Shown: positions 1-41,024 of the stretch, one piece after another
Layout of the letters: the number at the start of each line of letters is the position of its first letter
How positions within the stretch are numbered: position 1 is the first letter of the stretch
Assembly: GCA_028868695.1 (NCBI GenBank)
Contig: JAGWTZ010000026.1
Span: 1 to 41,024, forward strand
Length of the DNA: 41,024 bases
From: Alphaproteobacteria bacterium
GTDB taxonomy: Bacteria > Pseudomonadota > Alphaproteobacteria > Rhizobiales > Aestuariivirgaceae
Reading direction: 5' to 3'
The notes under the pieces: model-generated
Told to the model about the DNA's origin: nothing
Database searches by the model: none
What the model saw: only the letters and a program-made list of their open reading frames with translations
Program-made: the position numbers and the translations under genes

Positions 1-61
1 GGGGCCCAGCTAGGCCGCACACTCCGCATCCACCCAAGCGGGATTCCGGCTCGCAGACTTC

Positions 62-100
62 GCCACGATTGCCTTGCAATCGTGGCCGGGCTTCGCCCGG
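62..100. repeat. paired hairpins of an intergenic repeat element
   Basis: Two adjacent perfect inverted repeats lie here. The first has a 10-bp stem (GCCACGATTG at 62-71 with CAATCGTGGC at 77-86) and a 5-base loop. The second has a 6-bp stem (CCGGGC / GCCCGG, 86-100) around TTC. The following bases run straight into a GGAATGACGG motif that recurs through the next 260 bp. The arrangement looks like a dispersed palindromic intergenic element. That it is dispersed genome-wide is inference, since only one full copy is in this window. Confidence 0.5.
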
Positions 101-103
101 TCC

Positions 104-375
104 TTGGCCGGAATGACGGCGGCAGGGTGCGGAGCCCGGTGGCGGCGGGCGCGTTGGGGCGCGTGGCTGGAATGACGGTGGGTGCGGTGCTTTGGTGGAA
201 TGACGGTGGGAGAGGGCGAGGCCGGGGATGGCGGACAAGGCGAAGGGCGGTTGGCCGGAATGACGGCGGCAAGGCGCAGTGCTTAGTTGGAATGACGGCG
301 GGTTGGAGCGTGCATGGTGCAATGGCGGCGGGCTCGGACATGCTTGGCGCAATGGCGGCGTGTGCTGTTGCGGCT
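104..375. repeat. decayed tandem repeat, about 30-bp period
   Basis: The motif GGAATGACGGYGG occurs at 110, 169, 197, 257 and 289. Degenerate copies of the form GCAATGGCGGCGG are at 319 and 349, and weaker echoes lie near 140 (GTGGCGGCGGG) and 227 (GGGATGGCGG). Start-to-start spacing is about 28-32 bp or twice that, so roughly nine units can be laid out, each often beginning TTGG. Open frames across this stretch are by-products of the GC-rich repeat and do not resemble proteins. Bases 1-482 hold no gene I can support. Confidence 0.6.
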
Positions 376-482
376 TGGCCCCATATGCGGCCGTCAGCCA
401 AGCGGCCTTAACCTTGCAACTTGTGCGCCCACTCCCCAACTGGGGCGAAACATGCTATGAGGCCAAGACAGGAGTGCCCCCA

Positions 483-1313
483 ATGGTCCGTGAAATTGGC
501 AATACCAAAGCGGTTGAGAAGCTTGATCCGGTGTGGAACCGGCTGCGGCAGGAAGCCGAGGAAATCGCCCGCAAGGAGCCGGGCCTCGGCGGCTTTGTCT
601 ATTCCTCCATTCTCGCCCACGCCTCCTTCGAGGAGGCGCTGATCCACCGCCTGTCGCAGCGCCTGGGCAGCGCCGACCTTGGCGCCGATGCCATCGTCAC
701 GGCCTTTGGCGATGCCATTTCGGCGGAGCCGGAGATCGGCTTCTCGGCGCGCGCCGACCTGCTGGCCACCTATGACCGCGACCCGGCTTGCACCCGCTAT
801 GCCGAGCCATTCCTTTACTTCAAGGGCTTCCAGGCCCTGCAGACGCACCGCATGGCGCACCGCCTGCTGCAAATGGGCCGCAGGGATTTCGCGCTCTATC
901 TGCAAAGCCGCTCGTCACTGATCTCCAGCCTCGACATCAACCCGGCCGCGAAGATCGGCAAGGGCATCATGATCGATCACGGCCATGACATCGTGATCGG
1001 CGAGACCTGCGTGATCGAAGACAATGTGTCGATCCTGCAAGGTGTGACACTGGGCGGCACCGGCAAGGAAACCGGAGACCGGCACCCGAAGATCCGCCAG
1101 GGCGTGCTGATCGGCGCCGGGGCCAAGATTCTCGGCAACATTGAAATCGGCCGCTGCAGCCGCGTGGCCGCTTGTTCAGTGGTGCTGCATGATGTTCCGG
1201 CCAACACGACAGTGGCCGGCGTTCCCGCCAAGATCGTGGGCAAGGCGGGCTGCGCCGAGCCATCGCGGGCGATGGACCACAATGTCGAGCCTGATGAGGT
1301 GGTGAGCGGCTGA
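483..1313 (+). CDS. cysE: serine O-acetyltransferase
   Basis: Cytoplasmic enzyme that acetylates L-serine with acetyl-CoA to O-acetylserine, the first committed step of cysteine synthesis. The product is 276 aa, normal for the family. An alpha-helical N-terminal SATase domain (about 1-150) precedes a left-handed beta-helix of hexapeptide repeats, with the catalytic-region motif DHGHDIVIGE near residue 164 and GVTLGGTGKE after it. The frame is open further upstream (from 279), but that part is translated repeat DNA. I chose ATG 483 because CAGGAG at 469-474 sits 8 bases before it and the protein then begins like its family. It appears to be a single-gene unit, followed by a hairpin at 1338-1363. 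Confidence 0.95.
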   Translation: MVREIGNTKAVEKLDPVWNRLRQEAEEIARKEPGLGGFVYSSILAHASFEEALIHRLSQRLGSADLGADAIVTAFGDAISAEPEIGFSARADLLATYDRDPACTRYAEPFLYFKGFQALQTHRMAHRLLQMGRRDFALYLQSRSSLISSLDINPAAKIGKGIMIDHGHDIVIGETCVIEDNVSILQGVTLGGTGKETGDRHPKIRQGVLIGAGAKILGNIEIGRCSRVAACSVVLHDVPANTTVAGVPAKIVGKAGCAEPSRAMDHNVEPDEVVSG

Positions 1314-1337
1314 GGGCTGCCGCAGGTGAACGGCACA

Positions 1338-1363
1338 TGAACTTGCGCTTCAGCGCGAGTTCA
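1338..1363 (+). other. hairpin downstream of cysE
   Basis: An 11-bp stem containing one G-T pair (arms 1338-1348 and 1353-1363) closes a TTCA loop 24 bases after the cysE stop. No T-run follows, so it may be an RNA-stabilising or processing structure rather than an intrinsic terminator. Confidence 0.35.
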
Positions 1364-1429
1364 ACCGCAGGGTTGCAAAACAGTCTCCATCAAGACCGGC
1401 AAAGCGCCGGCCCCAAAAGGAGACAAGCA

Positions 1430-1906
1430 ATGTTCAAGACAACCCTCATCCTCGGCGCCGTGGCGCTGGGCGTATTCACTTCCGGCATCCAGACCGCTTC
1501 GGCAGGCCCGCTCTGCGCCAATCCGGTCCTGTGCAAGATTCCCCTGCAGCCGCTTCCGCCCGGACCCGGCCCGGTGCTGCCCGGCAAGATCAAATTCCCG
1601 CTGAAGCCGATCATCCTGCCGCCTGGCCCGCTGCCAGTGCCGCCTTCACCCCCGTCGCCCCCGCCTGGCCCGAGCTTCGGCATCAACGTCAATCTCAACG
1701 GCGGTGACCCCGGCTATTACGGCGGCGATGGCTATGTGTCCTGCCATGCGGCCAAGTCCATCGTGCGCCACAGCGGCTTCCGCCATGTGCACACGCAGTC
1801 CTGCGGCGATGGCGACTACACCTTCCTCGGCACCAAGCATGGTGATGGCTTCATCATCGAAGTGTCGGACAGCGGCGACATCATCAACGTCGATCCGGCT
1901 GATTGA
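1430..1906 (+). CDS. secreted proline-rich protein of unknown function
   Basis: 158 aa. A clear signal peptide (MFKTTLILGAVALGVFTSGI, cleavage probably after ...TASA, residue 25) is followed by a short two-cysteine segment (GPLCANPVLCK). Next comes a strongly proline-rich linker (about 40-85, runs such as LPPGP and PPSPPSPPPGP). The C-terminal domain of about 70 residues has two further cysteines (YVSCHAAK, HTQSCGDG) and a glycine/aspartate-rich strand pattern ending in DSGDIINVDPAD. Start ATG 1430 has AAAAGGAG just upstream. It is probably periplasmic or surface exposed. I recognise no named domain. The C-terminal strand pattern recalls small PepSY-like or SH3-like folds, but that is a guess. 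Confidence 0.8.
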   Translation: MFKTTLILGAVALGVFTSGIQTASAGPLCANPVLCKIPLQPLPPGPGPVLPGKIKFPLKPIILPPGPLPVPPSPPSPPPGPSFGINVNLNGGDPGYYGGDGYVSCHAAKSIVRHSGFRHVHTQSCGDGDYTFLGTKHGDGFIIEVSDSGDIINVDPAD

Positions 1907-1928
1907 TCCAGCGCGTGCCCGCGCGGGC

Positions 1929-1960
1929 AGGGCGGGCGGTTGTGCCCGCCCTTTGCATTT
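1929..1960 (+). terminator. intrinsic terminator
   Basis: Perfect 9-bp stem AGGGCGGGC (1929-1937) / GCCCGCCCT (1944-1952) with a 6-base loop, followed by TTGCATTT. It ends the transcript of the proline-rich protein gene, 22 bases after its stop. Confidence 0.7.
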
Positions 1961-2010
1961 GCGCGGGGGGCGGGCATGGGCTAAGCCCAAGCCGACACAG
2001 GAGAGCCGCC

Positions 2011-2220
2011 TTGAAGCCCGACGAACTTGCCAAGCTGACCAAATTCTTCCGCGAGAAGTTCAACAACCCCTCCATGCAGGCCAAGGCGCGCCCGCAGAAG
2101 AAGGACTCCTGCGAGCTCTATGTCGGCGAGGAATTTGTCGGCGTGATCTTCCGCGACGAGGAAGATGGCGAGCTGTCCTACAACTTCTCCATGGCCATTC
2201 TCGACATCGACCTCGAATAG
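2011..2220 (+). CDS. DUF3126 family protein
   Basis: 69-aa acidic cytoplasmic protein of unknown function. The whole length matches what I recall of DUF3126, a short family common in alphaproteobacteria: an N-terminal KPDELAKLTKFFREKFNNPS segment, then CELYVGEEFVGVIFRDEEDG and SYNFSMAILDIDLE. The frame is open from 1903, but family length and the strong ribosome site ACAGGAGAG at 1997-2005 favour the TTG at 2011, giving an unusual start codon. It lies between two terminator-like structures and may be transcribed alone or with the next gene. Confidence 0.85.
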   Translation: MKPDELAKLTKFFREKFNNPSMQAKARPQKKDSCELYVGEEFVGVIFRDEEDGELSYNFSMAILDIDLE

Positions 2221-2311
2221 ATCGCCCAGCGCCCGGCACCGGGCTTGCATCCCTTAAGCATCAGTAAACGCCCTGTCCCGATTTGGGGCAGGCTGGTGTT
2301 TGGGGGAATGC

Positions 2312-2620
2312 GTGAACGTCCATCAGGTCGCCTATCTGTTCGCCATCGCGGCAGGGATCGTCTCATCAGGGGCCGTGGGCAGCCTGTGGGCGCTTGCCAC
2401 TGACGAATCGCCAAGCCTTGCGGCGCTGGAAGAGCCGGACCTGCTCACGCCGGTGCGGGCGCTGGCCTATGTGCTTTCGGCGCCCACCACGCTGCTCATC
2501 CATGCCGCATGGTATCTGATTGACCGGCCGCTGTGGGGGTTGTTCCTGCTGCTTGCCGGCCTGGGCTGGAGCTTTGTGCAAGGTGTCACTATCATGACCC
2601 AGATCTTTGGTGTGACATGA
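2312..2620 (+). CDS. small inner-membrane protein, unknown function
   Basis: 102 aa from GTG 2312, with a TGGGGGA ribosome site directly upstream. Three hydrophobic segments are visible: about 5-25 (YLFAIAAGIVSSGAVGSLWA), about 50-70 (ALAYVLSAPTTLLIHAAWYL) and about 72-95 (PLWGLFLLLAGLGWSFVQG). No catalytic motif is apparent. It is 9 bases from the carbonic-anhydrase-like gene, so the two are probably cotranscribed. A TTG at 2300 would add four residues and is less well placed. Upstream, TTAA-N7-TAAA at 2254-2268 misses a CtrA box by one base. Confidence 0.75.
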   Translation: MNVHQVAYLFAIAAGIVSSGAVGSLWALATDESPSLAALEEPDLLTPVRALAYVLSAPTTLLIHAAWYLIDRPLWGLFLLLAGLGWSFVQGVTIMTQIFGVT

Positions 2621-2629
2621 GGATGGGCC

Positions 2630-3151
2630 ATGACGCTTTATGCATTGAACGGAACCGCGCCGGACATCGCCGCTGATAGCTGGGTGGCGCCTTCTGCCGA
2701 TGTCATCGGCAAGGTGCGGCTGATGGCGGGCGGCAGCATCTGGTTCGGCGCGGTGCTGCGCGGCGACAATGAGTGGATCACCATCGGCGAGGGCAGCAAT
2801 ATCCAGGATGGCAGCATCTGCCATACCGACATGGGCGCGCCCCTGGAGATCGGCCGCAATTGCACCGTGGGCCACAAGGCCATTTTGCACGGCTGCAAGA
2901 TTGGCGAGCAGAGCCTGATCGGCATGGGGGCGGTTGTGCTCAACCATGCGGTGATCGGCAGCCGCTGCCTGATCGGCGCCCATGCGCTGATTCCCGAGGG
3001 CAAAGTCATTCCCGATGGCTCGCTGGTGATCGGCGCGCCGGGCAGGGTGGCGCGCGTGCTGAGTGAGGATGAACAGGCGGGTTTGCTGAAATCGGCTGAA
3101 GGCTATCAGCGCAACTGGCGGCGCTTCCAGGCCGGGCTTGCGGCGCTGTAG
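2630..3151 (+). CDS. gamma-class carbonic anhydrase family protein
   Basis: 173-aa left-handed beta-helix protein made of hexapeptide repeats. The three metal-ligand histidines of the gamma-carbonic anhydrase family are in place: ICHTDMG (first) and GHKAILHGC (second and third). The RGDN motif ([19 protein letters not shown]) that forms the active-site rim is also present. Members of this group (YrdA, PaaY, CaiE types) bind zinc or iron, and only some show real CO2 hydration, so the substrate is uncertain. A convergent terminator follows. Confidence 0.9.
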
Positions 3152-3159
3152 GGCATTTC

Positions 3160-3206
3160 AAAAAGAAAATGGAGCCGACACTGAGATGGGGGTCAGTGCC
3201 GGCTCC
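3160..3206 (-). terminator. intrinsic terminator for the leftward protease gene
   Basis: Inverted repeat with arms 3171-3184 (GGAGCCGACACTGA) and 3193-3206, 13 of 14 pairs, and an 8-base loop. Read leftward the stem is followed by ATTTTCTTTTT, a good U-tract, so it ends the 3277-3927 gene. It may also stop rightward transcription of the carbonic anhydrase gene, although no T-run follows on that side. Confidence 0.75.
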
Positions 3207-3276
3207 TAGTTTGCCCGGCAGCTTGGGGGATGGGGGACGCCAGCCGGGCGAAGTCAGAGACTCATGTCAAACGTGT

Positions 3277-3927
3277 TCAGTTGCTCCTCGTGCCGACAGG
3301 GATCTGTGCGGCGCTGGGTTGGGCGGGGGTGGGCTGCAGGCTGACCCATTGGTTGGCTTGCGGCTGTGATTGGCGCTTCAGGAAGGTGTAACCGGTCTCG
3401 TCCCAGCGCAGGATTTCCTGGCGGCGGTTGTCGAGCACATAGTCACCCTTGCTGGTGGGAATGGTGAGAACCGCGTGGCCCTCGTTGTTTTCATCGAGCA
3501 CCACCGTCATCAGCATCAGGTCGGGGTTGAAGCCGAGGTCCTTGAGATAGCGCTTTTTGAGGAGTGCGTAGTCTTCGCAATCACCGGCATCGACCGGGTA
3601 GGTCCAATAATCCGGCACATGGTAGAGCTCCATGTCTGTGGCGGGGCGGATCTTGGTGTTGACGTAGCGATTGACCTGCTGGATCTGGTCCCAGTTTTCG
3701 GTGGTCAGCTTCAGGGTCTCGTTGGTGCCGCCCTTGAATTTGCATTCCTCTTCGGCGCGGCCGCAGAAATCAACATAGCCGATCGGGGGCAGGGTCTTGC
3801 CATATTCAACAGCGCGGGCAGTGTTGGCGGCAGGTTTCACGAAAGTGCCGGCGGCGCCAGCTTCAGCCGGTGCAGTCACCAGCAAAAGCCCCATGGCCAT
3901 CAGCCCAACTTTCTCCGCGATCCTCAT
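3277..3927 (-). CDS. transglutaminase-like cysteine protease (BTLCP, C93-like)
   Basis: 216 aa with an N-terminal signal peptide (about 1-26, ending AEAGAAG), so probably periplasmic. It matches the bacterial transglutaminase-like cysteine protease family. The catalytic triad is readable: Cys117 in DAGDCEDYA, His151 in EGHAVLTI and Asp166 in YVLDNRR. Relatives often pair with type I secretion or c-di-GMP/adhesin control (LapG-like), but this copy stands alone. The C-terminal 25 residues are low-complexity Pro/Gln. It is transcribed leftward as a single gene with its own terminator. The 205 bp upstream up to the tRNA hold nothing I recognise beyond an isolated TTAACC half-site. Confidence 0.88.
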   Translation of the reverse strand: MRIAEKVGLMAMGLLLVTAPAEAGAAGTFVKPAANTARAVEYGKTLPPIGYVDFCGRAEEECKFKGGTNETLKLTTENWDQIQQVNRYVNTKIRPATDMELYHVPDYWTYPVDAGDCEDYALLKKRYLKDLGFNPDLMLMTVVLDENNEGHAVLTIPTSKGDYVLDNRRQEILRWDETGYTFLKRQSQPQANQWVSLQPTPAQPSAAQIPVGTRSN

Positions 3928-4133
3928 ATTCAGCCCCTGTTGTTTTTCTTGTTATGGGCACAAGCTATCAGGCACAGATTGAATCCGAGTTCGTGCTGGC
4001 GCTATAAGTCTATGTAATTGCGGTGGATTTTGTTTTCCCTCCATTAACCAAGGTTTTTTGCGTGGGCGCGGTGCGGCGGGGGTTGCGGAAAAGCAAATCG
4101 CCTGTTAATCAGCCGCTCGTTTCGTAATGGCAT

Positions 4134-4218
4134 GCGGTCGTGGCGGAATTGGTAGACGCACTACCTTGAGGTGGTAGCGGGGCAACTCGTGGAGGTTCGA
4201 GTCCTCTCGACCGCACCA
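4134..4218 (+). tRNA. tRNA-Leu (anticodon GAG)
   Basis: An 85-base class II tRNA. The acceptor stem GCGGTCG (4134-4140) pairs with CGACCGC (4208-4214), followed by A and an encoded CCA (4216-4218). The anticodon stem CTACC/GGTAG encloses TTGAGGT, giving anticodon GAG (reads CUC and CUU). A long variable arm and the T-loop GGTTCGAGTCC are present. A weak promoter is possible upstream (TTGCGG at 4083, 17 bases, TAATCA). No integrase or duplicated 3' end follows, so it is not visibly used as an attachment site. Confidence 0.97.
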
Positions 4219-4276
4219 TTCCCTAAAATTGGAAATGGCAACATAAGCCTGCGTTAAGCAAGACCGGGGGTGGCGC

Positions 4277-5668
4277 ATGAGTGACTTGGCCCATGAAGCG
4301 CAATTGCGGGACGCGTGGGGCGCATTACGCCCGGAGTTTTTCGAAGACATCAAGACGGCCATTGCGGCCCAGGACGGCAAGCAAGCGCGGGCGCTGACCC
4401 GCGACCTGCACGCCGCTGACCTCGCTGACGTGATCGAAGGCTTGGCCAGGCCGGAGCGCGTGTCACTGATCACGCTGCTGGGCAAGAGCTTCGATGTTGA
4501 GGCGCTGCCAGAACTCGAAGCTGGCACGCGCGACTCGGTGGTGGAAGAGTTGCCGCCTGAGGTGATGGTGGCGGCGATCAAGAAGCTCGACACCGATGAC
4601 GCCGTTTACCTGATCGAAGACCTGGACAGGCACCAGCGCAGCGAGATTCTTGCCAAGATCCCCAAGGAAGACCGGGTCACTCTGAACCGCGCCCTCGACT
4701 ATCCCGAGGACACGGCGGGCCGCCTGATGCAGACGGAGTTCGTGGCGGTGCCGCAGTTCTGGACCGTGGGCAAGGTGATTGACCACACGCGCGCCACACG
4801 CGGGTTGCCGGAAAACTTCGTTGAAGTCTATGTCACGGATGAAGGGTTCCACCTCAAGGGTTCGCTGCCATTGTCGCGTATTCTGCGCAGTGCGCGCGAC
4901 AAGACGGTGGCCAGTCTCATGGACACGGAACACACGGTGTTCAGTGTCGGCGACAGCAAAGAAGACGTGGCCTACAAGTTCGAGCAATACAATCTCGTCT
5001 CCGCCGCGGTGATCGATGCGGGCGGGCGCCTGGTCGGCACGCTGATGGTGGACGATGTTCTCGACATCATCCAGGAGCAGGCGGAAGACGACATGATGCG
5101 CCTCGGCGGCGTTGCCGCGGATGAAGAGCTCACCGGGCCAGTGATGACAATCACACGCTCGCGCTTCCTGTGGCTGTTCGTCAACCTGCTCACGGCGATC
5201 CTCGCCTCCTGGGTGATTTCGCTGTTTGATGGCACGATCCAGCAGATGGTGGCGCTTGCCGTATTGATGCCCATTGTGGCCTCGCAGGGCGGCAATGCCG
5301 GAACCCAAACCATGACCGTTGCAGTGCGCGCGCTGGCGACGCGGCAACTCGGGCCATTCAACGCGCTGCGCGTGGTGCTGCGCGAATGTTCGGTGGGCCT
5401 GATCAATGGCGTGCTGTTTGCCATCATCATGGGGTTGTTCACCTGGTGGTGGTTCGGCTTTGCGGCGCTTGGTGTCATCATTGGTTCGGCGATGATCATC
5501 AATCTTCTCGCGGCGGCCCTGGCTGGCATCCTCTTGCCTCTGGCGCTTGACTGGCTGGAGCAGGACCCTGCTGTTTCCGCTGCCGTGTTCCTCACCACAG
5601 TGACGGATGTGACCGGGTTCTTCTCATTCCTGGGCCTTGCCACCCTGTGGCTGAAGATGAAGGCCTGA
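4277..5668 (+). CDS. mgtE: magnesium transporter MgtE
   Basis: 463-aa Mg2+ channel of the inner membrane. The N-terminal superhelical MgtE_N domain (about 20-130, with the DLADVIEGL and LPPEVMVAAI repeats) is followed by a tandem CBS pair (about 140-265) that senses cytoplasmic Mg2+. The membrane domain (from about 290) has five hydrophobic helices, including the pore-helix signature PIVASQGGNAGTQT. Start ATG 4277 follows GGGGGTGG. No magnesium riboswitch is visible in the 58 bases after the tRNA. The next gene begins two bases after its stop, so the two are cotranscribed. Confidence 0.95.
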   Translation: MSDLAHEAQLRDAWGALRPEFFEDIKTAIAAQDGKQARALTRDLHAADLADVIEGLARPERVSLITLLGKSFDVEALPELEAGTRDSVVEELPPEVMVAAIKKLDTDDAVYLIEDLDRHQRSEILAKIPKEDRVTLNRALDYPEDTAGRLMQTEFVAVPQFWTVGKVIDHTRATRGLPENFVEVYVTDEGFHLKGSLPLSRILRSARDKTVASLMDTEHTVFSVGDSKEDVAYKFEQYNLVSAAVIDAGGRLVGTLMVDDVLDIIQEQAEDDMMRLGGVAADEELTGPVMTITRSRFLWLFVNLLTAILASWVISLFDGTIQQMVALAVLMPIVASQGGNAGTQTMTVAVRALATRQLGPFNALRVVLRECSVGLINGVLFAIIMGLFTWWWFGFAALGVIIGSAMIINLLAAALAGILLPLALDWLEQDPAVSAAVFLTTVTDVTGFFSFLGLATLWLKMKA

Positions 5669-5670
5669 CC

Positions 5671-6228
5671 TTGCGCCGGCTGCTTGCCGCATTGATCATT
5701 TTTGCCTTGCTGCCGGGGCTGGCGCTGGCGCGCGATGCGCGCTGGGCCAAGCCGCTGATTTTGGACGGGGTGCCCAACCTGCATCAGGTGAGCGCCACGC
5801 TGTACCGTTCGGCGCAGCCGACAGCGGCAGGCTTCAAGAATCTGGAAACGCAATATCACATCGCCACCGACCTTGATTTGCGGCTTGATCACTCGGACGC
5901 GCCATTGCTGGCAGGAACCCATATTTCGGCAAAGGCCGTGCCGATGAGCACATTCATGAGCAATGACGACGTGATCAAGGCGTTGCGGCTGCTCGTTGCG
6001 GCCGAAGCCAAGGGCCCTGTGCTGGTGCATTGCCAGCGGGGGGCCGACCGCACAGGCGTCGTGATCGCCATGTACCGGGTGGTTGTGCAGGGCTGGAGCA
6101 AGGAGGAGGCCATTGCCGAGATGCAGAAGGGCGGCTTTGCCTTTGACCCGCTGCTGCTCAACATCCCCTGGCTGATCCAGCATGCAGATGTGGCAGCCTA
6201 CCGCGCCGCACTTGCCAAGGCCCCATAA
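5671..6228 (+). CDS. periplasmic dual-specificity/tyrosine phosphatase-like protein
   Basis: 185 aa. A hydrophobic signal segment (LLAALIIFALLPGLALA) is followed by a cysteine-phosphatase domain with P-loop HCQRGADRTG (the HC-x5-R-T/S signature, nucleophile Cys). DLDLRLDH supplies the conserved region that usually carries the general acid. The overall plan resembles bacterial DSP/Siw14-like phosphatases. A secreted location is inferred from the N-terminus. The frame opens at GTG 5647 inside mgtE, but TTG 5671 puts the signal peptide at the start and follows mgtE by two bases, so I prefer it. The natural substrate is unknown. Confidence 0.8.
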   Translation: MRRLLAALIIFALLPGLALARDARWAKPLILDGVPNLHQVSATLYRSAQPTAAGFKNLETQYHIATDLDLRLDHSDAPLLAGTHISAKAVPMSTFMSNDDVIKALRLLVAAEAKGPVLVHCQRGADRTGVVIAMYRVVVQGWSKEEAIAEMQKGGFAFDPLLLNIPWLIQHADVAAYRAALAKAP

Positions 6229-6317
6229 GCCCGCTAGAAGCCCGCCAAACCCGTTTCCCGCAGGATTCTGGGGCGTTTTGTTTTGCGCCTCCGGCTTGCC
6301 TTTCAAGGAGTTAAGAG

Positions 6318-6722
6318 ATGGCTCGCGTTACGATTGAAGATTGCATCGACAAGTTGCCGAACCGTTTTGAGCTGGTGCTGCTGGCGGCACACCGCGCCCG
6401 CAACATTGCCCAGGGCACGCCGCTGACTGTTGACCGCGACAACGACAAGGACCCGGTGGTTTCGCTGCGCGAGATCGCTTCGGAAAACGTCAATTCCGAT
6501 GACCTGCGCGAGGAGTTCATCCACGCCATGCAGAAGCAGGTTGAAGTGGACGAAGCCGAAGAGACCGAAGTGCCGCTGATCGCCCAGTCTGGCGATATGA
6601 CCATGGTGGACGACAGCGCCGATGTGGCGGCCATGGAGCAGATGACCGAAGAAGAACTGCTGCGCGGCCTGGAAGGCATGCCCCCGGCGGAAAGCCCCGG
6701 CAGCCAGCGCAACGGCTTCTGA
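6318..6722 (+). CDS. rpoZ: DNA-directed RNA polymerase subunit omega
   Basis: 134 aa. The N-terminal 65 residues are the omega fold ([20 protein letters not shown], then [12 protein letters not shown] and [15 protein letters not shown]). Omega helps assemble RNA polymerase and contributes to the ppGpp site. The tail is long and acidic, as in alphaproteobacterial omegas. An AAGGAG site lies 7 bases before ATG 6318. In related genomes rpoZ directly precedes rsh; here a leftward phosphoesterase gene sits between them. A strong terminator follows. Confidence 0.95.
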
Positions 6723-6747
6723 TCCGCCAACGCCCTTAGAAATCAGA

Positions 6748-6774
6748 AACGCCCGCCAATCCGGCGGGCGTTTT
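6748..6774 (+). terminator. rpoZ terminator
   Basis: Perfect 10-bp stem AACGCCCGCC (6748-6757) / GGCGGGCGTT (6763-6772) with an AATCC loop, followed by TT. It lies between convergent genes and could also slow leftward transcripts. Confidence 0.88.
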
Positions 6775-6799
6775 CATTTGATGCTGGCCAGTCTCTTGC

Positions 6800-8332
6800 C
6801 TAGTTGAGGTTGAGCGCGCCGGTGAGATCACCGAGCGGCGGCTGGCTATGAGCCTTGAGGGCTGCGTCCCGCTCGGTGATGCCCGCAAGGGTATCGAGGC
6901 CGAAGCGCCGGGTGATGAAACGCAGCACTGACGTGGTGTCATAAGGCGTATGATCCACCGTGCCCATCTTGGCGAAAGGCGAGATGATCAATGCGGGAAT
7001 GCGGTTGCCGGGGCCCCAGCGATCGGCAGCAGGGGGGGGCACATGATCCCAGAAACCACCATTCTCATCATAAGTCACCACCACCAGCATGCCCGGCCAT
7101 TGCGGGCTCTTTTCCAGATGGCTGATGACATCGGCGATGTGCTGGTCACCTGATGCGATGTCGGTATAGCCGGGGTGTTCGTTGAGATTGCCTTGCGGCT
7201 TGTAGAATGCCACCTGCGGAAGCTTGCCTGCATCCACATCCTTCAGGAACTCAGTGCCGCCAAGACCACCGTCTTTCAAGTGCTCTGCGCGGGCGGGTGT
7301 GCCGGGAGCCATGTCCGCGAAATAATTGAAGGGCTGGTGATGGAACTGGAAGTTGGGCACGGGGCCGCCGCCCTTGCCAGCCAAGGCCTCGTTCCAAGCC
7401 CCGGCATACCAGGCCCAGGTGACATTCTTGGCTGTAAGCAGATCGCCAATATGAGGCAGGGATTGCGGGGGCAGGGTGTTGGCGTCTGCCGGGTCTGCCA
7501 GCGCTGCATCTCCGCCCGCTGCGGGCTTCACGTAGCTTGGCTGAAATGGCGGGGCCATGGTGTTGACAGCATAACCATCTGGCGTGAGGGCGCCGTCGTT
7601 CTCAAACTTTGGGGTTCCCTGCAAGGCAGAGGCCGGGCTGTCAGCTTTCACTTTCAGGGAAACGCCGTCCTCATTCACTGCCGCGATCTTGCCCTTTGCA
7701 GGAGAGTTGGCGGCATCCGGGTATTTGGGCACGCAGGCGCAGACCAGCATGAAGTGATTCAAGAACGAGCCGCCGAAAGCGCCCATAAAGAAATGATCGG
7801 CAAGCACGTATTTCTTGGCAACGGCCCAGAGCGGAAGGGAAGACCCATCATAGGTGCCCATCACCGCGCCGCCGCCATCGGCCCAGGCAGCGAATTTGTT
7901 ATTCTTGCCGCCGTCGATCTGCATCTGCTCCTGATAAAAGCGGTGCCAAAGGTCACGCGTTGGCTTGTCATAGGCAAGGTTGAACCCCTTGGCATCATCA
8001 ATGCGGTATGGCGCGTTGGCAAGGTGGCGGGTCTGGTCTTCGGTGACGGCGGGGGTGATGTCCTTGGCTGTCAGGCCACCCCAGCTGGGCGGAAGTTCGG
8101 CCATCGGCTTGCCGTCACGATCGAGTTGCTGGGTTTGCTCCGGCTTCAGGTTCTGCAGGCCTTCAGCGCCAGGAAACTGGCCATAGAGATTGTCGAAAGA
8201 GCGGTTTTCGGCGTAAATGACCACCACCGTGCCAATCTTGGAAAGGCCCGCATCATCCGCCTGCACCGGCGTTGCGGCGCTTATGCCGAGCATTGCTGCA
8301 AGGGTAACAAATTTGAAACGATTGCCCAACAT
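6800..8332 (-). CDS. secreted phosphoesterase (acid phosphatase / phospholipase C superfamily)
   Basis: 510 aa with signal peptide (about 1-25, ending TPVQA). It belongs to the alkaline-phosphatase-like phosphoesterase family that includes AcpA acid phosphatases and non-haemolytic phospholipases C. The N-terminal metal/nucleophile region reads VVVIYAENRSFDNLYG (residues about 36-51). The C-terminal metal site reads VVTYDENGGFWDHVPPP, then GNRIPALIISPFAK and the TTSVLRFI helix, typical of the family. It probably hydrolyses phosphate esters in the periplasm or outside the cell. Start ATG 8332 has GGAGG just upstream. The frame stays open to 9124 opposite rsh, but that extension is antisense shadow. 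It is transcribed divergently from rsh with 111 bases between. Confidence 0.88.
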   Translation of the reverse strand: MLGNRFKFVTLAAMLGISAATPVQADDAGLSKIGTVVVIYAENRSFDNLYGQFPGAEGLQNLKPEQTQQLDRDGKPMAELPPSWGGLTAKDITPAVTEDQTRHLANAPYRIDDAKGFNLAYDKPTRDLWHRFYQEQMQIDGGKNNKFAAWADGGGAVMGTYDGSSLPLWAVAKKYVLADHFFMGAFGGSFLNHFMLVCACVPKYPDAANSPAKGKIAAVNEDGVSLKVKADSPASALQGTPKFENDGALTPDGYAVNTMAPPFQPSYVKPAAGGDAALADPADANTLPPQSLPHIGDLLTAKNVTWAWYAGAWNEALAGKGGGPVPNFQFHHQPFNYFADMAPGTPARAEHLKDGGLGGTEFLKDVDAGKLPQVAFYKPQGNLNEHPGYTDIASGDQHIADVISHLEKSPQWPGMLVVVTYDENGGFWDHVPPPAADRWGPGNRIPALIISPFAKMGTVDHTPYDTTSVLRFITRRFGLDTLAGITERDAALKAHSQPPLGDLTGALNLN

Positions 8333-8443
8333 CCCAACCTCCGCTGATGTGAACCAAAGCTTGCGTTGGCCCGCATGTCGATTTGATGAAGTTTGCGCCG
8401 CGGCGGGTCTGGCTTTCACGTTAAATTTCCGTATTCTGCAACC

Positions 8444-10612
8444 ATGATGCGTCAGTATGAATTGGTTGAAAAGGTGGCCCGCTATGACCCGCAGGCGGAC
8501 GAAGACCTTTTGAACCGCGCCTATGTTTACGCCATGAAAGCGCACGGAAACCAGGTGCGTGCCTCGGGCGAGGCCTATTTCAACCATCCACTTGAGGTGG
8601 CTGCCATCCTCACCGACATGAAGCTTGATTCGGCTACCATCGCCGCCGCTTTGCTTCACGACACGGTGGAAGACACCGAGGCCACCCAGCAGGAAATCGC
8701 CGACAAGTTCGGCTATGAGATCGCCTCGCTGGTGGATGGGCTGACCAAGATCGCCAAGCTCGACATGGTGACCAAGGAGGCCACGCAGGCCGAAAACCTG
8801 CGCAAGCTGCTCCTGGCCATGTCGCGCGATGTGCGGGTGCTGCTGGTGAAATTGGCTGATCGGCTGCACAACATGCGCACGCTGCACCATGTGAAGCCCG
8901 AGAAACGCCACCGCATTGCCCAGGAGACCATGGAGATCTACGCGCCGCTGGCCGGCCGCATGGGCATGCAGCTGGTGCGCGAGGAGATGGAGGACATTTC
9001 CTTCAGCGTTCTCAACCCTGAGGCCAGCAAGCTGATCCTTGAGCGCCTGGCGCGGCTGCGCAGTGAAAGCGGCGACCTGCTGCGCGCCATTGAGAAAGAG
9101 CTCAACGAGGCGCTGGCCAGCCACGGCATCAAGGCCGAGGTGAAAGGCCGTGAGAAGAGGCCCTATTCAATCTGGCGCAAGATGGAGCGCAAGCACCTTT
9201 CTCTTGACCAGCTTTCGGACATTTTCGGCTTCAGGGTTCTCGTGAACACGGTGGATGAATGTTACTTGGCTCTGGGCATCGTGCACCAGAAGTGGCTTGC
9301 CGTGCCGGGGCGCTTCAAGGATTATATTTCGAGCCCGAAGCAGAATGACTACCGCTCCATCCACACCATCGTGATCGGGCCGCATTCGCAGCGCGTGGAA
9401 GTGCAGATCCGCACCTACATGATGCATGACATCGCCGAGCGCGGCGTGGCGGCCCATGCGCTTTACAAGGATATCCGCGAGGCGGCCAAGGCCAAGGACG
9501 GCGTGCGCATTCCCGCCGCCGAATCCAACGCCTACCGCTGGCTGCGGCATTTGATGGAAGTGCTGCAAGAGGGTGACAGCCCCAAGGAATTCCTTGAGCA
9601 CACCCGCCTTGAACTGTTCCATGACCAGGTGTTCTGCTTCACGCCCAAGGGCAAGCTGATTGCCCTGCCGCGCGGCGCCACGCCGATTGATTTTGCCTAT
9701 GCCTTGCATACTTCAATTGGCGACAGTTGCGTGGGCTGCAAAATCAATGGCCGCACCGCAACGCTGGTGACAAAGCTGCAAAATGGCGATGAGGTGGTGA
9801 TTATCCGCTCTGACGCGGCATCGCCGCCGCCGGCCTGGGAGGCGATTGCCGTTACCGGCAAGGCCAAGGCCGCCATCCGCCGCGCCACGCGCGCCGACAT
9901 TCGCAAGCAATATGCCGGCATTGGCCGCGAACTGGTGGAAAAGCTGTTGGCGCGGCAAGGCAAGACTTTCAGCGAGAAAGAGGCTTCGGCCGCTGTGCCG
10001 CGCGTCGGGCACAAGAACCTGGATGACGCCATGGCCGCCATTGGGCGCGGCGATCTTGCGGCGGCTGACCTTTTGAAAGCCATGGGCCTTGCCGTGGATG
10101 CCAAGGACTTGCGCGCCGTGCGAAAAAAGGCGGCCAGCAAGTCTGAAGAGGGCAAGTTCTCGCTGCCAGTGCGGGGGGCGGCGGCCAACACTGCGCTCAA
10201 GATATTCCACGCCACGGGCGCAGTTCCGGGGGAGCGTATTGTTGGCATCGTGACGCCGGGCGAGGGGATCACCATCTATCCAATCTTTGCCGCGGCGCTG
10301 GAACAGTTTGACCAGGAGCCCGAACGCTGGGTGGACCTCACATGGGGTGTGGCGGAGGAGGGGCAGCGCTTCCCGGCGCGCATCTCCATCATTCTGGCCA
10401 ATGAGGTGGGGGCGCTGGCACAGGTGACACAAGTGATCGGCGAGCATGGTGGCAACATTGATGAGCTGACCTTGCAGGCGCGGCATGGAATCAGGGATTT
10501 CTTCGAGCTGGTGATCCTTCTCGAGGTCTTTGACATCCGCCATTTGAACGAGATCATGAATGAGCTAAAGGGCAAGCCATTGGTTTCAGAAGTGAACAGG
10601 GTGACGGGATAA
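8444..10612 (+). CDS. rsh: bifunctional (p)ppGpp synthetase/hydrolase (Rsh)
   Basis: 722 aa, the full RelA/SpoT layout. An N-terminal HD hydrolase carries HDTVED at 72-77. The synthetase domain (about 235-350) contains [20 protein letters not shown], whose RxKD variant marks bifunctional enzymes rather than the ExDD of synthetase-only RelA. A TGS domain (about 395-460) is followed by a helical/zinc-finger-like part and a C-terminal ACT domain (about 640-715, [20 protein letters not shown]). It makes and degrades the stringent alarmone. Start ATG 8444 fits family N-termini, but no Shine-Dalgarno is visible, so the message may be weakly initiated or leaderless. It overlaps pyrE by one base (TAATG). 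As the only RSH seen here it is probably the housekeeping copy. Confidence 0.96.
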
Positions 10613-11205
10613 TGGCGCTGACGCATGAACAGGTTCTGGATGAATTCCGCGCGGCGGGCGCGCTGCTGGAAGGGCACTTCGTCCTTTCCTCCGGTTTGCA
10701 CAGCCCGCGCTACCTGCAATGTGCCCGGGTGTTGATGGACCCAAAGCGGGCCGAACGCCTGTGTGCGGCGCTGGCGGAGAAGGTCCGCGCCGGCGGCCAT
10801 GGCAAAATTGATCTGGTGGCATCGCCTGCGATGGGTGGCGTGGTGGTGGGCTATGAAATGGCGCGGCAACTGGGCGTGCCGTCGATCTTCTTTGAGCGCG
10901 TGGATGGCAAGCTGGCGCTGCGCCGCGGGTTCAACATTGAAAAAGGTGCCCGTGTGCTGATGGTGGAAGACATCGTCACCACCGGGCTTTCATCGCGTGA
11001 GTGCATTGAAGGCATTGCCGAAGAGGGCGGCGTGACGGTGGCTGCCGCCTGCCTGATCAACCGCTCTGGCGGCAAGGCTGATGTGGGGGTGCCGCTGCAT
11101 GCCTTGACGGCGCTGGATGTGCCGACCTACGCCGCCGATGCCCTTCCGCCCGAGTTGGCGGCCATCCCTGCCTACAAGCCAGGCAGCCGGGGCCTCAAGA
11201 AATGA
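10612..11205 (+). CDS. pyrE: orotate phosphoribosyltransferase
   Basis: 197 aa. It converts orotate plus PRPP to OMP in pyrimidine synthesis. The PRPP-binding loop VEDIVTTG is at 118-125, and the substrate-side motifs [12 protein letters not shown] and [16 protein letters not shown] are present. The sequence is of the longer alphaproteobacterial/archaeal-like PyrE type. The start codon shares a base with the rsh stop, and the end overlaps acpS by four bases (ATGA), so translation is coupled across all three genes. Confidence 0.95.
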
Positions 11206-11594
11206 TCATCGGCCTCGGCAATGACATTGTCGACATCCGCCGCATCGAGAAAGCGCTGGAGCGGTGGGGGGAACGCTTCACGCTGCGCAGCTTCACTGAA
11301 ATTGAGCGCAAAAAATCTGACCGCCGCGCGCAACGCGCCGCTTCCTATGCCAAGCGCTTTGCTGCCAAGGAGGCCTGTTCGAAAGCGCTGGGCACCGGCT
11401 TCTCGCGTGGCGTATTCATGAAGGATTTGGGCGTGGTCAACGAGCCTTCGGGCCGGCCCACGATGCAGCTGACGGGCGGCGCCAAGGATGCGCTGGCGCG
11501 GATCACTCCGGCCGGAATGACGGCACGGGTGCATCTCACCATTACCGATGATTATCCTTACGCCCAAGCGATTGTGATGATCGAGGCGCTTTAG
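11202..11594 (+). CDS. acpS: holo-[acyl-carrier-protein] synthase
   Basis: 130 aa. It transfers 4'-phosphopantetheine from CoA to apo-ACP. Both magnesium ligands are present: Asp8 in GNDIVDIRR and Glu57 in [15 protein letters not shown]. The C-terminus [19 protein letters not shown] is typical. The start overlaps the pyrE stop (ATGA). Codons 103-108 contain the 15-base string GGCCGGAATGACGGC that also appears twice in the repeat upstream of cysE. The 192 bp after the gene hold no further gene and may contain the lepB promoter. Confidence 0.95.
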
Positions 11595-11786
11595 CTAACG
11601 TGCCTCAAACCACCGGCCCAGAGACCAAGTTTATTGAATTCCACGGCCTGAACTACCTGCCGGGCTTGCAAATGTGTCATGGCGGCCACACCGATTTGCC
11701 TTGAAACTGGCTTGATTGCATCGCAAATGGCCTTGGCATTATAGAGCAGGAAAAGGGAAGCCGCCGATTTGCGGCCTTGAGGGTTG

Positions 11787-12596
11787 ATGAGCAAAGACAT
11801 GACTGCGCCAGCTGAACGCACGGCCTTGCAGGAAATTTGGGAAACGGCGAAGGTTATCGTCCAGGCGCTGGCCATTGCGTTTTTCGTCCGGCTGTTCTTG
11901 TTCCAGCCATTCAACATCCCCTCAGCTTCGATGTATCCGACTTTGAATATCGGGGATTACCTTTTTGTTTCAAAGCTTTCTTATGGCTACGGCAAGTATT
12001 CCTTCAACTTCCAGGCAGGCTGGTTCACCGGTGAGCCTTGGTTCCGCTGCTGCAGTTTTGTTGATTTTCCCGGCCGCAAGGTCTGGGTGGATTTGCCCAA
12101 GCGCGGCGATGTTGCCGTGTTCAAGTACCCCCAGGACCTGACCGTGGACTACATCAAGCGCGTCATCGGCCTGCCGGGAGACCATATCCAGATGAAGCAT
12201 GGCGTGCTGTTCATCAATGGCCAGGAAGTGAAAAAGGAGCCGGTGGCTGACTACATCGACCCGTTCATGGAGAGCGGCGGCGGCCCCGTGGTGAAGCAGT
12301 TCCGCGAAACCCTGCCCAATGGCGTGAGCTATAACGTGCTGGATTTCGGTGAAACGCCAATGGACAACACCGAGGAATATGTGGTGCCGCCAGAGCATTA
12401 TTTCATGATGGGCGACAACCGCGACAACAGCCAGGATTCACGCTTCCTTGACAAGGTTGGCTATGTGCCGATCGAGAATTTCGTCGGACGGGCGGACATC
12501 ATCTTCTTCTCGTTCCGGCCCGATGCGAAGCTGTTTCGCCCGTGGGATTGGCCGTTTGAAATCCGCTGGCCGCGCTTCTTCAATTGGGTGCACTAG
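11787..12596 (+). CDS. lepB: signal peptidase I
   Basis: 269-aa membrane-anchored leader peptidase that removes signal peptides from Sec-exported proteins. One N-terminal membrane segment (about 22-40) precedes the catalytic Ser48 in PSASMYPTL. The general base Lys124 lies in YIKRVIGLPGD, and box E FMMGDNRDNSQDSR is near 205-218. ATG 11787 has TTGAGGG upstream; a TTG one codon earlier is an alternative. After the 192-bp gap behind acpS it probably has its own promoter, and it starts the lepB-rnc-era-recO run. Confidence 0.95.
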   Translation: MSKDMTAPAERTALQEIWETAKVIVQALAIAFFVRLFLFQPFNIPSASMYPTLNIGDYLFVSKLSYGYGKYSFNFQAGWFTGEPWFRCCSFVDFPGRKVWVDLPKRGDVAVFKYPQDLTVDYIKRVIGLPGDHIQMKHGVLFINGQEVKKEPVADYIDPFMESGGGPVVKQFRETLPNGVSYNVLDFGETPMDNTEEYVVPPEHYFMMGDNRDNSQDSRFLDKVGYVPIENFVGRADIIFFSFRPDAKLFRPWDWPFEIRWPRFFNWVH

Positions 12597-12598
12597 CC

Positions 12599-13279
12599 TT
12601 GCCGGCGCTGGACAAGACCAGCGCGCTTGAGCGGCGGCTTGGCCACGCCTTTCAAGACGGCATGCTGCTTCAGGCCGCGCTCACGCACTCTTCCAGCGGA
12701 AACGCCAAGGCTGATTATCAGCGCCTGGAGTTCCTCGGCGACAGGGTGTTGAGCCTTGTGGTGGCTGAAGCGCTTTACCAGCGCTATCCCAAGGAAGCGG
12801 AAGGGCCGCTGGCGGCGCGCCTCAGCCTTTTGGTGCGGGCCGAAACCTGCGCGCGGGTGGGGGCTGCGCTCGGGCTTGAGGAATTCATCATCCTTGGCCG
12901 GGTTGAGAGAGCCAAGGGCGTGCAACGCATGACCTCGGTTCTCGGCGATGTGGTGGAAGCCTTGATTGGCGCGCTTTACCTCGATGGCGGTTTGGCTTGC
13001 GCCAAAGCTTTCATCCAGCAGGCCTGGCAGAGCCTTCTGGCTGAGGACCCTGCAAGCCTGAAGGACGCGAAGACTTTCGTCCAGGAATGGGCGCTGGGCC
13101 AGGCCTTGCCGCTGCCGCACTATGAAGTGCTGGGGCGCGAGGGCCCGCATCATGCGCCGGTTTTCACGATGTCATTGCACATCGGGAATTTCGCGCCTGT
13201 CTCGGGCAAGGGGACGTCCAAACAATTGGCGGAGATGGAGGCAGCCAAGGCCTTTATCGCAAGGGAGGGCCTGCGCTGA
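12599..13279 (+). CDS. rnc: ribonuclease III
   Basis: 226 aa from TTG 12599. Double-stranded RNA endonuclease for rRNA and mRNA processing. The RNase III signature RLEFLGDRVL carries Glu44 and Asp48, and a second acidic site lies in DVVEALIGALYLDGG. A C-terminal dsRNA-binding domain (about 155-225) ends in KGTSKQLAEMEAAKAFI. No ATG or GTG is available before residue 22. TTG 12584 (overlapping lepB) and TTG 12599 are the choices, and I prefer 12599 because GGGTG lies about 9 bases upstream. It overlaps era by one base (TGATG). Confidence 0.93.
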   Translation: MPALDKTSALERRLGHAFQDGMLLQAALTHSSSGNAKADYQRLEFLGDRVLSLVVAEALYQRYPKEAEGPLAARLSLLVRAETCARVGAALGLEEFIILGRVERAKGVQRMTSVLGDVVEALIGALYLDGGLACAKAFIQQAWQSLLAEDPASLKDAKTFVQEWALGQALPLPHYEVLGREGPHHAPVFTMSLHIGNFAPVSGKGTSKQLAEMEAAKAFIAREGLR

Positions 13280-14190
13280 TGCAGCCGGAAGAAGAACAAG
13301 GGCAGGAATCGCGTTGTGGCTTTGTGGCCATCATTGGCGCGCCGAATGCAGGCAAATCCACGCTGGTGAACAAGCTGGTGGGGGCCAAGATATCGATCGT
13401 CTCCCACAAGGTGCAGACCACCAGGGCGCGCATCCGCGCCATCTATATGAATGGCCTTTCGCAAGTGATCCTTGTGGACACGCCGGGCATTTTCAAGCCA
13501 CGGCGCAAGCTGGATGAGGCGATGGTGGGCAATGCCTGGGGCGGGGCCAACGACGCTGACGCTGTGGTGTTGCTGGTGGACGCGCGCCGCGGGATGGATG
13601 AGGAGGTGGCGGCCATCGTCGCCAATTTCAAGGCGCAAGGCATCAAGGCCATCTTGGTGATCAACAAGATTGATCTGATCCCGGCCGAGCGGCTGCTGCC
13701 CTTGTCGCAGGAGCTGAATGAGGCCTACCCCTTCGTTGAAAGCTTCATGGTGAGCGCCCTGACGGGTTCTGGCGTGGAAAAGCTGGGCGAACGGCTTGCG
13801 GCGCTGATGCCCAAGGGCAATTGGCTCTACCCGGAAGACCAAACGGCAGATGTGCATCTGCGTTTCATTGCGGCGGAAATCACGCGCGAAAAGATCTATG
13901 AGCGCCTGCATGAAGAGCTGCCCTATGCTTCCACTGTCGAGACCGAGACGTGGGAGGAGCGCAAGGACGGATCGGTGAAGATCCAGCAGGCCATCTTCGT
14001 GGCGCGCGAGGGCCAGAAGGCCATTGTGCTGGGCAAGGGCGGACAGCAGATCAAGTTGCTTGGGCAATTGGCCCGTGCTGAAATGGAAGAATCATTCGGG
14101 CGCAAGGTGCATCTGTTCCTGTTCGTCAAAGTGCGCGAGAACTGGGCCGATGACCCTGAGCGCCTGCGCATGATGGGGCTGGAGCTTTAG
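13279..14190 (+). CDS. era: GTPase Era
   Basis: 303 aa. Ras-like GTPase that checks 16S rRNA 3'-end maturation and 30S assembly. G1 is GAPNAGKS (20-27), G3 is DTPG (67-70) and G4 is NKID near 130. A C-terminal KH RNA-binding domain (about 205-300) contains VLGKGGQQIKLLGQLAR. The start overlaps the rnc stop by one base, the classic rnc-era coupling. A short acidic N-terminal extension (MQPEEEQGQE) precedes the G domain. Confidence 0.96.
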   Translation: MQPEEEQGQESRCGFVAIIGAPNAGKSTLVNKLVGAKISIVSHKVQTTRARIRAIYMNGLSQVILVDTPGIFKPRRKLDEAMVGNAWGGANDADAVVLLVDARRGMDEEVAAIVANFKAQGIKAILVINKIDLIPAERLLPLSQELNEAYPFVESFMVSALTGSGVEKLGERLAALMPKGNWLYPEDQTADVHLRFIAAEITREKIYERLHEELPYASTVETETWEERKDGSVKIQQAIFVAREGQKAIVLGKGGQQIKLLGQLARAEMEESFGRKVHLFLFVKVRENWADDPERLRMMGLEL

Positions 14191-14196
14191 GCAAAA

Positions 14197-14922
14197 ATGG
14201 AATGGCGAGACGAGGGCGTGGTCATTGGGGTGCGTGCCCATGGCGAAACCTCGGCCATTGCTGAAATCTTCACTGCGGACCATGGCCGCTGCCTGGGCAT
14301 GGTGCGCGGCGGGCGATCACGCCAGCAGCGCCCGGTTCTGCAGCCCGGCAATCTTGTCATGACCACCTGGCGGGCACGCCTTGAAGAGCATCTGGGCACA
14401 TTCCAGGTGGAGCCTTTAAGCCTGAAGGCCGGCTTCATTCTGGCGCATCCCTTGCGGCTGGCGGGGATGAACACTCTGATGGGCCTGTGCCAAATGCTGC
14501 CGGAGCGCGAGCCTCACCCAAAACTTTACCAAGCGGCGCATGTGGTTCTTTCGGCGATGGAGCAAGATGCAGTCTGGCCTGCGTTGCTGGTGCGCTGGGA
14601 GCTGGGGCTGCTGGATGAATTGGGCTTTGGGCTTGATCTTTCGCGCTGTGCCGCCACGGGGCAGGCGGATGAACTGGCCTATGTGTCGCCGCGCTCAGGC
14701 CGGGCGGTTTCACGCGCGGCGGGGCTTGCCTATCATGACAGGCTTTTCCAGCTTCCGGCCTTTCTCAATGGCGGCGAGGCGGGCACGGCGCGCGACGTGC
14801 TGGAAGGCTTCAAGTTGACGGGGTTCTTCCTGGAGCGGCATGTCTTCGGGCCACGGCAAGTGCCGATGCCAGCGGCGCGCGATTGGTTGTGCGAAGGATT
14901 GAAGGAGCAGCAAGCGGCATGA
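14197..14922 (+). CDS. recO: DNA repair protein RecO
   Basis: 241 aa. Loads RecA on SSB-coated single strands in the RecFOR pathway. The N-terminal OB-fold begins MEWRDEGVVIGVRAHGET and includes MVRGGRSRQQRPVLQPGN. The helical middle and C-terminal parts follow the family (LLRW-type helix LLVRWELGLLDELGFGLDL, then FKLTGFFLERHVF). The zinc-finger cysteines of some RecO proteins are not all present (only CAATG is seen), as in many alphaproteobacteria. It starts 6 bases after era and overlaps the next gene by four bases. Confidence 0.92.
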   Translation: MEWRDEGVVIGVRAHGETSAIAEIFTADHGRCLGMVRGGRSRQQRPVLQPGNLVMTTWRARLEEHLGTFQVEPLSLKAGFILAHPLRLAGMNTLMGLCQMLPEREPHPKLYQAAHVVLSAMEQDAVWPALLVRWELGLLDELGFGLDLSRCAATGQADELAYVSPRSGRAVSRAAGLAYHDRLFQLPAFLNGGEAGTARDVLEGFKLTGFFLERHVFGPRQVPMPAARDWLCEGLKEQQAA

Positions 14923-15323
14923 TCGGGCGGTTGAACCATGTGGCACTGGTGGTGCCAAACCTTGACGCGGCCGTGGCTGCCTACAGGCACAAGCTGGGCG
15001 CGGTGGTCTCGGCGCATCACGCACTGCCAGACCATGGCGTGACGGTGGTGTTCGTCGAGTTGCCCAACACCAAGATTGAGCTGATGGAGCCGCTTGGTGA
15101 AAATTCGCCCATCCGGCCTTTTCTGGATAAAAATCCATCCGGAGGCATGCATCATCTTTGCTATGAGGTGGATGACATCATCGCGGCGCGTGACAAGCTT
15201 AAGGCCGAGGGCGCGCGCATCTTGGGAGACGGGGAACCGAAGATTGGCGCACATGGCAAACCCGTGCTGTTCCTCCACCCCAAGGATTTTTTCGGCACAT
15301 TGATTGAATTGGAGCAGGCATGA
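14919..15323 (+). CDS. mce: methylmalonyl-CoA epimerase
   Basis: 134-aa vicinal-oxygen-chelate (glyoxalase-fold) enzyme that interconverts (2R)- and (2S)-methylmalonyl-CoA in propionate metabolism. Two beta-alpha-beta-beta-beta modules are visible, with metal ligands in RLNHVALVV, HHLCYEVDD and GTLIELEQ. Length and the GMHHLCYEVDDI motif fit the epimerase subgroup better than lactoylglutathione lyase. It overlaps recO by four bases, with GGAG about 12 bases upstream, and overlaps the DUF1467 gene by four. The mutase it serves is not in this window. Confidence 0.9.
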   Translation: MIGRLNHVALVVPNLDAAVAAYRHKLGAVVSAHHALPDHGVTVVFVELPNTKIELMEPLGENSPIRPFLDKNPSGGMHHLCYEVDDIIAARDKLKAEGARILGDGEPKIGAHGKPVLFLHPKDFFGTLIELEQA

Positions 15324-15556
15324 AATTCCAAAGCATGATCGCCATCTATTTCGTGATCTGGTGGCTGACGCTGTTCATGGTGCTGCCCTTTGGCGTCAAG
15401 AATGCACATGAGGCCGGCGTGACGGTGGAGCAGGGTGATGACCCGGGCGCTCCTGTCCTCACGAGGCTGTGGTGGAAAGCCGCCATCAACAGCGTGGTGG
15501 CGGCTGTGGTTTTCGCGGGCGTTTACTACGCCTATACCCATGGGGTGTTCGGTTAA
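15320..15556 (+). CDS. DUF1467 family small membrane protein
   Basis: 78 aa with two predicted membrane helices (about 8-24 and 53-73) joined by a loop containing the family phrase LPFGVKNAHEAG. DUF1467 proteins are short alphaproteobacterial membrane proteins of unknown role, often encoded beside methylmalonyl-CoA epimerase or proS/lolC genes. The start overlaps the epimerase stop (ATGA). It is the last gene of the long rightward operon and converges on the next gene. Confidence 0.87.
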   Translation: MKFQSMIAIYFVIWWLTLFMVLPFGVKNAHEAGVTVEQGDDPGAPVLTRLWWKAAINSVVAAVVFAGVYYAYTHGVFG

Positions 15557-15565
15557 GGGCCGCGC

Positions 15566-15916
15566 CTATTCCATGACCACATGCCAGGCGCCACCCATGC
15601 CATCACCAGTCTTGTCACCCTTCTTGGCATCCTTGGCGAAGAAGTAGAGCGGCTTGCCTTCATAGGCCCATTGCAGGGAGCCATCGCTGCGCTTGACCAT
15701 CGACCAATCCTTCTTGGCGGTGTCGCCTTCCTTGGCGGCATAAGGTGGCCAATTCTTGGCACAATCACCATCGCAGCTGGGCACGCCGCCAGCGTCCTTG
15801 TCATAGACGTACAGGGTCATGCCGTTCTCGGCGGTCAGCATCTCGGCCGAGAGGGCAGGGCTTGCGGCCATCGCCGCGGCAAAGGCAAGTGAAACAAAGC
15901 TGAGGGTGGTTTTCAT
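15566..15916 (-). CDS. secreted COG4315-type repeat protein
   Basis: 116 aa with a signal peptide (cleavage near SPALSA, residue 23). It carries two copies of the secreted Y-x-(F/W/Y)-x-x-D-type repeat: NGMTLYVYDKDAGGVPSCDG, followed by CAKNWPP, and later EGKPLYFFAKDAKKGDKTGD. The two cysteines in CDGDC are conserved in this group. Function is unknown; members are periplasmic or lipid-anchored. No lipobox is seen, so this one is probably soluble. It is a single leftward gene with about 160 bp of uninformative DNA between it and betC. Confidence 0.85.
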   Translation of the reverse strand: MKTTLSFVSLAFAAAMAASPALSAEMLTAENGMTLYVYDKDAGGVPSCDGDCAKNWPPYAAKEGDTAKKDWSMVKRSDGSLQWAYEGKPLYFFAKDAKKGDKTGDGMGGAWHVVME

Positions 15917-16079
15917 AGGTCAACTCCTCAATTTGGAAAGTTGGCCCGCGGCGGTTGCGCACGGGGGAAGCGCAAGCCTCTCCCCCAACTATGCCAATTG
16001 AAAGGCAGTGTTCCGGCCCCAGCAAAAGTTAATCTGCCGCCACATTTGAAGCCATGCGCCCCAATTGGCGCAGGTGCGC

Positions 16080-17621
16080 TTACTTTGCCCGCTTGCTTTC
16101 AATGTCCGGCGCCTGGGGGAAGCGGCTTTGCAAGTCGCGCTCGGTCACACTCATGTGGTTGCGGGTATATTGCTGTGAAGCATCGCGCAAGGGCTGGAAA
16201 TCCCACGGGAAATGTTCGCCGTTCTTCATGGCGTTGAACATCATGAGGCGCGCCTGCTGGCTTTGCAGCACCTGCTCATGAATGCGTGGAATGTCAAATT
16301 TCGCCTCCACTTCAGCGCGCATTTTCTTTGCAAGCGGATGAGTGGCGGCCAGGTTGTTCACTTCATTCGGGTCATCAGCGAGGTTGAAGAGCTGGTCGGG
16401 GTCAGATGGCGTGTGGATGAATTTCCATGGGCCGCGGCGCAGCATGTACATGGGCGCAATGGCGCCCTCGGCAAGATATTCACCCCATGTGGTGGCATGG
16501 GCGTCCTCGGCTGCGCCGTGCAGCAAGGGCAGGAGCGAGCGGCCATCAACCGGACGCGCCAGCTTCTCCGTGCCGCCAATCGCTGCAAAGGTCGGCAGGA
16601 TGTCGGCGAGGGAAACAGGCTCGGCCACGCGGCGCGGCTTCATGGTGGCAGGGTGCCACACGATGAAGGGCACATGGGCCGAAGGCTCAAGGTAGCTCAT
16701 CTTGTACCAGAGACCGCGCTCGCCCAGAAAGTCGCCATGGTCTGAGGTGAAAACGATTACCGTGTCGTCAAGCTTGTTCAGCTCTTTCAAGGTGTCGATC
16801 AACTGGCCGATGAGGTCATCGACATAGGAGATGTTGGCGTAATAGCCATGGCGGGCGGCGCGGATGTCGGCTTCCTTCACCACATAGTCATCCATGGCCG
16901 AAACATCATAAAGGCGCTGCGAATGGGCATCGAGCTGCTCGCGCTTCATGTGGGGAACCGCGGGCAGGTCAATGTCCTCGTCCTTGTACATGTCCCAGAA
17001 TTTCTTGCGCGCGGCGTAAGGGTCATGCGGGTGGGTGAAAGACACCATCAATGCGAAAGGCTTCTCCGGCGAGAAGCGGGCATAATCATATAGTTTGCGC
17101 TTGGCCTGGAAGGCCACGTCATCATCGAATTCAAGCTGGTTGGTGATTTCGGCGATGCCGGGCTGCAACACCGATGTCATGTTATGGTACCACCAGTCGA
17201 TGCGCTCTTGGCGCAGGCGCCAATCCGGCGTCCAGCCGAAATCGGCGGGGTAGATGTCGGTGGTCAGGCGCTCCTCGAGTCCGTGCAATTGGTCGGGGCC
17301 GACAAAATGCATCTTGCCGGAAAGGCAGGTGTGATAGCCCTGCAGGCGCAGATAATGCGCCCAGGTGGGAATGGCCGAAGGAAATTCGGCGGCATTGTCA
17401 TAAACGCCAGTGCGCGAAGGCAGCAGACCGTTCATCACCGTGGCACGGGCCGGTGAGCAGAGGGGCGAAGTGGAATAACAGTTCTCAAACACCACGCCCT
17501 CGGCGGCCAGGCGGGAGAGATTGGGCGTCTTCACAAGCTTGTGGCCATAGGCACCGAGCGAGCGGGCAGCCAGTTGGTCGGCCATGATGAAGAGAATGTT
17601 GGGTTTGCGGGATTGGGCCAC
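16080..17621 (-). CDS. betC: choline-sulfatase
   Basis: 513-aa cytoplasmic type I sulfatase that hydrolyses choline-O-sulfate to choline and sulfate. The formylglycine site is Cys55 in LCSPARAT (C-x-P-x-R). Metal/active-site motifs [15 protein letters not shown] and [15 protein letters not shown] follow. The C-terminus [20 protein letters not shown] is the hallmark choline-sulfatase tail. ATG 17636 would add five residues, but GTG 17621 has AGAGG seven bases before it and starts closer to the family, so I prefer it. The other bet genes (betI, betA, betB) are absent here, so it is separated from its usual operon. Confidence 0.92.
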
Positions 17622-17634
17622 TATATTGCCTCTC

Positions 17635-17868
17635 ATGAAATACGTGCTGTTGTTGGCGATCCGGATTTATCAGCTCACCCTATCATCATTCATGGGGCGG
17701 ACCTGCCGGTTTTTGCCGACTTGTTCGGATTATGCGACAGAGGCGATCCAGAAACATGGCGCGCTGTGTGGCGGCTGGCTGGCGGTGAGGCGCATCGGGC
17801 GCTGCCAGCCCTGGGGCGGGCAGGGATATGACCCGGTGCCCGACACCTGCTCCTGCCGCCACAAATGA
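17635..17868 (+). CDS. yidD: membrane protein insertion efficiency factor YidD
   Basis: 77 aa. A short amphipathic/hydrophobic N-terminus ([20 protein letters not shown]) is followed by the family core [32 protein letters not shown] and the ending GYDPVPDTC. YidD assists YidC-linked insertion of inner-membrane proteins. The start ATG lies in TCATGA, which on the other strand contains the alternative betC ATG, so the two genes are almost head to head and the yidD promoter must lie within betC. No ribosome site is obvious. In relatives yidD often neighbours thrS, which is about 1 kb further on. Confidence 0.92.
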
Positions 17869-17892
17869 AAAGGGCCGGAACAAGTCCGGCCC
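17863..17892 (-). terminator. intrinsic terminator for the outer-membrane protein gene
   Basis: Stem GGGCCGGA (17872-17879) / TCCGGCCC (17885-17892) with a 5-base loop. Read leftward it is followed by TTTTCATTT. It lies 23 bases after the barrel-protein stop and just after yidD, so it may serve both directions. Confidence 0.75.
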
Positions 17893-17914
17893 CGAAATCC
17901 CTGTTGATCCGAGA

Positions 17915-18604
17915 TCAGAACGCCCAGATGGCGGCGACCTTGGCTTCGTGCTCGTCACCCCAGTGGATGTCCACGTTACAGGTGCCGCAGCCCGTGGAGT
18001 AATGGGCATCGGCCATGTGGGTGTACATGTATTCAAGGCGCAGGCGGAACTTGTCGGTCACCGCATGTTCCATGCCGGCACCGACGGTCCAGCCATATTC
18101 CTGGCCGGTCAGGTTGTTCGGGGTGACGGCCGGAGCCGTGCCGTTGATGTCGCCCTGGGCCCAGGCGCCGCCAGCGGTGATGTAGAACAGCGTGTCATCC
18201 ATGGCCCAGCCGGCGCGGGCGCGCAGCGAGGCGAGATAATCCAGCTTCATGTTGTAATTGGCGCCAGCGTCGATGTTGTTGACGATGGTGGTGGTGGTGC
18301 CGATGTCGAATTCGCCGCCGATGACGTAGCTGCCGAATTGCTGGTTGTAGCCGGCGAGACCGCCGCCCTTGAAGCCGCAGCCGGCGTTCAGCCAGGTGCT
18401 TCCGGTGCCATTGTCTGTCAACGTGCCGTTGAGGCAGGCCGTGCCGGTCCATACGCCAGCATAGAAGCCGGACCAGTCATAGGTGGCCGGGCGCAGGTTG
18501 GCCACTGGCGGCGGGGGCAGCGTGTCCAGATCAGCGGCGATGGCCGAGGCTGTTGGCAGCAGTGCGGAAAGCGCCACACAAATTTGGATCAGTTGCTTCT
18601 TCAT
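17915..18604 (-). CDS. outer-membrane beta-barrel protein (Omp25/31-like)
   Basis: 229 aa. A signal peptide (cleavage near ASAIAA, residue 24) is followed by the usual Asp/Pro-rich stretch (DLDTLPPPP) and the barrel start YDWSGFYAGVWTG. Alternating strands then run to the terminal aromatic, AKVAAIWAF. This is the OMP_b-brl fold of the Omp25/Omp31/RopB group, an eight-stranded barrel supporting envelope integrity. Four cysteines remain in the mature chain (57, 76 and a CGTC pair at 206 and 209), suggesting possible disulfides in outer loops. It is transcribed alone with a clear terminator, between yidD and thrS on the opposite strand. Confidence 0.88.
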   Translation of the reverse strand: MKKQLIQICVALSALLPTASAIAADLDTLPPPPVANLRPATYDWSGFYAGVWTGTACLNGTLTDNGTGSTWLNAGCGFKGGGLAGYNQQFGSYVIGGEFDIGTTTTIVNNIDAGANYNMKLDYLASLRARAGWAMDDTLFYITAGGAWAQGDINGTAPAVTPNNLTGQEYGWTVGAGMEHAVTDKFRLRLEYMYTHMADAHYSTGCGTCNVDIHWGDEHEAKVAAIWAF

Positions 18605-18817
18605 ATCAGTTACCCTTTTACCCTTGACAGTTGGAACTCACGGAATGGGCCAAACATGATGTGTTAAGGTTAATGTCAGGTTTCCAATTTGTTTCCAGCA
18701 GGTTAACGGATACGAATTTTTGACGGCTTGACCCGGCCTTGCGCCCGGGGCAAAGGCTGGGCCGTTAATGATTTGGCCTACCCGGGCTGTTGCCGGGAGT
18801 GGGCGGAAAGGTTTGAA

Positions 18818-20779
18818 ATGATTACGTTGACGTTCCCCGATGGCGCCAAGCGCGAAGTTGAAAACGGGGTTTCGGCCGCCCAGGTTGCGGCCTCGATTTC
18901 CAAATCACTCGAAAAAAAGGCTGTCGCCGCCGTGGTGAATGGCAAGCTGGTGGATTTGGCTGATCCCATCCCCAGCGATGCCACGCTGAAGATCGTCACC
19001 CGTGACGATGCCGAGGCGCTGGAGCTGATCCGCCATGACGCGGCCCACGTGCTGGCCGAAGCGGTGCAGGAGCTTTTCCCCGGCACGCAGGTGACCATTG
19101 GCCCAGTGATCGAGAACGGCTTCTATTACGACTTTTTCCGCAACGAGCCTTTCACGCCCGCCGATTTTCCCGCCATCGAGAAAAAGATGCGCGAGATCAT
19201 CGCGCGCGACAAGCCCTTCACCAAGAGCACGAAAACGCGCGAACAGGCGAAGGATTTCTTCCGCGCCAAGGGCGAGATGTTCAAGGTGGAGCTGGTGGAT
19301 GCCATCCCCGGCAATGAAGACATCAAGTTCTATGACCAGGGCGGCTGGATTGATTTGTGCCGCGGCCCGCACATGAACTCGACGGGCAAGATCGGCGGGG
19401 CCTTCAAGCTGATGAAGGTGGCCGGCGCCTATTGGCGCGGTGACTCGAAGAACCCGATGCTCACGCGCATCTATGGGACGGCTTGGGCTACCGACAAGGA
19501 TTTGCAGGCCTATGTCACGGCGCTGGAAGAGGCGGAAAAGCGCGACCACCGCAAACTGGGCCGTGAAATGGACCTGTTCCATTTCCAGGAAGAGGGGCCG
19601 GGCGTGGTGTTCTGGCACCCGAAGGGCTGGGCGATGTTCCAGCAGCTCATCCAATACATGCGCCGCCGTTTGAACCGGCTCGGCTATGATGAAGTGAATG
19701 CGCCGCAGCTGCTCGACAAGAGCCTGTGGGAAACCTCAGGCCACTGGGGCTGGTACAAGGAAGCCATGTTCGGCGCCACGCCTGCTGGCGAAGAGGCCGA
19801 GGATGGTGAGCGCACTTATGCCATCAAGCCGATGAACTGCCCGGGCCATGTGCAGATTTTCAAGCACGGCCTGCGTTCCTACCGCGAGCTGCCGATGCGA
19901 CTGGCCGAATTCGGCGCGGTGCATCGCTATGAGCCTTCGGGCGCGCTGCATGGCCTGATGCGCGTGCGCGGCTTCACGCAGGATGACGCGCATATTTTCT
20001 GCACCGAAGAGCAGATGCGCGACGAGTGTTTGAAGATCAACGATCTCATTCTCTCGACTTACCGTGATTTCGGCTTCGAGCAGATTGTCGTGAAGCTTTC
20101 CACGCGACCTGAAAAGCGCGTGGGGTCTGATGCGGCATGGGACCGTGCCGAGAAGATCATGGGCGAAGTGCTGGAGCAGATCGCCGCTGAATCCGGAGGC
20201 AAGATCAAGACGGCCATCAATCCGGGCGAGGGCGCTTTCTATGGCCCGAAGTTTGAATATGTGCTGCGCGACGCCATTGGCCGTGACTGGCAATGCGGCA
20301 CCACGCAGGTGGATTTCAACCTGCCTGAGCGTTTCGGCGCATTCTATATTGGCGAAGACGGCAACAAACATGTGCCGGTGATGATCCACCGCGCCATCTG
20401 TGGTTCGATGGAGCGTTTCCTCGGCATCCTTATTGAGCATTTCGCGGGCCACTTCCCGCTTTGGCTCGCGCCGGTGCAGGTGATGGTGTGCACCATTACC
20501 TCAGAGGCCGATGCCTATGCCGCTGAAGTGCGCGATGCCTTGAAGAAGGCTGGGCTTCGCGCCGATGCTGATCTGCGCAACGAGAAGATCAATTACAAGG
20601 TGCGCGAACATTCGGTGACGAAGGTTCCGGTGATCCTGGTGGTGGGCAAGCGCGAGATGGAAGAGAAGGCCATCAACATGCGCCGCCTGGGTTCGCAAGA
20701 GCAGAAGGCAATGAGCCTCGCTGAAGCAGTGGCCGCCCTTGTGCAAGAAGGCACACCGCCGGATTTGCGCAACGGCTGA
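18818..20779 (+). CDS. thrS: threonine--tRNA ligase
   Basis: 653 aa, the complete four-domain enzyme: TGS (1-60, [20 protein letters not shown]), editing domain with HDAAH (73-77) and CRGPH, class II catalytic core and C-terminal anticodon-binding domain. In the core the zinc-ligand Cys341 lies in MNCPGH, with motif 2 [20 protein letters not shown]. It charges tRNA-Thr and clears mischarged serine. The frame is open from 18728, but ATG 18818 has GGAAAGG just upstream and matches family N-termini. A 14-bp terminator hairpin follows directly. Confidence 0.97.
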
Positions 20780-20788
20780 ACAGGCAAG

Positions 20789-20821
20789 AAGCGTCGTTCC
20801 GCCGCAGCGGAACGACGCTTT
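20789..20821 (+). terminator. thrS terminator
   Basis: Perfect 14-bp stem AAGCGTCGTTCCGC (20789-20802) / GCGGAACGACGCTT (20807-20820) with a CGCA loop, ten bases after the thrS stop. The T-run is short (TTT). Confidence 0.8.
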
Positions 20822-20954
20822 GGGCCTGTTGCCGCCCGGGCCCGCCACTCGTCCACAAGTTTAGTTGCATTTGAAACAATTCCATTAGGCCTTTGGTCAC
20901 TGAGTGCCCGGGCTTGCTTTGATTTTGCGCTGATCTGCCTGCATTTGAGGCGTC

Positions 20955-22487
20955 ATGCGCATTTATTTCAAAAAGTTCATGGACAGCCGCGGCAACGTTT
21001 CAATGCTGTTTGCCATCAGCGCTGTTGTACTGATGGTTGTGGCCGGCGGGGCCGTGGACTGGGGGCGCCAGGTTTCCTGGGCTGCCAAGATCCAGGCTGT
21101 GGCAGATGAAGCGGCCCTTGGTGCTGCAGCCAATGGCGGCAGCAACGACGACATGGAAGGCGCCGTCAAAAAATACTTCACCGCGAACTTCGGCACTTCA
21201 GGCGAACTGGAAGACCTGAAGGTCAACGTCTCGTCCAGCGGCACGGCGCTGACAGTCAGCGCCACTGCGCAGATGAGCACGTCATTCATCGGCATCGCGG
21301 GCATCAATTCGCTGGCGATCGCGGCGCAAAGCGAGGTGCCATTGGGCACGCGCAATTTGGAAATCTCGATGGTTCTGGATGCCAGCGGTTCCATGAACGC
21401 CTATTTGGGCAGTGGCAGCCGCATGGCGACGCTGAAGGCCGCCGCCAAGTCGCTGGTCAATATCGTCAGCAACAACGGCAGCAACATGTCCACCACGAAG
21501 TTCAGCGTGGTGCCTTTCAACATGGGCGTCAACATCGGCACGGACAACTCCGCCTATGTGCAAGGCACGGGCAATGCGCTGTTCTCATCGCAAGCCTGGG
21601 CGGGCTGTGTGATGGAGCGCGCAGGCAGCGATGCCTATTCCGACAGCTATGACGGCAGCACCAGCAGCAAGGGCAAGTGGTATGCCTTTGCCTGGCCGCC
21701 AGAGCCAAACAGCAATTCCTATGCCTGCTCGAACCGCAGCAATGGCAGCAACACTGGCTATCAACGTGTGGATGCGCCCAGCGGCAACTATGCTTTTACG
21801 CGTGGGCCGAACTACAATTGCATCCGCCATTCTCTCATGCGGCTCTCCAACAACTATTCCGGCGTGATGTCGAAGCTGGATTCGCTCACAGCCGAGTACA
21901 ATGACGGCACCATTCTGGCGCCGGGCTTTGGCTGGGGCCTGCGCACGCTTTCACCCAATGGCCCATTTGGCGATGGCGCCAAATATACCGACAGCAACAC
22001 GCAGAAGGTGCTGATCATTCTTACTGATGGCGAGCAGACAACGGAAGCTGAGTATGGCGTGCAAGGCGCATGTGCATCCTCCACCAGTTCGCCGACTGCC
22101 TATAGCTTCAACCCTGCGAGCTTCGGCCTTCCCGGCAAGAGCCTTGCCAACAAGGGGCCGAAGGACACGTTCTCGCCTTACGGCTATATCCTCGACAGCG
22201 ATCCCTTCGGCACATATCCCGGCAATTGGAGCGATGTGGGCAGCAACCTGTACAATGTCTCAAAGTCGGCCTGCAATACGGTCAAGACCGCTGGCGGGAG
22301 CAACCCGGTCGTTGTCTATACAATCCTGGTTAGCGCTGATGCAGGGCCCGGCACGACGACCTACAAGCTCATGCAGGAATGCGCTTCCTCGGCCAGCAAT
22401 TTCTTTGTGGCCACCGATGCGGCACAGCTGACTGCGGCGTTCCAGAACATCGCCAATTCGATCAAGCTGGTGCGCCTGTCAAAGTGA
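20955..22487 (+). CDS. TadG-like pilus-assembly/von Willebrand protein
   Basis: 510 aa. The N-terminal Tad-type segment (SRGNVSMLFAISAVVLMVVA, then GAVDWGRQVSW, about 11-42) anchors it in the inner membrane. A pseudopilin-like region with Ala-rich ADEAALGAAA follows. A von Willebrand A domain has its MIDAS at DASGSM (142-147) and VLIILTDGEQT near 353, interrupted by a long Ser/Asn/Gly-rich loop region (about 200-300) with several cysteines. It resembles TadG of Flp pili, but no tad/cpa cluster is nearby, so it is an orphan and could act in adhesion or envelope interactions. It ends six bases before the convergent EamA gene. Confidence 0.85.
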   Translation: MRIYFKKFMDSRGNVSMLFAISAVVLMVVAGGAVDWGRQVSWAAKIQAVADEAALGAAANGGSNDDMEGAVKKYFTANFGTSGELEDLKVNVSSSGTALTVSATAQMSTSFIGIAGINSLAIAAQSEVPLGTRNLEISMVLDASGSMNAYLGSGSRMATLKAAAKSLVNIVSNNGSNMSTTKFSVVPFNMGVNIGTDNSAYVQGTGNALFSSQAWAGCVMERAGSDAYSDSYDGSTSSKGKWYAFAWPPEPNSNSYACSNRSNGSNTGYQRVDAPSGNYAFTRGPNYNCIRHSLMRLSNNYSGVMSKLDSLTAEYNDGTILAPGFGWGLRTLSPNGPFGDGAKYTDSNTQKVLIILTDGEQTTEAEYGVQGACASSTSSPTAYSFNPASFGLPGKSLANKGPKDTFSPYGYILDSDPFGTYPGNWSDVGSNLYNVSKSACNTVKTAGGSNPVVVYTILVSADAGPGTTTYKLMQECASSASNFFVATDAAQLTAAFQNIANSIKLVRLSK

Positions 22488-22493
22488 GGGCCA

Positions 22494-23372
22494 TCAGGCA
22501 GGTTGCTTTTTGAACAGCATGTCCTTGGAGGCAACCAGTGCTCCTGCGACAATGAGCGCGCAGGCGAGTGCGACGCTCCAATGGAAATGCGTTAGGCTGG
22601 CGGAGAGCAGGGCGATCACCGAAAGCACGGGCGAGGCATAGGACAAGGCACCCAGCACCATGATGTCGCCGTGCTTGCAGCCCCAATCCCAGACATAGAA
22701 GGCAAGGCCCACGGGCAGCAGGCCAAGCCCGGCGATGGCCAGCCATTGCGCGCTGGCCTGCGGCCAGACCGTGGATTCCAACGTCAGGTGCAGCACGAAG
22801 GTGATCGCTGCGGTGGCCAGGCAATAGCCCGCCACCACATCGACAGGCACCTGCTTGAAGCGCCGTGAGAGAACCGAATAGCTGGCCCAGACCAAGGCGC
22901 AAAAGGCTGCCACCAGATGGCCGAGCTTCAACCCGCCGCTGAGACCAACCGTGCCGCCCTTGGTGATGACGATGATGGCGCCCATGAGGCCCAGCACAAC
23001 ACCCAGCACATGGTGGGCATGAAGCCTCTCGCCGGGGGTGAAAGCGGCCAGCACCACCAGCAGCAGCGGCCAGAGATAGGCAATCAGGCTTACTTCCACG
23101 GGTGGCGCGTTCTGGATCGCGAAGAAATAGGCGCAGTGATAGATGCACAGGCCGCCAACGCCCACCGCCCACACTTGCCAGGGTTGGCGCAGACTGGCCA
23201 GCGCGCCGGGGCGGAAGGGCCAGGTGACCGCGCCGACCAGCCCGCCCAAGAGAAACGTCATGGCTGCCAGCTGCAATGGAGGAATGGGCCCGGCGATGGT
23301 GGAGAGCAGGGCCAGAATGGCCCAGGTGAGAATGGCAATGAAGCCGATCAAGGTCGAGAGCGTTTTGGACAT
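22494..23372 (-). CDS. EamA-family (DMT) exporter, YddG-like
   Basis: 292 aa with about ten hydrophobic helices in two EamA halves (about 5-135 and 150-285), typical of drug/metabolite transporters. The phrase LSYASPVLSVIALL and the overall sequence suggest the YddG aromatic-amino-acid exporter branch, but the substrate is not decided by sequence. ATG 23372 is the likely start; the frame is open a further 24 codons without transporter character. It is divergent from the SDR gene with 115 bp between and convergent with the TadG-like gene. Confidence 0.87.
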   Translation of the reverse strand: MSKTLSTLIGFIAILTWAILALLSTIAGPIPPLQLAAMTFLLGGLVGAVTWPFRPGALASLRQPWQVWAVGVGGLCIYHCAYFFAIQNAPPVEVSLIAYLWPLLLVVLAAFTPGERLHAHHVLGVVLGLMGAIIVITKGGTVGLSGGLKLGHLVAAFCALVWASYSVLSRRFKQVPVDVVAGYCLATAAITFVLHLTLESTVWPQASAQWLAIAGLGLLPVGLAFYVWDWGCKHGDIMVLGALSYASPVLSVIALLSASLTHFHWSVALACALIVAGALVASKDMLFKKQPA

Positions 23373-23487
23373 GCCGCAAGCTAGCCAAGATTCGGTGGGC
23401 AGGCGAGGCGGGTGAAGCCCTTGTGCAAAAGTCGGAGCGGCCAATCAGCCAAGTGATCCGCCGCAGGTCTGTTTCCGTAGCAGGCAT

Positions 23488-24213
23488 ATGGCAAGGCACA
23501 TCATTGTGGGAACAGCGGGTGTGGGAGGCGCGCTGGCCGCGCGGCTCAAAGCTGCGGGAGATGAGACATTCCTGATCAACCGCAGCCTTGGCCATGTTGA
23601 AGATTTGGCGCGTGACCTGGATGCGCCTTTTGCCCTGGCGGATGTGATTGATGACGCGAGCTTGCGCGCTGCCATCAATCAGGCCGGGCCTGCCGTGGAT
23701 GGCTTGGCCTATTGTGTGGGCACAATCAATTTGAAGCCGTTGACGCGGCTGACCGCTGATGAAGTGCGCCGGGACTTTGAAGTCAATGCGGTCGGCGCCT
23801 TCAACGCCGTGCAGGCGGCGCTGCCTCTGCTCAAGGCGTCAACGCAGGCCAACGCGTCTGTGGTTCTGTTTTCCACCGTGGCCGTTCAACAGGGTTTTCC
23901 CGGTCATGCCAGCGTGGCGATGGCCAAAGGGGCGGTGGAGGGGCTCACGCGGGCTCTGGCCGCTGAGCTTGCGCCGAAGATTCGCGTCAATGCCATCGCG
24001 CCGTCTCTCACGCAAACGCCGCTGGCCGAACCTTTGACGCGCAATGCAACCACGGCGCAGGCGATTGCAGCCATGCACCCGCTTGCACGGCTGGGCACTG
24101 CCCATGATGTGGCTGGGCTGGCTGCGTTCCTGCTGGGGCCTGATGCCGAATGGATCACCGGCCAGGTGTTTGGCGTGGATGGTGGGCGATCAAGCCTGCG
24201 GATCAAGGGCTGA
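23488..24213 (+). CDS. atypical short-chain dehydrogenase/reductase-like protein
   Basis: 241-aa Rossmann protein of the SDR superfamily. The nucleotide-binding turn is shortened (IIVGTAGVGGALAARL instead of TGxxxGxG). The NAG-like strand reads YCVGTINLKPL and helix 4 reads FEVNAVGAFNAVQAALP. The catalytic Ser is at 129 (LFSTVA) and Lys at 147, but the Tyr expected at 143 is Val (ASVAMAKG). The C-terminus GQVFGVDGG is typical of SDRs. Loss of the Tyr suggests altered or absent oxidoreductase chemistry. It stands alone and precedes a 160-bp gap and the LLM gene. Confidence 0.85.
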   Translation: MARHIIVGTAGVGGALAARLKAAGDETFLINRSLGHVEDLARDLDAPFALADVIDDASLRAAINQAGPAVDGLAYCVGTINLKPLTRLTADEVRRDFEVNAVGAFNAVQAALPLLKASTQANASVVLFSTVAVQQGFPGHASVAMAKGAVEGLTRALAAELAPKIRVNAIAPSLTQTPLAEPLTRNATTAQAIAAMHPLARLGTAHDVAGLAAFLLGPDAEWITGQVFGVDGGRSSLRIKG

Positions 24214-24374
24214 TTTCCCAGACCAAGTTTTTGCGCGGCCACTACCACGTGGACACCTGTTGCCGCGCGCGAAAGAATGGCGTGACCAATTTGGCCGGAA
24301 GGGTAATGTGAGCCCGATGCCTGGGCTTGAAAAGTAACAAGATTAGTTCCAGATAAGGCGTGAAAGGCCAAATC

Positions 24375-25400
24375 ATGGAAATTGGAATCTACACCTTCGC
24401 AGATGTGCCTGCGGGCAAACCGGAGTTTGCCGGGCAGCGGCTGCGCAACCTGGTTGAAGAAATGAAGCTCGCCGACGAGGTGGGCCTTGATGTGTTTGCA
24501 GTGGGGGAACATCACCGCGCCGACTATGCCGTTTCGGCACCGCCTGTGGCCCTTGCGGCCGGGGCTGCTGTCACCAAGCGCATCAGGCTATCCAGCGCTG
24601 TCACGGTGCTGTCGTCCGACGACCCTGTGCGTGTCTATCAGCAGTTTGCCACGGTGGATGGCCTGAGCAATGGCCGCGCCGAAATCATGGCAGGGCGGGG
24701 CAGTTTCATCGAGAGCTATCCGCTTTTCGGCTATGACCTTGACGACTATGACGAGCTGTTTGCCGAAAAGCTCGACCTGATGACCAAGCTGAATGAGTCA
24801 GGCGAGCGCATCACCTGGCAAGGCCGCCTGCGGCCGCCGCTCAACAATGCCGGCATCTATCCGCGCCCTGAGCAGAAGAAGATTCCGCTGTGGATCGCCG
24901 TGGGCGGCACGCCGCAATCGGTGGTGCGCGCGGCCTCGCTGGATATCCCCATGGCGCTGGCCATCATCGGCGGAGACCCGCGACGGTTTGAGCCCTTCTT
25001 CAAGCTCTACCGCGAATCCCACGCCAAGTTCGGCTATGACCCGAAAACCGTGCAGCTCAGCCTCAACATGCATGGATTTGTTTCGGACACCACGGAGAAC
25101 GCCAAGCGCATTTATGGCGCAGCGCAGATGGAAGTTATGAACCGCATTGGCCGTGAACGCGGCTGGCCGCCGCAAGGCATGGATCATTTCGAGCGGGCCA
25201 CGCGTGATGATGGCAACCTGATCGTGGGAGACGCCGCCCGCGTCACCGACCGTATCCTGCAACTGCATGAGGTGTTCAAGAACACGCGCATCCTCATCCA
25301 GATGGCGATTGGCACCGTGCCACATTCGGAACAACTGAAGGCGATAGAAATCCTTGGCACGCAGGTTGCCCCTGCGGTGAAGAAAGCGATTGGAAAATGA
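24375..25400 (+). CDS. LLM-class flavin-dependent oxidoreductase
   Basis: 341-aa luciferase-like TIM-barrel flavoenzyme. Recognisable pieces are MEIGIYTFADV, the EHHRADYAVSAPPVALAAGA segment, RIRLSSAVTVLSSDDPVRVYQ, GRAEIMAGRGSF and IPLWIAVGGTPQSVVRAA. Such enzymes use FMNH2 (or F420) supplied by a partner reductase; the substrate is unknown. ATG 24375 is chosen because AAAGG lies about 7 bases before it; GTG 24360 is the alternative. It overlaps the pirin gene by four bases (ATGA), so the two form one operon. Confidence 0.9.
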   Translation: MEIGIYTFADVPAGKPEFAGQRLRNLVEEMKLADEVGLDVFAVGEHHRADYAVSAPPVALAAGAAVTKRIRLSSAVTVLSSDDPVRVYQQFATVDGLSNGRAEIMAGRGSFIESYPLFGYDLDDYDELFAEKLDLMTKLNESGERITWQGRLRPPLNNAGIYPRPEQKKIPLWIAVGGTPQSVVRAASLDIPMALAIIGGDPRRFEPFFKLYRESHAKFGYDPKTVQLSLNMHGFVSDTTENAKRIYGAAQMEVMNRIGRERGWPPQGMDHFERATRDDGNLIVGDAARVTDRILQLHEVFKNTRILIQMAIGTVPHSEQLKAIEILGTQVAPAVKKAIGK

Positions 25401-26311
25401 CCCTTCCTCACGTTCCAGACCCGATCATTGGCGACAGCGCCAGCATTGATGCCATTGAACATGTGATTGTTCCGCGGGTGCGCGACATTGGTGATTTCCA
25501 AGTGCACCGTGCGCTGCCTGCCGCAGAGCGGCAGATGATCGGCCCCTTCATTTTTTTTGACCGCTTTGGCCCAGTCGTGATGAAAAAGGGCACCGGCATG
25601 GATGTGCGGCCGCACCCGCATATCGGGCTGGCCACCGTCACCTGGCTGTTTGATGGCATCATTTTCCACAGGGATAGCCTGGGATCGGAACAGCCGATTT
25701 CGCCGGGCGAACTTAATTGGATGACCGCAGGCAAGGGCATTGTGCATTCGGAACGCACGCCCACGATGTTCCGGGCGCTGGGGCAGACGATGTTCGGGCT
25801 GCAAAGCTGGGTAGCACTGCCCAAGAAGCATGAAGACACTGCGCCCGCTTTCGAGCATGTGGCCGAAGCGCAAATGCCAGTGCTGCAAGACAATGGCCGT
25901 TGGGTGAAAGTGATTGCCGGCTCAATGTATGGCGAGACGGCGCCGGTGAAGACGATGTCGGACATGTTCTATGCCGATGTGCGCCTTGAGGCGGGTGCGG
26001 CCTTGCCATTGCCGCCCGAGCATGAAGAGCGCGGGCTCTATCTGGTTGCGGGCAAGATTGAAGTGGCCGGGCGCGAGATCGAGCCGGGCAAGCTTGTGGC
26101 ATTCAAGCCGCGCAGCGAGATCATCGTGAAAGCGCTGGAGGCCAGCCACTTCATGCTGCTGGGCGGGGAGCCAATGGATGGGCCGCGGCACATCTGGTGG
26201 AATTTCGTTTCATCTTCGAAAGAGAAGATCGAAGCGGCCAAGGAAGAGTGGCGCACTGGAAAATTCAAGATTGTGCCGGGGGATGAGAAAGAGTTTATCC
26301 CGCTGCCCTGA
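25397..26311 (+). CDS. pirin family protein
   Basis: 304-aa bicupin. The N-terminal cupin carries the metal site HPHIGLATVTW and GKGIVHSERTP (His, His, His, Glu). The C-terminal pirin_C domain (about 185-285) includes EERGLYLVAGKIEVAGREI. Pirins bind iron or nickel; some are quercetin 2,3-dioxygenases and others are redox regulators, and sequence does not settle this one. It is translationally coupled to the upstream flavoenzyme, hinting at a shared oxidative or aromatic-compound role. It ends 14 bases from the convergent next gene. Confidence 0.9.
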   Translation: MTLPHVPDPIIGDSASIDAIEHVIVPRVRDIGDFQVHRALPAAERQMIGPFIFFDRFGPVVMKKGTGMDVRPHPHIGLATVTWLFDGIIFHRDSLGSEQPISPGELNWMTAGKGIVHSERTPTMFRALGQTMFGLQSWVALPKKHEDTAPAFEHVAEAQMPVLQDNGRWVKVIAGSMYGETAPVKTMSDMFYADVRLEAGAALPLPPEHEERGLYLVAGKIEVAGREIEPGKLVAFKPRSEIIVKALEASHFMLLGGEPMDGPRHIWWNFVSSSKEKIEAAKEEWRTGKFKIVPGDEKEFIPLP

Positions 26312-26324
26312 ACCTGAGGCTGGC

Positions 26325-27233
26325 CTATTCGCCCAGCGCCAGCGCGGCGGTTTCGCCTTCGGAAATGTTCAATTCCTTGCGCAAGCGCTTGCCACCCACA
26401 TCGGCCTGCAAGACGTAATGGCCGGGTTTCAGCGCCAGGTCAGAAACCGTTGCGGGCAGGGTGGTGGTGCCGCCGGTTTCAGTGTCGTTCACGGTCCATG
26501 ATTCCGCTGGTGCCGTGCCCGGCCATGTCAGGTGCAGCAGACCAGCATGGTGGTCGATGTCGATGGACCGGATGATTCCGGCCTTCACTTCGATGGTGGT
26601 GGAAGAGGCCACATTGCCGCCCTCGAATTCAGTTTCGACACGGTAGGTTCCAGCAGCCAATTTCAGGATTTCGCCCGGCTGGCGGGAGGAGGCAACCAGC
26701 TTGCCATTGTCCTTGCCGTTGACTGCAAAGACGCGCGTGTAGCTGGGCGGCACAGGCTGCTCCAGGCCCTTGAGGCGTGGCAACACCCGCAAGGCGCCCG
26801 CGTTGAGCACGAAGTTCACATTGATGTGCGCCTGTGGCGGCAGGGTGAGGGCCTCGTCGATGTGGACATTGCCATAGGTGGCCAGAAGCTCGTAGGCGCC
26901 GGGGGCCAACTTCACCGCAGCCACTTCATCAGCACCACGGTAAAGCACTTCGCCAAGGCTGTTTTTCACTTCCCAATCAATGCCTTTGGCATAATTCATG
27001 CTGCTTTGGGTGAAGCGGCCTGAAAGCTCAATGCCTTCGTCTCCGGGGCCCACGGCGGCGATCGATGTGGTTTCGGGCGGTTCGCTCAGCGTGGCGGCCG
27101 GTGCTTCCGGGGCAGAGGGGTTCTTGGGTTGGGTGGCATGCGCTGCCGATGCAAAGAGAAACGCCACCAGGCTCACCGCAAAGGCGGTTTTTGCCTGATG
27201 GCGCTTGTGCGTTGGACGGGTGCTATCGCCCAT
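26325..27233 (-). CDS. periplasmic protein of unknown function with repeated beta domains
   Basis: 302 aa. The N-terminus (basic MGDSTRPTHKRHQAK, then a hydrophobic run ending SAAHA, about residue 33) looks like a signal peptide. A Pro/Ala-rich linker follows, then about three beta-sandwich-like repeats of similar rhythm: KLAPGAYELLATYGNVHIDE, KLAAGTYRVETEFEGGN and LKPGHYVLQADVGGKRL. The repeated x-L-x-P/A-G-x-Y motif is typical of extracellular or carboxypeptidase-regulatory-like folds. I cannot name a family. ATG 27233 has AGGGGA upstream. A perfect CtrA box lies 90 bp before the start, suggesting cell-cycle-timed expression. Confidence 0.75.
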   Translation of the reverse strand: MGDSTRPTHKRHQAKTAFAVSLVAFLFASAAHATQPKNPSAPEAPAATLSEPPETTSIAAVGPGDEGIELSGRFTQSSMNYAKGIDWEVKNSLGEVLYRGADEVAAVKLAPGAYELLATYGNVHIDEALTLPPQAHINVNFVLNAGALRVLPRLKGLEQPVPPSYTRVFAVNGKDNGKLVASSRQPGEILKLAAGTYRVETEFEGGNVASSTTIEVKAGIIRSIDIDHHAGLLHLTWPGTAPAESWTVNDTETGGTTTLPATVSDLALKPGHYVLQADVGGKRLRKELNISEGETAALALGE

Positions 27234-27322
27234 CGCGTGTCCCCTGTTAGAAATCTCTCCCCCAGCTCTCCGGCTGGCTGGATTGTTGAAGCACGGCAGC
27301 AGGCTTCCGGGCAATGAAATGC

Positions 27323-27337
27323 TTAATCATTGGTTAA
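27323..27337. promoter_or_regulatory. CtrA box (TTAA-N7-TTAA)
   Basis: TTAA at 27323-27326, seven bases, TTAA at 27334-27337. This is the full consensus for the alphaproteobacterial cell-cycle regulator CtrA. It lies between the divergent periplasmic-protein gene (start 27233) and the nitroreductase gene (start 27399) and could serve either. Confidence 0.6.
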
Positions 27338-27398
27338 TGGCGGGGTGGCAATTGTTGCAATTGAATTTGCGCCCGCGGCACGCCAAAGTGGCCAGACC

Positions 27399-27983
27399 AT
27401 GACCGCGCTCAACGACACGTCTTCCCTTCTTTCCTTCCTCAAGTCCAGAAAATCAGCCTCTGCCAAGGCCATGGCCGGGCCGGGGCCCAGCAAGGCCGAG
27501 CTTGATGAGATGCTGGCTATCGCCACGCGCATTCCCGACCATGGCAAGCTTGCGCCTTGGCGCTTTGTGATTTTTGAGGGCGAAGCGAGGGCCAAGGTTG
27601 GCGAAAGCTTCAAGGCCCGGTGGGCCGAACTCAACCCGGCGCATGGGGCAGAGACATTGAATTTCGTGGCGCGCATGTTTGAGCGGGCACCAACTATCGT
27701 AGCTGTCGTTTCAACCGCTTCGGTGCACCCCAAGATCCCGGTGTGGGAGCAGCAGCTATCGGCCGCCGCGGTTGCATTCAATCTGGTGCTTGCCGCGCAG
27801 GCGATGGGCTATGATGCGCAGTGGATGACAGATTGGGTGGCCTATGACGCCGGCGCGCTCAAGATCATGGGCGTGGCCGAGAATGAAAAAGTGGCCGGGC
27901 TGATTTACATTGGCCATGCATCGGCACCGCTGGAAGACAGGCCGCGGCCTGATGTGGCGGGCCTCGTGAAATATTGGAGCTGA
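27399..27983 (+). CDS. nitroreductase family protein (YdjA-like)
   Basis: 194-aa FMN-dependent nitroreductase fold, in the short YdjA-like branch. It opens with a basic FMN-binding helix (FLKSRKSASAK), then RIPDHGKLAPWRFVIFEGEA, and later WEQQLSAAAVAFNLVLAAQAMGYDAQW. The C-terminus KVAGLIYIGHA lies on the flavin. The physiological substrate is unknown. ATG 27399 is the first start with family character; upstream codons are non-homologous. It heads a three-gene run with the HAD and flavin-reductase genes, with a five-base gap to the next. Confidence 0.88.
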   Translation: MTALNDTSSLLSFLKSRKSASAKAMAGPGPSKAELDEMLAIATRIPDHGKLAPWRFVIFEGEARAKVGESFKARWAELNPAHGAETLNFVARMFERAPTIVAVVSTASVHPKIPVWEQQLSAAAVAFNLVLAAQAMGYDAQWMTDWVAYDAGALKIMGVAENEKVAGLIYIGHASAPLEDRPRPDVAGLVKYWS

Positions 27984-27988
27984 TAGGC

Positions 27989-28696
27989 ATGGCCATCAAA
28001 GGCATCTTGTTCGACAAGGACGGCACCCTCATCGAGGTGAATGGCACGTGGATTCCGCTCTACTACGACATGTTCAAGACCCACTACGGCCTTGATACTG
28101 ATGGGGCCAATGTCCTGTTGCAACGGGCGGGCTATGACGTTGAGAGCAACAGCTTCCGGGCAGGCAGCGTTCTTGCCGCGGGCACGACGAAGGAACTGGT
28201 TTCGGTGTGGTGGCCGGAACTGAACGCAGACCAGCAGACCGAGCGGGTGCACTACATCAACAACACCATCGCGCCCCAGGCGAAAAAATACGTGAAGCCG
28301 CTGATGAAGCTGGACCAGGTGTTCGACGAATTGCATGCGATGGGCTTGATCCTCGGCCTTGGCACCAATGACTCGGAAGCCTCGGGCCGGGCGCACATGA
28401 CGCATCTCGACGTGCACCACTATTTTGACGTGATGATCGGTGCGGACAGTGTGGCCGAGCCCAAACCCTCGGGCCAGATGATTGCGCATTTCGCTGAGCG
28501 CACGGGCCTCAAGGCTGCCGAGATTGCCATGGTGGGCGACAACAGCCATGACATGGACGAAGCGCGGGCGGGCAAGGCCGGGCTGGCGATTGGCGTTCTT
28601 TCCGGCAATGCGCGGCATGAGGACATCGCCCATCTGGCAGATCATGTGATCAACAGCGTGGCTGACCTGCCGGCCTTGCTGCGCAAGCTTCCGTGA
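27989..28696 (+). CDS. HAD-superfamily hydrolase (phosphoglycolate phosphatase-like)
   Basis: 235 aa. Motif I FDKDGTL (nucleophile Asp) is at 8-14, motif II is LGTND, motif III is KPSG and motif IV is MVGDNSHDMDEA. The cap domain lies between motifs I and II, as in the Gph/PGMB type. It hydrolyses a small phosphorylated metabolite, unspecified. ATG 27989 follows the nitroreductase stop by five bases with GATAGG upstream. The end overlaps the next gene. Confidence 0.87.
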   Translation: MAIKGILFDKDGTLIEVNGTWIPLYYDMFKTHYGLDTDGANVLLQRAGYDVESNSFRAGSVLAAGTTKELVSVWWPELNADQQTERVHYINNTIAPQAKKYVKPLMKLDQVFDELHAMGLILGLGTNDSEASGRAHMTHLDVHHYFDVMIGADSVAEPKPSGQMIAHFAERTGLKAAEIAMVGDNSHDMDEARAGKAGLAIGVLSGNARHEDIAHLADHVINSVADLPALLRKLP

Positions 28697-29283
28697 TGTT
28701 TTATGAAACGGCCAAGGGCTCTGGCCTGGCGCTGGATCCGTTCAAGGCCGTGGTTGTGCCGCGGCCCATTGGCTGGATCTCCACGCTGTCGGCGGCGGGG
28801 GCCGCCAATCTGGCGCCCTACAGCTTCTTCAACGCCTTCTCTGATGATCCGTATTACGTGGCCTTCGGCTCTGGCGGGCGCAAGGACACGCTGGCCAATG
28901 TCGAGGCCACTGGGGAATTTGTGTTCAATCTTGCCACCCATGAGCTGCGTGAAGCGATGAATGCCTCGTCCACCAGCCGCAGTGGTGACGAGTTTGAATT
29001 GGCTGGCCTTGCCAAGGCGGCGTGCCGGCTGGTGAAGCCGCCGCGCGTGGCGGCGAGCCCCGTTGCGCTGGAGTGCCGGCACTTCCACACCGTTCCATTG
29101 CCCAATGATGCCGGTGAGGTGCGGGATTGGCTGGTCATCGGACGGGTGGTGGGCGTGCACATTGATGACCGTTTCATCCGCGAAGGGCGGGTGGATACCA
29201 GCGCCATGAAGCCCGTCGCGCGGCTCGGCTATTCGGAATATGCCACGGTGGAGCAGGTGTGGCGGATGCGCCGGCCCGATTGA
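28696..29283 (+). CDS. flavin reductase family protein
   Basis: 195 aa. The split-barrel FMN-binding fold (DIM6/NTAB family) is recognisable from VVVPRPIGWISTLSAAG, NLAPYSFFNAFSDDPYYVAFG and EFVFNLATHELREAMNASS. Members reduce flavin for partner monooxygenases or act as flavoproteins themselves. The HAD stop and this start share a base in GTGATG, and GTG 28693 is an equally coupled alternative. It is the last gene before the DnaA/CtrA/GANTC region. Confidence 0.88.
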   Translation: MFYETAKGSGLALDPFKAVVVPRPIGWISTLSAAGAANLAPYSFFNAFSDDPYYVAFGSGGRKDTLANVEATGEFVFNLATHELREAMNASSTSRSGDEFELAGLAKAACRLVKPPRVAASPVALECRHFHTVPLPNDAGEVRDWLVIGRVVGVHIDDRFIREGRVDTSAMKPVARLGYSEYATVEQVWRMRRPD

Positions 29284-29390
29284 AGCTGTTTTGGCGGCTG
29301 CAATCAAGGCGTGTGATTGTGGATTGCCCGAGTCGCAACCCGATTCAAATCCAGGCCAAACCGATTCTCGGGAGCGAATATTGCGGTTGC

Positions 29391-29399
29391 TGTGGATAA
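29391..29399 (-). promoter_or_regulatory. DnaA box
   Basis: TGTGGATAA on the plus strand is TTATCCACA on the minus, the strongest form of the 9-base DnaA box. A second identical box in the same orientation lies 55 bp away at 29446. Confidence 0.65.
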
Positions 29400-29445
29400 C
29401 CGGATTTTACATCCGTATTTCAGCGCATTATGCGGACTGAAAAGC

Positions 29446-29454
29446 TGTGGATAA
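29446..29454 (-). promoter_or_regulatory. DnaA box
   Basis: Second perfect TTATCCACA (minus strand), six bases before the CtrA box at 29460. Two weaker TGTGGATT relatives (29318 and 29509) flank the pair. Confidence 0.65.
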
Positions 29455-29459
29455 CCTGT

Positions 29460-29476
29460 TTAATGTCTCATTAACC
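29460..29476 (+). promoter_or_regulatory. CtrA box (TTAA-N7-TTAACC)
   Basis: TTAATGTCTCATTAACC matches the full CtrA consensus including the trailing CC. It lies 61 bp before the start of the receiver-domain gene and next to a DnaA box, so the two proteins could compete or cooperate here. Confidence 0.7.
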
Positions 29477-29536
29477 AATCGGAGTCAGGACTCGTGCACG
29501 TTGCAACCTGTGGATTTGGCTTTGAGGGCTGCCGAG

Positions 29537-29908
29537 ATGGTGTCGTGTCTGTTGATTGATGAAAATGCGGAAGAGCGCGGCCGCTTGCTGCCACTGCTGA
29601 GCGGTCTTGGGCTGGATTGTGACGCGCGTGCGCGGGCGGAAGAAGGCATTCACTTCTGCCATGAGCATCAGCCGGATGTAATCATCATGAAGGCGACCGA
29701 CCGCCCCGCCACCAAGGAATTCCTGCGGCTCGTGCGCTATCATGCCGACGGCCGCAGGGGGCCGGTGGTGCTGCTTTATGCCGACGCGCCTGACCTGCAG
29801 AATGTTGGCGCATCCATCCTCGAAGGCGCTGCCGAATTCATGATGAAGCCGTTTGACCGCGCGCTTGTGCTTTTCAAGCTGGAACAGGCTGGCGTTCTCA
29901 CGCATTGA
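29537..29908 (+). CDS. stand-alone pseudo-receiver (response-regulator-like) protein
   Basis: 123 aa, a single receiver domain with no output domain. Aligned by eye to CheY, the acidic pair is kept as Asp8-Glu9 and the switch Lys as Lys104 (MMKPFD). The phosphoacceptor position in PDVIIMKATD is Lys52 instead of Asp, and the conserved Thr/Ser is Tyr81 (VVLLYAD). It is therefore probably not phosphorylated in the usual way and may work by binding partners. GTG 29447 would extend it through the CtrA box with no domain character. ATG 29537, with GAGGG about 8 bases upstream, is preferred. The next gene, DUF2336, has its own CtrA box. Confidence 0.8.
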   Translation: MVSCLLIDENAEERGRLLPLLSGLGLDCDARARAEEGIHFCHEHQPDVIIMKATDRPATKEFLRLVRYHADGRRGPVVLLYADAPDLQNVGASILEGAAEFMMKPFDRALVLFKLEQAGVLTH

Positions 29909-29932
29909 GAAGCCGTCACCGCGCCTGCCAGG

Positions 29933-29947
29933 TTAACAGGCGTTTAA
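29933..29947. promoter_or_regulatory. CtrA box (TTAA-N7-TTAA)
   Basis: TTAACAGGCGTTTAA, a full-consensus box, lies 67 bp before the DUF2336 start. It overlaps a small inverted repeat (CGCCTG 29922-29927 / CAGGCG 29937-29942) followed by TTTAAAA, which might also act as a weak terminator for the preceding gene. Confidence 0.6.
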
Positions 29948-30013
29948 AAAATGCAGTGAACACATTCTTAAAACTTGGGCGCTAGCCTGCGCTGGTATTG
30001 AGTAGGTGTAGGC

Positions 30014-31177
30014 ATGAGTGAATTTGTTCCGGGTCTGGATATTTCCGTGTTTGAAGGCGTTCTTGCCATGGGCGACGCGGACGCGCGGATGGCCTTGGCC
30101 CTGCAGCTTGCCGCCCTGGTGAGCGACCCTGCGACGCCGAAGATCGAACTGCAGCAGGTCACACCTGTTCTGCTCAAGCTTTCCGTTGATCCTGAGCATG
30201 CCGTGCGTGCTGCCTTGGCCCAGGCCGTGCAAGGTGAAAAGCGCCTGCCGGTTGATGTGGCGTTCTCGATCATTGCCGACGAAGACGAATTTGCCTTGCC
30301 GTTCCTTGCCGCAACGCCGGTATTCAACGCCGGGCAATTGCTCGCCATCCTGAAGGTGGGGGACGAGGCGCGGCAAAAAATCATCGCCACGCGCGCCGAT
30401 CTCGCGCCTGAAGTGGCTGATCACATCATCAAGTCATCCGGCCTTGGCGTGGTTCTTGCGCTGGCCGGCAATGACACCATCCGGCTGGAACCGGCAGATT
30501 GCCGCACGCTCTATCAACGCTTTGGCCAATCGGCTGAAATGGTGGAGCGTCTGCTGTCCATGCCTGACTTGCCACTCGACATTCGCATCACCCAGGCGCG
30601 CCGGGCCGCATCCCGCATGCGCCAGATGATGGCTGAAAAGGCCTGGCTGCCTGCCAATGACGCATCGGAGATTTGTTCCGAGGCGGAAGACAATGCGGTG
30701 ATGCAGGTGCTCATCGAGGCTTCGCCCGCAGAACGCGCACAGGCAACAGCCTATATGGCCTCCAAGAACATGCTGACGCCCGCGCTCATCATCCGCGCCG
30801 CCGCCACAGGGCAGATGAGCGTGGTGGAAAGCGCCTTGGCGCATCTGGCGGGCTTTGCCGCGCCACGCGTGGCCGAGATGATGTATTCGAATTCAGCGCT
30901 GGGCCTCAAATCCCTGTTCCGCAGGTCTGGCTTGCCGCAAAGCTGCTTTGGCATGCTGCGCGCCGCCTGCGACGTGGTGATCGACATGCGCGAAGAAGGC
31001 ATCAGCATCAATGCCGCGGAGTTTGGCGCGCGCCTGCTGGAAGCGCTGATGACGCGTTATGAAACCATGACCTCGCCGGAGCGCGCCAAGAACATCGAGC
31101 TGCTGGGCCGCTATGGCGAAAACAAGATCCGCAAGGTGGCCAAGCGCCTGAAGGCCGACCTGGTGCGCGCCGCCTGA
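30014..31177 (+). CDS. DUF2336 domain-containing protein
   Basis: 387-aa, almost entirely alpha-helical, probably cytoplasmic protein with HEAT-like helix pairs. An example is the repeat around LLKLSVDPEHAVRAALAQAV, which resembles the phrase typical of DUF2336 proteins of alphaproteobacteria. Later helices include VADHIIKSSGLGVVLALAGN and RITQARRAASRMRQMMAEKA. The function of the domain is unknown to me. ATG 30014 has AGGTGTAGG upstream. A CtrA box 67 bp before it and the adjacent pseudo-receiver gene suggest a cell-cycle or signalling scaffold role, which is inference. It converges with nadK, nine bases apart. Confidence 0.82.
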   Translation: MSEFVPGLDISVFEGVLAMGDADARMALALQLAALVSDPATPKIELQQVTPVLLKLSVDPEHAVRAALAQAVQGEKRLPVDVAFSIIADEDEFALPFLAATPVFNAGQLLAILKVGDEARQKIIATRADLAPEVADHIIKSSGLGVVLALAGNDTIRLEPADCRTLYQRFGQSAEMVERLLSMPDLPLDIRITQARRAASRMRQMMAEKAWLPANDASEICSEAEDNAVMQVLIEASPAERAQATAYMASKNMLTPALIIRAAATGQMSVVESALAHLAGFAAPRVAEMMYSNSALGLKSLFRRSGLPQSCFGMLRAACDVVIDMREEGISINAAEFGARLLEALMTRYETMTSPERAKNIELLGRYGENKIRKVAKRLKADLVRAA

Positions 31178-31186
31178 GGGCGCCAA

Positions 31187-31954
31187 TCAGAACTTGAACT
31201 GCTCGTTCAGCACGCGCTCAGCCAGGCTGTGGCCGGCGTCAAACAGCATTTGCACGCCGCGCTTTTTGTCCTCGGCGATTTCCACACTGGTGACATGGCG
31301 CACTTCATCGTGGTCCGCCACTGCCGCAACCGGGCGCTTCTCACTTTCCAGTATTTCGAGCTTGATCTTTGCGGCGTTGGGCAGGATGGCGCCCCGCCAG
31401 CGGCGCGGGCGGTAGACGCTGAGCGGCGTCAGTGCCAGCAGCGGCGCGCCCACCGGCAGGATGGGGCCGTGGGCGGAAAGGTTATAGGCCGTCGAGCCCA
31501 CAGGCGTGGCGACGATCAGGCCATCGCAGATCATTTCTTCCAGCCTCGTGTGGCCGTCGATGGTGAGCTTCAGCTTGGCGGCTTGCGAGCGCTGGCGAAG
31601 GAATGAGACTTCATTGAAGGCCAGGCGCTCATGCTTGCGGCCATCATGGGTCTTGGCTGTCATGCGCAGCGGCCTGATCCAGGTCTGCTCGGCCGCGGCA
31701 AGGCGGGCGGGCAGGTCAGCCTCCCGGTAGTCGTTCATCAGGAAGCCGACTGAGCCGCGGTTCATGCCATAGACGGGCAGGCCGGTTTTCATGCAGCCAT
31801 GCAAGGCCTGCAGCATCAGACCATCGCCGCCCAGCGCCACCACAACATCAGCATTCTCGGCATGGGCGTTGCCATAGCGCTTGGCCAGCGCCTTGTGGGC
31901 GCGCTTGGCGGCGGGCGCGTCAGAGGCCAGGAAAGAGATGCGGCTGAAATTCAT
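31187..31954 (-). CDS. nadK: NAD kinase
   Basis: 255 aa. Phosphorylates NAD to NADP with ATP or polyphosphate. The diacylglycerol-kinase-like fold shows GGDG at 42-45 (catalytic Asp44), [20 protein letters not shown], the nucleotide-binding [20 protein letters not shown] and a C-terminal acidic strand. Length is normal for short alphaproteobacterial NadK. It is a single leftward gene, divergent from DUF1636 with 70 bp between, containing an isolated TTAAC. Confidence 0.95.
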
Positions 31955-32024
31955 GTGTTGCCTTGCTTTGCCGTTAGGCTATTTCATGCCACGTTAACAT
32001 TCAGGAAAGGCCTGTCCACCCCTC

Positions 32025-32399
32025 ATGCGCCGGCTTGTCGTCTGTTCCACTTGCAAATATTCGGCGGAAAGCAAATTCGCGCCAGATGGCCGCACGGGCG
32101 GCGAAATGATGCTGGCCGAGATTGAGGAGGCGCTGTCGCGGGCAGGCCGCAGCGATGTGGCAGTGGCACGCCATGAGTGCCTGTGGAACTGCACGCGGCC
32201 GTGCAGCGTGCTGCTTCAGGATGATGAGCGCTTTTCCTACATCACAGGTGGCAACACGCCAGAGCCTGCGCAGGCCGAGGCGATCATCGCGTGGTTTGAC
32301 CTGCATGGCGCCAGCGCCGATGGGGTTGTGCCGTTCCGCCAATGGCCACAGAAGATGCGCGGGCATTTCATTGCGCGCGTTCCGCCGGTGAAGCCATGA
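32025..32399 (+). CDS. DUF1636 family metal-binding protein
   Basis: 124-aa, ferredoxin-like small protein. The N-terminal CSTCKY and the later HECLWNCTRPCSV cysteines give a C-x2-C ... C-x3-C-x3-C pattern suited to binding a metal or iron-sulfur cluster. RFSYITGG follows. DUF1636 genes often sit in alphaproteobacterial cobalamin or metal clusters. Here the stop overlaps the cobU start by four bases (ATGA), direct evidence that it is cotranslated with a B12 gene. Its biochemical role is unknown. Confidence 0.85.
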   Translation: MRRLVVCSTCKYSAESKFAPDGRTGGEMMLAEIEEALSRAGRSDVAVARHECLWNCTRPCSVLLQDDERFSYITGGNTPEPAQAEAIIAWFDLHGASADGVVPFRQWPQKMRGHFIARVPPVKP

Positions 32400-32899
32400 G
32401 CATCACGCTGGTTCTGGGCGGTGCGCGCAGCGGCAAGAGCCGCCTGGCCGAAAGCCTCTGCCATGTTCCGCGCAGTTACATTGCCACGGCGCAGGCCTTT
32501 GACGATGAGATGCGCGCGCGCATTGCCAAGCACCGCGAACAGCGTGGCATCGCGTGGACAACGCTGGAAGCGCCGCTTGACCTGGCCGGCGCATTGCGCG
32601 CTGCGGCGGGCGATGTTCTGCTCGATTGCCTGACGCTCTGGCTCTCCAATCTTGTCCTGGCGGAACGCGCCGTTGAGCCCGAGATTGACGCACTGTTGGC
32701 ACAGCTTGCAAAAATGCCGAACAAGGTGGTCATTGTTTCCAATGAGCTTGGGCTTGGCCTGGTGCCTGAAAACGCGTTGGGCCGCCGCTTCCGCGATTTG
32801 CACGGCGTGATGAACCAGCGCGTGGCGGCGATGGCGGATTGTGTGGTGTTCACCGTTGCGGGCATCCCGCAGGTGATCAAAGGGCGATTGCCAGAATAG
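32396..32899 (+). CDS. cobU: adenosylcobinamide kinase / guanylyltransferase
   Basis: 167 aa (also called CobP). Phosphorylates adenosylcobinamide and transfers GMP to give AdoCbi-GDP in nucleotide-loop assembly. The P-loop GGARSGKS is at 8-15, followed by YIATAQAFDDEM, the RRxxxx-type segment IAKHREQRGIAWTTLEAP, LLDCLTLWLSNL and VIVSNELGLGLVPEN. The start is coupled to DUF1636. Its last 23 bases overlap the convergent end of cobD. Confidence 0.95.
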   Translation: MSITLVLGGARSGKSRLAESLCHVPRSYIATAQAFDDEMRARIAKHREQRGIAWTTLEAPLDLAGALRAAAGDVLLDCLTLWLSNLVLAERAVEPEIDALLAQLAKMPNKVVIVSNELGLGLVPENALGRRFRDLHGVMNQRVAAMADCVVFTVAGIPQVIKGRLPE

Positions 32900-33833
32900 C
32901 GCCGATCACGGCCAGTAGCGCCATGGCATTGCGGAACAGGCCAAGGCCGGCCTCAATATCCTTTTCATCGCGCGGCTCGCGGCCATGGCCCATCGTGGCC
33001 AAATCCACCACTTCACCGTGATAGTTGCGCGGGCCGCCAAAGGTGAAGCCGAGGGCGCCTGCCATTGCGGCTTCCGGCCAGCCTGCATTGGGCGAATTGT
33101 GTTTGGCGGCATCGCGGCGCATGGCGGCCCAGGCGGACATCATGGCGGCCTGGCCGCTGGCACGGGCGGCAAGCGTGAAGAGCAGGCCCGTGAGGCGCGA
33201 GGCGGGCAGGTTGAGCACATCATCCAGCCGCGCCGCGGCCCAGCCGAAGTTGAGGTATTTCTCCGACTTGTGGCCGATCATCGAGTCGGCCGTGTTGATG
33301 GCCTTGTAGGCCGCAAGGCCGGGCAGGCCGAGCAGCGCATACCAGAGCACTGGCGCCACCACGCCATCGCTGGCATTTTCGGCAAGGCTTTCCAATGCCG
33401 CTTTGGCCACGCCGCCCTCGCTGAGGACGCTCGGGTCACGCCCGACAATCTTTCCCACTTCCTGGCGCGCAAGCGAAAGCGAGTTGGGCAAGGCGCCGGC
33501 CACGGCGGCCACATGGCTGATGAGGGACTTCTGGGCAATCAGTGTGGTGGCCAGTGCGGCATTGATGACCCAGCCGAAGGGCAGGGCAGCCAGCAGGCGG
33601 GCGATCATTGCCGCAGGCACGGCAACGGCGATGAGAAGGACGATCACGGCAACCACGCCGTTGATGCGGTTTTGCCGGGCAGACGCTTCCGGATCGTTCA
33701 GGCCGTCGTCGAGATAGCTGATGAGCTTGCCCGCCCATTGCACAGGGTGGCCGCACATGGCTTGCAGCGCGGCCGGGTATCCCACCACGGCCTCGGCCAG
33801 CAGCGCCAAAGTGGCCAATGCAAATTGGTTCAT
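32877..33833 (-). CDS. cobD: adenosylcobinamide-phosphate synthase (CbiB/CobD)
   Basis: 318-aa integral membrane protein that attaches aminopropanol phosphate to adenosylcobyric acid. Family motifs are EAVVGYP, HPVQWAGKLI, AVAGALPNSLSLARQEVGKIVGRD (as shorter blocks), ESLAENASDGVVAP, NTADSMIGHKSEKYLNFGWAAARLDD and PNAGWPEAAMAGALG. Several hydrophobic helices are present. It is the last gene of the leftward cobA-cobB-cobQ-cobD run, and its start overlaps the cobQ stop by four bases. Confidence 0.95.
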   Translation of the reverse strand: MNQFALATLALLAEAVVGYPAALQAMCGHPVQWAGKLISYLDDGLNDPEASARQNRINGVVAVIVLLIAVAVPAAMIARLLAALPFGWVINAALATTLIAQKSLISHVAAVAGALPNSLSLARQEVGKIVGRDPSVLSEGGVAKAALESLAENASDGVVAPVLWYALLGLPGLAAYKAINTADSMIGHKSEKYLNFGWAAARLDDVLNLPASRLTGLLFTLAARASGQAAMMSAWAAMRRDAAKHNSPNAGWPEAAMAGALGFTFGGPRNYHGEVVDLATMGHGREPRDEKDIEAGLGLFRNAMALLAVIGAILAIAL

Positions 33834-35296
33834 GTCACAGGTTCCGCCATGCGCAGGATGGCATCAATGCCGAGGTGGGCTTCAAGATGGGCCGCCAGCG
33901 CATCAAGGGTGTCTTCAATGCCCTGTTCATAGGCGTGGGACGAGACAGCCGCGCCGAGGGATTTGAGGTAGGCCGACCGGAAGCCATCGCTGGTGAAACA
34001 GCCGTGCAGATAGGTGCCGGTCACCAGCCCTTCAGGGCTGATGGCGCCTTCCGGCCCGCCCGGCTTCTGGGCAAAGGGGCGCGCGCAATCCGGGCCTACG
34101 GTCTCGCCCAGATGGATTTCATAGGCCGAGATCAATTTGCCGGAAAGCGTATGCATGGCCTGGGTTTCGGTGGTGGTCTTGTCTGGCAGCAGGGTGGTTT
34201 CGACGTCCAAGAGGCCAAGGCCTGCCACGCTGCCGGGTGTGCCCTCCAGGCCCTGCGGGTCGTGGATCAGGCGGCCAAGCATCTGGAAGCCGCCACAGAG
34301 GCCCAGCACACGCCCGCCGCGCCTGTGGTGGGCGGCCAGGTCAATATCCCAGCCTGCCGCGCGCAAGGCGGCCAAGTCCGCCATGGTGGATTTGCTGCCG
34401 GGAATGATCACCAGGCTGCAATCCCCAGGAATCGGCTGGCCAGGCGTGAGGAACTGCACCGACACGCCGGGCTCCTGCCGCAACGGGTCGAGATCATCGA
34501 AATTGGCAATGCGCGGCAGGCGCAACACGCAAATTTTCAAGCCCTTTGAATTGCTTGCTGCCAGTTCCTCCAATGCCACTGCATCTTCGGCGGGCAGGCG
34601 CGAGGCGGCGGGGAAGTGTGGCACGATTCCCACACAGGGCACGCCAAGGCGGTGTTCCAGGAACTTGCGTCCTTCAACAAACAGCTGTGGATCGCCGTGG
34701 AACTTATTGATCAGGAATCCTTTTATGCGTTTTGAATCGGTTTCATCCAATACGGCCAAGGTGCCGACCAGAGAGGCAATGACACCGCCGCGGTGAATGT
34801 CGCCCACCAGCAACACGGGCATATTGGCCGCTTCGGCAAAGCCCATGTTGGCCAGATCGCCATCGCGCAGGTTGGTTTCCGCCGGGCTGCCTGCGCCTTC
34901 CACCAGGATCACATCATGCGCAGACGCCAGCTTGTGAAAGCTATCGAGGATGGCTGGCATGAACTGCTGCCGCTGGCTGAAGAATTGCCGCGCTGTCAGA
35001 GTGGCGGCCCTTTTCCCTTGCACGATCACCTGCGCCCCCGTCTCCGCTTCTGGCTTGAGCAGAACCGGGTTCATATGCAATGATGGTGGCACCCGGGCGG
35101 CGCGGGCCTGCAGGGCCTGGGCGCGGCCGATTTCGCCGCCGTCACGCGTCACGGCTGCGTTGTTGGACATGTTCTGCGGCTTGAATGGCGCCACGGAAAG
35201 GCCACGCTTCACGAGGGCGCGGGCGAGGCCGGCCACGATCAGGCTTTTGCCCACGTCTGAGCCTGTGCCCATGACCATGATGGCTCTCGCGCTCAT
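33830..35296 (-). CDS. cobQ: cobyric acid synthase
   Basis: 488 aa. Glutamine-dependent amidation of four corrin side chains (b, d, e, g). The N-terminal dethiobiotin-synthetase-like ATPase begins MVMGTGSDVGKSLIVAGLAR and APFKPQNMSNNAAVT. The C-terminal class I glutamine amidotransferase has the nucleophile Cys in LGLCGGFQMLGR, with GTYLHGCF near the end carrying the His. IIPGSKSTMADL is characteristic of CobQ rather than CobB. It overlaps cobB and cobD by four bases each. Confidence 0.96.
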   Translation of the reverse strand: MSARAIMVMGTGSDVGKSLIVAGLARALVKRGLSVAPFKPQNMSNNAAVTRDGGEIGRAQALQARAARVPPSLHMNPVLLKPEAETGAQVIVQGKRAATLTARQFFSQRQQFMPAILDSFHKLASAHDVILVEGAGSPAETNLRDGDLANMGFAEAANMPVLLVGDIHRGGVIASLVGTLAVLDETDSKRIKGFLINKFHGDPQLFVEGRKFLEHRLGVPCVGIVPHFPAASRLPAEDAVALEELAASNSKGLKICVLRLPRIANFDDLDPLRQEPGVSVQFLTPGQPIPGDCSLVIIPGSKSTMADLAALRAAGWDIDLAAHHRRGGRVLGLCGGFQMLGRLIHDPQGLEGTPGSVAGLGLLDVETTLLPDKTTTETQAMHTLSGKLISAYEIHLGETVGPDCARPFAQKPGGPEGAISPEGLVTGTYLHGCFTSDGFRSAYLKSLGAAVSSHAYEQGIEDTLDALAAHLEAHLGIDAILRMAEPVT

Positions 35297-36576
35297 GCGG
35301 CCACGCTGATGACATGGGCGTAGGAGCCCATCACGTTGCCGATGCGCTGGCCCATGTGCCCCAGATCAGCGGCAGTGGCATCGCTGGCGCGGAACAGTGG
35401 CTCGCCGCCGCCCTGCCTCGCGATGGTGGAATAGTGAAACTCATGGCCGCGCAGCGCCTGCTGCCACGGCCCAGCCAACGGTTGCAGCTGGCGATAGCCG
35501 AGATGCAGCTTGCGGCTGGCAAAGCTGGTGGCCAGCGGCAAAAGGCCTGCCATGGCATGGCGGGCACCACTGGCATCAATCAGGCCTTCGCCGAGCACCA
35601 TGTATCCCCCGCATTCGCCGTAGATGAGGCCTTGAAACGCCTTCAGGCCATTGAGGAAGCGGCCGTTGGCCGCCAGCTTTCCGGCATGGAGTTCGGGGTA
35701 GCCGCCGGGCAGGAAAACCGCGTCCGCCTTGGGTGGCGCTTCATCGGCCAAGGGTGAGAAAAAGCGCAATTCCGCGCCTTGCCGTTGCCAGCCTTGCAGC
35801 AGATGGGGATAGGCAAAGGAAAAGGCATCGTCGCGGGCCACGGCGATGGATTGGGCCAGTGGTGGCAGGGGGAAGGCCCCGTGCTGGGGATGATTCGCCA
35901 GCGGGGCCGCTGATTCGAATATCCTGTCAAGAAATGTTTCACGTGCGACTCCTGAGGCCGCGCTTTCAATGAAGGCCTCAAGCTGCTGATTCTCTTGGGC
36001 CTGCACCAGCCCAAGGTGGCGGGATGGCAGGGATAGTGAGTCAAACTGGCGCAGGGCGCCGAGCACGGTTGCGCCTATGCCACTGAGCGCGCCATGCAGG
36101 ATCGCCTCGTGCTTGTCGCTGGCCACGCGGTTGAGGATCACGCCTGCGAGGCGCACATCCGGCCGGAAATCCCGGAACCCCTGAACCAGCGCGGCGATGG
36201 ACTGGCCTTGCCTTGCGGTATCGACCACCAGCAGGATGGGCAGGCCGAGTGCTGCCGCCAAGTCAGCGGTGGAGCCCTTGGCACCCTGTGGCCCATCGAA
36301 CAGGCCCATCACGCCTTCAATGATGAGAATGTCCGCGCTTGCGGCTTGCGCGCCTGCGAGCGCCCCTGCCATGGCTTCGCCCATGGCCCAAAGGTCGAGG
36401 TTGATGCAGGGCTTGCCGGTGGCCGCAGCGTGGAAGCCGGGGTCAATATAATCAGGCCCGGCCTTGGCAGAGGCAACGTGCCGGCCCTGGTTCCTCAGGG
36501 CACGGAGCAAACCCAGTGTGAACAGCGTCTTGCCGCTGCCGGAATGGGGCGCGGCGATCACGAGGCCTTTAACCAA
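35293..36576 (-). CDS. cobB: cobyrinate a,c-diamide synthase (CobB/CbiA)
   Basis: 427 aa. ATP- and glutamine-dependent amidation of the a and c carboxylates. The P-loop is APHSGSGKT, followed by KAGPDYIDPGFH, GVMGLFDG and VLNRV. The C-terminal amidotransferase has its Cys in YGECGGYMVLGEGL and EFHYS near the end. The aerobic (hydrogenobyrinate) versus anaerobic (cobyrinate) substrate cannot be told from sequence. The start is a TTG at 36576, overlapping the cobA stop by eight bases, with no ATG nearby. Confidence 0.94.
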   Translation of the reverse strand: MVKGLVIAAPHSGSGKTLFTLGLLRALRNQGRHVASAKAGPDYIDPGFHAAATGKPCINLDLWAMGEAMAGALAGAQAASADILIIEGVMGLFDGPQGAKGSTADLAAALGLPILLVVDTARQGQSIAALVQGFRDFRPDVRLAGVILNRVASDKHEAILHGALSGIGATVLGALRQFDSLSLPSRHLGLVQAQENQQLEAFIESAASGVARETFLDRIFESAAPLANHPQHGAFPLPPLAQSIAVARDDAFSFAYPHLLQGWQRQGAELRFFSPLADEAPPKADAVFLPGGYPELHAGKLAANGRFLNGLKAFQGLIYGECGGYMVLGEGLIDASGARHAMAGLLPLATSFASRKLHLGYRQLQPLAGPWQQALRGHEFHYSTIARQGGGEPLFRASDATAADLGHMGQRIGNVMGSYAHVISVAA

Positions 36577-37432
36577 TCGGGTTGGCCTTCAGGCTGGGGG
36601 AATACCAATCGAGCAGGCTGCGCCAATCCGAAGCGTGGCCGACCACCACGATCGCGGGCGTGGGTGGCTCATTTGCCTCCACGAAGGCGCCCGCTGCGGC
36701 CAACGTTGTCATGGCCACCTGCTGTTGCGGCAGGGAAGCATTCGAAATGATGGACACGGGATCTTCGCCCTTGCGGCCGCCTTGCATCAGGGCGCTGGCA
36801 ATGTCGCCAAGGTTCTTCACGGCCATGTACATGACGATCACGGGCGAGGCCAAGGCCACAGCGGCCCAGTCGACATTCACGGGCATCTTGCCGGAGGCAT
36901 CATGGCCGGTGAGGAAAATCACCGAATGATTGGTGTCGCGGTGGGTGGCGGGAATGCCGGCATAGGCAAGGCCCCCCACGCCAGCGGTGATCCCCGGCAC
37001 AATGCGGAAGGGCACGCCTGCCTTGGCGAGAGATTGGCTTTCCTCGCCGCCGCGGCCGAACATGAAGGGGTCTCCGCCCTTGAGGCGCAGCACGCGCTTG
37101 CCAGCCTGTGCCAGTTCAATCAGGCGTTCGGAAATGTCGCGCTGCGTGGGCGAGGGCTTGCCGCCGCGCTTGCCGGCGTATTCGAGCTCGGCTCCCGTGC
37201 GCACCCAGCGCAGGATGTCCGGGTTCACCAGCGCGTCATAGACCACCACATCGCAGTTTTGCATGGCGTGATAGCAGAGCAGGGACATCAGGCCCGGCGC
37301 GCCGGGGCCTGCGCCTACCAGCCACACCCAGCCGCGCTCAAACGTGGGGAAAGCTTCGGCATCCAGCCGGGCGAAGCCCGTGCCTGTGCCTTGGGTCTGC
37401 CAGCTTTTCACTTTGGTGTTTTCACTTGCCAT
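36569..37432 (-). CDS. cobA: uroporphyrinogen-III C-methyltransferase
   Basis: 287 aa. SAM-dependent methylation of uroporphyrinogen III at C2 and C7 to precorrin-2, the branch point to cobalamin and siroheme. Family motifs are LVGAGPGAPGLMSLL, VVYDALVNPDIL, RLKGGDPFMFGRGGEE, VPGITAGVGGLAYAGIP and THRDTNHSVIFLTGH. It is the stand-alone CobA form, without CysG domains. An N-terminal extension of about 35 residues precedes the fold. It heads the leftward cob run. ATG 37432 is 22 bp from the likely cbiD start on the other strand; the frame's open stretch to 38221 is antisense to cbiD and rejected. Confidence 0.95.
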   Translation of the reverse strand: MASENTKVKSWQTQGTGTGFARLDAEAFPTFERGWVWLVGAGPGAPGLMSLLCYHAMQNCDVVVYDALVNPDILRWVRTGAELEYAGKRGGKPSPTQRDISERLIELAQAGKRVLRLKGGDPFMFGRGGEESQSLAKAGVPFRIVPGITAGVGGLAYAGIPATHRDTNHSVIFLTGHDASGKMPVNVDWAAVALASPVIVMYMAVKNLGDIASALMQGGRKGEDPVSIISNASLPQQQVAMTTLAAAGAFVEANEPPTPAIVVVGHASDWRSLLDWYSPSLKANPIG

Positions 37433-37454
37433 GAGGGCCTTATACACTGTTGCC

Positions 37455-38495
37455 ATGAGACAGGAGAAGCCGGAAGGCGAACTAAAAAGGGGCTGGACGA
37501 CAGGGGCCTGCGCCACGGCGGCGGTGAAGGCGGCATTGACAGCCTTGCGGGAGGGCACATTTGCCGACCCCGTTTCCATCACCTTGCCGAAAGGCGAGGA
37601 GCCTTCCTTCCCTTTGGCGCTGGCCGAAAAGGGCGATGGCTGGGCGCGGGCGGGAATTGTCAAAGACGCGGGGGATGACCCGGATGTGACGCATGGTGCC
37701 ATGATCATTGCCAAGGTGACGCCCGGCGGCCGGGGCTTGCGCTTCCGGGCGGGCGAAGGGGTGGGGCTGGTGACCAAGCCGGGCCTGCCCATTGGCGTGG
37801 GTGAGCCTGCCATCAATCCCGTTCCGCGTGCATTGATGACTGGCGTGGCCGAAGCCCTGGGCTTTGCTGATCTTGAGATTGAGATTTCAATTCCCGGCGG
37901 CGCGGCGCTGGCGGAAAAAACCTGGAACCCGAGGCTGGGCATTGTTGGTGGCCTTTCCATCCTGGGCACCACGGGTGTTGTGAACCCGTTCTCCTGTGCG
38001 GCGTGGATTGCCTCGATCCATCGCGGCATTGACGTGGCACGGGCGGCGGGTCTCTTGCATGTGGCGGGCTGCACCGGTTCGACATCGGAAGACGCGGTGC
38101 GTGCCCATTTTGGCCTGCCGCTGGAGGCGATGCTGGACATGGGGGATTTCGCCGGGGGCGTTCTCAAATATCTGCGCAGCCATCCGGTGCCGCGCCTGAC
38201 CCTTGGCGGCGGCTTTGGCAAGATGGTGAAACTTGCTCAGGGGCACATGGATTTGCATTCGGGCCGGTCGCAAGTTGATTTCGAGTGGCTGGCGGCGCGC
38301 GTGCCAGATGAATTGCGTGCGCGGGCGCTGGCCGCCAACACCGCCCTTGAAGTGCTGGACCTGGCGGGGCAGGGGCTGGCGCAGCGCGTGGCCGGGGAGG
38401 CGCGGGCGCAAGCCGCGGCAGTGGCAGGGCCGGAGATTGCAGTTGACGTGATCATCGTCGACCGCGGTGGAAAGATCATCGCCCATGCAGCCTGA
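37455..38495 (+). CDS. cbiD: cobalt-precorrin-5B C1-methyltransferase
   Basis: 346 aa. CbiD methylates C1 with loss of the C20 acetaldehyde in the anaerobic route; in many alphaproteobacteria it stands in for CobF. Signature pieces are RGWTTGACATAAVKAAL, VTPGGRGLRFRAGEGVG, the PAINPVPR loop, ISIPGGAALAEKTWNPRLGI, LGTTGVVNPFS, GCTGSTSE and LTLGGGFGKMVKLAQG. ATG 37455 matches family N-termini. ATG 37431, eight codons earlier, would overlap the cobA start codon. It is divergent from cobA, with essentially no room for a separate promoter, and overlaps cobK by 11 bases. Confidence 0.94.
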   Translation: MRQEKPEGELKRGWTTGACATAAVKAALTALREGTFADPVSITLPKGEEPSFPLALAEKGDGWARAGIVKDAGDDPDVTHGAMIIAKVTPGGRGLRFRAGEGVGLVTKPGLPIGVGEPAINPVPRALMTGVAEALGFADLEIEISIPGGAALAEKTWNPRLGIVGGLSILGTTGVVNPFSCAAWIASIHRGIDVARAAGLLHVAGCTGSTSEDAVRAHFGLPLEAMLDMGDFAGGVLKYLRSHPVPRLTLGGGFGKMVKLAQGHMDLHSGRSQVDFEWLAARVPDELRARALAANTALEVLDLAGQGLAQRVAGEARAQAAAVAGPEIAVDVIIVDRGGKIIAHAA

Positions 38496-39219
38496 GCGCA
38501 TTCTCATTCTGGGTGGCACTGGCCTGGCACGGCAGGCGGCGGATGCGCTGGTGGCGCGCGGGGCGCACGTGGTCACTTCATTGGCTGGCGTCACCCGCAC
38601 GCCGCATTTGCCGAAAGGGGAAATCCGCACTGGCGGATTTGGCGGAGCCGAGGGGCTGGCCACCTATTTGCGGAACAATGCATTTGATTGGGTTGTTGAT
38701 GCTACTCATCCCTTTGCAGCGCAGATGCCAGTGCATGCGGCATTGGCTTGTGCAGCGGCAGGCGTGCGCCTGTTGAGGCTTGAGGCGCCGGCATGGATAG
38801 CCCAGGCCGGTGATGATTGGCGGATGGCGCCCACGATTGCGGCGGCGGTATTGGCACTCCCCTCGCAGTCCAAGGCGGCTGTCACCGTGGGGCGCAAGGA
38901 AATCGGCATCTTCTTTGCGCGAGCCGATCTCTCGGGCATTGCGCGGATGATTGAACCACCTGAGCAGGCGGTGCCGCCCACGTGGCAGTTGTTGCTGGAG
39001 CGGCCGCCATTTTCCCTTGCGGCGGAGGTTGATCTTTTGCGCGCTGGAAACATTCAATTCCTTGTTAGCAAGAATGCTGGCGGCCCGCGCGTTGCAAAGC
39101 TTGATGCGGCCGCGGCATTGGCCATTCCCGTAATCATGGTGCAGCGCCCGGCCAAACCCGTTGTGCCCACTGCCGCCACGGTGGATGAGCTGCTTGGCAG
39201 GCTTGCGCTTCGCGGATAG
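38485..39219 (+). CDS. cobK: precorrin-6A reductase (CobK/CbiJ)
   Basis: 244 aa. NADPH-dependent reduction of the precorrin-6A macrocycle. The N-terminal ILILGGTGLARQAADAL, the central DWVVDATHPFAAQMPVHAA block and RLLRLEAPAW fit the family, as do the C-terminal FLVSKNAGG and IPVIMVQRP. The start ATG lies within the end of cbiD (11-base overlap), so the two are cotranslated. The chemistry follows the CbiD step by one enzyme, a sensible pairing. Confidence 0.93.
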   Translation: MQPERILILGGTGLARQAADALVARGAHVVTSLAGVTRTPHLPKGEIRTGGFGGAEGLATYLRNNAFDWVVDATHPFAAQMPVHAALACAAAGVRLLRLEAPAWIAQAGDDWRMAPTIAAAVLALPSQSKAAVTVGRKEIGIFFARADLSGIARMIEPPEQAVPPTWQLLLERPPFSLAAEVDLLRAGNIQFLVSKNAGGPRVAKLDAAAALAIPVIMVQRPAKPVVPTAATVDELLGRLALRG

Positions 39220-39249
39220 GCTCGCCACGCAGGACCGGGGATTCGCGCC

Positions 39250-40272
39250 ATGAAGAGATTTTTCAGTTTGCTGGTGTTCATGCTGGGGCTTCTTCCCGCC
39301 TTGGCCATGGCCTCGACATTGGCTGATGTGAAGGCGCGCGGAACATTGAAGTGCGGCGTCAACCCCGGGCTTGCCGGATTTGCGCTGAAAGGTACTGACG
39401 GACAGTGGCAGGGCTTTGATGTGGACTATTGCCGCGCAGTGGCCGCCGCCGTTCTGGGCGATGCCAGCAAGGTGGAATTTGTCGCCTCCTCGACGACTGA
39501 CCGCTTTGACAAGCTGGCCAAAGGCGAAGTGGACATTCTTGCCCGCAACACGACATGGACGATGGAGCGTGAGACCAAGACGCCGCTGCGTTTTGTCGGC
39601 ATTTCCTATCATGACGGGCAAGGCTTCCTGGTGCCGAAATCCATCGGCGTCACTTCCGCTTATCAGTTGAACCAGGCCGCCGTGTGTTTTCTTTCCGGAA
39701 CCACGACGCAGGCCAATGTGGAAGACCTGTTCAAGCTGAAAAACATGACCTTCACGCCCGTAACCTTCGGCACCATTGATGAGCTGGTGGCGGCGTTCCA
39801 GGCCAAGGGCGAAACCAAGTGTGATGCATATTCTGCCGATCAATCGCAGCTTTATGCCGTGCGCCTCAAGCTGGCCAAGCCTGACCAATACGTGATCCTG
39901 CCGGAGGTGATTTCGAAAGAGCCGCTTGGCCCGGCGGTGCGGCAGGGAGATGAGCAATGGTTCACCATCACCCGCTGGGTGCTGTTCGCGCTGATCAATG
40001 GCGAGGAACTGGGTGTCAAGGCCAAGACCGCCGATGACATGAAGGCCAATGACCCAAGGCCTGAATTGCGCCGCCTGCTGGGCGCTGAGGGCACCTTCGG
40101 CGTTGACATGGGGCTGGACAATGACTGGGCGCTGCGGGCGCTGAAGGCGGTGGGCAATTATGGCGAGGTGTTCGAGCGCAATCTCGGCAAGGCCACGCCG
40201 CTGGGCATTGCGCGCGGGCTGAACGCCGCATGGAATGACGGCGGCATTCTCTATGCTCCCCCGGTGCGGTGA
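39250..40272 (+). CDS. amino-acid ABC transporter substrate-binding protein (AapJ-like)
   Basis: 340-aa periplasmic binding protein. The signal peptide MKRFFSLLVFMLGLLPALAM is cleaved near AMA-S. The family 3 solute-binding fold shows LKCGVNPGLAGFALKG, GFDVDYCRAVAAAVLGD, DRFDKLAKGEVDILARNTTW and WFTITRWVLFALINGEELG. It resembles the general L-amino-acid binding protein AapJ/BztA, including the C-terminal NYGEVFERNLG and GGILYAPPVR. No permease or ATPase genes adjoin it, so it is an orphan that may feed a transporter encoded elsewhere. It starts 30 bases after cobK and may be on the same transcript. Confidence 0.9.
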   Translation: MKRFFSLLVFMLGLLPALAMASTLADVKARGTLKCGVNPGLAGFALKGTDGQWQGFDVDYCRAVAAAVLGDASKVEFVASSTTDRFDKLAKGEVDILARNTTWTMERETKTPLRFVGISYHDGQGFLVPKSIGVTSAYQLNQAAVCFLSGTTTQANVEDLFKLKNMTFTPVTFGTIDELVAAFQAKGETKCDAYSADQSQLYAVRLKLAKPDQYVILPEVISKEPLGPAVRQGDEQWFTITRWVLFALINGEELGVKAKTADDMKANDPRPELRRLLGAEGTFGVDMGLDNDWALRALKAVGNYGEVFERNLGKATPLGIARGLNAAWNDGGILYAPPVR

Positions 40273-40614
40273 TTATAGTTTCTGGGCGTGCAGCCTGAAC
40301 CAGTTTGCGAGTTTGTCCTCAAGCAAATCCCCTGATGCCAATGCCAGGAAAGTTCGGACGTTTTCAACCTGGGTTGAGTGCATCGCATATCCATTCAGGT
40401 ACAGGAATGTGAATGAAGCAACCAGGGCTGTCCGCTTGTTGCCATCAACAAAAGGGTGATTGCGGGCAATGCCGAAGGCATAGGCGGCGGCGAGTTCAGC
40501 TAGGTCTGCGGTGCCGTAAGCGGCCTTGTTCAGTGAAGCAAAGGCTCTCTCCCTTGCCGATACGCAGTTTGGCCGGCACTTCCTTTGGCTAAGCAATTCC
40601 CACAGAATTGCCAA
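40273..40614 (-). pseudogene. doc: truncated Doc-family toxin fused out of frame to its antitoxin
   Basis: The open frame encodes 113 residues. From NKAAYGTADLAELAAAYAFG onward it is a good Doc/Fic C-terminal part, including the active motif HPFVDGNKRT and a normal ending. The first 28 or so residues (MAILWELLSQRKCRPNCVSA...) are not Doc: they are the antitoxin DNA read in another frame. The normal Doc N-terminal helices (about 45-50 residues) are missing. A deletion therefore joined the antitoxin front to the toxin back near 40530. It may still be translated, but is probably inactive as an AMP-/phosphate-transferring toxin. Confidence 0.8.
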
Positions 40615-40657
40615 CTGTGGTGACTTTGGCCTGTGCGATGGTGACCTGCTTGTTCAT
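40529..40657 (-). pseudogene. AbrB-type antitoxin remnant with internal stop
   Basis: From ATG 40657 the frame reads MNKQVTIAQAKVTTVGNSVG-IA, then TAG at 40591-40589, then PKEVPAKLRIGKGESLCFTE. This is the SpoVT/AbrB (MazE-like) swapped-hairpin antitoxin commonly encoded before Doc, where the family reads ...VGIxLPKExLAxLxxxKGD.... The stop replaces the Leu before PKE. Sequence similarity ends where the Doc fragment begins, so the C-terminal half is deleted. Only a 22-residue peptide could be made without readthrough. Confidence 0.75.
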
Positions 40658-40666
40658 GGTACGTTT

Positions 40667-40676
40667 CACTATAGTG
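40667..40676. promoter_or_regulatory. palindromic candidate operator with -10 element
   Basis: CACTATAGTG, a perfect 10-base palindrome, lies 10 bases before the antitoxin ATG. On the minus strand it contains TATAGT, a plausible -10. Toxin-antitoxin promoters are usually autoregulated through such sites, so this may be a surviving operator. Confidence 0.35.
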
Positions 40677-40700
40677 GTGGTTGCTACAAAAAACTGAATT

Positions 40701-41024
40701 TCAAGCCCCCGCCACGATCGCCTGATCGCTGGCGCCCCATTCGGCCCAGGAGCCGTCGTAAAGGGCATGGGTGGGTGCACCCAATTCCGTCAAGGCCAGT
40801 GACAAGATGGCGGCGGTGACGCCAGAGCCGCAAGATGTGATGAGCGGTTGCCTGATGTCTACGCCCGCTTCCTCGAAGGCGGCCACAAGCCTGGCCTTTG
40901 GCAGAAGTGTTCCATCAGCAGCCACAAGTTTTGCATAGTGCAGGTTGGCGGCGCCTGGCATGTGGCCGGGTTTTACGCCGGGGCGCGGCTCCGGCTCTTC
41001 GCCGCGAAAGCGCGTGGGCGAACG
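40701..41024 (-). CDS. sseA: 3-mercaptopyruvate sulfurtransferase, C-terminal part (runs off window)
   Basis: Only the last 107 codons are in the window; the gene continues beyond base 41024. The visible part is the second rhodanese domain: RSPTRFRGEEPEPRPGVKPG, GHMPGAANLHY, then the active-site loop with persulfide Cys in TSCGSGVTAAIL, and ALYDGSWAEWG at the end. The CGSGVTA loop is the mercaptopyruvate-preferring type (thiosulfate sulfurtransferases usually have CRKGVT). It transfers sulfur from 3-mercaptopyruvate to thiol acceptors or cyanide. The toxin-antitoxin remnant lies downstream in the same direction. Confidence 0.92.
   Translation of the reverse strand, partial: RSPTRFRGEEPEPRPGVKPGHMPGAANLHYAKLVAADGTLLPKARLVAAFEEAGVDIRQPLITSCGSGVTAAILSLALTELGAPTHALYDGSWAEWGASDQAIVAGA

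Follow-up and report, generated by a model that had tools for sequence, protein, structure and literature searches.

The DNA analysed here, called the window below, is a stretch of 41,024 nucleotides from an alphaproteobacterium of the family Aestuariivirgaceae, contig C87 of a 101-contig genome of 3.09 Mb. Between a flavin-reductase-like gene and a gene for a protein of 123 amino acids lies a gap of 253 bp (29284-29536), in which DnaA boxes, a CtrA box and GANTC sites are packed into a tight knot. This arrangement raises the question whether the locus is a replication origin, a place where DnaA is titrated, a promoter or an accident of base composition. Comparison of the sites and their neighbours across related genomes leads us to regard the knot as a likely cell-cycle-timed promoter built from origin-like DnaA and CtrA parts.

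The motif cluster and its surroundings

A sequence-only reading of the window had described two perfect DnaA boxes, one CtrA box and five GANTC sites within this gap, and motif scans recovered all of them exactly where it had put them. The DnaA and CtrA motifs, like the KOPS motif used below, were identified by known consensus sequences. The features of the locus are as follows (coordinates of the window):

28693..29283, + strand: flavin-reductase-like gene (Pfam Flavin_Reduct), upstream neighbour on the same strand, outside the regulatory element
29330..29367, no strand assigned: 5' GANTC group (sites at 29330, 29342 and 29363), from the motif scan
29391..29399, + strand: DnaA box 2, perfect, reading TGTGGATAA on the + strand and TTATCCACA on the - strand, from the motif scan
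29420..29430, + strand: TCAG-CGCA-TTA, a weak IHF-like core flanked by the DnaA boxes, a lead only, from the alignment
29435..29443, + strand: degenerate GACTGAAAA at the place where many relatives carry an extra DnaA box (box 3), from the alignment
29446..29454, + strand: DnaA box 4, perfect, TGTGGATAA, its first base 14 bp ahead of that of the CtrA box, from the motif scan
29460..29474, no strand assigned: CtrA box TTAA-N7-TTAA, TTAATGTCTCATTAA, followed by CC, from the motif scan
29482..29494, + strand: 3' GANTC pair (29482 and 29489) within the GAGTCAGGACTCG block, past the CtrA box and ahead of the start codon
29537..29908, + strand: gene for the 123-aa single-domain protein with predicted receiver fold and Lys52 at the expected phospho-acceptor Asp (pseudoreceiver)
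29933..29947, no strand assigned: second exact CtrA-type palindrome, TTAACAGGCGTTTAA, before the SpbR-like gene
29957..29971, + strand: TGAA-N7-TTAA, a near-CtrA box ahead of the SpbR-like gene, from the motif scan
30014..31177, + strand: DUF2336 gene (Pfam DUF2336, 141.7 bits), related to SpbR with a score under the family cut-off

The two perfect DnaA boxes are the only ones that the motif scan found in the window; they lie on the same strand, 55 bp apart, and 5 bases separate box 4 from the TTAA of the CtrA box. TTAA-N7-TTAA palindromes occur three times in the window, where 0.02 are expected, and 36 times in the genome. The third palindrome of the window (27323-27337) coincides in part with the listed start of a gene for a nitroreductase. 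Perfect DnaA 9-mers number 10 in the whole assembly and the reversed pattern 17, so the boxes are not enriched genome-wide. Apart from the knot, the closest two perfect boxes on one contig are at least 4.9 kb apart. The composite of a box, five bases and TTAAN7TTAA has a single genomic occurrence, and a tolerance of up to three mismatches adds one more place. The earlier reading would have given way to equal clusters in many other intergenic regions; with respect to the perfect boxes and the DnaA-CtrA composite, the genome contains no equal cluster.

GANTC sites are depleted in the window, which has 51 of them where 129 would be expected. Despite this depletion, five sites fall within about 150 bp at 35892-36042, inside a cobyrinate diamide synthase gene. 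Since this cluster in coding DNA is as dense as that of the knot, GANTC density alone is not special, and we dropped it as a distinguishing mark. The gap is also richer in AT than its surroundings (0.498, compared with 0.389 in the window), and its most AT-rich 40 bp, about the length of the unwinding element of a Cori-type oriC, reach 0.675, compared with 0.75 near hemE on contig C38. Both the base composition and the coding GANTC cluster would suit an explanation in which the motifs of the knot had met by chance in an AT-richer gap.

Conservation of the element within the genus

The 123-aa protein was searched against 60 relatives and its own genome. An orthologue (E ≤ 8e-23) was found in 33 of 36 same-genus genomes, and the remaining three (G016, G031 and G035) gave weak receiver matches only. 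Together with the window, the 33 relatives (29 from the protein search and four added later) provided 34 loci; 100 dinucleotide shuffle sets of the 34 upstream regions served as the null model.

Conservation of the sites in relatives was one of the tests on which the earlier reading had staked its claim, and they are conserved. The CtrA box is exact in 33 of the 34 loci, compared with at most one region per shuffle set, and the one inexact box (L016) carries a single mismatch. If one mismatch is allowed, 33 upstream regions contain a DnaA box; at this tolerance none was found upstream of the receiver gene in L037. The DnaA-CtrA composite occurs in 32 of the 34 same-genus loci and in none of the 100 shuffle sets, and L026 has DnaA boxes, none of them at the CtrA site. 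In 29 loci a TGTGNAWAA box begins exactly 14 bp before the CtrA box. DnaA boxes (at most one mismatch) also recur in pairs, either 53-58 bp apart (19/34 loci) or 10-12 bp apart (21/34), and neither kind of pair appeared in the 100 shuffle sets. An alignment of 30 of the 34 loci shows that relatives have up to four same-strand DnaA boxes arranged in two pairs. Because the DnaA-CtrA spacing is kept across the 34 loci and never arises in the shuffles, the cluster is not a product of chance, and an accidental meeting of motifs in the gap is extremely improbable.

GANTC sites are part of the conserved layout on both sides. On the 5' side of the CtrA box, all 34 same-genus loci have a GANTC at a distance of more than 80 bp; on the 3' side, 28 have one within 45 bp and six do not. 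The longer string CAGGA[CG]TCG follows the CtrA box in 26 loci. Inspection by eye of the same-genus and distant-locus alignments gave no convincing -10/-35 elements inside the GAGTCAGGACTCG block. The 30-locus alignment also contains a conserved block, GAACGCCGCAATTCCGCCA, just before DnaA boxes 1 and 2, which fits none of the motifs considered.

The flavin-reductase gene lies about 500 bp further from the receiver gene in seven of the 34 loci (L018, L019, L021, L023, L024, L025 and L030), and in all seven the element remains beside the receiver gene. Since it is retained there despite the upstream shift, the element belongs to the receiver gene.

Is the locus a replication origin?

The sequence-only reading had not excluded an origin. 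Like a Cori-type oriC, the knot combines DnaA and CtrA boxes in one intergenic region, and GANTC sites and the raised AT content of the gap would fit such a role too. Composites of the same kind are found at the classical origin position in other genomes: in G056, a genome of another family, hemE and COG1806 flank a DnaA-CtrA pair (both flanks were verified, as URO-D and PF03618), and in G598 another pair stands beside COG1806, with the PF03618 flank alone verified (L167 1501-1528; L166 1022-1049). What the knot lacks of a Cori-type origin is a neighbouring hemE and a divergent switch of strand polarity at the site.

Polarity was followed with a KOPS-like motif, which we take to be GGGNAGGG, in the four-contig relative G027, whose orthologous locus lies at C1:602,749. 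In sampled stretches of contig C1 the motif occurs 28 times forward and once reverse at 0-760 kb, and twice forward and 12 times reverse from 900 kb on. The motifs thus converge at about 760-900 kb; polarity is unchanged at the locus, which is some 160-300 kb from the convergence zone. The window itself has nine forward motifs and one reverse. Along contig C2 of G027, the forward and reverse counts are 5 and 23 across 11 stretches (1-760 kb), 2 and 1 across four (765-845 kb), and 6 and 5 across the eight that lie past 850 kb, so that these sampled stretches contain no clean switch at hemE either.

The absence of the classical origin neighbours, asserted by the earlier reading, was upheld for hemE, which lies on another contig than the knot in both genomes: at C2:804,813 in G027, where the knot is on C1, and on C38 in the genome of the window (G000), where the knot is on C87. 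In both, a perfect DnaA box is found within 250 bp of hemE, about 110 bp before the gene on C38; in G027 hemE is adjoined by several DnaA boxes and by an open reading frame that, by eye, reads like Maf. Among the scanned genes next to the knot, none matched PF03618 (COG1806). Equal arm lengths from the KOPS convergence would place the origin of G027 close to hemE.

GC skew, which the earlier reading had proposed as a check, was followed at the locus and around hemE in G027 and proved uninformative either way. The skew does not change at the locus, remains mostly positive on C1 past 900 kb with no sign change after the KOPS convergence, and has negative values in all C2 stretches, to either side of hemE. 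As it switches neither at hemE nor at the convergence zone, it carries little weight; by the same token, it points to no other origin. The one-way KOPS across the locus in G027 and the position of hemE speak against the origin that had been left open, and on these two grounds we rejected it: that the knot is oriC is very unlikely.

A position far from the origin could suit a different function. With or without promoter activity, the knot could be a DnaA-titration or inactivation site, a same-strand array that would sequester or reset DnaA towards the end of replication while CtrA controls access to it. Two such systems are known from Escherichia coli: datA and DARS are DnaA-box clusters away from the origin, and the boxes of datA flank an IHF site and promote hydrolysis of DnaA-ATP. 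The knot shares with them the location of a DnaA-box cluster away from the origin, and possibly an IHF site. Its distance of 160-300 kb from the convergence zone in G027 would agree with late action, and half of the 36 same-genus relatives (18) carry the exact tandem DnaA pair TGTGGANAANCTGTGGANAA, once each and without exception at this locus. The same tandem pair is missing from the genome of the window, and two to four boxes would make a small sink. The IHF-like core between the box pairs is weak: exact copies of TCAANNNNTTR, presumably the IHF consensus, are present in 10 of the 34 upstream regions (shuffle mean 1.25, maximum 4) and not in the window, so that we treat an IHF site as a weak lead only. 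The knot also differs from datA and DARS in its CtrA and GANTC sites and in being tied to one downstream gene; placed right before a start codon, these sites would be superfluous for a pure sink. Titration as the function of the knot is therefore unlikely, and we return to the promoter as the preferred reading.

Occurrence beyond the genus

In a class-wide sample, the exact composite was found in 7 of 385 genomes, namely that of the window and six others, and the reversed control gave four hits; the six outside composites look like chance and were set aside. In the order sample it was found in 12 of 297 genomes, with no hits of the reversed control. Five of these belong to the genus of the window, all with the composite at this locus, and the others are G496, G056, G598, G045, G050, G525 and G604. 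The DnaA-CtrA layout is limited to particular lineages, given that so few genomes of the order have an exact composite, a count to be read with the insensitivity of the pattern in mind (it detects 5 of the 9 same-genus genomes of this sample).

The composites of G045, G050, G525 and G604 are away from the receiver locus or unassigned. That of G050 (L161 1501-1528) lies about 90 bp before a gene for a histidine kinase with an N-terminal receiver domain, that of G045 (L165) beside a diacylglycerol-kinase-like open reading frame, and for G525 and G604 the receiver search was negative. In G057, which is from another family, an exact tandem DnaA-box pair is found between a YceG-like and a ketoacyl-synthase gene (L168, about position 2005).

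In five more distant receiver homologues (L083, L084, L109, L110 and L164, the last from G496), a CtrA box is preceded at 12-13 bp by a DnaA-like box, which has one mismatch in L109 and is a variant in L110. Within the short flanks covered for these loci, a SpbR-like gene follows downstream in L083 only, and in part in L084. The same-order receiver loci L109-L124 gave a receiver match in 15 of 16 cases (none in L123). Among these 15, L109 and L110 alone carry the DnaA-CtrA unit; it is missing in the other 13, and likewise in L086. We did not count these 13 as the same gene: most begin CheY-like, with DDSxVIRKVARRI or similar, and they appear to represent a different CheY-like gene.

The downstream receiver gene

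The 123-aa protein matches the Response_reg family with 20.3 bits, below the cut-off of 30.2. Its AlphaFold2 model has a pLDDT of 85.5 and a pTM of 0.81, and of the 50 PDB matches listed for the model almost every one is named as a receiver domain or response regulator. A (beta-alpha)5 receiver fold is thus predicted with confidence. Residue 52 lies at the end of the third strand in the model, and in the window this is the lysine that occupies the place of the phospho-acceptor Asp.

The acceptor column has no Asp in any of the 29 rows of the protein alignment A1. Asp is missing also in four of the five same-genus loci outside A1; the fifth, L126, has it, so that 1 of 34 same-genus loci retains the residue. 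Among the five distant homologues, L110 and L164 have Asp and the other three Pro. The receiver is thus degenerate in all but one of the 34 same-genus loci. Phosphorylation has probably been lost inside this lineage, since the Asp is absent from these 33 and kept in L126, L110 and L164. For the same reason, 'pseudoreceiver' was rejected as a fixed trait of the family. It seems that phosphorylation was lost while the promoter was kept.

The SpbR-like gene and a putative second promoter

SpbR is reportedly a Caulobacter protein, in work attributed to Wang and Bowman in 2019. The DUF2336 protein encoded downstream of the receiver gene resembles it in matching the NCBIfam SpbR model (NF052659) over most of its length. 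It differs from SpbR in scoring 196 bits where the cut-off is 400, and in adjoining a degenerate receiver gene. A literature search on DUF2336 found no paper.

After the stop codon of the receiver gene, TGAAN7TTAA is present in 24 of the 34 loci, whereas the shuffles give a mean of 0.11 and a maximum of 1. In these 24 loci the receiver gene is followed directly by the SpbR-like gene, and the gap between the two contains the near-CtrA box (29909-30013 in the window; L009-L027, L029, L030, L033, L126 and L128). This distribution suggests a second CtrA-type promoter before the SpbR-like gene. The exact CtrA palindrome in the same gap was rejected as a conserved site, being exact in 1 of 34 loci. 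In L083 (3210-4460) and L036 (1899-3116), a gene for an MFS transporter lies between the receiver and SpbR-like genes.

A proposed cell-cycle-timed promoter

Taken together, conserved DnaA and CtrA sites stand at a fixed distance upstream of one gene, and conserved GANTC sites lie near the start of that gene in a genome that encodes GcrA (177.2 bits, cut-off 26.9), as in a CcrM/GcrA-responsive promoter. CtrA is encoded as well (421.6 bits, cut-off 350). The earlier reading had preferred a cell-cycle promoter or a titration locus to an origin. Conservation, attachment to the receiver gene and the confinement of the exact tandem DnaA pair to this locus in the same-genus relatives that carry it favour the promoter half of this preference, and the titration half was neither borne out nor overturned.

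From this layout we infer binding by DnaA and CtrA, the direction and timing of regulation, the part played by methylation and what the two genes do, along the following lines. DnaA molecules would line up on the same-strand boxes, of which there are two strong ones in the window and up to four in relatives. The last box abuts the CtrA site, and because it ends 5 bp from that site, DnaA and CtrA would be near enough to compete or to touch. Within the same few helix turns they would probably work either against each other or in succession, as at the Caulobacter origin; we therefore propose that expression of the receiver gene falls in one phase of the cell cycle. CcrM and GcrA could read the hemimethylated state left by the replication fork at the GANTC sites that separate the CtrA box from the start codon, and the promoter thus perhaps senses CcrM methylation as well. 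In the simplest version, the promoter would open in a defined phase, given the presence of DnaA and a permissive state of CtrA and of methylation.

The product of this promoter would be the mostly degenerate receiver and perhaps also the SpbR-like factor. With its own near-CtrA box in most loci, the SpbR-like gene may join the same programme, and the two genes could form a small module for control of the pole or of chromosome segregation. A more far-reaching version, which strikes us as rather unlikely, is that an origin-type DnaA/CtrA switch was recruited or kept as a ter-proximal sensor. Such a sensor would read DnaA activity, CtrA and the late passage of the fork and turn them into expression of the pseudoreceiver and SpbR-like proteins, telling the pole that replication is nearly done, and it would also titrate DnaA.

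Relation to known systems

The closest likeness is to the DnaA-dependent promoters of Caulobacter crescentus. According to the accessible part of one report, Caulobacter DnaA activates hdaA, gcrA, ftsZ and mipZ from one to six boxes located upstream of these cell-cycle genes, with up to six at hdaA and two at ftsZ (PMC3193534). The GANTC state matters at the ftsZ and mipZ promoters too: the accessible part of a second report states that it affects transcription of ctrA, dnaA, ftsZ and mipZ, and that hemimethylated GANTC is found in fewer than 10% of cells at ter-proximal positions compared with about 80% near the origin (PMC3973325). The locus described here differs from the Caulobacter DnaA promoters in that a DnaA box is fixed 14 bp from a CtrA box, and in its target, a degenerate receiver gene next to a SpbR-like gene.

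The adjoining DnaA boxes and CtrA TTAA-N7-TTAA site also recall Cori and the hemE-COG1806 origins, with the composite of G056 as the nearest parallel. In contrast to Cori, the knot is not beside hemE, its gap has one CtrA box where Cori has five, and it lies, with no KOPS switch, nearer to the KOPS convergence than hemE does in G027.

Literature searches, in which the subscription literature was mostly out of reach, found no work on this locus in this lineage. What is new here is that DnaA and CtrA sites at a locked distance from each other stand away from the likely origin, in front of a degenerate receiver gene and a SpbR-like gene. With them, the degenerate receiver and the SpbR-like protein join the candidate parts of the alphaproteobacterial cell cycle, and the locus opens the question of how the state of replication, as carried by DnaA, CtrA and GANTC methylation, may reach other cell-cycle proteins.
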